Positions 1 through 64,000 of a stretch of 64,000 bases of DNA are shown piece by piece. The first letter of the stretch is position 1; each line of letters starts with the position of its first letter. The DNA comes from Lentisphaerota bacterium (GTDB lineage: Bacteria > Verrucomicrobiota > Lentisphaeria > Victivallales > UBA1829). The notes under the pieces are model-generated. The model had not been told where the DNA came from and searched no databases. It saw only the letters and a list, made by a program, of their open reading frames with translations. Both the position numbers and the translations under genes were made by a program. The stretch is from assembly GCA_015061915.1 (NCBI GenBank), contig SUVR01000005.1, forward strand, positions 1 through 64,000, read 5' to 3'.

Positions 1-21
1 CGCCCTGAAACATGATTTTTC

Positions 22-45
22 GTGACTTTTTCAAGAAAAAATCAC
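22..45. promoter_or_regulatory. Imperfect inverted repeat upstream of GH2 gene
   Basis: GTGACTTTTT (22-31) faces AAAAAATCAC (36-45) across a 4-base loop, with one mismatch. No T-run follows on either strand, so it is a poor terminator. It could be a regulator site, or the leftover hairpin of an upstream gene outside the window. Confidence 0.3.
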
Positions 46-52
46 AGCCGAT

Positions 53-73
53 GCGTCAAAATTGGTTTGACGC
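53..73. promoter_or_regulatory. Perfect inverted repeat, probable operator 1 of GH2 gene
   Basis: GCGTCAAA (53-60) and TTTGACGC (66-73) are perfect complements around a 5-base spacer. The right arm contains TTGACG (67-72), which could be the -35 element of a weak promoter with TAACAA (91-96) as -10 after 18 bases. A protein bound here would block that promoter. This is inferred from symmetry and position only. Confidence 0.45.
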
Positions 74-98
74 TGAAAAAATCAACTTTTTAACAAGA

Positions 99-126
99 TG
101 AGCCAAAACGTTTTGAAATTGGCTCA
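99..126. promoter_or_regulatory. Perfect inverted repeat, probable operator 2 of GH2 gene
   Basis: TGAGCCAA (99-106) and TTGGCTCA (119-126) are perfect 8-base complements. Between them lies the palindrome AAAACGTTTT (105-114), with an AACGTT core of the kind seen in LacI-family operators. The site ends 14 bases before the GH2 start codon, next to the GGAG ribosome site (132-135). Sugar-responsive repression of the GH2 gene is an inference. Confidence 0.45.
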
Positions 127-140
127 ACAATGGAGCTTTT

Positions 141-2384
141 ATGAACCAGATCATCCCGTGTGTGTCCGATTGGAAGTTTTCCCGCGATGGTGTCGATTGG
201 CAGAATGTTTCTCTCCCCCACAGCGTTTTTGTGGAGCCGGAGACGATCGTAAAACCGCAGGTGGGAAAAGCGATTTATCAGTACCGTTTTTCTGCGCCGG
301 AAGAATGGAAACGCAAGATTGTTTCCTTTGAGATCGGTGCCGCTATGCAGCGGGCGGAAGTCTATGTGAATGGCGAATATCACTTCACGCACTTCGGCGG
401 CTATCAGAAATTTTTTATCCCGCTGACAGACGATCTGAAGGATGAAAATCTCATTGAGATCCATTTGGATAACGCCGATTCACGGGATATGCCTCCCGGT
501 AAGACCATCTCTACTATGGACTTCTGTTACCACAGCGGTCTTTACCGGGATGCAAAACTTCACGTGTGGGAACCGGTCCACATCACCGATCCGCTGGCAG
601 TCTCCATCCCTGCCGGCGGTGGCGTGTTCCTGCGGACGGAACAGTTGGATCCGGATGGCACTGCAGAGATCTCTGCCAGCTGTCATGTGATCCACGAGAT
701 GCCCGCCACCCGCCGCTTTGAGATCCTTCAACTGGCAAAAGAGCCGAATCAGGTCTCCGTGAAACTGCAGATCACCGCTCCGGACGGCACGTGTGTCTTT
801 GAAGCAGAAAGCGACTCTGTGGAGATCCGCCCCAATACGGATCACACGTTCCGGTTCAAGGCGAAGATCGCAAACGCTGCCCTCTGGACGCCGGAGACGC
901 CGGTCCGTTACACTGCCACTTTCCTGGTGACCCACGATGGCAAAACGGTTCATACTATGCAGGAAAAATTCGGCATCCGCACCATCAAGTTTACAAAAGA
1001 AGGCTTCTACCTGAACGGTGTCCGGACTTTTCTCAACGGTACCAACCGCCACATGGAATATCCGTTCATCGGCAACGCTGTTCCGGAAAACGGACAGTGG
1101 CGTGATGCCCTTCTTATCAAGAAGAGCGGCTACAATTTTGTGCGTCTGAGCCACTACAATCAGGATCCTGCGTTCCATGAAGCCTGCGACAGCATCGGGC
1201 TGCTGGTTATGGCGGCGATCCCCGGCTGGCAGGCGTATCACAGCAATTCTGCCTTTATCGAAAATTCGTTCCGGGATTGCCGGGAACTGATCCGTTGTCT
1301 GCGCAACCGTCCTTCCATCATCCTCTGGGAACTTTCCCTGAACGAAGCCTATCCGCCCTCCTGGGTGAATGCAGAATTCTGCCGGATCACTCACGAAGAA
1401 TATCCCGGCAGCCAGTGTTACAGCGCCGGCGATACCTGGGGATTTTCCGAGATGTGGGACGTTCTGTTCCCCTGCGGACATCAGCGTTCCACGGATAACC
1501 CCGTTCTCCTGCGGGAGTACGGAGATTGGGGCTTCGGCGGCGGAAACAGCACCAGCCGGCGGACCCGCGGCGACAGCATGAAAGAACGGCTCATCCAGTG
1601 CTGGAATTTTATGTGGACCTACAACCGGCTTCAGGCTGTGCCGTGTATGGTGGGAGCGGCAGACTGGTGTTTCTTCGACTACAACCGGGGATGCAGCTCC
1701 AATATCGAAACATCCGGTTCTATGGATGTTTACCGCCAGCCCAAGATCAAGTTCTTCTTCTATCAGTCACAGGGCGAAGAACCGATGCTTTATCCCGTTC
1801 ACGATGAAAAGGATAAGCTGATCGTCTTTACCAACTGCGACGAGATCGAAGTGGAGCAGTCCGGCAGGATCATCGTCCCCCGCCGGAAACCCGATGACGG
1901 ACCGGACACCCCGTACAACCCGAATCTGGGATCCAGCCCGGACTGGGAAACTGCCCTGCCGGATTGCGGCGATACCAGCGGTGGAAATCCCTTCGACGGC
2001 GGCAACTGCAAACAGCTGACGCATCCTCCGTTCACCTGTTCCGGTGTTCCTGCGCCGGAAGTTGGTTCACCCCTCATTATCCGGGGGTACAAGGACGGCG
2101 AACCGATGTTTGAGCAGGTCCTTCGTAAACCGGAAGAAGTTGTTGAAGTCGAAACGCTTGTGCGAGAAGATGGTGTGCCGGTCACGGCGGGCGATCTGGT
2201 CTTTGTGGATGCAATCCTGAAAGACCGGAACGGAACCCTTGTGCCGGAAAATGTGCCGGTCCGCCTGAATGTCAGCGGCGGTGCGGAGATCGTTGGCGGG
2301 ATGCCGGAAACGGTCGCCGGGATCGCCTCCTGGCTGGTACGGGTAAGTGATCCGGATTTTCAGGCGGTCGCCGAGCAGATCTGA
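141..2384 (+). CDS. Glycoside hydrolase family 2 protein (beta-galactosidase/glucuronidase type)
   Basis: 747 residues in the GH2 layout: an N-terminal jelly-roll sugar-binding domain (about 1-150), an Ig-like sandwich (about 160-285), a TIM barrel (about 290-560) beginning with FYLNGVRTFLNGTNRH, and a C-terminal Ig-like domain (about 640-740). The expected retaining catalytic pair is visible: acid/base E402 in LSLNEAYPP and nucleophile E459 in LREYGDW. There is no signal peptide, so it probably acts in the cytoplasm on imported oligosaccharides or glycosides. The sugar specificity cannot be read from the sequence. The start is set by GGAG (132-135) six bases before ATG. Stacked inverted repeats upstream suggest repression. 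It converges on the quinone reductase gene with only 6 bases between the stop codons. Confidence 0.9.
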   Translation: MNQIIPCVSDWKFSRDGVDWQNVSLPHSVFVEPETIVKPQVGKAIYQYRFSAPEEWKRKIVSFEIGAAMQRAEVYVNGEYHFTHFGGYQKFFIPLTDDLKDENLIEIHLDNADSRDMPPGKTISTMDFCYHSGLYRDAKLHVWEPVHITDPLAVSIPAGGGVFLRTEQLDPDGTAEISASCHVIHEMPATRRFEILQLAKEPNQVSVKLQITAPDGTCVFEAESDSVEIRPNTDHTFRFKAKIANAALWTPETPVRYTATFLVTHDGKTVHTMQEKFGIRTIKFTKEGFYLNGVRTFLNGTNRHMEYPFIGNAVPENGQWRDALLIKKSGYNFVRLSHYNQDPAFHEACDSIGLLVMAAIPGWQAYHSNSAFIENSFRDCRELIRCLRNRPSIILWELSLNEAYPPSWVNAEFCRITHEEYPGSQCYSAGDTWGFSEMWDVLFPCGHQRSTDNPVLLREYGDWGFGGGNSTSRRTRGDSMKERLIQCWNFMWTYNRLQAVPCMVGAADWCFFDYNRGCSSNIETSGSMDVYRQPKIKFFFYQSQGEEPMLYPVHDEKDKLIVFTNCDEIEVEQSGRIIVPRRKPDDGPDTPYNPNLGSSPDWETALPDCGDTSGGNPFDGGNCKQLTHPPFTCSGVPAPEVGSPLIIRGYKDGEPMFEQVLRKPEEVVEVETLVREDGVPVTAGDLVFVDAILKDRNGTLVPENVPVRLNVSGGAEIVGGMPETVAGIASWLVRVSDPDFQAVAEQI

Positions 2385-2390
2385 TGCGCT

Positions 2391-3146
2391 TTACCACCGG
2401 TACGGCAGTGTGATGCTGAAATGTTCCCGCATGATCACTGCCGTTCCGGGCAGATGATTTCCCGGAATGACTGCGGTTGAGGGCGGTGTTTCCCCGTAAA
2501 GTGGTTCGTTTTCGATTTTTGCCAGCCGCGCAGAATAGGATTCCAACACCTGACGGCGCATAGTCGCACTCATCTTTGCCGGTGCATAAACGATCTGCGG
2601 CGTGAGGATGTCGAACCCGGCAAACTGGAGCGTGCCGTGCCAGACCGGCTTCAGCAGTTCCATAATGTCGCCATTGGCGCCGCCCGGCTGATAAAGCTCC
2701 ATGCCGCCGCCGGTGGTCAGGGAGAGCAGAGCCTTTTTTCCGGCGCAGAAGCCGGTTTCATACATATGCCCGCCGCCGTAGATCCTACCCATGGCAAAGA
2801 CCCGGTCCACCCATCCCTTGAGCAAAGCGGGGATGCTGCACCACCAGAGGGGAAACTGCCAGATCATCAGGTCGCAATCTTCGATTTTTTCGATCTCATT
2901 TTCGATAAAATCTGCAAAGCCAAACCGTTCAGAAGCATACATTTCTTCCAGCTGCTGCCGGAACCGCTCCGGGTTTTTTACGGTCTTGTACGCACTGCGT
3001 CCCGAGACCGGATCAAACTTCATCCGGTGAAGATCGCTGATTCGGATCTTGTGGTGATTTTTCTGTAATGCCTGACACGCCGTTTGAAACATGGCATGAT
3101 TGAAACTGTGCGGCTCCGGATGACAATAAACGATCAAAACATTCAT
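2391..3146 (-). CDS. NAD(P)H:quinone oxidoreductase, flavodoxin-like fold
   Basis: 251 residues of the NQO1/MdaB/KefF-like Flavodoxin_2 family: FAD- or FMN-dependent two-electron reduction of quinones or electrophiles by NAD(P)H in the cytoplasm. Family marks are the HPEPHSFN loop at residues 9-16, the QFPLWW motif at 97-102 followed by SIPALLKGWVDRVF (104-117), and a TTGGG(M) glycine turn that contacts the flavin. It is the last gene of a minus-strand run after the exonuclease (64-base gap). A G-rich ribosome site (AAAGGGGGGG) lies just before ATG. A protective role against quinones or reactive aldehydes is family knowledge. The true substrate is unknown. Confidence 0.88.
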   Translation of the reverse strand: MNVLIVYCHPEPHSFNHAMFQTACQALQKNHHKIRISDLHRMKFDPVSGRSAYKTVKNPERFRQQLEEMYASERFGFADFIENEIEKIEDCDLMIWQFPLWWCSIPALLKGWVDRVFAMGRIYGGGHMYETGFCAGKKALLSLTTGGGMELYQPGGANGDIMELLKPVWHGTLQFAGFDILTPQIVYAPAKMSATMRRQVLESYSARLAKIENEPLYGETPPSTAVIPGNHLPGTAVIMREHFSITLPYRW

Positions 3147-3210
3147 CGGCTTTCCCCCCCTTTGTTTACGGTTGACAGGGGAAAAGACAAGCGGATGGAG
3201 ACCGCAGTTC

Positions 3211-4164
3211 TCAGAAAAGGCTCAACTGTTCCAATTCTTCGCCTTTTTCTTCCGGTTCGGCAGGTATGACGGGGGCGGCTGCAGGCTTGGTTGCCGACAT
3301 CTTATCCAGGTCACGGAGGATGCTTTTCAGTTCCTTCTGTTCCGCAATGGCACGGATCTTATCCAGATCCACCACCCGGCGGGTGATGTGGTTCTCCGAC
3401 CACGTGACCCCCTCCGGCGGCGCAGTAACAAGCCGGACAAGCTCGATATTCTTTCTCAGCAGATCGGCTCCCTGTTCGATCTTGTTCCTTAACGTTTCCC
3501 GTTCGATCTCATGGACTTTTGCCAGCATATTCTCAATGGATCCGAACCGGTTGATCAGCTGTGCCGCCGTCTTCGGTCCAACCCCGGCAATACCGGGAAT
3601 GTTGTCCGCATTATCTCCGATCATGGCAAGATAATCCACGATCGTAGAAGCGGGAACGCCGAATTTTTCCTCCACTTCTTTCAGACCCCGTTTGGCAAAG
3701 CCTTTGCCCGCCTGATCCGGCACCAGCATTTCGATCTTTTCGTCAATGACCTGTGCAATATCCTTATCTGCCGAGATGATCCGGATGTCCTGATCCTTCT
3801 CAAAATGCAGCGCCAGCGAGGCGATCAGATCGTCCGCTTCCGTGTCCTCTGCTTCGATGATGTTCCACCCGAAAGCGGCAATCAGCTCCCGGATGCAGGG
3901 CAGCTGCGCCTGCAGATCTTCTGGGCAGGGCGGACGGTTTGCTTTGTAATCCGGCGCCAGTGCGAGGCGGTGGGGCGGTCTCCCTTTGTCAAAGACGAAT
4001 GCGCCGGGCGCACCGGGGTGATCCTCCTCCAGCTTCATCAGAAAGCGCATCATGGCAAAGATGGCGTTGGTAGGATCGCCGTTTTTGTTGGAAAGGGCAC
4101 GGACCGCATAGTAGCCGCGGAAGATCTGTGCATAGGAATCGATCAGAAGAACAGGATCGGACAT
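3211..4164 (-). CDS. Stand-alone 5'-3' exonuclease (Pol I N-domain / flap nuclease type) with beta-clamp motif
   Basis: 317 residues equivalent to the 5'-3' exonuclease domain of DNA polymerase I, with no polymerase domain. It probably removes RNA primers and 5' flaps. Metal-binding acids are present: D9, D59 (FVFDKG), E106/E109/D111/D112 (EAEDTEADD), D133/D135 (SADKD) and D184/D187 (GDNADNIPG). A helix-hairpin-helix DNA-binding segment follows (GIAGVGPKTAAQL, 191-203). After a Pro/Ala/Glu linker the protein ends in QLSLF (313-317), a textbook beta sliding-clamp binding pentapeptide. ATG at 4164 is chosen because AAAGGAG precedes it by about 8 bases; an upstream in-frame ATG at 4260 would overlap the preceding gene. 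It follows the Gfo/Idh gene by 13 bases. Confidence 0.9.
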   Translation of the reverse strand: MSDPVLLIDSYAQIFRGYYAVRALSNKNGDPTNAIFAMMRFLMKLEEDHPGAPGAFVFDKGRPPHRLALAPDYKANRPPCPEDLQAQLPCIRELIAAFGWNIIEAEDTEADDLIASLALHFEKDQDIRIISADKDIAQVIDEKIEMLVPDQAGKGFAKRGLKEVEEKFGVPASTIVDYLAMIGDNADNIPGIAGVGPKTAAQLINRFGSIENMLAKVHEIERETLRNKIEQGADLLRKNIELVRLVTAPPEGVTWSENHITRRVVDLDKIRAIAEQKELKSILRDLDKMSATKPAAAPVIPAEPEEKGEELEQLSLF

Positions 4165-4177
4165 TGGTATGACTCCT

Positions 4178-5365
4178 TTATTCGGAAAGACGGTAATCTT
4201 CCGGTTTGATGTTGACGACCTGACCGGAGAGCCGTGCCTGCTCGATGGCGACACCCGCAACGGTGGATGCCAGCCCTGCCATCAGGTCTGCTTCCGGCTT
4301 GCTTCCCGTTTCCACGCAGTGTACAAATTCCCGCAGAAAATCCAGATCGCTGCCGCCGTGTCCGGAGGCGTTGGTCTCTGCATAACTTACTGTACGGGCG
4401 GGGCGTCCGTCAGAGTAGGTCAGGAGGATTTCCCGCGTGGCGGTGTCGCCGTGCAGATAGCCGTTGGAACCGAAAACTGCGATGGTCCGTTTGGCGACGG
4501 GCGCAAAAAGGTTCAGGGTGAAATCGCACTTGATCCCGTTCTCAAACTCCATCAGCGTGATCTGGTGGTCAACAAGATCTTTGTCATTGTTATAGACACA
4601 AAGGTCAAACTTTTTGACAGAGGGAGATGCTTTTTCCTGTGCTGTCATCTGGACCATTTCCCCGCCGAAACGGAACCGGCAGGAGGCGTCCGGACATTCC
4701 GAACAGAAATTGTGCTTGAGCTTGTCCGGCGTGAAGAAACGGCAGGACCCGAAGGCGGCGACACGGCTGATACGGGCACCGGCGACCGCAGAAAGAATAT
4801 CGATGTCATGGCTGCATTTCGCCAGCATGAAACTGCCGGAGTTGGCGCTTTTCCGGTGCCAACGGCGCATATAACTCGCCCCGTGCATAACACCAAGACA
4901 TTCTGACGCAGAAATGTTCAGGATGTCGCCCAGCTCTCCGGAGGCAGCGATTTCCCGTACTTTCCGGTAGAGCGGATGAAACCGCAGCACAAAGCCGACC
5001 TGGATGATCCGGTTGTATTCCTGCGCCGTCGCAATGATCTTCCGGCAGTCCGCCGCATTCAATGCCATGGGCTTTTCCAGCATAATGTGCTTACCCGCTT
5101 TCAGACAGGCAACAGCTACCTCACAGTGGAACGGATCAGGGACCGTGATGATCGCCGCATTGAAGTCGCCATGTGCGATCAGATCGTCCAGATTGTAAAA
5201 TTTCGGTACATCAAGACCGGCAGAGGCGGCGAATTCGTCCAGCCGCTCCGCGGAGGTGTCGCACAGCGCCGTGATTTTTGCCGCCGGAGCGTATTTTGTA
5301 ATGGTTCCGATATATCCGTACCCGCGCTGTCCGACCCCGATCAATGCAATTTTACATTCTGCCAT
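4178..5365 (-). CDS. Gfo/Idh/MocA family oxidoreductase
   Basis: 395 residues. NAD(P)-dependent sugar, inositol or related polyol dehydrogenase of the Gfo/Idh/MocA family. The N-terminal Rossmann fold has GVGQRGYGYIG (10-20), the family EKP is at E97-K98-P99, and the C-terminal alpha/beta domain carries the likely catalytic HDID (186-189). A cysteine cluster, C221-x2-C224-x4-C229, sits in the C-terminal domain and may bind a metal, as seen in some relatives from Lentisphaerota and Planctomycetota. No signal peptide. The start has AAGGAG 8 bases upstream. It is the first gene of an operon with the exonuclease. The substrate cannot be deduced, but neighbouring carbohydrate genes fit sugar catabolism. 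Confidence 0.9.
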   Translation of the reverse strand: MAECKIALIGVGQRGYGYIGTITKYAPAAKITALCDTSAERLDEFAASAGLDVPKFYNLDDLIAHGDFNAAIITVPDPFHCEVAVACLKAGKHIMLEKPMALNAADCRKIIATAQEYNRIIQVGFVLRFHPLYRKVREIAASGELGDILNISASECLGVMHGASYMRRWHRKSANSGSFMLAKCSHDIDILSAVAGARISRVAAFGSCRFFTPDKLKHNFCSECPDASCRFRFGGEMVQMTAQEKASPSVKKFDLCVYNNDKDLVDHQITLMEFENGIKCDFTLNLFAPVAKRTIAVFGSNGYLHGDTATREILLTYSDGRPARTVSYAETNASGHGGSDLDFLREFVHCVETGSKPEADLMAGLASTVAGVAIEQARLSGQVVNIKPEDYRLSE

Positions 5366-5391
5366 CTGAAAGACTCCTTGCGTTGAAGAAA

Positions 5392-5419
5392 AGTATATTT
5401 AAGCTGTTTTCAATGTACA
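5392..5419 (-). promoter_or_regulatory. Probable promoter of Gfo/Idh-exonuclease operon
   Basis: On the minus strand TGTACA (-35, 5419-5414) is separated by 16 bases from TATACT (-10, 5397-5392). This places the transcript start about 20 bases before the Gfo/Idh ATG. The promoter lies just beyond the terminator of the upstream amidohydrolase gene, so the two transcription units are separate. Confidence 0.5.
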
Positions 5420-5477
5420 TTAACACTGGAAGTAAATATGTCAACATGAGAAGAAAGAAAAAAGCGGAAAAATAGGC

Positions 5478-5643
5478 AAAAAAAACGGACGGCAGCACGC
5501 CCGGGGCGCGGCTCCGCGCAGTGGCGCCACAGAGTGGCACCCACTGCGCAACCGTTTTTTTCGGCAGGGGATCCCGCCCTGCCGGAAAAAAACGGTTCCC
5601 TGCCTTGGCAGGGGGAGCCGCGCCCCGGGCTGCTGCCGTCCGT
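5478..5643 (-). terminator. Large branched terminator (4-way junction) after amidohydrolase
   Basis: An outer stem of about 30 bp joins 5485-5515 to 5614-5643 with one unpaired base. It encloses three hairpins: 5516-5530 with 5534-5549, 5550-5569 with 5578-5597 (carrying the A7/T7 tracts), and 5598-5604 with 5607-5613. Read on the minus strand, the outer stem is followed at once by eight U residues (5485-5478), the mark of an intrinsic terminator. It begins 11 bases after the amidohydrolase stop codon. It is far larger than a normal terminator and could be a mobile or repeated structural element used as one. This element occupies most of the 288-base gap between the two genes. Confidence 0.7.
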
Positions 5644-5653
5644 TGACCGTTCT

Positions 5654-6481
5654 TCAGTCGTTCAGATCGATCCCCATCCACTTGGCGACGGTGCCGCCCA
5701 TGATGTCGTTGAAAATATCTTCCGGTACGCCGGCGCGTTCCATGATGAGGGTGTAATACTTCTGTGCTTCGGCGATGAGGTGGGGATATGTCACGTACGC
5801 ATCGGAGCCGAGGACCAGTTTCCGGAATCCCTCCATACCCCGGTCTACTTCCACCAGTTTATAGCCCAGCTGTTCCACCAGTTCGGCGGCGGTGATCCGT
5901 TTCCACTGTCCGTTTCCGCCCATATCGCCGTACACATTGGGGATGCCCTGCACGAATTGAGTCGCTTCCGGCTGAAAATATCTTGTTCCCAGATGCGCCA
6001 TGACAAGTTTCAGGTCCTGAAACGAACGTGCGATCCGGTCCAGGCAGATGGGGTGCATATTCCGGAGCATAGGACGCCGGTAGATCTTATCGTATTCGTT
6101 CTGGGCATATTTACCGGTATGGAACAGGATGGGCAGACCGCATTTTTCAGCGGCTTCATAGACCGGCATATAGATGTCGTGATCATATTCATAGTAAGGA
6201 TAAATGGCTTTGAAGCCCTTGACGCCCATTTCGGCATACTTGTAAACTTCGGAGGGATCGGCGGTCTCCCACAGATCCAGTTTCGCCAGCGGCACAAAGC
6301 AATCCGGATACTGTTTACAGATCTCCACTACGGTTTCATTGGGGGCAAAGTCATGTCCGCCGTAGCGCAGTCCGCCGGAGAGGGCGGCGATGGTGTTCTG
6401 TTTCCGGCAGGCGTCCGCCAGAATGTCCAGTTCTGCCTTGTCGGTACTGTCACAATGCACATGGATGTCGAGTCTTTTCAT
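5654..6481 (-). CDS. Amidohydrolase family protein (metal-dependent TIM-barrel hydrolase)
   Basis: 275 residues, Amidohydro_2-like. The metal-binding HxH is at the very N-terminus (DIHVH, H7 and H9), later barrel-strand marks are LFHTGK and MAHLG, and a C-terminal GSDAY supplies the usual final aspartate. These features fit a cytoplasmic TIM-barrel hydrolase or decarboxylase related to the ACMSD/2-pyrone-dicarboxylate lactonase group. The precise reaction is unknown. AAGGA lies about 8 bases before ATG. The gene is single, ending in the branched terminator at 5478-5643, and it diverges from aroQ. Confidence 0.85.
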   Translation of the reverse strand: MKRLDIHVHCDSTDKAELDILADACRKQNTIAALSGGLRYGGHDFAPNETVVEICKQYPDCFVPLAKLDLWETADPSEVYKYAEMGVKGFKAIYPYYEYDHDIYMPVYEAAEKCGLPILFHTGKYAQNEYDKIYRRPMLRNMHPICLDRIARSFQDLKLVMAHLGTRYFQPEATQFVQGIPNVYGDMGGNGQWKRITAAELVEQLGYKLVEVDRGMEGFRKLVLGSDAYVTYPHLIAEAQKYYTLIMERAGVPEDIFNDIMGGTVAKWMGIDLND

Positions 6482-6587
6482 ACCATTTTCCTTCTCTGAA
6501 AACTTTTTTCTTACAATTTGGTCATATTTTACGATAAGCGTTTACGCACGAAAAACAAGCGGAGAATAAAAAAAATCGGAAAAAAAC

Positions 6588-6618
6588 TGGACAAAATGCA
6601 AAAGAGGGTGTATATTAT
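6588..6618 (+). promoter_or_regulatory. Promoter of aroQ
   Basis: TGGACA (6588-6593) and TATATT (6611-6616) are separated by 17 bases, with an adjacent TG before the -10 (6609-6610 region). The expected start point falls at about 6622-6625, on or beside the aroQ ATG (6625). No Shine-Dalgarno sequence lies between the -10 and ATG, so a leaderless transcript is likely. The other half of this divergent intergenic region also holds the small inverted repeat GCGT-TT-ACGC (6538-6547). Confidence 0.6.
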
Positions 6619-6624
6619 ACCATT

Positions 6625-7065
6625 ATGAAAATTTTAGTGATCAATGGACCCAACCTGCAGCTTCTCGGGCGCAGGAAAGCGGAATTTTACGGGACCGGAA
6701 CTCTTGCGGAGCTGGAAGAAACGCTCAAAGGAGTTGCGGAGAGCCTTGGTGTTGACGTGGACTTTTTTCAGAGCAACCACGAAGGAGCGCTCTGCGATGT
6801 GATTGCGGATGCCATCGGCAAATTTGACGGCATTGTGATCAATCCTGCCGCCTACACCCACACCAGTGTGGCGTTGCGTGATGCGCTGGAAGCTGCCCGT
6901 ATTCCGGCAATCGAAGTACATTTGAGCAATATCAATGCCCGGGATGAATTCCGCAAGATCTCTCTGACTGCTCCGGTATGTATCGGGCAGATCGCAGGTC
7001 TGGGAGCTGATGGTTACGAATGGGCAATGCGTGCCCTGGTCAAAAAATTGAAGGAGCGTTCCTGA
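6625..7065 (+). CDS. aroQ: 3-dehydroquinate dehydratase, type II
   Basis: 146 residues, the normal length of the small dodecameric type II enzyme, which converts 3-dehydroquinate to 3-dehydroshikimate (third step of the shikimate pathway) in the cytoplasm. The signature INGPNLQLLGRR starts at residue 6 and catalytic Tyr is Y22 (FYG). NPAAYTHTS (73-81) and EVHLSN (97-102, catalytic His H99) are conserved, and R110 closes the substrate pocket. The family usually has NLNLLG; here it is NLQLLG. The gene starts almost at its promoter (see 6588-6618), with no ribosome site, and ends in a terminator that overlaps its stop codon. aroK and aroC lie 54 kb away in the window. Confidence 0.97.
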   Translation: MKILVINGPNLQLLGRRKAEFYGTGTLAELEETLKGVAESLGVDVDFFQSNHEGALCDVIADAIGKFDGIVINPAAYTHTSVALRDALEAARIPAIEVHLSNINARDEFRKISLTAPVCIGQIAGLGADGYEWAMRALVKKLKERS

Positions 7066-7079
7066 CGCTTCTTTTTTTA
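7052..7079 (+). terminator. Terminator overlapping aroQ stop codon
   Basis: AGGAGCGT (7052-7059) pairs with ACGCTTCT (7065-7072), 7 of 8 bases, around the loop TCCTG, and runs into seven T residues (7072-7078). The aroQ stop codon (7063-7065) is inside the hairpin. It separates aroQ from the accBC operon. Confidence 0.75.
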
Positions 7080-7135
7080 TACACGGTAAATTACGTATTT
7101 TGAATACAAACAACTAACACAGGAAAGGCTGAATA

Positions 7136-7606
7136 ATGAAAATCGAAGAAATCGAAACCATTGTCAAGCTGATGTCCGAAAATGATCTTACGGAGTTCAA
7201 GATCGAGTCCGAAGATATGACCCTCTGCCTCAAGCGTGGCTCCCAGAAGATCGCGGCACCCGTTGTTACCCAGGCGATTATCCCTGCTGCTGCTCCTGCA
7301 CCGGTGGCTGCTGCCGCTCCGGCTCCTGCCGCTGCTCCGGCACCTGTTGCCGCTCCGGCTGCACCCTCCAAGGATAAGATCATTGAATCGCCCATCGTCG
7401 GTACGTTCTACCGTTCCAGCGCACCCGGCGCCGATGCCTTTGTGAAGGTCGGTTCCAAAGTCGATGCCGATACCACTGTGTGCATCGTGGAAGCAATGAA
7501 AGTGATGAACGAGATCAAAGCCGAAAAAAGCGGCGTCATCAAGGAAATCCTGATCGAAAACGGTCAGCCTGTGGAATACGGTCAGGCGCTGTTCGTTCTG
7601 GAATGA
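7136..7606 (+). CDS. accB: Acetyl-CoA carboxylase biotin carboxyl carrier protein
   Basis: 156 residues, matching bacterial BCCP. It carries the biotin that shuttles CO2 from biotin carboxylase to carboxyltransferase in the first step of fatty acid synthesis. An N-terminal helical dimerisation part (1-40) leads into an Ala/Pro linker (about 41-78) and the biotinyl domain (about 80-156). The biotin-accepting lysine is K122 in EAMKVMNEI, and the 'thumb' region [18 protein letters not shown] is present. AGGAAAGG lies before ATG. accC follows 59 bases downstream, the usual accBC operon. No clear promoter could be picked in the short AT-rich gap after the aroQ terminator. Confidence 0.97.
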
Positions 7607-7665
7607 TCGTTTGCTGATCCTTTCCGCCCTGAATTTTTGAACGAAGAACGGAAGTCGACTGAACT

Positions 7666-9057
7666 ATGTTTAACAAAATCCTGATCGCCAACCGTGGCGA
7701 AATTGCGTTGCGTGTGGTGCGTGCCTGCAAGGAAATGGGCATCAAAACTGTTGTTGTCTATTCCAAAGCGGATGAAGACAGTCTGGCGGTGCGTTTTGCG
7801 GATGAAGCCGTGTGTATCGGTCCCGCTCCCAGTACCCAGAGTTATCTCCTGATCGAACGGATCATTTCCGTGGCTGAGATCTGCGATGTGGATGCGATCC
7901 ACCCCGGTTACGGATTCCTTTCGGAAAATGCGCACTTTGCCGAAATCTGCAAAAGCTGCAACATCACTTTCATCGGACCCTCTGCGGAACAGATGAAGGC
8001 AATGGGCGATAAAGCGGTCGCGCGTGAGACGATGCGCAATGCCAAAGTTCCCATTACGCCCGGCAGCGACGGGATCATTGAGACCGAAGCGCAGGCACTG
8101 AAAATCGCTCACAAACTGACCTATCCGGTCATCGTCAAGGCTTCTGCCGGCGGTGGCGGACGCGGTATGCGGATCGCCCACAACGACAACAGTCTGATCC
8201 AGGGCTTCCACGCAGCGAAGACGGAGGCGGAACGCGCATTCGGCAACGGTGATGTGTATATTGAAAAGTTTGTGGAAAATCCGAAGCACATCGAAGCACA
8301 GATCCTGGCGGACAATTACGGCAACGTGATCTGTCTCGGCGAGCGCGATTGCTCCATGCAGCGCAGACACCAGAAGCTCATCGAAGAATCCCCGTCCCCC
8401 TCCATCAGCTCGTCCACCCGGAAAAAGCTTATGGAAGCGGCTGTCAAGGCGGCAAAAGCGGTGCATTACACCTCCGCAGGGACCATTGAGTTCCTGCTGG
8501 ACCCCAAGACCAACAATTTCTACTTCATGGAAATGAATACCCGCGTCCAGGTGGAGCATACGGTCTCTGAAATGGTCAGCGGGATCGACATCATCAAGGA
8601 ACAGATCCGGATCGCCGCAGGCGAGCCGCTGAAGATCCAGCAGAAGGATGTGGTGCTGCGCGGACACGCGATCGAGTGCCGGATCAACGCAGAAGACCCC
8701 TTCCGCAACTTTGCGCCCAGTCCGGGGCTGATCAGCTTTTACAGCCCTCCGGGAGGCCTTGGCGTGCGCGTGGATTCCCATGTCTACAACGGCTATCGGA
8801 TCCCGCCCCATTACGACAGTATGATCGGCAAACTGATCGTCCACGGGAATGACCGGAAAGAGGCGATCGCGCGCTGTCAGATGGCGTTGGACCAGTTCCT
8901 GATCCACGGCATCAAGACCAGTATTCCTTTTGAACAGTTCCTGCTGGCAACACGGGAATTTACGGAGGGAAAATACGATACTGGTTTTATCGAACGCATC
9001 ATGAAAGGCGGTGCGTTTGAACAGGCGGCAAAGAAAGACGCCGAGAGTAAAAAATAA
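7666..9057 (+). CDS. accC: Acetyl-CoA carboxylase, biotin carboxylase subunit
   Basis: 463 residues (E. coli AccC has 449). It carboxylates the biotin on AccB with ATP and bicarbonate. The biotin-carboxylase N-domain starts with [21 protein letters not shown]. The ATP-grasp domain has [11 protein letters not shown] (K158 on) and the metal/catalytic string [10 protein letters not shown] (E289-H298), containing the residues equivalent to E. coli E288, N290, R292, Q294, V295 and E296. The C-terminal [14 protein letters not shown] motif is complete. It forms an operon with accB and ends in a strong terminator at 9083-9113. The carboxyltransferase genes accA and accD are not in the window. Confidence 0.98.
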
Positions 9058-9082
9058 GACAGAATTCAGCTCTGTATTTTTC

Positions 9083-9113
9083 AGCGTTCATGCGATTGCG
9101 TGGACGCTTTTTT
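9083..9113 (+). terminator. Rho-independent terminator of accBC
   Basis: AGCGTTCA (9083-9090) pairs with TGGACGCT (9101-9108), one mismatch, followed by six T residues ending at 9113. It lies 26 bases after the accC stop codon. Confidence 0.85.
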
Positions 9114-9433
9114 GTTATTGTGATTCTGTGTATAATATTTAGCAAAAGTGGTTGAAAACAAGCAGTGTTATGGTTGTTTGAATATGTGTTTTTGGTTCTT
9201 TTTGCTTGTTGTGTTTAATCTCTGCAAAATAAACAGGTTCTGCTGAAAAACTGTGTTTGGATGCTGCGCTTGTTTCGGAATCGATTTTTTTGATCCGGGA
9301 GATTCATTTTTTTTGTATTTTGCAGCTGTTTGATGAAAATTGTTGTTTGATTGTTTATGACAGATTACTCTTTTTGGTACAGATTACGCACAAAAATTTT
9401 TTAATTTTTTTCAGTTTTATGACAATTTCACTA
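9114..9433. other. AT-rich intergenic region before the giant gene
   Basis: About 320 bases very rich in T, with repeated T5-T8 tracts, lie between the accC terminator and the giant-gene promoter. An open frame of 67 codons starts at 9257, but it has no ribosome site and a composition expected from AT-rich DNA, so I do not call it a gene. The tracts could act as UP elements, bent DNA or a binding area for a nucleoid protein. No clear hairpin or second promoter was seen. Confidence 0.5.
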
Positions 9434-9461
9434 TTGACTTTTTCGTTAAAATATATATAAT
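9434..9461 (+). promoter_or_regulatory. Promoter of the giant gene
   Basis: TTGACT (9434-9439), a 16-base spacer and a perfect TATAAT (9456-9461) form the best sigma70-type promoter in the window. Transcription would start near 9468, giving a leader of about 117 bases. The leader contains an imperfect hairpin (about 9521-9556) built on ACT/AGT and CCGG/CCGG pairs. It matches no riboswitch I know. AGGAG at 9572-9576 is 8 bases before ATG. Confidence 0.7.
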
Positions 9462-9584
9462 ATATATTGTAATGGGGTAGAGGTAGACTGTACCCTGATG
9501 ATTGAAGATAAGTAAAACACACTGTCCGGGACGGCTTGGCAGAGTCGGTCCGGAGTCAAAGATAAAACGACAGGAGCGACAATT

Positions 9585-12500
9585 ATGAGTATTTTCAAGC
9601 TGGAAGACAGAATTCTGTTTGAAGCCGGGGCTGCACAGGAAGCAGTGGATGCAGCACAGAATGTACAGGAGATTCAACAGCAGCAGGCGGAGATCGATGC
9701 TGCTGATAATGAGACCAGTGATCTGGTAAACAATGCGGAGCTTGCTCCCTCGGAACAGGGGAGTGCGGAATCGGGCAGCGATGCCGCGGATGTTGAGGCG
9801 GCGCAGCAAGATCTGGTGGAAGGCAGAATGGCACGGGTGATGCCCGGACCTGCGGAAGATCCTGCGGATGCGGCAGATGCCGGTGAAGCGGGCGGTACAG
9901 AGGTATCGGAAGACAATGCGGATGAATCCGGAATGGATGCCAATGAAAGCGGTATCAGTGCTTCTGCGTCTGCCAACGCAACTGATGCTGACGCTTCTGC
10001 AGACTCCGATCTGACCGTTACCGACAGTGTGAATGGTGGTGAAACTCACAGCGTAAGTGCTGATTATGAACAGAATGTGAACGAATTTGCGGTTGTCGGG
10101 GAAGGGCAGGATGGTGAAAGCCTGAGCTTTACCGATGTGTTCCCTGTGGATCAACTGGATACCACGATCAGTACGGATGGCAAGCGCAATGAACTGATTG
10201 TGGTCAGCGGCAGTATCTATGGTGCAGATGAGGCGATCGCTGAACTTGCTGAACGGGCGGATGTGCTTCAGCTGGAAGCCGGTCAGGATCCTATGACGGA
10301 GATCCTTGCCTGGATGGAAAAACAGGGCGACCGGAAATATGACGCCATTCATATCGTCAGCCATGGTGCGTCCGGTTATCTTTCTCTGAACGGCGTGGTG
10401 ATCGATGCGGAATATCTGGCGGAAAATCCGGATGTCTTCGTGGAACTGGGGGCTCATCTTACGGATGACGGCGACATTATGCTTTACGGCTGCAATACTG
10501 CTGAAGGTGCTGCCGGTGAAGCGTTTATCAATCAGTTGGCGGAGCTGACCGGCGCAGATGTGGCGGCTTCCACGGGAACTGTGGGCGGTTACAGCGGCAA
10601 CTGGCAGCTGGATTTTGCCATGGGTGATATTGATGCTGTGCATATCACGATCGATGGTTACAAGAAATCGCTGTCATCAGAACTGAAAGTCAACAGTTGG
10701 ACCGTGCTGAGCAGCGTCCTCAGCGGTATGCAGAGTACGGACTCCACTGTCGCCGAACGGTATTCGGATCTTCAGAAGATCATTCTGGTGGACTATAACA
10801 TTCTCGACGAAACTACCGGTGATATCGTGTATCCTGTCTCCGGCACGGCTGGTGACGGTATTTTTGAATGGAAGGGTGCGCTGAATATTTCCAAGTCCAT
10901 CATCATCGAAGGTGATACTGAAACTGTTTACCAGGATGCGAACGGCAATCAGGTTCCGCTGACGCTGAAATATACTACCGTGACCGATACCAAAGCAAAA
11001 GCCAGCGATCGCTTCTTCAAGATCGACAACACGATCGGGAAAGACGAAAAGATTGACGGTCACAACATCAATGTTCAGATCGGGAACTTGAGATTTGACG
11101 GTTCTGCCGATCTGGGTGCTTCTGTGTTCGGCAAGGGTGGTGCGATCTATGTTCAGAACGCCAACCTGCGGCTGTTCGGGGATGTGAGTTTCCGGGACAT
11201 CCGTACGCAGCAGACCAAGTCGTTGAATCCCTACGATCCGGAAAAAACGAGTCCCGGCGGTGCATTGATCGCCTTTGCCGGTTACAATCTGACGATCGAG
11301 GCGAATCTGGATGTGATTTCCTATGTGGGCTTCAACCAGAGCGGTCAGACCGGTGTGGTGCTGAACTTTATCGGGGATCACCTGGTTTGGAACAGCAAAG
11401 ACGGCAATATGTACAACATGGATCTGCGTGGAATTGCGTTATCGAACGGGTTTACCGCACACGGCGTACTGGCAAACGTGGTCCGTGCCCAGTCTGTTTC
11501 TGTCAGCAACTACACCTTTGAACATTTTGCGTCCAACAACTGGGCTGCTTCCCTGTTCACTGTGTATTCCACGCCCGAAATCGACTTCAACAATGTGGCG
11601 TTCAATGACATTTACTACTATACGGGCGGCGATGGTCAGGCTCCCTTCCTGCATCTGGACAGCAGCCATGTGATCGTGGAATTTGACTATGCGTCTCTCC
11701 AGTACGGGATCAATGAATACCGTCCTGACTCCTACACACGGGATATGCGTTACATCCTGATCCGGGACAATACGATCGACTTTGATGTGACTGCCGGAGA
11801 ACTGGAAAGTATGCTGGCTGACGGCTGGCGCTATGCTCAGAAAACGGATATTGCCCGCATCAATTACAGCGGTGCCAATACCAATACGGCGGAGCAGGCG
11901 GGTTACGACATCATGGTGAACTCCCAGAACGAAGTGATCTTCTACGATACCGCAAACAAGCGCTTCTCCTTCGTGCTTTTCAATTCCTACAAAAACGATG
12001 ATGTCCGTGCGCCCGGCGAAGTGATCGACAGCCATTTCGGTATTCCGGAATGCGGCAATGTGGACAAAACGGTTGATATGCTCAATCACTTCAGTGCGGA
12101 ATTCCTGCAGACCAATGCGATCATGACCTACGACACGAAGGCGACGCTGAACAATATCACCATCGAAAATGTCTACGGCAAATATGTGAATCATGTCTGG
12201 AACCGTCCGAACTTCGGTGCGATCGCCTTTTATGGTGCAGGGTATGCCACGGACCTGGAGAACAATCCGTTCTCGGAAAACGTGGACAACACCAGCCTGA
12301 CCATCAACAACCTTTATGTGGAAGAGACCGGTGCGCTGCGTGAATTTCAGGAAGTGGTTACCAAGGCGAACAACGCCGTTGCCAAGAACTACACCCCGCC
12401 CGCCAACAGCGTGGATCTCTACATGAAGAAGAACGAAGGCTATGTGCTGTGGGACGGTACAACCCGCGATGTGGCACTTTATGCGCTGAAGTTCACCACC

Positions 12501-15500
12501 ATCGCCAAGGCGAACAACGTGGCGGGTGCATACGATCCCGCTGCAAACGAATACTTTATGAAAGATGCCGCCGGCAACTATGTGAAGTGGGACGGTTCCA
12601 CCGGCAAGGATATTTACTACCAGCCCATCAGCACGGCAGATGGCAACCGTTTTGTGGATAAAGCCGGAGCGCTGTACTTCGATGGCTCCAGTCTGACCGT
12701 GAATAACTCCGCATTTGTCGGTACGGTTTCCAATGCCGGCGGTGCTGTACTGATCAATTCCGGTGAAGCTACTTTCAATAATACGGTGTTCAGCGGTCTC
12801 TACTATCGCGCGGACGGCACATTCGGGCTGAATGACGGTACCAACCATCTGGTCCACCGGATGATTTCTTACTCCGGCAACACAGGTCCCTCCACCGGCA
12901 ATACCGCTCGCGGCGGTGCGATCATCATGCTCGGCAGCGGAAAAGCGGGCGGCGACCTGACGCTGACCAACACCCGTTTTGAAGGGATCGCTTCCTGGGA
13001 CCAGGGCGGCGGGATCTATTACGCCAACAATGACGGCGACATCACGATGACCAACATAGTGGTCGACAATGTGGTCAGCGGTGTCCGCGGCAATGCAGAT
13101 AACGATGATGGCGGTTTCCTCTTTGCCAACGCCAAAAATATCTATGTCAATGTGGATACGGATGTGGCAGCGGCGGGGAACGGACACGCTGTTTCCGAGA
13201 CCCACAGTGTCAACACCTTCACGAACATTGACGGTCGCGGTTCCGGCGGTGTGTTTTACGTGTATGTGAGCGATGAAATGCAGTTCAACGGGGATGTGCG
13301 CTTTGAAAACATCACCTTCCAGCAGAACAACGGTCGCGGATCCGGCGGTGTGATCTATTTCCGGGCGAATTCTGCTCAGGCAGCCAGTGTTTATGGCGGA
13401 AATCTGACTTTCAACGGCAATGCCACCTTCATCAATATTGAAATGGACCGCGAATCCTACCAAACCAACTTTGATGGCAACTGGGTCACCACCTGGAACG
13501 GCGGCGGTCTGATCAAGTTCATGGGGCAGGACCTTTCTTTCCTCGGCAGTTCGTTCACGGTGGACGGCGTGGGGATTTACAGCAGCAGCACCATCTATGG
13601 CGGTCTGTTCCAGTTCCTGGGGAACGACCTGACCATTCGCAGTGACATCTCCATCAACGATGTCCGTATGTCCTCCTCCAAGACCAATGCCCAGAAGGGA
13701 ACGGTTGCCGGTGATTACGGGCTGATCTTCTTCCAGGGCAGAAATCTCTACCTGGAAGATACGGGCGCGGCTGCGGTCTGGACCGTGACGGATCCCGCCA
13801 CGGGCAAGGGCTACTACGCCGGTGCTTCCGTCACAAATATGCATTCCAATGGTATGATCTGGTTCGGCGGTTATGAAATGACCCTGAAGAACATTTATAT
13901 CGACAACCAGCAGACCGAGTTCAAGGAAGACGGCGTTACCAAGAATCCGTACTACAATGCCACCCACGACGGCAAGGGTTATATCGGCACTTTCAACATG
14001 ATCTATGTGGCGCAGGGACATGAAGCCACGGAAATCAACGGTGCGGTGCTGAACATCCAGAACATGGGGATCGCCAACGTCTGGACCAGTTCTCCCAACA
14101 ACACTTCTGCGGACGGCGCCCTTATCAAGGGTACGGCGGTCATGGCGACCATCGACAATCTGGAAGTCCGCAATGTCAAAGACAGCTTCAAGGCCACTGA
14201 TACCGGAAAACGCGATGCCGGTATGCTTTCCTTCACAACGGCGAGTCAGGTAACGATCACCAACTCCCTCTTTGACCGCATTGTGACCAGTGACTATATG
14301 GACTATGGCACCAATGCCAACAATGCCACCCGCGGCGGTATCATTGCGAACAACCGGTCCACCGTGACGATCAAAGACACGGTGTTCAGCAACAACGCCA
14401 TCTCCAACCCCTACGGCATGATCAATACCTACCTGGGGATCACGTCGATTTACGGTACGGCGCAGGCGGACGGCACAGCCTCCACCCGTTTTGAGAACAA
14501 CACGAACCAGAGCAAGTACCTGCTGGGGGCACTGGTCGCCGGAGTCGGTTCCACGGTGACGATCCATGGTGAAAATATTTACAATGCGGACGGCACGGTC
14601 AAGTACTACGGGATCAGCATGACCGGCAATACCGCCAACGTGACCAACGACGGTAACGGCTACGGTTTCATCTATGGCGGTACCACCACCAGCTGGTTCA
14701 ACAACGACGGCAACGAAGCGGCATCCCGTCCCTCTGTGACGATCGATGGCCTCTACTTTAACAATAATACCTTTGTGCGGACCACGGGCAAGGGCAACAT
14801 TTACGGCGGTGCCATCAACTTCTGCGGCGGCAGCGACAATGCGCAGGATGCCGAAAACCCGCTGACGATCCGGAACAGCCATTTTGAAAATGCGTCCGCC
14901 ACCACCGGCGGTGTGATCATGATCGGTACCGGCTCCACGGTGAATATCGACAGCAGCATCTTTGTCAACAACAGATCGTTCGGGGGTGCGGGCGGTGTGA
15001 TCCGTTTCAACACCAGCGTTCACCATTACCTTAATATCAATAACTCTGTGTTCCGCAACAACAGTGCCTCCACCACCGGCGGTGTGTACTGGGGCGGCGG
15101 TTTCGCCGAACTCTACGGCTTCAAAGTCACCAACAGCGTCTTTGAAAACAACCATGCGGATGGGGGAGTCGGCGGTGCGTTTACGTTTATGGTGGATGAA
15201 AAAGACCCGTATCCCGGTCACAACCGTACGCCGATGATCTTTGAAAACAACGTGTTCCGCAACAACTGGGCGAGCAGCCACGGCGGTGCCCTCTATCTGG
15301 GTACCCAGAGCTGGAACACCGGCAGCCAATATTCCTACAACCAGTACGTGGAACTGACTGCCAACCTGTTTGAAGGAAACTGGGGCGGTTACACCAGTGT
15401 GGACGGTCTGAACTTTACGGCATCCGGCGATGCCAACACCCGCGGCGGTGCGGTTTCCTATCTCGGTAACACCATCTATCTGACGGATAACATCTGGCGG

Positions 15501-18500
15501 AACAACCGTACCACCGGCAGCGGTGGTGCGCTGTACTACTGGGGTCGCGGCGGCGGTGGTGACCTCGACACTTCCACCACGGGTAACAGTTCGCTTGCGA
15601 CTCATGTGGTGATCGGGCGTCAGATCCATATCAACGGTGATTATTATGAAGGCAACTATGCTGTGACAAATGGCGGTGCCCTCTTCATCAGCTGGAGCAG
15701 CGGTACCACCCATATCCTGAATGTGAACAACAGCACATTCTACAACAACAGTACTGCCGGCAAGGGTGGTGCGATCTATGCAAACAACCGGGATGTCACC
15801 TACTATATCACGCTCTATAACAGCACATTCCATAAGAACCAGGCGACCCACGGCGGTGTGCTGTTCTTCAACTCTACTGCTAACAGCGTAGGGTCTCTTG
15901 TGGCGTTGAGCAGCACCTTCGATGGCAACATTACCACGAATGCGGCATCCGGTACACTGGACACCCAGCAGACCCGTATCCTCCACCTCGCCAGCAACAT
16001 TTTCACGAACAACGAAGCGTCATACGAACTTTATATGACAGCCAAGCAGAGCGGCGGCACCACGGCAACCACATACAACTATGTGGATACCGCCGGCAAT
16101 GTCAAGACCACCGGTCACGTTCATCTGCGGACGGAAGTGGGGATCCGTGCGCTGTTGGGGAATATCTCCGACCGTGCCATCAGCACCACTGCGGAAGATA
16201 CATTCTTCAACGGCAACCGCACGATCTACGATGCCAATAACTATATCTACAGCGATATGGTGCTGAACAACGTGCAGCTCTCCTCCTCTGTCATCTACGG
16301 TGCATCCGGTCCGGAACTGAAGGACAACGGCGGCAAGGTGCCGACCATTGCGGTGGCATCCAACCTGATGAGCTATGCAAAAGCCGGACTTCAGGCGGAT
16401 GGTCTCATGCGCTATGCACTCAGCAACGACTACGAAGGCGGCGCCCGCTACCTCTGGTTCCAGACCAGTAAGGACGGCGGCTTCACCTGGACCGAATGGC
16501 AGCGTCTGGCGGGGGCTTACTTTGCCTCCCAGTACAACTATTACGGCACGGATCCCCATCTTCAGGTCGGTCAGTCTTACCACGTAGGCAACAACGGTAC
16601 AAGCAACTGGAACAACTACGATCTGGATACCAACCTGAACCGTGTCGGATTCAACTTCCGTTACTTCAACAGTACCAAGAACAGCGCCACCATGTCCACT
16701 TCATACGCCGGGTTCTACTACAAGAACAACAGCGAAAACCTCTACATGCTGGATGCTCAGATGTTTGAGCTGATGAATACTTATGTGGACGCACGCGGGT
16801 ACCTGCGCGCGTTGACAGGGGATGCCATCACCACCCCGGGTGCGGTTGAAGTCGATGCTTACGATATCGCCGTCAGCAACCGGGAAGAACTGCTCATGCA
16901 GCAGAAACTGGATGTCTGCATGAATGCCGAAGGTACTATGTACTACGGTATCAAAGACGGACATATCGAAACCTTCTACTCCTCTATGGAACTGTTTGCC
17001 AAGGGCTACACCCATGTGACGGAAGCGGATATTGCACTGCTGAACGGCAGAGCGTACGAACTCAGCTCCAATGTGGATCACGCAGACCGTTATCAGGCAT
17101 TTGTCTATCGGGATATTACTCAATATTACAAGATCGCCGAAATTCAGGATGCCATTGATTATGCGGAAGCCAACGGCATGAATGTGTACGTGGCAGATCA
17201 GATGTATGACCTCAACACCACCGTGACGGTGGATGGCAACGTGAGTATTGCCGGTATCGGCGACCGCTCCGGCTTCAGAGGAACCGCTGCCACCATGTTC
17301 AATGTGACGGGCGATGTGTCCTTCGGTCTGTACAATCTGAACCTCTCCACCACCGGCACGCTGATCAATGCCGTCGGCGGCACCCGCGGCGTGGATATCG
17401 ACCTCTATAATGTGACCGTGGATGGTGCGGCAAGCATCGTTACCGGCACGCAGGTCCGTGACTTCTCGGTGGAAGATTCCATTATCAACAACATCACCGG
17501 CACGGCGTTTGACATTACGCTGACCACCGGCGGCAGAGCCACGCTGGAAGAAAGCTCCTTCGATATGGAAGGCGGCACCCTGCTGAAACTTACCGGCGGC
17601 GAGTTCCTGAATGTGAAAGATATTGTGATCTCCGGCACGGAAGCCGCCAACCTTATGACCATCGACGGCACCGTGAACGTGGATGTGGACGGCGTGACCG
17701 TGGAAGGCGAAACCGCACTGCTGATCAAGGAATTTGACGGCGTGGCGAATGATGTCCACTACCACAAAGACCTGATCATCACCGGCAATGGCATCGTGAT
17801 CAATAACTCCACCACCGTGGATGTGAAGAACCTGAACGTGCAGGATGTCCATGCCGATAACGGCGCCTTCTTCCAGTACAACGGCGAAGGCACTGTGACA
17901 TTCAGCAAGAGCGAAATCAAGGACAGCACCGCGCAAGTCTTCTTTGACTTCGATCAGGCACTGGGCGCTGTGGCGCTGAACAACCTGACCGTGACCGATG
18001 TTTACACCTCCGGCAGAATGGTTGTCTTCGGCGGCGCAACACTGGCGATCGTGGACAGCACCTTCAAGGGCGGAACTCAGTTCCTCCACCTCAAGAACGG
18101 CGCTGTGACCATTACGGACAGCTTCTTCCACAACTTTAAGAGCAGTCAGAACGGCTCTGTGATTTTGGCGGACGGCAAGAATCAGGCGTCCATCACCGTG
18201 GATGGCGGCCTCTTCAAGAACAACAGCGGCGCAGAAGGCGGCGCGATCTATGCGGACCTGAACGGCGGCAAAGTGACCCTGACCGATACCATGTTCCGCG
18301 GCAACAGCGCGACCGGCAACGGCGGCGCCATCAGCATTGTCAATACCACCGTGACCTCCGGCGGCGGTCAGACCAAAGATTATGCCTACATCACCGTTGA
18401 TGTGGATGGCGATGATGCAGCGGTCGGCGGCGACGGCAAGTCCGATTACTTTGTGATCTACAACGATGCAACCGGTGAATTCCGCTACTGGACTTTTGAA

Positions 18501-21500
18501 GAGGGTAAGACGGATGCGAAACTGGGTCTGCCGGAAGGCTTCCGCCGTCTGGATGCAAATGTGACGGAAGATGCCGCCATTTATGCAGACTTCGCCGGAT
18601 TCGCCTCCCTGATCGAATCGGATACCCGTATTGAGGTGACGAATACGCAAGGCGAAGGGACGATCAGCGGTTACGGCACACTCGAAAAAGGATCGCTCAA
18701 TCAGGATAAGACCGACGAATACGAAACGGATACTTATAATGCCACCGGTAAACTGCTCGTCTTCACTGCTCTTAATGAAAATCTGGGCGGTCCGCTGACT
18801 TATGCGTTCCAGATTGTGGATTTGAGCCTGTATTTTATCGACGGCATGGGTTACCTCTATGAAGTCAGCCCCATTGAACCGGGCGACTATGCGGCTGCTA
18901 TGGATCTGGCAAACGTGAAGATCACGCCGGGTGAAATGCTGACCGATTCCAAGCAGATCAATGTGAAAGAATCGATCCTGATCCCCGGCACCGGCGGCGG
19001 TGTTGCCTATCGCACGGAAGTGACCATGTACGAAGTGGACTTCAAGCGGAACAGCGGAACGCTGGGCGGTGCATTGTATCTCTTCTCGCAGGAAGCAAAC
19101 AAACTGAATGTGAAGATCGAAGTTTCCTACTTCGGAATGAACGAAGCGGAAAGCGGCGGCGCACTCTATGCGGAAAATCTCTACACGCTGGAAATGAACC
19201 AGGTCGTCTGGGAAAGCAACGAAGCAGCCAAGTTCGATAACGACGGCTTCCGGAACGATACCTCCAAGGGCGGTGCCGTGTTTGTGAAGAACACCAACAC
19301 CCTGATCACGAATAATACCTTCTTCTACAACGCAGCGCTGAAGGGTGCTGCGATCTATGGCGATGCCAGCGAAATCTATGTGACCAGCACCACCATGATG
19401 ATGAACCAGTCGCACGAATCCGGCGGTATGATCCATGTGATTAACGGCAGCGGACTTTATCTGGTGAATGACCTGTTCGTTCAGAACGGCAACGGCGATT
19501 ACTTCATGCGCGGCGATGACGTGGCGGGTAATTTCAAGACCATGTTCAATGTGGTGGACCGGAAGTTTGAACAGCAGGGCAATATGGTGTTGACGGAGGT
19601 CTATGAAAACTTCTTCGGCGAAAAATTTGTGGTTGCGAAGGATGATTACTATTCCGGCGAATCCACCCGTGAATACAGCAGCACGGTCAATACGTCTCTC
19701 AAGGTGACGGGACACGGTCTCAGCTCTATCGCCGGCTCCAATCAGACCGGCGGTATCCTGATCAACAGCACCGCACTGGGGATTGTGAAACTGGATAAGA
19801 CCAAAGGCGGTTCCCACTACACGCCCGCAGCGATTCTGCGTGAATCCGGAAAAGATCTTGTGACACGGAGCAGCTCGGATGAGTTCATTCTGGCATACGC
19901 ACCGGTGGAAGACGGCGGAAAGCGTGCCCTGGTGATCGCTCTCAACCCCGGCAGCTACGGCGCAGATTATGTGTATGTCTCCGATGGCGTGGGACTTTAT
20001 GACAAGATCTCCGATCTGAACAACTTTGACTCCATCAATACCGACGGTCGCGGTTACCGCCGTGAATCGGAAGTCTATACCGTGGATGACCAGAACAAAC
20101 GGGTGGAGATCGCTGACTGGTCCTACACTGCCGGTGCGTATCAGTTCAACGCCGGTGTTGCACACGTTTACCTGCGGGATGCCAATGATAATGCCGTGGA
20201 CTACGGCTTCTTTGCGACTGTGCAGGATGCAATGGACTTCGCTATGCAGATCAGCAATGACAACCCCGGAAAACTGGCGGAAGTCGCTCTGGTGGATGCC
20301 ATGGTCAGTATCGGCGGTCCCACCGACTTCGGCAGCCAGGGACGCATGGGTGATAACACGGAATACTGGAGTTATCTGGCAGTAGGTGCGTTCGGCTACA
20401 ATTTCAATATCTCCATCATTTCCGGCGGTGAACACTCCGGGCTGACCACCCGTTACGCGCACGACTACTACTACAGAAGCGGCGATCTTTACAGCGATGT
20501 TCACGCCAACGCTTCCGCAGATACCCTGATCGTGATCTACGGCGACGGTCACCTGACCATCGACGGCGGCATAACCGCAGAAGACGGCACGGTCACCAAC
20601 GGTCTGAAGCTGATGGGTGGTCATGCCCGCAGCTGGACCAACAGCAACCTTTACGGTACGATCCTGCATCACGGTACCGGCAGTATCAACCTCGCCCAGC
20701 TCCACGACTTCGACCTGACGGTCCGGAACGTGGATATTGTGGGCGGCGTGGGTACTTCCGGCGGCGCATTCTACCTGCGCAGCGTCCAGAACGTCCTCAT
20801 CGAAAACACCAACTTCATCAACATTCACTCCCGCAACTCTGCCGGAGCGATCGTTTACACGGAAGGCGGTACGCTGCACCGTACAGATGTTCAGAACAGC
20901 GACGGCACTTACCAGCTGATCCGGGAAGGCAATGCCTCCTTCATCATCCGGGATTCCCAGTTCATCAATAACACCACAGCCAACCCCGGTTACGGCAGCG
21001 GTGTGACTTACGCCCAATCCCACGGCGGCGCTCTTTATATTGTTGACCGTACCGCTTCCTTTACTGCGAGTTACGGCGGTGCAAGCTACAAACTGGTTTA
21101 TGAAAACAGTACGGTTGATGTTCTGATCGAAAACACCCTGTTCCAGGGTGGCAGAGTCAACGGATACGGCGGTGCTATCTATATCGGCGGTACCACCGGT
21201 ACTCCCGGCTCCGTCACCATCACCGGCTCCACCTTCATCGACAACGAAGCGACTCTCTCCGGCGGTGCCATCTATCAGGGTACCAATGACTGGACGAACA
21301 ACGGCCGCAGTATCACGCCGGTGATCAAGGTCATTGATACGAAATTCATCGGCAACACTGCCGGGATCAAGGGCGGCGGCGCTCTGTTCATGACCGACTT
21401 CCTGAACGTGGACGGCAGCTACTTTGAAGGCAACAAAGCCGCGGACGGCGGCGGTCTCTTCCTCGCCGTTGACCAGGACCAGGATACCACGCCGAAGATG

Positions 21501-24500
21501 GATGTGGTGATCGAAAATACCGCATTCAATGCCAACTACGCTGAAAACTCCGGCGGCGGTATGGTCGCCAGTACCTACAACGAAACAACGCACGCCTCCG
21601 GTACCCGCGACGGTTGGGGTACCAATGTCCGTATGGAAAACCTCACCTTCGTGAACAACGAAGCAGGAGCTTCCGGCGGCGGTCTGACCGTGACCCGTTC
21701 CTCCATCAACCAGGGCGGTGTGTGGCTGATCAACAGTACGCTGGTGGGCAACAGCGTGGACAGCCCCAACGGCTTCTATGTGAAGAACTATGACGGCAAC
21801 GAAAGTGCCGCATACTTCGGCGGCGGCGGCGGTATTTATGTGGGTGTTGCCGGTTCCTCTCCCACCAGAGATGCCAAGGACAACGGCTGGAACCTTTCCA
21901 AGACATCCGCAAGATACGGCGCTTACCTCTTTATGCTGAACAACCTGGTGGTGGACAACACCTCCCGTGAAAGCGGCGGGATCCGCGTGGCGGACGACGT
22001 GACGGCTGCCGAACACTATTCCGGCGGTCTCCGTGCCAACAGTACGGCGGGGATCACTGCCGGTCTCATCGGTACGGTCACCGGTTCCTACAACGTGGTG
22101 GGCAAGCTGACCGGCTTCTTCTACGGGGAAGGCAAGCGGATCACGGATACCGGCGTGTTGAGTGTGAACAATGTTTACAACAACTCTCTGCTCACTGCGG
22201 AAAACCTCTTTGACCTGAACAAGGTTTATGTGAACGGAATGTATGTGCTGGATGCCAGAAATCTGCTCCAGATCCGGGAACTGAATCTGGGTGTGGATCT
22301 GGACGCGCAGCTGGACAGCATCCTGAACCACGAAAATCTGAGCATTGCCAGCTATCAGAGCAACGGCGGTCTCTACTCCTATGCGTTCCGGGATACCACA
22401 TACGGCGATACCAACTGGTACGGTCTGCGTCAGAACAACGGCAGTACTTCCGATACCGCCACCACCTGGCCGGAACGGATCGTTCAGGAAATCGTGGCGG
22501 AAGAAACCATCGATGTCGGTTACGAAGTGAAACTGGACGGTGGCGGGATCAAGCGTACTCCTGCATACACCGCCGGTTCTGCACAGAATACCTCCCTCTT
22601 TGCCTGGACGGAACGGGCGGACGGCAGCGTGGATCGCTATTACACCGTCAGCGAAGTCCGGGAAGGTCTGGCGAACGGGTATCTGGATATGAATGGTAAC
22701 GATGCCTACGATCACGGCACCGATATCCTGTTCTATAACATGACCCTGAACCTGATCGATACCACTTTCGTGCTGGAAGAAGGCTTCACGGTCAGCGGTA
22801 AAGTCTTTGCACTTGATCTGAATGGAGACGGCAAGCCGGATTACAATGCACTGGGTTCTTTCAATGTGACCCTGGTCGGCAGTGCCGATACCTGCCTTAC
22901 CGTGGAAGGTGATATGGATGATGTGTTCCATGTGACCGACGCCGCATACATCACGATGAAGAATATGCAGATCGCCGGTACGGTCTATGTGGATCAGATC
23001 GCAACGCTGGTTATGGACAGCGTTCTCTTCCACAATGTGAAAGCCACGCCCAAGGGATCCGACAGAAAAGCGGAAGCCGTGCTGGATGTCCGCGGGCAGG
23101 GGAACGCCACTGTGATCAACAGCACCTTCTACGGCAATGAAATGGAATACAATGTCAAGCTTGCCGGCGAATATCAGCAGGAAGGTTTCTCTGTTGAAAG
23201 AAATGCAGCGGTGAACCTGGTCAATACCACCCTCGTTTCTATGGAAACCAACGTTTACACCGGTGAACGGGTGACCTCTGAAACCGGTATGCTCTTCCAT
23301 GTGAGCGGTGACCTGAACGTGCTGAACAGCGTGGTTCTGGTCAAGGTGAAAGTGGACGATACCACCGGCAGCGCCGGCGAAATCAACCTTGCCTATTCTT
23401 ACTTTGCCGATTCCTACGTGGTGACCGGCTCTGCCAACACGGAAGTCGAAAACGGCATTTATGAACTCAATAATCTCTACGGAACCAAAGGAGTCCGTTT
23501 CGCAACCGGAATCACGGACGAAATCTTTGTGCGGGATGTGGATAACAACATCCTCTTTGAAGATAACGGTCTGCTGATCGATGTGACCCAGCTCTTCAAT
23601 ATCGAAGTCTGGGATGGCAACGGCGGCAAGACGATCCTCCGCAGTTCGCCGGGTCTGGCGGGCGTGATGACGGCAGTCGGGTTCACCAGTTTCAATGCGA
23701 ATCCTTACTCCGCTTACAGCGGCGGTTATACGATGCGCTACAACCTGTACTTCTCCGACAACTATCAGGCAAAACTGGATACCGTCACCGGCTTGACCAC
23801 TATCAACGGCGACTGGCGCTATTTTGCCGCCTTCGGACAACTGGGCGGCGCCTGGTACAACAGCGATGCAGCCCGCCCGATGGAAACACTCAAAACCTTC
23901 GGGTTCGGTGAACTGGTCGTTTCTCTGGATGCTGCCGGAAATACCGTTTACACCGCCGGTTCGCTGGAAGCGCTCCACAACCAGTTTGAACGGGCAGACG
24001 GCACGACCACGCCGGATACCGTTACGGTCATTGATTACGACCAGCGCGGATTCGAGCGTAAAGTCAACGCCATTTACAACCGGAAGACCGGTCTCTACGA
24101 GTTCCAGTATTCCGCCGGTGCGTTCACATCCATTCTGGGCAGACTCTCCCTGGAAGTCAATACCTATGATAACGTAATCAATGATTACGACGATTACACC
24201 AGCTTGTACGAGGCGATCGAATACGCCAAGAAGCTTTCCGCCAGCAACGAAGGCGAAAACTTCACGGTCACTTTCGACAGCAACGTGTTCTGGGATGATC
24301 CCACCCTCGTCAAGTCCACGCTGGCTTCCGGTTACAGTGCCGCATTCATCCTGCACACTTCCGGTACCACCGTTACCATCGACGGGCAGCTGACGAAGAC
24401 GGATGACAAGACGGGTGAAGTCGCAGAAAAGCGCCTGACTCTCATGAGTCACAACAATATTTCCGAAACGCTGGAAAACAACACCTTCTTCCTGACCTTC

Positions 24501-27500
24501 GACGTCCTCAGCTCCACGCTGCATCTGGACAACATCATCCTCAAGGGTCCGGGCAGAAGCGGCAAGTCTGTGGAAGGCGGTATCGTGTTCGTCAACATCG
24601 GGAACGCGGCAAAACTGATCACGGACAACGCCTCCTTTGTGGACGGCCGCGGCTCCTTTGTGATCAACAAGACCAGTAACGGTCAGTTCGACCTTTACAA
24701 CTCCGAGTTCATCAACAACTATACCTCCAAAGCGTTTGAAGCGGACGGCGGCGGCACCATGCGGGTGACCAATACCCTCTTCGAGAACAACAATTTCACC
24801 AGCGGCGTGCTGTATGCCGGATTCGGCAACACCTTCTGGTCCATCGGGTCCACCTTCCGGAACAATACCGCCTACCGTTTGTTCTCCTCCTCCTATAACA
24901 ACCTGAGCTTTATCTTTGAAGATACGGTGTTTGAAGGAAACGTCATGAGCGGTAAGGGATACAATTACACGACTGATGCTCCGAACCTGATCTTTATGGA
25001 CTACGGTACCGGTGAACTGATCATGAACCGCTGCGTGGTTGTGGGCAACGTGGTGCAGAACGGCGGCAGCAAGGCTGCTTCTCTGATCCATATTGCTTCC
25101 GACTACAACGATAACGATACGAGCGGTACATTCATCGCGGACTCTGTCTTTGCCAACAACAAGATCACCATCAGCCACACCGATTCTACCGGCGGTGTGA
25201 TCTCCTACGGTTGGTGGTCACCCGGCAGTTCCGTGCTGCTGGTGAACAACGAAATCGTGAACAACGAAATCATTGCGGTCAATAACGCAGGCATCCGTTC
25301 TGCGGCGATCAATACCAAGATGAATGTCAAGTCCGGCACCCAGTGGGTTTTTGTCAACAACGTGATCGCAGGCAACACCTTTGAAAACCAGAAGGCGGGA
25401 ACCGGCAAGATCGGGGCGGACGTTTATCTGGCGACCTCTCTCAACAGCCGTCATGTGACCATGGCGTACAATGTGATCGAAAACCTCACGACCTGGGACA
25501 AGGGTTACAATCTGGATGTTGCCGCCAACAACTACCTGACCTTCATCGGTAAGAACTATGTGAACGGTCAGGAATACACGGGTGAAATGATCACCGCCAC
25601 CGGCATTGCGGACACCATGACCTTGAAGGCACTCTACGGTTCCGAAGATCCGGAACTGACCAGAGACAGAGAAGGCAATATCTACCTTTACAGCGTCTGG
25701 AAGACCGACCTGCCGAAGGACAGCCTGATCCTGCTCAACGGCGTGCTGACCAACTATACCTACGACTCCACCTCCAAGCTCTATACCATCTCCTGCACGC
25801 TGGACGGCGAAAACTGGGATGCGGTCTGGTCTGCCTCCACCCCGAGCTGGAGAAACTCCGCCTGGATCCGGTCTCACCTCCTCAGCGGTACGGACCGTCT
25901 GGGCAACCTCCGCACGGTGGATGCCGCACTGGGCAGCGTGGAATACGGCAACTGCATCGCACAGATCGTGGCGGATGCGGAATTCCGTACCACCGGTGCC
26001 GCCGGTGAACTGGAATGGAGCGGCGAAAACTTCGAGATCAAGATCGCCGGCAAGTCCGACTATCAGAAACTTTACGGCTGGCGCGCTGAATATGTGACGC
26101 CGGATGACAGCCATGCGGCGATCATCATCAGTGAAGGTCACACCATCACGCTGCCGGAAGAAATCAATCTGAACGTGCTGAACAACCTCACGGTCAGCAG
26201 CAACGCCGCGTTCATCGTGGATCGGGATATCGATCTGACCGGCAATCTGCTCAACAGCGGTTCCATCACCTTCCGGAACAATGTGGAACTGGCAGACGGC
26301 GCCACCATCAATACCGCCGCCGGTACGGTCACTTATGACAGCGTTCTGGCACAGAACATCATCGCCACCGAGTACGGCAGCCTGCAGCTCGCCGGAACGG
26401 GCGACAAGAACTTCTCCAACGGCGGATACACGATCCATGATCTGATCCTCATCGCCAACACTATGAACCTGATCGGTACCGGTAAGACTGTGCTGACCCA
26501 GACTGCGGCAAAGCAGGTGTTCAATGTGGCGTCCGGCGTCTCTGCCAACATCAGCGGCATGGCGATCGTGGGCGGTACCGGCACCAACGGTGGTGCCATT
26601 CTGCTGAACGAAGGCGCAAGCCTGACCATGAATCAGGTGTCCATCAGCGGCGCAACAGCCACGGGCAAGGGCGGTGCCATCTATATGGCGGACGGTGCGA
26701 AACTCTTTGCACACAATACCACCATCGCCCAGAACACCGCCGGTGAAGGCGGTGCCATCTATGCCGTCAACGGCGCAATCACCCTGATGAACAGCACGGT
26801 TGCGGACAACACCACTGCCAACGGCGGCGCCATTGCCATGAACGAAGGCGGAACACTTGTGGTCCTCACCAGTGCTATTGCGGGCAACAAGGACAATACC
26901 GGTGTTGAAAGCACCAACCTGACCCTCTCCGGCAGCACGGAAGGGATCCTGGCATACAGCTTTATCGGCGATGCGGAAAGCGATCTGACCGATCACAACA
27001 GCACCTTCGGCGTGGATTATGCCGCAGCGTTCGGCACCAACACCCTCAGCGGCGATGGCGTCAAGACTATCAAGCCTGCGGAAACGGGCTTGAAACTCAC
27101 CGACTTCATCGCAACCGGTGCAACCGGTGACAACCGGATCGCATACACGCTGGACAACAATACCTGGTATGCCTTCACGGTGAACGAAGAAACCGCAGAA
27201 AACGGTATCGACACGGTCCGGGTCTACGGCTTTGAAGCGGTCAACGCTGATAAGATTGCTGTCACCGCACAGGAAGACGCCCGCGGCTTCTCCAGAATCC
27301 CCATGGATGACAGCAACTGGTACTACTCCGCCGGCGCTTATCAGGGCGCAACCTATGTGGCATGGCTGGTCAACGGCGAAAATACCACCTACTACGGCAG
27401 CGTGGAAGCCGCTGTGGAAGCAGCCAACGCCAACGGTGCGGCAGACCAGATCATCTACATCGCAGACGATATGATCGAAGTCAGTGCGAACCTGTCCATC

Positions 27501-30500
27501 ACGGTGGATAACCTGACCATCGCAGGCGGCGCTGACGACTCCGGCCTTTCCTTCACGGGTGACTTCGGGATCATTGCCGATGCAGCAGATCTCACCCTTA
27601 CCATCAGCGGTCTGGACATCAACGGCTCCATCCGCAACGGCGCAGAAAATCTGAACCTGAAACTGGCGGATGTGGTCCTCGACGGCGAAGGCACACGCTA
27701 CGATGGTCTCGTCCTTTCCGGTGGCAGCACGGCGGATCTCTCCGGTGTGACGGTCCGCAACTACCTGAATGCAGGTATCGTTTACGAAGGCGCCAGCCTG
27801 AAGATCGCGGACAGCACCTTCACCGAAAACAATATCGGTATTCAGTACACCGACGCAGCGGATGTGTACAGCACGCTGGAAATCGTGAACAGCGAATTCC
27901 GCGCCAACAGCTATCGCGCGATCGACTTCACCGGCTCCAGCCTGACGATCGAAGACTCCATGTTTGAAAAGAACATCGGCGAAAGCGTTATCGTCTTCAA
28001 CAACAGCACCACCAGCTATAACGGCACGGCGCTGGACGAAGCCGGAAACGAAATCGATGCCTATGTGACGGAAAATGCAAAACTTTCCATCACCGGTACC
28101 GAATTCAACGACAACGAATCCGCTGAAGCCGTGATCCTGAACAGTGCGGCGGACTTCGTGATCGACCACTCCAGCTTCACCGGCAACACCGGAACCGGCT
28201 TCAAGCTCTCCAATATGAGCCCCGCCACTATGATGGATGCCGTGATCAGCAATACCCTCTTCAACGGCAACACCGTTGCAGGCGGCGGCAGCGCCATTCA
28301 TCTGATCGGCAGCAACGGCGAGTTTGAAACGGTCCGTATCGAAGGAAACACCTTCCTGAACAATACGGCGGATATGGATAACTCCGGTGCAGTCTATGCC
28401 AACTCCTTCCGGTCCATGAACCTGGCGAACAATACCTTCGCCGGCAATGACCGGGCGATGTATCTTGCCGGCGGCAGCAAGGCGTTCCTCGTGAACAACC
28501 TGCTGGTCGAAAACGGTTATGAATTCATCCATGCCGCATCCGGCTCCGCAGTCTATCTGACCAACGGAAACGTGCTGGGCAATGTGACGAAGATCAGCGC
28601 CAATACGGACGGCACACCGAAACTGAACGAGATCGAAAATCTCTATATCTCCGAAAGCAATACCTACTTCCAGACAGTGGGCGACAGCACCACACCGGAA
28701 GTGATCACGCTGAAAGACATTTTCGGCGTTGAAAATACCGGCGATCTGAAGCTGGATGTGAACAATCTGCTCCAGGTCACCGAAACCGAAACCAACAAGT
28801 CCTGGCTGAACCGCGACGGCTTCATGGTGGGCGTCTATCAGGATGCCGTGACCGAAGAAGCACGCCACGCCTGGATCGATATCGCCTCCGGTGCCACCGA
28901 ATGGAGCGCCGTGGATGCCGATGGCAATACACTGGTGCTGGTGAATCGCAATATGAATTCCGCCCTGATGCAGGATGCGTCCGGCGACTTCCGCGTTTCC
29001 ACTTACACCGTGGGTGCAGCACAGCACAACCCGGCGATCATGTTCAGCGTGGATGGCGCGACCCTCGCCAACTACGCCGCCATGAGCGATGTGGAAATCG
29101 CCGTCCGGATCCAGCAGAGCGATGCCTACGGCTATGACATGGAAGGCTTCCTCAACGAATTCAAGGTTGGTAACACCTACTATATGTTCAGCCGTGAATA
29201 CGCCTTTGAATCCACCCTGATCTCCCGTTATGACAACACGTTCTACGGCAGACTGGATACGGTTCTCAGCACGCAGGATGCCTCCGGTATCCTCGCGCAG
29301 GCGGAAGAAAACACGCTCGCCTTCCATACGGTGAACATCCACAGCGACCTGAATGCGATCAATGATGCCACGATCTATATCAATAAGTCCTACCTCACCG
29401 GTATGGTGCGCGGTATTACGCTTTCCGGTACGGCAAGCCTGATCTTTGTGAACTCCACCGCCTATCAGAACACCACATTCCTGACCATGGAAGCGGGTAC
29501 GGATGCCAAGATCGTGGACAGCACGATCGTGGACAGCGGTGTGATCACGCTGAACGGTGCCGCAACCATGGAAATCGTGAACAGTATCGTTCTCAGTGAG
29601 ATCTATGAAGCGGATCACGAAGCAGACCTGATCGTGGCGCTCTACTCCACGTTCCTGGAAAATGCCACCTACAACTTCGACTCCCCGCGTGACCGCGGCG
29701 TGATCGAAAATATGACGCTGGACGAACTGATCAAGATGGCGGAAGCACTGGAAATCGCCGTCGACCTCAGTACCATGGTGGATGTGGAACAGACCAATAC
29801 CTGGCTCATCGAAGCATTGGATGCCAAGATCCGCGGCGCAAGCGGCGACTTCTCTGACTCCTGGTACACCTATTATGACAGCAAGAGCCATGCCCGTTCC
29901 ATCCGGCAGATCGCCAACTGGGACTTCGGCTGCAACTGGCAGTATTGCGATAATTTCGTGATCGAACACGCCAGCGAATTCGGTTATGACAAGAACAGTT
30001 TGACCGAAGCCCAGAAGGCACACATCCTCTGGGAAGGCTATATGCTGCCCTATATGTACGATAACTGGATCGGCAGCTCCACCAAGATCAAGAGTGAAAT
30101 CAGAAGCCGCTTCAACGGGCAGATCAACATCAATAATATTCTGCTCTCAGAAGAAAAGAACCTCTATGTGAATGCGATCAGCAGCACGGAAGTGGATAAT
30201 ACGCTGATCTACACCACGGCAGAAGCTCTCTACGGCACGAATATCGAGATCCGGAACGGCGCTCTGGTCTTCCAGGATGGCGTGACCCTCAATCCCAGCC
30301 CGGTCAAGGCGGGTGTACTGGTCGCCATGGATAAAGAATACAATATCTACTACACGCAGGACTTCGATGCCCAGCTTGTCTGGAACAGCGCAGCCGGCGG
30401 TTCCCCGGTGGATACCGGCATGGTGCAGGACGGCTGGATCATCAATGAAGACAAGATCGGCAACAACCGTCTTGTGACCCAGGGCGGTATGACGGTTGCG

Positions 30501-33500
30501 GCAATGGGTTCTTATGCAACCTATTCCTCCATCGACGGTCTGATTGTCAACATTGCCGGCGAAGATACGGAAAATATTTCCGACAAAGTCTCCCTGCGCG
30601 AAGCCATTGAAAATGCCATCGCCAACGGCGGCGGCACCATTACCTTTGCGGAACATCTGGATGGCGAAACGATCCAGGTGACCCAGCTGGCGAACGACAG
30701 CGACTTTGTGGCGTTTATCCTTGACAGCGATGTGGATATCACCATCAAGGGTGCCTTCGGTTACGGTGCAGATGAAAAACTGCTCGATATTACGATCAGT
30801 GCCTTCATGCCGGATGAAAGTGCGTCCTACAACTTCCAGCTGTTCGACATCCAGGCCGGTTCTCTCACGCTGGACGGCATCCAGATCGCTCAGAATTACG
30901 ACGGTACCGTTTACAGCACCAAAGGTGATGCCCTCATTGCTGAAATCTCCGGTTCCGGCAGCCTGACCATCAAGGATATGGTCCTCGGCGATATGGAAGC
31001 GGAACAGCTCTCCATGTTCAAGGTCAGCGGAAACGGCGGACTGGATCTGGATGGCGTTTCCTTCCAGAAAAATACGGTTTACAGCCTCATCGAAGCACAG
31101 CAGGCAGTCGGAAATCAGATCCGTCTGAACGATGCCGTTGTGACCCAGAATACCACCGGCAGCGACCTGTTCCGTATCAATGGCAGCAGTCTCTTTACCC
31201 TGATCAATTCCAAAGTCTATGACAATACGGTGAACGGTTCCGTGATCTACTCCTCCGGCCTGAACGCCCAGATGCAGGTCTCGGATGTCCAGTTCTACTA
31301 CAACAAAGTCACCGGACCCGTGATCGAACAGAATACTGCCACCGGTTCCATGATGCTCAACCGGGTGCTGCTCGCCTCCAACCGCTTCACGGATGCGACA
31401 GAAAGTCAGTATGTGGTGAAAGCGAACAGTGCCAATGTGCTGATCTCTGATACCACGATCGCCAACCACAACCAGAGAAGCGGCGATAACTATGTGGCGG
31501 GCGGTGTTTACTTCAACGGTGCCGGTTCCCTGAATATCATCAATACCACCATTGCGGACCAGTACGCGCACAGAAGTGCAGCCAATGGCGGCGGTCTTGT
31601 GGTGGATAATGCGGATGCCGTGGTCAAGGTTCTGAACACCATTATTCTCGGCAACAGCAGTACGGATGGTGTGGATACCGTCTGGAATGCAGCCGATATT
31701 ATTGTGAAGGAAGGTATCTACAAGGATGCTTACACGCTGGCAGGCGGCGTTCAGATCAACGGTCAGGAGATCGTCTCCGGCAAGGAAACCGGTGTGTATT
31801 CTTACTATGGTCTGGATATTGATGAAGTGTTCGACACGAATACCATCTCCCAGATCATCCAGCAGACCGGTCTCCACGACTTCCATGTTTACAACAATGG
31901 CGTGCTGACTTTCGGTACAGCTTCTCTCGCATACCGGAACGGTATCCAGGTGAAAGTCTCCGACGGCAAAGTGTACTATGGCGCCAGTAAAGATCCGTTC
32001 ATTACGCTTGCCTCCGGTATCAATGCCTTCAGCGGCAACTTCTTCAATCCGATCTACGACCAGAACGGAACCCGCCGTACGGACTACACGGCAGTGGGTG
32101 CCTGGAATGGCGATCTTACCCGTAATATCTTCCTGACGACGGAATACCGGACCAAGAAAGAAGCCATCATCGAAGACGGCAATATTGTCGGCTACAAGGA
32201 TGTGGTGGTTGACTGGTACGTGGAAGATGTCTTCGGTCAGATGAAGTTCAACTGCGCCGGTTTTGAATACTGGCTGGAAAGCGCCCAGGAATATGTGGAT
32301 ATGAAGGGCTGGCGTGTGGAAACACCGGGCAGACTCTCCACCTTCACAGTCCGTGCGGGCGATGTGCTGAACATCAATGAAGGACCTGCCATTGAGATCG
32401 GCGCACTGATCGTGGAAGGTTCCCAGGTCATCGAAGAAGATCCGGCTGATGCAGCGGCACGCGGTGATGCGTATGTGTTCGTGGATCGCTATGCCAATAT
32501 CCTTATCAACAATACGGTCATCAACAACAGTAACGGTATGTTCTATGATGCGGAAGGCAATGCGCTTTACCGTGAAGCCGGTATTGTGGTGGATGGCATC
32601 ATCCAGTATACTGCCGAAACCAGAATGGAAAGTGCGGAAACCGCCTCCATGGTCTACCATAATACCTCCATCAGCGATATTACGTTGGCAGTCGGTACCT
32701 ATGGCAGACTGGAAATCCGGAAGTCCGGAAATGTGGGGCTTTATACCGGTGGATACACCTTCGCACAGGATCTGCTGATCGCCGGTGATGATATGACCGG
32801 GATCACCTTCAACGGTGTTGATTCCGATGCCGAAACCGGGACCCGCTTCATCGGTAATCTTGTGGTCGAAAACAAGACTGTTACGGAATCCTGGGATGAA
32901 AACGGCAACCCGGTGCAGGAAATTTCCTACGTCGATTCGCTTGTTTCCTTCTCCAAAATGCATATCGCCGGAAACCTGACTGCCAACCATACAAAACTGT
33001 CATTCGACGATGTGAATGTCAATGGCAATATCACGCACAAGAATGGTACCTTTACCGCAGCGGATTCCACCTTCACCGGCACGGTTGACATCTATGCTGC
33101 TCTGCCGATGGTGGAAGGAGAAAGCGGTGGTCTTGTGCCTCAGTGGGCAGAAATTTCGATCTCCAACTCCACCTTCGCGGGCGGAACGGATTGGAACCTG
33201 AAGCTGAGCGGTACCAATGTTGCCCTGTCTCTCGACGGTTTGACCTTTGCCGGCGGCAAGGGCGCTCTGTACCTGGGCAATATGAACCTGGATGACGCTG
33301 TCGCAGACTACAATGTGCTTGACAATATCAAGGTCACCGGCAATTATCACGGCGATCTCTTCCATACCGATATTGATCTGGTCATGAAGAACCTGAACAT
33401 CACCGGCGGTGCCACCGGCAATCTCTTCGATGCGGAATCCATGGCGCACAATCTCACCGTGAAGGAATCTTCCATCAACGGTGCGAACTTCGGCGGCAGC

Positions 33501-36500
33501 CTGGTCTCCTTCGGTGAAGGTCAGACCGCGGGCAAGTTTGCCATGATCAACAGCACGATCTACAACAGCACTTTCGGCGATTACATCTTCGATGCCGCTT
33601 CCACCTCCACCGATCCGGTCCTCTCCCTCGTCAATACGACGATCGTGAACAACAGAGTCACCGGCGGTTCTGTGGTGAACAAGAGCGGCGATATGGACGT
33701 GAATGTGGCGAACACCATCCTCGTGGGCAACACTACGGATGGCACGAACGCTGCAACCGATCTGGCGGGTGCGATTGATTCCTCCTACAATATTCTCGGT
33801 CAGGCGGATGCCAATGTGGTGGACAGCAACTCCATCACCGGTGCTGTTGTCGATGATCTGAAGTTCACCAGCTTCGGCAATATGCTGACTTTCGGTGCGG
33901 ACTCCATCGCCAACAAGAACGGCGTCCTGACTGCCATCAACGAAGATACCTTTGAACTGGCAGTCTCCTATGACGGCAACACCTGGATGGATCTGACCGG
34001 CGCAACCATCAGCGATGCTTCCGGCTTCAGCCCGATCCTGGTGGACCAGACCGGCGAAGAAGGCTCCCGTACTCCGACCATGTCCGCCACCGGTGCTTAC
34101 GCCGGTGTGGATACCAGCAATCTCTACGATAACGCATTCCGGACCGTGGTCAACGGTAACGGCGGCTCCAGCGATTACACCTGGAATCCGGACTGGACCA
34201 CCGGTCAGGGCATGAGTTCTCTGGAAATCCGGACCGTCGATGGCGAATGGACAACGGTCGTCGGCTGGCGTGTCGGACAGGTCTTCAACGGCGAAACCGA
34301 GTTTACGGTCTCTGCCGGTACCACCTTCACGGTGGGCGCTTCCGACGTGATCACCATCGGTACGCTGCTGGTGGAAGGCGGTGCAGAAGTCAGCGTGCTG
34401 GATGGCGGTACGATCACGGTCAACAGTCTGATCAACCTCATCGGCGGCGAAGCAGATACGGCGAAAGCCATCCTGAACAACGCCGGTACGCTGAATACCG
34501 CAGACCTGACGATGACCGGCTTTGCCGAACTGAATCAGACTGCCGGTACGCTCAGCGCCACGGGTGCAGTCTCCATCGGCGCCAACAGCGTAATGAATGT
34601 TTCCGGCGGCACGCTGGATGTGAACAATGCAGAAAGTGCATCCTTCACGATCCTGGCGGGCGGCGCGCTGAATGTCAGCGGCGGATCCTTCAACTATGTT
34701 GGCACTGATGTGCTGCATAACGCAGGTTCCATCACGCTTGATGATTCCACGATCAATGCAAACTTCGTCAACGAAGCCGGTTCCACTGTGACTTATACCG
34801 GATCTGCCGCTCAGACGGTCTATGCAACGACTTATGACAAACTCGTGCTGAACAATACGGCAGACGTGACCTTTGCCGGTGAATACACCATCGGTAATCT
34901 GGAAATCCAGACCTCCGGCAAGAAGATCTTTGCCGCGGATACCACCCTGACGATCAACGGCGGTATCACTCTGGCAGATGCTTCCAATGTGGAATTCGCC
35001 GGTGAAAGCGCACTCTCCAGCAAGATCGTCTCCGGTGTTGCCTCCGCAACGGCAAGCCTGATCGATGTCAGTGCCGGAACCACCCTGAAAGTCAGCGGTA
35101 TGACCCTGCAGGGCGCAGCCGGCAGCAATCTTGAGGGCGGCGGTGTGATGTTCATCCATGCCGGTGCTGCAGTCCTGCTGAATCAGGTTGCAGTTATGGG
35201 CGGAGCCGCCGCAAACGGCGGTGCCATTTACATCGACGGTGGCAAGCTGCACCTGATCAACTCCTCCATTACCGGAGCTGCGAGCAGCAAGCGCGGCGGT
35301 GCGGTTTATGTGAATGGTGGCGAACTGGTGAGTGTGAACTCCACGCTTGCAGCCAACTCCGCAGAAATGGGCAGTGCGATCTATGCGCTGAACAATGCGA
35401 CTGTTGTACTGGCAAACACCACTGTCACTGCCAATACCGGTTCTTATGCGGTCGCAATGGATGACGGGATCAAGTCCGTGTCGATCGTTGACTCCCTGAT
35501 CGCATACAACCATAACAATTCTTACTCCACTTACTCCGACCTGATCATCGGCAACGGTGCGAAAGATAAAGTGGATCTGGTCAGCAGTGTCTACGGTACT
35601 CTGCTCGTCAACGGCGCTTTGAGAACGAATGACGGCAATATCCAGATCTCTTATGTCGACCGGAACGGTAATCCGATGGATGCGGTTTCCTCCGCCTCCA
35701 AGGTCTTCTTCAGCTACACGCTCCAGAACAATGTCTGGATCCCCGATCTGGAAGTCAGCGATACCCTCGGTACATACTATGCCGCACTTACCGGTACCAC
35801 CGTTGCCAACGGCGGCAGATACATCGCCGTGCTGCAGGATACCGACGGCTTCGTGACCGGCATTGCCTATGAAAAGGCCTCCAACATAGCTTCCGGTACC
35901 ACCACGGCGGAAAAATCTGTCACGGTCTACGGTACGGTGGCGGAAGGTTCTTCATTCCTGCTGACCGACCAGCTGGGTCGCCACCATGTGACGAAAGATT
36001 ATGCGATCATCGGTGCTTATGCTGCACCCGCCAAGATGAACGCTACCACCGTTACCACCAGCAAGGACGAAAACGGCGAAGGCGGCACCAAGGAAACCTC
36101 CCTGCGTGAAGCGATCTCTGCAGTTTCCGGTTCTGCCGGTGAGATCATCACCTTCGCTTCCGACATCACGGAAGTGGAAATCGACCTGGCAACCTTCGGA
36201 TCCATTCTGCTGGATACCTCCATTACCATCAACGGCGGCGCAGGTGTCACCATCAAGGTCGTCAATGGCGGTAATGTGGAATCTGCATTCACGATCACGG
36301 ATGACACCGTTACGCTTCTGCTGACCAACCTGACGCTGGACGGCACGGGTTACTCCGGCAATATGATCGACTTCACCGGTGATGCTCTGGCGCTTGATAA
36401 TATGGCGTTCCAGAATGGTGCGGCGGTTGTCGCAACCGGCAACTCCTTCCAGCTCACCAACTCCACGGCAAACAATGCCAAGTTCACTGTCGCAGGTACG

Positions 36501-39500
36501 AATGTGACCGTAAACGGATCCCGTCTGGACAAAGCCACGCTCAATGTCACGGCACAGAACTTCACCATGCAGAGTTCCACACTCAGTGAAGGGTCTGTGA
36601 CCCTGTCGGCACCTGTCGAGGCATTGACCGCGGCAAGAGCGGACTTCGTCAATACCACGCTCTACCGGACCGGAGTCACGGTGAATGCCGATGTGATCGC
36701 ACACTTCGCCAATGTGACGGCAGTCAGCAATAACAAGATCGTCACGCTGGCGGGCGGCAGTGCTTACGCCTATAACTCCATCTTCTCCGGCGCTACGGAT
36801 ATGACCGCTGCGTATTACAGCATCTTCACTTCCGCAGATGCCCGGACCGGTCTTTACAACCTGACCGGCAAGACCAATGCAACGATCTTCGGCAATGCAT
36901 ATCCCACCCTCAACGCCAACGGCGTCATTGAGATCGCTCAGGATGCTTCGCTCTATGCGATCCAGAACGGGATCATCCTCGGTACCACTGCCGATGGCAG
37001 CTATGCGTTCCTGCGTCCCAATGACGGCGGCGTGATGACCTGGTACGGAACGGATGGTGCAGCACTTGCTGATCAGAGCAGTGTGACCAAGATCGAACTC
37101 GACCAGCTGGGGAATATCCGCAGCAATGTCACTATGGCGGGTGCATACGCTCCGGCTCTGGAAGACAATGTGTTTGACGGTTATCACTACCGCACCATCG
37201 AAAACGGTGCCAATGATAACTACACCTGGGGTCAGACCGGTATCTTTGAAGTTTCCAAGGATGCCTCTGCCTGGGTGAAGGCGGAAGGCTGGAGACTGGG
37301 ACTTCCCACCTACCAGACTGCCAAGACCATCACCATCACTTCCGGTACTTCCATGAATATCATGGATACGGTCACGCTGGATCAGCTGATCGTTGCCGGT
37401 ACGCTGAATGTTACCAATGGCTCCAAGCTGATCCTGAACAATGGCGATGGCAACGACCTGACCAACAATGGCGTGATCAATATCGCCGGTACGATCTCGG
37501 TCAACAGCGGTGCAAACTGGGTCAACAGCAATAATTCCACGGTCAATTACAGCGGTGCAAATCAGAGCATTTACACCAATACCACTTACGGCAACCTGAT
37601 CCTTTCCGGAACTGCGGAATCCATCAAGACTGCCTCCGGTGTGCTGAATGTCAATGGCTCCTTCACCAACAGCGGTATCTTCAACGGCGAAGCGGTCAAT
37701 GCAGACTCCCTGACCAACAGCGGCGTCTTCACCGGTGCTGCGGTCACGACCGATGCGCTGACCAACAGCGGCAAGATGACCCTCTCCGGCGCCCTCAAGA
37801 CCGGTACGATCAACAATCATAACGGCACCCTCACACTGAGTGCAGACGGCAACAGCTGGAACACGAACCAGACGGTCGCCGGCACGGTGATCTATAACAG
37901 CACCGGCGCCCAGAACGTTGTCGCAAGCAAGTATGCCAACCTGACCCTGACCGGATACAATTCGGTCAAGACGGTTGCTGCCGATACATTCGGTGCTTCC
38001 GTAATCACGCTGGATAAGGATACCACCCTGAACCTGAATTATGCGGTCACAACCGCACCCTGGACAGCGGCGAACAGCACCCTGAACGGCACGGTCAACT
38101 ACCTCTCCACTGCAACCGGACAGATTCTGGTGGCAGACCACTACAATGTGCTGAACCTTGCCAAGGGATCCTTCTCTGTCAATGGCGATCTGGATGTGGA
38201 TGCCGCATTCGATGCCGCAGATGCCGTGATCACCTTCACGGATGCTTCCAGCCTGACGCTGGGCGGTTCCATGACCCGCTTCAGCAAGATGGATGTCAGC
38301 AATATCGAAGTCGCCTACAACGGCACAGGTTCGCAGACGGTTGCCGCTCTCACCTACGGCGCATTGACTCTCTCCGGCGGTGCAAAAGCCTTTGCCGGTA
38401 ATACCACGGTCAACGGCGAACTGAACGTCGACGGCGCAACAGTGGACTTCGGAGCGCACAATATCACGCTGCTGGGCAACTTCACTTATACGCCCGGCTC
38501 CAACATCACTGCCAGCGGCGCCTCCTTCACTTACGGCGGCGCAGCTCAGACGGTTGCCGCTCTGAACTACGGCACGCTGACCCTCGCCGGCAGCGGAAAC
38601 AAGACCTTCACCGGTGATACAGTGGTTGCCGGTGATCTGACGGTCTCCGGTTCTGCCAAAGCAGTCTTCGGTGCAAATCAGATCTCTGTTGGCGGTTCCT
38701 TCAACGGAACCACCGCCAATGCCGATGCGGATGAAGCCTCCTTCATCTACAACGGTGTGGATCAGACGATCGCCGCTCTCACCTACGGCAACCTGACCCT
38801 CTCCAACGGCGGGGTCAAGACCGCCGGTGATGTAACGGTCATCGGGGCGCTCATCAATAACTCCGGCGTCAACTTCAATGCCGGTGCGGTCAAGGCGGCA
38901 ACGCTGGACAACCAGGGCAACCTGACCCTCTCCGGTTCCCTCAATGTGACCGGCGAAATGAAGAATACCGGCGTCCTGACGCTGAATGCACAGAACAACA
39001 GCTGGACTGCAGGCGGCACGCTGGGCGGTAACGTTGTCTACGGTTACAACGGCACCGGTACGCAGAATGTGATCCGCGGCACCTACACCAACCTGACCCT
39101 CTCCGGTACGGATAAGGCATTTACCGGTAACACCGTCGTGACGGGCAATCTGAACAGCTCCGCTGCCAATGTGGACTTCGGTTCCAACACGGTCACACTC
39201 TCCGGCAACTTCATCGTCGCTGCGGGCAGGAATGTGGATGCTGCCGATGCCACGGTCATCTACAACGGTACTGCCGCTCAGACGGTCGCCGCACTTACCT
39301 ACGGCAACCTGACCCTCTCCGGCGCAGGTGCCAAGAACTTTGCGGGCAACACCGTGATCAACGGTTCGCTGAATGCTGTCGAGGCTGACACCATCGACTT
39401 CGGTTCCGGCAAGATCACCCTCAAGGGTGCTTTCAGCTACGACAACACCGCAACGGTGGATGCCGCAGATGCCACCTTCGAGTATGCGGGCGCGGATCAG

Positions 39501-42500
39501 AATATCGCCGCACTCACCTACGGCGCAATGATCCTCTCCGGTACCGGTACCAACACCCTCACGGGCAACACCGTGGTCAGCGGCTCTGTCACCATCAGCA
39601 GCAGCGTCACCCTGAACGGTGCGGGCAAGACCCTCACCGCTGCCGGCGTGACGGTGGATGGCGATGCGGTCCGTATGAACACCCTGAAACTGATCGGTGT
39701 CTCCGGCACGGATAAGTACGGGATCGTTCTGGCTGACGGCAAGAGCCTGGTTATGAACGGTGTGGCGGTCAGCGGCTTCCGCGGCGGTATCCTGGCGAAC
39801 AGCAATTCCCGCCTGACCATCGAAAACAGCTCCATCACGGGCAACACCACCACTGCACAGGGCGCCGGTCTCTACATCGCCTCCGGTGCAACGGTCACGA
39901 TGTTGAACAGCACCATCGCCAACAACAAGGGCGCTTCCGCTCTCTACATTGCGGGTACGGCAAACCTGTTGAACGTGACGGTCGCGGGCAATGATGCCAC
40001 CGGTATCCAGCTGGAATCCACCGGCACCCTGAACGCAGTCAACAGCATCATCGCTTACAACTATAAGACCGGTACGGCGGAACTGAACGACGTTCAGGCG
40101 GTCAGCGGCAGCACTGCCAACCTGACCACCACGATCGTCGGCAAGCACAACCTGTCCGACACCACCGGCGTGATCGAGCTGACTTACTCTACCACCGGCG
40201 AGCTGGCGGATGCCTCCGTCCTCTTCGCCAACGGTGAATATACCAACAGCGAGACCATCGACGTTTACACGAAGGACACCACGCTGAACCGCTGGATGCT
40301 GAACACGACAACTGCCGCAAACGGCACGGAATACATCGAAATCGGTAAGACGACCATCGCCAACGACGGTATGTTCGTGACGGTCGAACGCGACACCAAC
40401 GGTCAGATCACTTCCTACTCCTCCTCCAGAACCGCGTCTGCCGATGCGATCATGACGGACCAGATCGGTCAGACGGTCACCAACAGCTACGGCTACATCG
40501 GTGCCATCCGTACCGCAGGCGCCCGTATCAGTCTGGAAGTCACCACCGGCGGAGCAGCCACCACTGGCGAAACCACCTTTGCGGAAGCGCTGAACAACGT
40601 GAATGTGCTCAAGCTGAAGAACGCCACGATCACCTTCGCGGACAATGTGAAGGATGTGACCCTCTACAGCAACATCACCATCGACGGTCTGAACATCGTG
40701 GTGGAAGGCGGTTCCGATGTCCGGATCAGCGGTGCTGATACTTACAGCATCAACCTCACCGGCGCCGATGCCAGCCTGACCTTCCAGAACATCACGGTCA
40801 AGGATGCTGCGCTGAACATCCAGTCCGGCACTGCCTCCGTTGTCAATGCCACGGTCTCCGAAAGCGCGATCACCACGGCTGCGGGCACGACCCTCACGCT
40901 GGCGAATGCCACGCTGGTCAACAAGTCCGGCACGGTCCTCACCAGTGCGGGCACGGTCAATGCCATCAACAGTATCGTGGTCGGCGATGTTGCCGGCACC
41001 GGCAGCATCAACGGTCAGTACAGCGCCTTCACGGCTGACGTGGCTCTGGCGAACAACATCTTCACCACCACCAAGGCAACCGCAACGGGTATCTTCGGGT
41101 ACAATGATTACCGCATGGATGCCACCGGCAGCGTCTATCTGGTGGATTCCACCAATGGCGGCGCACTGGCTCTCCTGAATGGCGTTATGGTCGGTTATGA
41201 CAGCGTCAATAAGGAATATGTGATCGCCCGCGAAAAGAATGCGGACGGCACCTGGAACTGGATCAATGCCAAGGCAGACGCACAGATCACCGCCCTCAGC
41301 AAGGATCAGCTCGGTACCGATCGCGCTCAGAACGGCGTCAACGTGATGGGTGCATACGATGAAGGTACGGTCCGGAGCGACATCTTCGCCAGCTACCACT
41401 TCATCACCTCCGGCTCCGGCGATTGGGATGACGCATCCATCTGGATGTTCTCCGCCACTGGTGCGGAAGGCTCCTATCAGGCAGCCACCGGCAGCTGGCG
41501 TACCGCCCTCCCGGATGTGAATGCCCTCTCCGTCACGGTCAAGTCCGGTCACTCGGTCAATGTCAACAGCGGTATGGATATGGATCAGCTTGCCATCGAA
41601 AACGGCGCGGTCCTGAATGTCGCAACGGGCAGCAACCTGAACCTGGTCAACGGCGACGGCACGGATCTGGTCAACAACGGTACACTGATCCTGAACGGCA
41701 CGATCACGGTCGCCAATGGCGCCACCTGGACCAACGCGGATACTTCCACGGTCCGGTACACAGGTGATCAGACGGTTTACACCGGCACCACCTACGGCAA
41801 CCTGACCCTCGAAGGCGCTTCCGCCACCAGAACTGCCACCGGTACCCTCACGGTCAACGGTACGCTGACCAACGAAGGCACGCTCAATGCCGAAAATATC
41901 TCCGGCAAGACCGTTGTCAACAGCGGCACCATGGCGATCACGGGCAACGCAGCCTGGAACGATCAGACCATCGGCGGCACAGTGATCTATAACGGCACCA
42001 ATGCCCAGAACATTGCGGCGGGTACCTACAATATCCTGACGCTCACCGGCTCCGACAAGACTGCCAATGCGGCATTCGCAGTGAGCGGTGCGTTCACGCT
42101 GGAAGAATCCGCTTCCCTGACCATGGCATACAGCGCCACCGGCAGCGAATGGACCGCAGCGAACAGCACCCTCTCCGGCGATGTGACCTACGGCAACGGC
42201 GGTACGGTCATCGGTGACGAATACAGCAACCTGACCATCTCCGGCGCGGCATCGGTCAATGGCGACCTCACGGTCAACGGCGATCTCACCACCGGTACGG
42301 GTCCGGTCGACTTCAATGCGAACACTGTCACGCTGAACGGCTCCTTCAATCTGGGTGCCGGCGGCGCAGATGCCTCCGAAGCCGCATTCAACTATGCCGG
42401 AACGGATGCCCAGACGGTCGCCGCTCTCACCTACAAGAAACTGACCCTCACCGGCGGTAGCAAGTCTGCCACGGGTACGGTCATTGTCAACGCTGCGTTC

Positions 42501-45500
42501 TCCAACGCAGTGGAATTCGATGCTGAAAATCTGCAGCTGATGGATGCCGCCACGCTGACCAACTCCGGTACCCTGAAGCTCTCCGGCAATGATAACCGCT
42601 GGAACACTGCTCTCATGGTCGGTGGAACGGTCATCTATGACGGCGCCGATCAGGACGTGGTCGAAAGCAAGTACACCAACCTGCAGCTCAGCACCTCCGG
42701 CAGCACCAAGACGGTCTCCGCCGATACCTTCGGCGTGACCGGCAGTCTGACGCTGGATTCCGGCGTGACGCTGGATCTGGCGTATGTCACCACCGGCAAC
42801 GAATGGAGCGCCGCCAACAGCACGCTGAACGGCACGGTCAAGTACAGTGCAGCGAACGACGGAGCAGTGATCATCAATGACGAATACAGCAACCTGACCC
42901 TCACCGGCGGCACCAAGAACGTGAACGCCCTCGGCGATACGGTCAAGGTCGCCAACGCCTTCGTCAACAGCACCAACTTTACCGCAAACAACGTGGAAGC
43001 GGGCAGCGTTGACAACAGCAACGGCAAGATGACCCTCTCCGGCGGCCTCCGGACCGGCGTCATCAACAATACAAACGGTACCATCACCCTCGCGGGCAAC
43101 AATAACAGCTGGAACACCAACCAGACCGTCGCCGGCACGGTGGAATACAACGGCACCGCAGCGCAGGACATCGTGGGCAGCACCTACGCCAACCTGATCC
43201 TCTCCGGCAGTGTCAAGAACGGTACCACCCTCGGCATTACGGAAAACCTGACGGTTGCGGCGGGTGCAAGCCTGAATGCGGCATCCGTCAACGGCGCAGC
43301 GGCGGCAGTTGTCACCAACAACGGCACGGTCGCTCTCTCCGGCGCCCTCTCCGCAGGTACCCTGACCAACAACGGTACTCTGACCGCCGGTGCGACCACG
43401 CTCGCCAACCTCGCCAACAATGGCACCATGACCGCCAACGGCGCTCTCAAGGTCTCCGGGACTGTGGCAAATGCCGATTCCGCAAAACTGACCCTGAACG
43501 CTGCGGACAATGCCTGGACCGCCACCACCCTGAACGGGGAAGTGGTCTTCGCCAAGAAGGCAACGCAGGTCATCGCGGGTACATACAACACCCTGACCCT
43601 CGAAGGCGATGCCAAGACCTTCGCCGGTAACGTGACGGTCAATACCCTGAACGCCAACACCGGTACCGACTTCGGCGCCAACGATGTGGATCTCAAGGGC
43701 GCGTTCAATGTGGATCCCGCCGCAACGATCACTGCCAACAGCGCAACGGTCACTTACAGCGGCACCTCCGCACAGAGCATCTACACCAACACCACCTACG
43801 GCAACCTGATCCTGACCAACAGCAGCAAGTCTGCCGCCGGTACCCTCAAGGTCCTCGATACTCTGACCAACAGCGTGACGCTGGATGCGGAAAATGTGGA
43901 TCTCGGTACGGTCGCCAACACCGGCACGATGCAGATCTCCGGCACTGCCAAATTCGCCAACGGCAGCATCGGCGGTACGGTCATCTACGACGGCGCCGCT
44001 CAGACGGTCCAGACCAATGTGACCTACGGCAACCTGACGCTCTCCGGCAGCGGCGTGAAGACCGCAACCGGAACCTTGACGGTCTCCGATAGCTTCATCA
44101 ATGGCGTGACCCTCGATGCAGAAAACGTTGCGCTCGGTACGGTCGATAACACCGGCACCATGAAGATCAGCGGTACTGCCGACTGGAACACCACCAGCGT
44201 CGGCGGCACGGTGGAATATGACGGCGCAGATCAGAACGTGGCTGCAAGCCAGTACGCCAACCTGATCCTGTCCGGCAGCGGCACCAAGACGGTCGCAGCC
44301 GATACCTTCGGCGCAACCACGCTGACCCAGAACAACGGTACGACCCTGAAGCTGGCGTTTGTGACGGACGGCACGGAATGGACCGCCGCCAACAGTACGC
44401 TCGCTGGCACGGTCGAGTACGCCATGGATAACAGCAAGGTCATCGCGGACGACTACACGAACCTGACCCTCTCCGGCAGTGCTACTGCGGAAAGCAAGTT
44501 CGTTGTCTCCGGCAACCTGATCCTCGCTGCAGACAAGACCCTGGATCTGGCGTATGTGACGGATGGTACCGAATGGACCGCCGCCAACAGCACGCTGAAC
44601 GGCACAGTCAAGTACAGCGCAGCAGCCGACGGCGCAGTGGTCATCAATGACGAATACAGCAGCCTGACCCTGACCGGCGGCGTTAAGAATGTGAACGCCC
44701 TCGGCGATACGGTCAAGGTCGCCAACGCCTTCGTCAACAGCACCGACTTCACCGCGAAGAACGTGGAAGCGGGCAGCGTTGACAACAGCAACGGCAAGAT
44801 GACCCTCTCCGGCAAGCTGACCACTGGCGCTCTGACCAACGCCAACGGCACTATCACGGCGGGCGGCGCTCTGACTGCCAGTGCCATCACCAACACCAAC
44901 GGCGTGATCACGCTGAACGCGGACGGCAACAGCTGGAACGCAGATCAGACCATCGCCGGTACGGTGATCTACGGTGGTGCGGATCAGACGATCGTCAGCA
45001 GCAAGTACACGAACCTGACGCTCTCCGGCAGCGGCGTGAAGACCGCAACCGGAACCCTGACGGTCTCCGATAGCTTCATCAACAGCGTGACCATCGATGC
45101 AGAAAACGTTGCACTCGGTACGGTCGATAACACCGGTACTATGAAGATCTCCGGCTCTGCTGACTGGAATACCACCAGCGTCGGCGGCACGGTGGAATAT
45201 GACGGCGCAGATCAGAATATCGCTGCCAGCCAGTACGCCACGCTGATCCTCTCCGGCAGCGGCACCAAGACGGTCGCAGCCGATACCTTCGGCGCAACCA
45301 CGCTGACCCAGAACAACGGTACGACCCTGAAGCTGGCGTTCGTGACGGACGGCACGGAATGGACCGCCGCCAACAGCACGCTCGCTGGCACGGTCGAATA
45401 TGCCATGGATAACAGCAAGGTCATCGCAGACGACTACACGAACCTGACCCTCTCCGGCAGTGCTACTGCGGAAAGCAAGTTCGCGGTTGCCGGCAACCTG

Positions 45501-48500
45501 ATCCTTGCTGCAGACAAGACCCTGGATCTGGCGTATGTGACGGATGGTACCGAATGGACCGCCGCCAACAGCACGCTGAACGGCACAGTCAAGTACAGCG
45601 CAGCGGCCGACGGCGCAGTGGTCATCAATGATGAATACAGCAGCCTGACCCTGACCGGCGGCGTTAAGAATGTGAACGCCCTCGGCGATACGGTCAAGGT
45701 CGCCAACGCCTTCGTCAACAGCACCGACTTCACCGCGAAGAACGTGGAAGCGGGCAGCGTTGACAACAGCAACGGCAAGATGACCCTCTCCGGCAAGCTG
45801 ACCACTGGCGCTCTGACCAACGCCAACGGCACTATCACGGCGGGCGGCGCTCTGACTGCCAGTGCCATCACCAACACCAACGGCGTGATCACGCTGAACG
45901 CGGACGGCAACAGCTGGAACGCAGATCAGACCATCGCCGGTACGGTGATCTACGGTGGTGCGGATCAGACGATCGTCAGCAGCAAGTACACGAACCTGAC
46001 GCTCTCCGGCAGCGGCACCAAGACTGCCACCGGCACGCTGAGCGTCTCCGAAGCCTTCATCAACAGCGTGACGCTGGATGCGGAAAACGTTGCTCTCGGT
46101 ACGGTCGATAACACCGGCACCATGAAGATCTCCGGTACTGCCAGCTGGAACACCACCAGCGTCGGCGGCACGGTTGAATATGACGGCGCAGACCAGAATA
46201 TCGCTGCAAGCCAGTACGCCACGCTGATCCTCTCCGGTTCCGGCACCAAGACGCTGGCGGGTAATATCTCTGCAACGGATGCCACATTGAACGGCGTGAA
46301 GCTGAACGGTGCGGGCAAACAGGCAATGGTTTCCGGCGGTATGACCGTTACCGGAACCGCTGCAATCAGCAACCTGTCCCTGATCGGTACTGACAGCAAC
46401 ACGGGTGTTGATATCGCCGTCGGTGCGGAAGTCCTGATGGATGCGGTTTCTGTCAGTTCCTACACCATCGGTATCAACAACGGCGGCACGCTGACCCTGC
46501 AGAACAGCTCTCTCACGGATAACAATACGGCTCTCAGCAACGGCGGTACTGCTTACCTGCTGAATGTGACGGTTGCAGAAAATGATATGGGTATCAGCAA
46601 CAGCGGTACAGCTTATCTGCTGAATACCACGCTCGTGAACAATGCAACCGGTCTCAGCACTACCGGGACAACTCATGCGGTGAACAGCATCTTTGCGCTG
46701 AACACTGCGGCGAATGTGACCGGCACGCTGACAAGTGCGATCAGTGTGATCAATGGCGATGACAGCACCTACACCGCAGACCAGATCAAGAGCATCTTCG
46801 TCTGGAACGATGCGGACCAGATGGAACTGCTGACCGCTGCCAACGGTACCAGGTACTATGCGGTCGAACGGGAATCTATCGCGGGCGTTGTGACCGATGC
46901 CAACGGTGCTTACACCGGCAACGGCAAGATCCTGAAGCTGAGCCGCAACACCAACGGCACCATTACGGCGATCGCTTATGCGGACAGCAAGAGCGGTGCA
47001 TACACGAACCTGCTCGGCACGGATGCCGCCACCATGGTCGTTACGGACCAGGTCGGCAACAGCATCCCGACCCGGATCGAGCTGGGCTTCATCGGTGCGG
47101 TCAGACCTGCGGGTACTGCGATCAATATCACGGTCACCACGCTGGATGACGTGACCAGCGCAACGGATGGCGAAACCAGCCTGCGTGAAGCCATGGCGGA
47201 AGCAGTCGCCGGCGGTTACACGGAAGTGATCGTCAACTTCAAGGACGGTCTGACCGGTACGGTCACGCTGGACAGCGAACTGGTGCTTGACAGCGCTATG
47301 ACCATCACGATCAACGGTCAGCAGGGTATCGCTCTCGGCGGCGAACTGACCCTGAACCATGCGGATGGTATCCTGAATGTGGAAAATATCACGGTTACCA
47401 ACGGTGAACTGAATGTTGCCGGCGGCTCCCTCCACATTGTGAACGCCACCCTGAACGAAACGGCTGTGAACGTCAACGGCGGCACGGCTTACCTCGCCAA
47501 CGTGACGGCAGTCATGAGCAGCAATACCCGCGCAGTGGTCGGCAACGGCAAGATCGTTACGGTCAACGGCGGTGCGGCTTACGCTTACAACTCCATCCTG
47601 TTCGGTGCCACCGATCTGACCGGCGCCCAGTACAGCATCTTCCAGGGTGCTGCGGCTGCGGGGCAGGGCAATATCGGCAACGCCACGGCGGTTCAGATCT
47701 TCGGCAGCAATGCTCCGGTCTTTGAAAACGGCATCTATAAGATCAATACAACTAATACGGCACTCTACAGCATCCAGAACAGCGTGCTGGTCGGCTTCAA
47801 CGCCGCCGACAGCTCCTATGCCATCAGCAAGGACGGCGGTACCACCTGGATCGGCGCGGACGGCAACGCCGCCACCGGCAGCTATCAGGCGATCGCAGAA
47901 GATCAGCTGGGCAATATCCGCGGTACGGTCACTGTCACCGGCGCGGTGGATGCGGCAAATCTGAGTGCAGTGAAATATCATTACCAGACTCTGGCGGGCG
48001 ATCACCAGCTCAGCGATGCTCTGGCGGATACCTTCCGGATCTCCGCAAACGGCATCGACTGGATGAATATCGCCGGCTGGCGCGTGGCGAAACCCACGGC
48101 GGACAATGCAGAAAGCATCACGGTCGTCTCCGGCAGCAGCCTGACGATCGATGAAACCGCAACGTTGGATCAGTTCGTCAACAACGGTACAGTTACGGTG
48201 GCGGACGGCGTTACGCTGAACATCGCCGACGGTACCGGCGATGATCTGACCAACAACGGCACGCTGAATGTGACCGGCGAGATCGCAGTGGCATCCGGTG
48301 CCGCCTGGAACAACGCCGCAGATTCCACCGTGAACTACAACGGCGCAGATCAGACGGTCTACAACACCACCTACGGCAACCTGACCCTCTCCGGCAGCGG
48401 CACCAAGACTGCCGCCGGAACCCTGACGGTCGCCGGAACCCTGACCAATAACGTGACGCTGGATGCGGAAAATGTGGACCTCAACACGGTTAACAACTCC

Positions 48501-51500
48501 GGCATCATGCAGATCTCCGGCACTGCCGCCTGGACAAGCTCCAGCATCGGCGGTACGGTGGTCTACGACGGCGCCGCTCAGAACATCGTCGAAAGCACCT
48601 ACAACAACCTGACGCTCACCGGCGGCGATAAGACCTCCACCGGAACCCTCAAGGTTGCCGGTACCCTGACCAACAGCGTGACGCTGGATGCGGAAAATGT
48701 GGATCTCGGTACGGTCGCCAACACCGGCACGATGCAGATCTCCGGCACTGCCAAGTTCGCCAACGGCAGCATCGGCGGTACGGTGGTCTACGACGGCGCC
48801 GCTCAGACGATCCAGACCAATGTGACCTACGGCAACCTGACGCTCTCCGGCAGCGGCGTGAAGACCGCAACCGGAACCCTGACGGTCTCCGATAGCTTCA
48901 TCAATGGCGTGACGCTGGATGCAGAAAACGTTGCTCTGAACACGGTCGATAACACCGGCACCATGAAGATCAGCGGTTCCGCAGTTTGGACCGGCACCAG
49001 CGTCGGCGGCACGGTTGAATATGACGGCGCAGATCAGAACGTGGCTGCAAGCCAGTACGCCAACCTGATCCTGTCCGGCAGCGGCACCAAGACGGTCGCA
49101 GCCGATACCTTCGGCGCAACCACGCTGACCCAGAACAACGGCACGACCCTGAAGCTGGCGTTCGTGACGGACGGCACGGAATGGACCGCCGCCAACAGTA
49201 CGCTGAACGGCACAGTGGAATACGCCATGGATAACAGCAAGGTCATCGCGGACGACTACACGAACCTGACCCTCTCCGGCAGTGCAACTGCGGAAAGCGC
49301 CTTCAAGGTCAGCAATGCACTGACGCTGGCATCCGGTAAGACCCTGGATCTGGCGTATGTCACCACCGGCGATGAATGGACCGCTGCCAACAGCACGCTG
49401 AACGGCACAATCAAGTACAGTGCAGCAGCCGACGGCACAGTGGTCGTGGCAGATGACTACACCAACCTGACGCTGGAAGGCGGCAGCAAGAGCGCTGCCT
49501 CTGATCTGGCGGTCAGCGGCATCCTGCTGAACAACGCCTCCGCCTTTGCGGCACAGGCGATCACCGCCGGTACGCTGAACAACAACGGCGCTCTCACGGC
49601 AAACGGCGCAGTCAAGGCAACCACCCTGACCAACGGCGACAGCGCAGTCCTGACCCTTAATGCGGCAGGTAACAGCTGGACCGCCACCACGCTGGGCGGA
49701 GAAATGATCTACGCCGGTGCGGCAACGGAAGTCATCACCGGTACGTACAATACCCTGACGGTCAACACCGCTGCCGCCTTTGCGGGCGATGTGGCAGTGA
49801 CCACGCTGAACGCCAATGCGGATACCGACTTCGGCACCAACGAAGTGGATCTCAAGGGTGCGTTCAACATCGGTACCGGTGTCACCATCACGGCAGACAG
49901 CGCAGATGTGATCTACAGCGGTGCTGCACAGGAAGTCAAGGCGCTCACCTACGGCAGCCTGACCCTCTCCGGCAGCGGCGACAAGACCTTCGCAGGCAAT
50001 GTGACCACCGGCGATCTGGCGATTTCCGGTACTGCCGTTGCCAAGTTCGGCGCCAACACCATCACAGTGGGCGGCAGCTTCACCGGTGCGACCGCAGCGA
50101 ATGCCGATGCAGATGAAGCCACCTTCATCTACAACGGTGCGGATCAGACGGTCGCCGGGATCAAGTACGGCAACCTGACCCTCACCGGCAGCGGTATCAA
50201 GACCGCCGGTGATGTGGAAGTGGTCAATACGCTTATCAATAATGAAAATATCACCTTCAACGCGGGTGCAGTCACGGCGGCAACGCTGAACAACAGCGGC
50301 ATCATGAATGCCACCGGCGCCGTGGTCGTTACAACGCTGACCAATGTGGAAGGTGCAAAACTGACGCTGAACGCCGCCGGCAACAGCTGGACCGCCACCA
50401 CCCTGAACGGCGAAGTGGTCTATGCGGGCAGCGCAAGCTCCGTGATCGCCGGTCAGTACGATGTGCTGACGATCAACACCGCAGCCGCCTTTGCGGGCGA
50501 TGTGATGGTGAACACGCTGAACGCCAACGCCAACACCGACTTCGGCGCCAACGCCGTGGATCTCAAGGATGCGTTCAACGTCAAGAGCGGTGCAGTCATC
50601 ACGGCAAATAGCGCAGATGTGATCTACAGCGGTGCGGATCAGGAAGTCAAGGCGCTCACCTACGGCAGCCTGCTCCTCTCCGGCGGCGACAAGACCTTCG
50701 CGGGCAATGTGACCACCGGCGATCTGGAAATCTCCGGTACTGCCGTTGCCAAGTTCGGCGCCAACACCATCACGGTGGGCGGCAACTTCACCGGCGCAAC
50801 GGACAGCAATGCCGATGCGGATGAAGCCACCTTCATCTACAACGGTTCCGCAGCCCAGAACGTGGCGGGTCTGACCTACGGCAAACTCTCCTTCACCGGA
50901 GCGGGCGCCAAGACCCTGACCGGTAATATGACGGTCAACGGCGCATTCTCCGTGGAAGCGGATGCCGACTTCGGTACCAACGCAGTCACCCTGAAGTCTG
51001 CTATGACGGTCGCCGCCGGCAAGACCTTCGATGCGGCGGATGCCACCTTCACTTATGCGGGTACGGCAAACAGCATCTTCAGCACCACTTACGGCGCTCT
51101 GACGCTGGAAGATTCCGACAAGATCATGACGGGCAGTGTGACAGTTAATGGTGTCACCAACATCAAGGCTGTGGATCTCGCCGGTAACGGCAACACCTTC
51201 ACGGCAGTCGGCGGTATCCGGATCAACACCGGAGCCACCCGGATCAGCGATCTTACGATCACCGGCACGGCAGATACCTACGCATTGAACACCACGAACG
51301 GCGCCAAGCTGGTGCTGGATGGTGTCAGCGTCACGAACAGCCGCGGCGCTCTGCTCGTTGGTCTCTACTCCGAAGTCACGGTGAAGAACAGCAGCTTCAG
51401 CGGCAACAACTTCACCGGCGCAGCGGAACAGCATCATGCCACGGTGGCGGTCGCTCAGAACGGTAAGCTGACCATGCTGAACAGCACGATCGCGGGCAAC

Positions 51501-54500
51501 ACGGCAATGAACGTGATCTACACGGCAACCAACGGCAGTGTGGCGCTCCTGAACACCACGGTCGCCTCCAACATCGGTACGGGTGTGCGTGTGGATGCAG
51601 GTGCCTCCTTCACGGCGGTCAATGCGATCATCGCTTACAACCGGATCAGCGGCGCATACAGCGATCTGTTCTTCGGTTCTGCAAGCGATGTGACACTGGT
51701 CAGCAGTGTGGTCGGCAACTACGCCCTCGGCAGTGACACGATCGCCGATGCAACCCAGGTCACCTACGGCGCAACGGTCGATACCTCCAGCGCCCTCTTT
51801 GCCAACTACGATACCACCGCCGGTTACATGATGCCCGTGATCTCCACGGACAGCGCCACCGGTACGGATTATATCGCCCTGGCTGGCAAGACGGTTGCCA
51901 ACGGCGGTAAGTTTGTCAATGTGACCACGGATGCAGACGGCGCGATCACCGCTTACACGTACAGCGATACCAACAACGGATCCGCAATCGTGACCGACCA
52001 GCTGGGCAACAGCTTTGTCAGCACGGAATACGGGATCATCGGTTCCATCGCCGCGTCCCAGGTGAAGATGTCCCTGGTGGTGACGGTGGAAGACGATCCT
52101 GCCTCCGGCTATACCGGCACGACCCTGCGCGACGCTCTGGAAAATGCAAAACTGATGATGCTCTCCAACGCCACGATCACCTTCAGCAGCAATGTTGACA
52201 GCGTGGCACTGGCTGGCGCCCTGACCATCGACGGCATGAATGTGACGCTGGATGGCACCGGCGTTGTCATCAGCGGTCAGAGCATCACCCTCAGCGGTGC
52301 CAATGCAGGTCTGACTCTGAAGGGGATCACGGTCACCAACAGCGCGCTGAACATCAATGCGGGTACTGCCCACATGATCAACAGCACGATCAGCAATGCA
52401 CCGGTCACGCTGGCGAACGGCACGACCCTGCATCTGGCGAACGTCACTATGTATGCGGCAACGGGCGATGCCATCGTGAACGGCGGCACGGTCAATGCCT
52501 ACAACAGCATCGTGGCGGGCAATATCAGCGGCACCGGCGCAGTGAACGGCTATTACAGCATCTTCACCGGCAGCCCGGTCCTCACGAACAATACATACAG
52601 TGTCACGGACGCAACGGTCGCCGATATCTTCGGCTCCGCCGCTCCGGCACTGACCAACGGTAAATACTATGCGCTCAGCGCGGAAAACCTGCTCCTCATC
52701 CAGAACAGCGTTATGGTCGGCGTTAATAAGAACACCGGCAGCTACGTTGTGGCGACCAGTTACAGCAACGGCGCCTGGAGCTGGACCGATCTCGCCGGAA
52801 ACGGCGTGGATGCTTCTCTGGTGGAAGGCTTCCTCAACGATCAGCGCGGCGAACTCCGCGGCGGCACCGACCACATCACCATGGCGGGTGCTTATGACAG
52901 CGGTCTCGCCAGCAACGCCGAATTCACCGGTCTCAAGTACCAGTCCAACGCCGGTACCTTCACCTGGGGCGAAAAAGGATCCTTCAACTACTGGAACGAA
53001 TCCAGCCAGAGCTGGGTCCTGGCAGACAGCCTCCGCGTCAGTATGCCGGACTACACCGCCGACACGATCGAGATCGTGAACGGCTCCACCATCGCGCTGA
53101 ACAACTCCATGACACTGGATCAGCTGACAGTCGCAGCAGGCGGTACCCTTACCGTCGGCAGCACCGCAACGCTGACCCTGAACAATGGTAACGGCACGGA
53201 TCTGGTGAACAACGGTACGCTGGACATCGCCGGCGGCATCAAAGTGAACAACGGTGCAACCTGGACCAACGCAGCGGCTTCCTCTGTGAGCTACTCCGGC
53301 AGCGCTCAGACCGTTTACTCCGGCACCACCTACGGCAACCTGACCCTCACCGGCGGCGATAAGACCGCAACCGGTACCCTGACGGTCGCCGGAACACTGA
53401 CCAACAACACGGTCCTCGACGCAGAAAATGTTGCTCTGAACGATGTCGCCAACAGCGGCACCATGAAGATCAGCGGCACTGCCGCCTGGACCAACACCAG
53501 CATCGGCGGCACGGTGGTCTATGACGGCGCCAACCAGAACATCGTGGAAAGCACCTACGAAAACCTGCAGCTGACCGGCGGCACCAAGACCGCAACCGGA
53601 ACGCTGACGGTCTCCGACACGCTGACCAACAGCGCCGTCCTCGACGCAGAAAATGTTGCTCTGAACGACGTCGTCAACAGCGGCACCATGAAGATCAGCG
53701 GTACTGCCGCCTGGACCAGCACCAGCATTGGCGGTACGGTGGTCTATGACGGCGCAGCACAGGATATCGTGAACAGCACCTACGAAAACCTGCAGCTGAC
53801 CGGCGGCGATAAGACCGCCACCGGCACGCTGACGGTCACCGACACGCTGACCAACAGCGCGGTCCTCGACGCAGAAAACGTTGCTCTGAACAATGTTGCC
53901 AACAACGGCACCATGAAGATCAGCGGCACTGCCGCCTGGACCAGCGCCAGCATCGGTGGTACGGTGGTCTATGACGGCGCAGATCAGACGGTTGTCGGCA
54001 GCAAGTACAACAACCTGACCCTCTCCGGCACCGGCACCAAGACTGCCGATGATGCCTTCAGCGTCGGTAACACCCTGACGCAGGCGGCGGGCACGATCCT
54101 TGATCTGAACTTCGCCACCGCCGGAACGGAATGGAACGGCGCAAAGAGCACCATGTCCGGCACGGTCAACTACAATAAGGCGGGTACGCTGATCGCGGAT
54201 CAGTACACCGACCTGAACCTGAACGATAACATCACCGCCAACAGCGCCTTCAGCGTGAGCGGCACCATGACTCTGGCTGCGGATAAGGTCCTCGACCTGA
54301 CCTTCGCAACACAGGGCAATGAATGGACCGCCGCCAACAGCACGCTGAACGGCACGGTCAAGTACAGCGGCACGGCAGCCCAGAAGATCGTGGCAGATGA
54401 ATACACCTCTCTGGAACTGACCGGCGGCACCAAGACCGCAACCGGAACGCTGACGGTCACCGACACGCTGACCAACAGCGCCGTCCTTGATGCCGAAAAC

Positions 54501-57500
54501 GTTGCTCTGAACGATGTCGCCAACAGCGGCACCATGAAGATCAGCGGTACTGCGGCATGGACCAGCGCCAGCATCGGCGGTACGGTGGTCTATGACGGCG
54601 CAGCACAGAACATCGTGGAAAGCACCTATGAAAACCTGCAGCTGACCGGCGGCACCAAGACCGCAACCGGAACGCTGACGGTCACCGACACGCTGACCAA
54701 CAGCGCCGTCCTCGACGCAGAAAACGTTGCTCTGAACAATGTCGCCAACAACGGCACCATGCAGATCAGCGGCACTGCCGCCTGGACCAGCGCCAGCATC
54801 GGCGGTACGGTGGTCTATGACGGCGCAGATCAGACGGTTGTCGGCAGCAAGTACAACAACCTGACCCTCTCCGGCACCGGCACCAAGACTGCCGGCGACG
54901 GCTTCGGCGTCAGTAACAACCTGGTCCTCAACAATGGTGTGACCATGGAACTGACCGGCGCCACCAGCGGCAACGAATGGAACGCTTCCAAGAGTACGCT
55001 GAACGGCAATGTGAAGTACAGCGGCACGGCAGCGCAGACCATCGTCTCCGACACCTACAAGAACCTGAGCTTCAGCGGCGGCGCCAAGAAGGCAGGCTCT
55101 GTGGAAGTCACCGGCGATCTGGATGCAGGCTCTGTGGAAGTGGACTTCACGGATGCCGCGACCCTGAAGCTGGGCGGTACGCTCTCCAACTACACCAAGA
55201 TGGATGTGAGCAATATCAATGTCAACTACAACGGCAACGGCGCACAGACCGTGGCGGAACTGGAATACGGCAGCCTGGATCTCTCCGGCAGCGGCGAAAA
55301 GACGTTCAACGGCGATACCGCAGTGAACGGCAACCTGACCCTCTCCGGTGCGGCAGTCGCCAAGTTCGGCGCCAATACCATCACGCTGGGCGGTTCCTTC
55401 AACGGTGCAACCACCGCCAATGCCGATGCAGACGAAGCAGCCTTCATCTACAACGGCACCAAGGCACAGAATGTGGCGGCTCTGGAATATGCTGAACTGA
55501 CCCTCGCCGGCAGCGGTGCCAAGACCGCAAACGGCGATGTGAAGGTCGGCGGCGCTCTTACCAACAGCAGCACGTTCAACGTGAAGAACATCACAGCCGG
55601 TACGGTTGACAACAGCGGTACGCTGAAGTCCGGCAACGTTGAAACCACCGCGGGCGACTTCGTCAACAGTGGCAGCTTCAACGGCGGTAATGTGACGGCG
55701 GCGGGCGCAGTCAGCAACAGCGGCAGCTTCACCGGCGGCAGCGTGACTGCCTCCGGCGATGTGACCAACGATGCCAACAGCACCTTCAAGTCCGGCGCCA
55801 TCAATGCGGCCGGCGTGACCAACAACGGCACGCTGACCGGCGGCAACATCACCGCCACGGCAAACGGTGTGACCAACAACGGCACGCTGAACAGCGGCAG
55901 CATCAACGCTGCCGGTCAGACTGTGGTCAACGGCGGCACCATGAACGCAGGCGCAGTCAATGCAGACAGCGCAGCCAACAGCGGCAAAATGACCCTCTCC
56001 GGTGCGATCACGGTCGATACCCTCACCAACAATGCGGGTGCGATCCTGACCCTGAAGGCGGACGGCAACAGCTGGAACAGCAGCGCTGTCGGCGGCACGG
56101 TCATCTATGACACCGTGGATCAGGATCTGGTGGCAAGCCAGTACAACGACCTGATCCTCTCCGGCAGCGGCACCACCAAGTACGCGCTGGATCCGGCATT
56201 CGCAGTGGCAGGCACCCTGACGGTCAAGCCGAATGTGACCCTGGTCCTCGGTTATCAGACCACCGGTACGGATTGGGATGCCTCCAAGAGCGATCTCGCC
56301 GGTACCGTGGAATACGCCGCCGACGGCAGCACCGTGGTGGAAGATACCTACACGAACCTGACCTTCAGCGGCAGCCCGGCTGTGATCGATGGCAACATCG
56401 TTGTGACCGACGCTCTGGATGCAGGTAACGAAACGCTGGAATTCACCGATGACAGCACCCTGACGCTGGGCGGCTCCATCAGCAATTACAGCAATACAGA
56501 TGTAAGCAACATCGAAGTCATCTACAACGGCAAGGCAAGCCAGAGCATCGCCAGCACCACCTACGGCGATCTGACCCTGACCAACGGCGACAAGACCTTC
56601 GCAGGCGATGTGGTCGTCAACGGCACTGCCACGATCGATGCCGCCGCCTCCAAGAAGATCAGCGGCACCGGCACGATCAAGGCGCAGGATGCAGTGATCA
56701 ACGGCGGCACCGGCAAGGTGGCGATCGACGGCGTGAACGTGGAAAGCGAAAACGGCGTTGCAGTTCAGTCTGCGGCAACCGTGAACTTCTCCAACGCTGT
56801 CCTCCGCGGCTCCAACGGTTACGCTCTTGATGTCACCGCAGCGGCGCAGGTCGCCCTGAACAACACGCAGATCACCGGCAATGCTTCCGGTATCCATGCG
56901 GCAGCAGGTGCGAATGTCTCCCTGGAAGGCTCCGCGATCAACGGCAACGGCGCAGCCGGAACCGAAGGCGCAGGCGTCTATGTGGAAGATGGCGCAACCG
57001 TGACCCTGTTCAATACCACCGTGACCGGCAACAACGGCAGCAGTGCCCTGTATGCCGGAGCCGACAGCACGCTGAACCTGATCAACGCCACGATCGCCGG
57101 CAACGAAGCGACCGGTGTGAAGACGGCGGCAGGCAGCAAGCTGAACGCAGTCAACTCCATCCTGACCCACAACTATGCGGGCAGGGATAAGAGCGATCTG
57201 GTGGTCAACGGCACGGCAAATCTGGTCAGCAATGTGATCGGAACTGCAACCGGCGTTGGCGAAGAAGTTGCGGAAAACAACGTGATGTTCCAGTATGAAA
57301 CCTCCACGACCACCGCAACCGGCGCCGTGAAGACCATTCCGGAAGATACGCTCTTTGCCTCCTACACCACCAATGCCAACGGCAACAAGGTGCCGGTGAC
57401 CAGCGTGAAGAACGGTCAGCTTTACATCGATCTGGCGGAAAAGGATACGGTCGCCAACGGCGGCAAGTACATCACGCTGGCGAAGAAGGATGGCGTGATC

Positions 57501-58136: not shown

Positions 58137-58161
58137 TCCTGAACCGGAACGCTTAACCGGA

Positions 58162-58199
58162 AACGCCTCCATCCAATCGGGTGGGGGCGTTTTCTTTTG
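58162..58199 (+). terminator. Rho-independent terminator of the giant gene
   Basis: AACGCCTCCATCC pairs with GGGTGGGGGCGTT around a short AATC loop and is followed by a T-rich stretch (TTTTCTTTT). It begins 25 bases after the stop codon. Confidence 0.85.
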
Positions 58200-58200
58200 C

Positions 58201-58228
58201 TTGTATTTTTGAAAATCGCCTCTATATT
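58201..58228 (+). promoter_or_regulatory. Possible promoter of Sel1-repeat gene
   Basis: TTGTAT (58201-58206), a 16-base gap and TATATT (58223-58228) lie between the giant-gene terminator and the Sel1 gene. The -35 match is weak. Confidence 0.35.
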
Positions 58229-58249
58229 AGGGAAAAGAAAGGAACGACC

Positions 58250-58576
58250 ATGAAAAAAATCTTTGTTTTTCTGCTTTTTCTTCCGTTGGCGGTATTTTGT
58301 ACCGGGATGTATTCGTTTCAGGAGGCACAAAGAGGTGCGGAGCAGGGCAGTATGCCCCACCAGTATGTGCTGGCGGAATATTATGCAAAGGGAACCGGCG
58401 GTGTGACGCCGGATCTTGCAAAGGCGGCGGAGTGGTACAAAAAATCGGCAGAGCAGGGCTATGCGCTGGCACAGTATGAGTATGCCGTCTTTCTGGAAAC
58501 GGGCAGGGGCGCGGCGGAAGCCGGTGTGCCGGAAGCGCAGAATTTCCTGGATATCTCAAGAAAGATCGGGCTGTGA
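58250..58576 (+). CDS. Small secreted Sel1-repeat protein
   Basis: 108 residues. A signal peptide is visible (MKK, then a hydrophobic run FVFLLFLPLAVF), with probable cleavage near residues 16-20. C17 is present, but AVFC is a poor lipobox, so a periplasmic or secreted form is more likely than a lipoprotein. Two Sel1/TPR-like helical repeats follow: AQRGAEQGSMPHQYVLAEYYAKGTGGV..., then AAEWYKKSAEQGYALAQYEYAVFLETGRG, which usually bind other proteins. The start at 58250 is chosen because AAAGGAA precedes it and it begins the signal peptide; the frame is open upstream to 58181, but that part overlaps the terminator. It converges on the SDR gene with 6 bases between stops. A link to the giant protein is only positional. 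Confidence 0.75.
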   Translation: MKKIFVFLLFLPLAVFCTGMYSFQEAQRGAEQGSMPHQYVLAEYYAKGTGGVTPDLAKAAEWYKKSAEQGYALAQYEYAVFLETGRGAAEAGVPEAQNFLDISRKIGL

Positions 58577-58582
58577 CCCGTT

Positions 58583-59338
58583 TTATACAATGGTGTAACC
58601 GCCATCTGCCATAAGGGTCGTTCCGCAGAGATAATCCGATTCCGGACCGGCGAGGAACCGCACCACATTGGCGATCTCCTCCGGCTTTCCGAAGCGTCCC
58701 ATGGGCTGAAGGGCGAGGAAGGATGCCATACCTTTGGCTTCATCGCCGGTGTCCCGTGCGCCGTCGTGCAGTCCGGGGGTATCGGTGGTGCCGGGGGCGA
58801 CCGCATTGACCTTGATCCCGTGGGGGAGCAGGGCGATTGCTGCGGCACGGGTCATGGAGGAGACTGCACCCTTGCTGGCGTGGTATGCCAGATAACCGGG
58901 GGAACCGACAACCGCAAAGGTGGAGGAGAAGTTCACAAACGCCCCTTTGATCCCGTGGTCGATCATGTACTGTGCGCCATCCCGGAGAAAGAGGAATGTG
59001 CCGGTCAGGTTGATGTTCATGACCCGTTCAAACTCGGCGGTGGTGGTCTCCAGAAGCGGCTTGTTCAGCTGGGACGCAGCATCATTGACGATGATGTCGA
59101 TCCGTCCCGTTTTCTGATCGGCGAACGCAAGAACCGCACGGACCTCTTCCTCCCGCCCCACATCGCAGGGATGGAAGAAGACATGGTCCAGTTCAGCTGC
59201 CAGTTTTTCGCCGTTTTCCGCATCACGATCGGCAATGATGACAGTGGCGCCGTCTGCGGCAAAACGCCGGACGATCGCCTCGCCGATCCCTTTTGCGCCG
59301 CCGGTCACGATGGCGGTCTTACCGGTCAGATCCGTCAT
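58583..59338 (-). CDS. SDR family oxidoreductase
   Basis: 251 residues, a classical short-chain dehydrogenase/reductase of cytoplasmic NAD(P)-dependent type. The cofactor motif TGGAKGIG is at 12-19, and D38/D40 after the second strand suggests NAD preference. The usual NNAG is changed to NDAA (85-88). The catalytic set is N110, S139, Y152 and K156 (YHASK), and PG (181-182) follows the sixth strand. The substrate is unknown; glucose dehydrogenase-like and 3-oxoacyl-reductase-like members look alike at this level. Its ATG overlaps the esterase stop codon by 4 bases (ATGA), so it is translationally coupled as the last gene of the aroK-aroC-esterase-SDR operon. Confidence 0.9.
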   Translation of the reverse strand: MTDLTGKTAIVTGGAKGIGEAIVRRFAADGATVIIADRDAENGEKLAAELDHVFFHPCDVGREEEVRAVLAFADQKTGRIDIIVNDAASQLNKPLLETTTAEFERVMNINLTGTFLFLRDGAQYMIDHGIKGAFVNFSSTFAVVGSPGYLAYHASKGAVSSMTRAAAIALLPHGIKVNAVAPGTTDTPGLHDGARDTGDEAKGMASFLALQPMGRFGKPEEIANVVRFLAGPESDYLCGTTLMADGGYTIV

Positions 59339-60186
59339 ACTTCGATCGGCTCCTTCCGGTACTGATTTTCCAATCGGAGCTGTCTGCCGTAGTCATACTT
59401 TTCCAGAATTTCCGCTTCTCTGCCGTCCCGCATTTCCCATTCCTGCGTGATGAAGGATACAGCAAGGGAAGTCCATTTCCCCACATCCTCCGTTCCGAGA
59501 CCGAGGAGCATACCGTGGTCGCCGTGGGGGAAGATATGCAGTTCGCAGGGGCGTTTTGTCTTTGCCATAGCATCAGCAAACTCCAGCGCATTGCGGTAGT
59601 TTACGGTGGTGTCGGTGAATGTATGCCAGACAAATGCAGGCGGGGTATCGGGTCCGACCTGATTGGAGAGCGTGCAGAGGTCCATCAGATCTTCCGGCAG
59701 TTCCGGTCCCAGCAAATTGACCGCCGAGCCGGGGTGACTGGAGACTTTGCCCATACTGGTGACGGCATAGCTGAGGATCAGGGCATCCGGGATCGGGTCG
59801 ATGGAGTCGATCTCATCGCCCACGGCATCCGGGATCATATCTGTGATCGTGCCGAGGCAGGCGGTCAGGTGTCCGCCGGCAGAGCCTCCGCACGCGGCGA
59901 TCCGGTCCGGGATCACGCCCCATGCTTCGGCGTTGTGACGGATCAGGCGCATTGCACGGATCGCATCCTGCTGCGGTTCGGGGAAACGGTGGGGCGCCAC
60001 CCGGTATTGCAGAACGAAGGCATGGAAGCCAAGTTCGTTGAACCGGCGGGCAATGGGTTCACCTTCGGACCGTTCGCAGACGCAGCCGTAGCCGCCGCCG
60101 GGGATCACCAGGATCGCCGGATGTCTGCCTTCCAGAAGATAGGGTGTCAGATAAGATTCCTCGCTGAGCAGGGGGATATTATTCAT
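59335..60186 (-). CDS. Alpha/beta hydrolase, acetyl-xylan-esterase/lipase-like
   Basis: 283 residues with the fold of BD-FAE/hormone-sensitive-lipase-type esterases. The oxyanion motif PGGGYG is at 29-34, nucleophile S102 lies in GGSAGG, the acid is probably D192 (TFTDTTV), and the base is H224 in HGDHG. There is no signal peptide, so it would act on imported, acetylated sugars or other small esters. The family includes acetyl xylan esterases of the polysaccharide-degrading bacteria. It lies 27 bases after aroC and overlaps the SDR start by 4 bases. Combination with two aro genes in one operon is unusual. Confidence 0.88.
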   Translation of the reverse strand: MNNIPLLSEESYLTPYLLEGRHPAILVIPGGGYGCVCERSEGEPIARRFNELGFHAFVLQYRVAPHRFPEPQQDAIRAMRLIRHNAEAWGVIPDRIAACGGSAGGHLTACLGTITDMIPDAVGDEIDSIDPIPDALILSYAVTSMGKVSSHPGSAVNLLGPELPEDLMDLCTLSNQVGPDTPPAFVWHTFTDTTVNYRNALEFADAMAKTKRPCELHIFPHGDHGMLLGLGTEDVGKWTSLAVSFITQEWEMRDGREAEILEKYDYGRQLRLENQYRKEPIEV

Positions 60187-60213
60187 AATGTTGGTCTTTC
60201 TATGTTGTTCGAT

Positions 60214-61278
60214 TTAATCGAGTTTTGATGTTTTTGCACGGAGCAGCAGGTCCGCCGCCACGATCGCCGCCATGGCTTCCACCACGGGAACGATGCGGGG
60301 TATAAGACAGGGATCGTGTCTGCCTTTGATCACAAGGCTGGTTGCGTTCCCCGTGGCTTTTTCGATGGTCTGCTGTTCTTTATAGATGGAGGGCGTGGGC
60401 TTGACCGCCACACGGAACGTGACTTTATCTCCGTTGCTGATGCCGCCGAGGATGCCGCCTGCGTTATTCGTTGCAAAGCCTTCCGGCGTAATGGGATCGT
60501 TGTTTTCACTGCCCCGTTTTTCTGCAGCGCTGAACCCGGAACCGATCTCCAGCCCCTTGACCCCGCCGATGGAGAATATGGCGTGCGCCAGAAGGGCATC
60601 GAACTTGTCGAACACCGGTTCGCCAAGACCGGCGGGAAGCCCGGTGATCTCCGCATAAACCGTGCCGCCGATGCTGTCCAGATCCTTCGCAGCGCTTTCG
60701 ATGACCGCCGCCATAGCATCCGCAGCGGACGGATCGCCGCAACGGACCGGATTTTGTTCCACGGTGGACCAGTCGATCTTGTTGATGTCGCCGGATACAT
60801 TGCCGATACTTGCGGCACACGCCCGGACATCCACCCCGTAATGTTTCAACAGCAGTTTCGCCACGGCTCCCGCCGCAACCCGGCTGGCGGTCTCTCTGCC
60901 GGAGGATCTGCCGCCGCCCCGGTAGTCCCGGAAGCCGAATTTCTGATCAAAAGTGATGTCCGCGTGACCGGGGCGGTAAGTCGCAGCGATCCGGGAATAA
61001 TCGGCGGAGTGCTGGTCAGCGTTCCGGATGAGCATAGCAAGGGGCGTGCCGGTTGTCTTGCCCTCAAAAACGCCGGAGAGGATCTCAATTTTATCCGCTT
61101 CTTTCCGGGCGGTGGTCGCTGCCGACTGACCGGGTCTGCGCCGGTCCATTTCGCTCTGGATGAAATCCGGATCCATCGTCAGCCCCGCCGGAAGACCGTC
61201 AATGGTCACGCCCAGCGCAGGTCCGTGGGATTCCCCGAAGGTGGTGATCGCAAAAAGAGTTCCGAAAGTGTTGTTCAT
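60214..61278 (-). CDS. aroC: Chorismate synthase
   Basis: 354 residues. Converts 5-enolpyruvylshikimate-3-phosphate to chorismate using reduced FMN, the last step of the shikimate pathway, in the cytoplasm. The signatures are GESHG (15-19), the central RGGGRSSGRETASRVAAGAVAK segment, and RHDPCLIPRIVPVVEAM near the C-terminus. ATG at 61278 is chosen since AAAGGA lies 9 bases upstream. An in-frame TTG at 61287 directly touches that ribosome site and is unlikely. The start is only 2 bases after the aroK stop codon, so the two genes are coupled. Confidence 0.97.
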   Translation of the reverse strand: MNNTFGTLFAITTFGESHGPALGVTIDGLPAGLTMDPDFIQSEMDRRRPGQSAATTARKEADKIEILSGVFEGKTTGTPLAMLIRNADQHSADYSRIAATYRPGHADITFDQKFGFRDYRGGGRSSGRETASRVAAGAVAKLLLKHYGVDVRACAASIGNVSGDINKIDWSTVEQNPVRCGDPSAADAMAAVIESAAKDLDSIGGTVYAEITGLPAGLGEPVFDKFDALLAHAIFSIGGVKGLEIGSGFSAAEKRGSENNDPITPEGFATNNAGGILGGISNGDKVTFRVAVKPTPSIYKEQQTIEKATGNATSLVIKGRHDPCLIPRIVPVVEAMAAIVAADLLLRAKTSKLD

Positions 61279-61280
61279 AT

Positions 61281-61820
61281 TCAGCAATCCTTTGTTTGGG
61301 ATTTTTTATATGCGTTCAGGATCTTCCGTGCCGTATCTTCCGGTGTTGGTCCGGCGGAAACGGAAGCGGCGGCAAACTGACGGAAGAGCCGTCTGCGTTC
61401 TGTATTGGATTCACAGAATGTACGGAACGGATTTTTCTTTTCCTGCAGAAACGGGGGCAAACCTTCCGCTTCGATCCGTTCATACGCCGTGCGGTTGGTG
61501 ATGTTCAGTGCGCAGAGAAAACCCAATAGCTTCCGTTCTTTTGCTTTGACATACGGATTGGAAAGAGCGCCGCCGCCCAGTGCAAAAACACCCTGTTTCC
61601 CCGCCAGCGTGCGGATCGCTTCCGCTTCCAGTTGACGGAACGCATCGCTGCCGAGTGTGCGGAAGATCTCCCGGACGGAAAGAGATGTGTTGTGCTGTTT
61701 GTTGTAAAGATCCTGCAGAATATCGTCTGTATCTGCAAAGGGCAGATCCAGTTTTTTTGCCAGAGCTTTCCCGGCAGATGTCTTGCCGGCGTGTTTGATT
61801 CCGCAGAGCGTGATTTTCAT
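61281..61820 (-). CDS. aroK: Shikimate kinase
   Basis: 179 residues, normal for AroK/AroL. Phosphorylates shikimate with ATP. The P-loop is GIKHAGKT (7-14), slightly unusual since most relatives read GxxGxGK[ST]. The shikimate-binding aspartate lies in ADTDD (29-33), arginines R54 and R62 are in place, and the GGG motif is at 82-84 (ALGGGAL). ATG at 61820 is preceded by AAAGGA and lies about 18 bases after the predicted transcript start. The frame is open upstream to 62027, but that part covers the divergent promoters and is not used. It leads the operon aroK-aroC-esterase-SDR. Confidence 0.93.
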   Translation of the reverse strand: MKITLCGIKHAGKTSAGKALAKKLDLPFADTDDILQDLYNKQHNTSLSVREIFRTLGSDAFRQLEAEAIRTLAGKQGVFALGGGALSNPYVKAKERKLLGFLCALNITNRTAYERIEAEGLPPFLQEKKNPFRTFCESNTERRRLFRQFAAASVSAGPTPEDTARKILNAYKKSQTKDC

Positions 61821-61844
61821 AGTTGTTTTCCTTTCCGGTGGAAA

Positions 61845-61872
61845 ACTATAGCACGCGCACGCAAAATTACAA
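61845..61872 (-). promoter_or_regulatory. Promoter of aroK operon
   Basis: On the minus strand TTGTAA (61872-61867), a 16-base spacer and TATAGT (61850-61845) are preceded by TGC, giving an extended -10. The start point would be near 61838, about 18 bases before ATG. Confidence 0.6.
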
Positions 61873-61891
61873 GAAAATGTGTGCGTTTTTC

Positions 61892-61919
61892 TTGAAAAAG
61901 TGCAGCATTGTGGTACAGT
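61892..61919 (+). promoter_or_regulatory. Promoter of GH-like gene
   Basis: TTGAAA (61892-61897), a 16-base spacer and TACAGT (61914-61919) with TGG just before it form an extended -10 promoter. It is back to back with the aroK promoter, about 20 bases away. Confidence 0.5.
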
Positions 61920-61974
61920 AAGTGGATCGATCGGACAGAAAAGAAATGATTTTTCAACCGGAAAGGATATGGCA

Positions 61975-63540
61975 ATGAGTGGCGTTTTTATCAATTCGGA
62001 TGCGTGGAACTTCTGGACGGATTCCAAGTGTATTGAGACCGATCCCGCAAAAGCGATCCGGGACGATGTGGATTTTTATGCCGATGCCGGCGGCGTGGAA
62101 GCCGTCTTTTACAATATGAACTTCTCCCGTTCCTTCCTCAATACCAAGGTCGGGACTCCCATCTGGAAAGATTGTACTTTCGATGCAGATGGCAATCTCC
62201 GTCTTCGCGGTTTCCCCCTGAAAAAGGCGGACAGCGATAACTACGGCCCTATGGTGAGACGGGCAAAATTTATGCACGAAAATATGCCGGATTTTATGCA
62301 GTACCGCTATGATTACTGCCACAAAAAAGGCATCGAAATGTGGCACAGTATGCGGATGAACGATGTTCACCACTCCGAGTTGGGTGGTGAATTCAAGCCC
62401 CAGCACTGCGACCTCTGGCTGGATCATAAGGAAATGCTCCGTGCGTGGTATCGTCACACCTGGCGTGGATACTGGATCGATAACGGGTTCGACTACGGCA
62501 GACGGGATGTGTATGAGTATCACCTCAATCTCGCACGGGAATATCTGCTGGACTATGAATCAGACGGCATCGAACTGGACTGGATGCGTGCCATGCCTGT
62601 CTTCAAGCCCGGTTATGATGAGTTGAACACGGAGATCCTCACCAACTTTGTGCGGGATGTGAAAGCCGCCGCCCTCGAAGCCGAAAAGAAATGGGGACAT
62701 CGGGTCCGGATCGCCGCCCGTACCCCTTATCAGCCCCAAGAAGCATACGCACTGGGGATGGATGTGGGCACGTGGGCGGCGGAAGGCTTGATCGATGTGC
62801 TGATCCCCAGTCCCAACGGTCTCTGTATGGAACAGGATGCCCAGCTCAAACTCTGGCGCGCCATCGCTCCGAACCTGATCCTGGCGCCCTGCGTGGATTA
62901 TGTGGTGGTCTCCAATCGGGAAAACTTCTCACGACAGGCGTTTACGAAAGAGATCGACTGCGGTATGATCTCCACCTACTACGCACAGGGCGCCGATACG
63001 ATCTATTTCTACAATCATTTCCCCCGGCACGAACACGATACCGAACCCCGGATCCGGGAGATCTTCCCCGCCGCTGCCGATCGGGAAAAAGCCGCTTCCC
63101 TGCCGCGGCGTCATGTGATCACCGCTCACGACAGCTGCGTGGAAGGGCTGTACAATGCTCCCTGTTTCCCCGCAAAAATCTGGGAAAAATGCAGCGATGG
63201 CGGCGTCCGGATCCATGCCGGAGAACGGACTGCCGGAAGAAAAGGCGTGATCCTCATCGGGTCCAGCGTGCCGCTGAATGTGAACGTGCTGTTGAATACC
63301 GTGTACTGTGATCCCGTGACAGATTTTGACTTGCCGCAGAATTTCAAAAAAGGCGGAAACGGAACGCAGCACGGGTCCTTCTGGGTCGTTTCCGGAAATG
63401 TGCCGGAGATCTTCTGGACCTGTGTGGAGATTCCGCCGCAGGCGCTGCATGACGGCTGGAATAACGTGGAACTGTATAACCATGATTCCCATATCATCGA
63501 ATCAAAAGAAATCCTCTGGATGGAGTTGAACCTTGCCTGA
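61975..63540 (+). CDS. Glycoside-hydrolase-like (beta/alpha)8-barrel protein, cytoplasmic
   Basis: 521 residues without a signal peptide. The first two-thirds look like a glycosidase barrel of the 'putative glycoside hydrolase / family 10-like' group: strands with AVFYNMNFSRS, YCHKKGIEMWHSMRMND, and DGIELDWMR, in which E200 and D202 are at the place of barrel catalytic acids, then RIAARTPYQP and DVLIPSP. The last third is beta-rich and probably an accessory sandwich. The reaction and substrate are not known. ATG at 61975 is preferred over ATG at 61969, since GAAAGGA (61961-61967) is 7 bases before the former and only 1 before the latter. The gene overlaps the next frame by 8 bases. Confidence 0.75.
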   Translation: MSGVFINSDAWNFWTDSKCIETDPAKAIRDDVDFYADAGGVEAVFYNMNFSRSFLNTKVGTPIWKDCTFDADGNLRLRGFPLKKADSDNYGPMVRRAKFMHENMPDFMQYRYDYCHKKGIEMWHSMRMNDVHHSELGGEFKPQHCDLWLDHKEMLRAWYRHTWRGYWIDNGFDYGRRDVYEYHLNLAREYLLDYESDGIELDWMRAMPVFKPGYDELNTEILTNFVRDVKAAALEAEKKWGHRVRIAARTPYQPQEAYALGMDVGTWAAEGLIDVLIPSPNGLCMEQDAQLKLWRAIAPNLILAPCVDYVVVSNRENFSRQAFTKEIDCGMISTYYAQGADTIYFYNHFPRHEHDTEPRIREIFPAAADREKAASLPRRHVITAHDSCVEGLYNAPCFPAKIWEKCSDGGVRIHAGERTAGRKGVILIGSSVPLNVNVLLNTVYCDPVTDFDLPQNFKKGGNGTQHGSFWVVSGNVPEIFWTCVEIPPQALHDGWNNVELYNHDSHIIESKEILWMELNLA

Positions 63541-63958
63541 AAGAATGTTCAAAGAAATGGAGCAGGGCGGCACACTGGGGCTGATCGGCGTCGGTAAGTT
63601 CGGCTTGGAACTGAAAAAGATGGCAGAGCAGTACGGCTTGCGTACCCTGTTATGCGATCCTCCGCGCAGCATCAGCGATGCCGAAGATTTGAACGATGCC
63701 CTGCACGTGGACTGGGGAAACGGTATGGGCGGTTGCGATTTTTCACAGGTCGAAACCGAAACTTTCGTCCCCGTCAGCGAGATCTGCAGATACGCCGATG
63801 TCATTGCCGTTCAGGTTCCGCTGAATGACTCAACAAAAGATATGATCGACTCCGGCTTCATGGCAGCCTGTCGGAAGGATGCGATAATCTGGATCTTTTC
63901 CGATCCAGCCGTCGTACAGAACCATCTCCGGCAGGATCCGCGGATCCGCTTCGCCTGA
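63533..63958 (+). CDS. Truncated D-2-hydroxyacid dehydrogenase NAD-binding domain, PdxB-like
   Basis: 141 residues resembling only the Rossmann half of the D-isomer 2-hydroxyacid dehydrogenases, closest in wording to erythronate-4-phosphate dehydrogenase: GTLGLIGVGKFG with GxGxxG, then YGLRTLLCDPPRS, then VPVSEICRYADVIAVQVPLND. The substrate-binding N-terminal domain (about 100 residues) and everything after the sixth strand, including the catalytic Arg and Glu/His part, are missing. TTG at 63533 is 7 bases after GGAG and overlaps the preceding gene's stop; ATG at 63545 is the alternative. It is either a decayed gene copy or a small stand-alone NAD-binding protein. The 42 bases after it to the window end hold nothing recognisable. 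Confidence 0.5.
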   Translation: MPERMFKEMEQGGTLGLIGVGKFGLELKKMAEQYGLRTLLCDPPRSISDAEDLNDALHVDWGNGMGGCDFSQVETETFVPVSEICRYADVIAVQVPLNDSTKDMIDSGFMAACRKDAIIWIFSDPAVVQNHLRQDPRIRFA

Positions 63959-64000
63959 TCAGAGCCCGTGACGGACGGCGGTCCCGGACGCATCTGCGCA

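Follow-up and report, generated by a model that had tools for sequence, protein, structure and literature searches.

Primer removal in a Lentisphaerota bacterium may be run from the clamp, resembling that of human cells

The window analyzed here, a stretch of 64,000 nucleotides from a Lentisphaerota bacterium (GCA_015061915.1, contig SUVR01000005.1, positions 1 to 64,000), carries on its minus strand, at 3211..4164, a gene for a standalone 5'-3' exonuclease/flap endonuclease (FEN) of 317 amino acids, delimited by its open reading frame and Pfam matches. The ATG start codon (4162-4164) is preceded by a GGAG a few bases 5' of it and is the start also found in relatives, and the frame closes with a TGA stop codon (3211-3213). 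On the same strand, the N-terminal nuclease domain (PF02739, 5_3_exonuc_N; residues 5-169, 3658..4152; E 9e-43) is followed by the C-terminal SAM-fold/H3TH part, which contains D184 and D187 (PF01367, 5_3_exonuc; residues 171-258, 3391..3654; E 2.5e-24), then by a flexible Pro/Glu/Ala linker (residues 293-312, 3229..3288), and finally, at the extreme C-terminus, by the putative clamp-binding motif QLSLF (residues 313-317, 3214..3228), assigned from sequence and orthologue conservation. Translation of the minus-strand frame gives ...PAAAPVIPAEPEEKGEELEQLSLF as the C-terminal residues. The two exonuclease domains are the sole Pfam matches and a polymerase domain is absent from the protein, which bears out the claim of an earlier note on this DNA that a free-standing exonuclease here ends in QLSLF. 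The note had placed the motif at 3211-3225, correctly at the end of the gene but one codon off, as these positions hold the stop codon plus LSLF. Its reading of the pentapeptide as a canonical bacterial clamp-binding sequence agrees with the match of QLSLF to the consensus QL[S/D]LF or QxxLF (PMC12309361).

The scores of the protein fall below the cut-offs of all NCBIfam models for Pol I and for the named standalone exonucleases, and it is not of the FEN1 type, reaching 19 bits with the fen_arch model, whose cut-off is 352, and ending in QLSLF with no PIP box. Residues D9, D59, E109, D111, D112, D133, D135, D184, and D187 are invariant among 46 orthologue sequences and match Taq Pol I in the alignment. 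By sequence, the nearest solved structures are the Taq Pol I N-domain, full-length mycobacterial Pol I, a plant-type plastid exonuclease, and M. smegmatis FenA; the best fold matches of the predicted structure, plastid exonuclease 1, the M. smegmatis FEN, and ExoIX, are neighbors that agree with the sequence. Thus, by its domains, active-site residues, and predicted fold, the protein is a member of the bacterial standalone FEN/5'-3' exonuclease family, with its activity predicted. The AlphaFold model, whose input included the 46 orthologues, has a pLDDT of 94, with block means of 93-99 as far as residue 290, dropping to 56-62 over the tail, where no secondary structure is present beyond residue 292, in keeping with the flexible Pro/Glu linker that the earlier note had described ahead of the motif. 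The nuclease is thus predicted to be rigid and its tail to be flexible, as a tether would look.

The surroundings of the gene provide no operon argument, because iPGM, which lies upstream of FEN in the two relatives scanned, with a similar-sized ORF there in four more, is missing from this position in the window. Elsewhere in the window, positions 9585-58136 of the plus strand form one open frame of 16,183 amino acids (48.5 kb). It has the look of a giant surface protein, and a Pfam search in four pieces found DUF4347 close to its beginning and two sites with right-handed beta-helix repeats.

The genome, assembled in 31 contigs with 97% completeness and no contamination, contains one match to PF02739, the window FEN, and no family-A polymerase (PF00476) was found in it by a search that was positive in 10 of 14 control genomes. 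The FEN is therefore the only Pol I-type flap nuclease of the genome. The earlier note had portrayed free-standing exonucleases as backups for Pol I and had proposed checking Pol I for the absence of its 5'-3' exonuclease domain; the outcome is stronger than expected, since the genome is without any Pol I, and the backup framing fails here because no Pol I remains. Among 100 relatives, PF00476 was not found in 84, including the single-contig genomes G036 and G085, and the 16 matches comprise just five strong, full-length ones, the others being partial or divergent. A Pol I hidden in assembly gaps was rejected as an explanation, because single-contig relatives miss it too. Loss of Pol I covers most of the order. 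Across the phylum, in a survey of 289 genomes with completeness of at least 85%, PF00476 was not found in 166, while the FEN domain is kept in 282, with two copies in only three.

The window FEN was also considered as a fragment recently split from Pol I. In a tree built by a quick method with a midpoint root, a branch with an SH-aLRT of 99 separates the Pol I N-domains from the standalone FENs, which leaves such a recent origin unsupported. From these two separate groups, the standalone FEN looks like an old, distinct lineage. Among 20 full-length Pol I proteins from the phylum, none was found to have a C-terminal clamp motif. Some genomes depart from the general pattern. In genus g10 (L032, L033), Pol I has no FEN domain and its gene lies directly upstream of a putative ligA, PolB is absent, and the FEN has a clamp-like tail, raising the question of whether a polymerase-only Pol I was re-acquired or retained. 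In G097, contig C69 carries a full-length Pol I about 20 kb from a standalone FEN with a clamp tail (L073, L207); this Pol I clusters with that of the distant family f39, which suggests transfer. Both sampled members of family f5 (G039, G046), which are fragmented assemblies, show the reverse of the usual situation, with a family-A match and no PF02739 match.

A lone QLSLF would be weak evidence for clamp binding, because DNA patterns encoding QLxLF followed by a stop arise by accident in this genome, with 12 occurrences in any frame over 2.49 Mb and 13 in the reversed control; the only convincing one that closes a recognizable gene, over the whole genome, is that of the FEN. Conservation among orthologues decides the matter. 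The order of the window genome contributed 95 standalone FENs, spread over 41 genera, and the rest of the phylum 38. Of the 95 order FENs, 71 have the pattern Qxx[LMF]F or Qxx[LMF]xF in their final 10 residues, where shuffled tails predict 0.34, as do 23 of 41 when one FEN per genus is taken (0.15 expected); in the rest of the phylum, the strict motif stands at the end of 21 of 38 (0.24 expected). The earlier note had named a tail not conserved in close relatives as what would refute its reading, and these counts show the opposite. An ending of the form [LM]F or [LM]xF is present in 93 of the 95.

As shuffling keeps shared ancestry uncorrected, the contrast in conservation along the protein is the better argument. 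The mean frequency of the top residue is 0.61 in the nuclease domain, falls to 0.25 in the linker (residues 286-312), and returns to 0.61 in the last five columns, where F reaches 0.95, Q 0.73, and L 0.65 in the order alignment; F317 is invariant in 46 diverse orthologues. The linker also varies in length, with 42-98 residues C-terminal to the domain among the order FENs. Tail variants include QLELF, QGELF, QMDLF, QMEFDF, and TPDLFG, and the strict consensus is missing in 24 of the 95, mostly those with TPDLF-type endings, so Q is not universal. Elsewhere in the phylum, several FENs (families f35, f44, f55, and f58) have no terminal motif although a family-A polymerase was not found in those genomes. 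Both kinds of exception count against the clamp reading. In 51 of the 95 order FENs, the linker holds a further, internal (D)DLF element that may be a second, weak clamp motif; in the window FEN, the terminal motif is the only one. A second FEN-like gene in one relative (L041; genome G057, contig C39) ends in NPEKRLIP, its tail corresponding to another frame of a linker, possibly owing to a frameshift or a stray contig.

The genome encodes one DnaN, which aligns over its full length with E. coli beta and retains in that alignment the segments ATDGKRLAL, YPNYRQVIP, and YVIMPMR, which form the peptide pocket. Motifs of the same type can be read in other polymerases of the genome, namely an internal QGSLF in DnaE, a C-terminal QMELF in PolB, and QGDLF in a Y-family polymerase (PolY). 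DnaE is present in one copy in most of the 41 genomes searched, and PolB occurs in the window genome and in 24 of the 41, being absent from genera g6, g8, and g10. PolB proteins of the order (L183, L186-L202) often have clamp-like ends (QMELF, PDLFS, DDLF, QMNFDF), several having none. The window genome has two RNase HII-type genes, as do nearly all of the 41 relatives.

Taken together, we consider it probable that the cell's only Pol I-type FEN, in a lineage that has lost Pol I, docks via its flexible C-terminal tail on DnaN and cuts primer flaps at the clamp; that the tail binds and recruits the FEN there, that the FEN acts on Okazaki fragments, and which polymerase fills the gap are inferred from sequence, modeling, and analogy. 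The tail motif would dock in the peptide pocket of the DnaN ring, holding the FEN at clamps that remain on finished Okazaki fragments behind the fork. The gap would be filled by a clamp-bound polymerase, DnaE or PolB, and the same polymerase would displace the RNA primer into a flap, an RNase HII-type enzyme perhaps having shortened the primer first. The tethered FEN would then cut the flap, and ligation would follow. QLSLF peptides bind the clamp, with a Kd of 3.8 µM for B. subtilis DnaN and sub-micromolar affinity for the E. coli clamp (PMC12309361), and a transposase tail bearing QLSLF binds clamps from three species (PMC4549789). What the FEN would do at Okazaki fragments, and with which polymerase, is based on other organisms: in E. 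coli, the clamp accelerates the cutting of flaps by Pol I (PMC6010275), and in B. subtilis, DnaE carries out strand displacement from a gap and, helped by FEN, finishes Okazaki fragments in vitro when Pol I is absent (PMC13082043).

The tail might instead bind the clamp mainly for repair, in ribonucleotide excision, long-patch base excision, or gap processing, leaving most Okazaki primers to RNase HII-type enzymes, a division of labor compatible with the two such genes of the genome and their presence in nearly all of the 41 relatives. RNase H enzymes, however, generally leave the last ribonucleotide. Repair enzymes do commonly carry clamp motifs (PMC9690074), but B. subtilis cannot do without some 5' nuclease, the double deletion of polA and fenA being lethal (PMC13082043), and the window FEN is the sole Pol I-type one in its genome, so that we regard a mainly repair-related role as unlikely. 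It is quite unlikely, too, that the tail serves a partner other than DnaN, or a stability signal that resembles a clamp motif by accident; short hydrophobic C-terminal motifs can have different partners and the Q at position 1 is missing in some families, but the genome has the same type of motif in DnaE, PolB, and PolY, and the exact pentapeptide is the clamp motif of PolC, with measured binding (PMC12309361). Finally, a chance ending has a negligible probability, since, short as the motif is and with its stop-linked DNA pattern recurring about 12 times over all frames of the genome, its retention at the C-terminus of 71 of 95 orthologues behind a diverged linker of variable length already refutes it.

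Bacterial Okazaki fragment maturation is taught as nick translation by Pol I. A large part of the phylum does without Pol I, and the remaining nuclease bears a clamp tag that is absent from the Pol I proteins of relatives. With somewhat less than even confidence, we propose that maturation in the Pol I-less lineages of the phylum is eukaryote-like and organized by the clamp, with DnaE or a B-family polymerase displacing the primer and the FEN cutting on the same DnaN ring, and that loss of Pol I was tolerated because an old standalone FEN was, or became, a client of the clamp. These lineages are a natural setting in which to ask what polymerase takes over gap filling when Pol I is absent, and whether a nuclease tethered to the clamp can, as a separate protein, take the place of a nuclease-polymerase fusion. 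The five-residue tail yields a cheap and clean prediction, binding to DnaN.

The absence of Pol I together with a standalone FEN that is presumed to replace it has already been described for Verrucomicrobia and Tenericutes (PMC12926913, 2026), and the window FEN belongs to this group. The main text of that study gives clamp motifs for PolA2, PolB, and PolY, and none for the standalone FENs. For a clamp-binding motif on any bacterial FEN, we found no report in the open-access main texts searched.

Among known systems, B. subtilis FenA (YpcP/ExoR), M. smegmatis FenA, and E. coli ExoIX/Xni share the two-domain nuclease and the fold of the window FEN, but these three species have Pol I beside their discrete FEN, whereas the window genome has none. 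B. subtilis FenA is well studied and acts in Okazaki processing, and the main text of the 2023 paper on it makes no mention of the clamp (PMC10191290). Eukaryotic and archaeal FEN1, which is a distant fold relative (TM about 0.6) of a different family, also carries a flexible C-terminal clamp tag and likely works alike with PCNA, although its tag is a PIP box, whereas that of the window FEN would be a bacterial pentapeptide for DnaN. The closest parallel to the tag itself is B. subtilis PolC, which bears the same QLSLF, likewise at the extreme C-terminus and with measured DnaN binding (PMC12309361), so that a pentapeptide known there from a replicative polymerase is found here on a nuclease.
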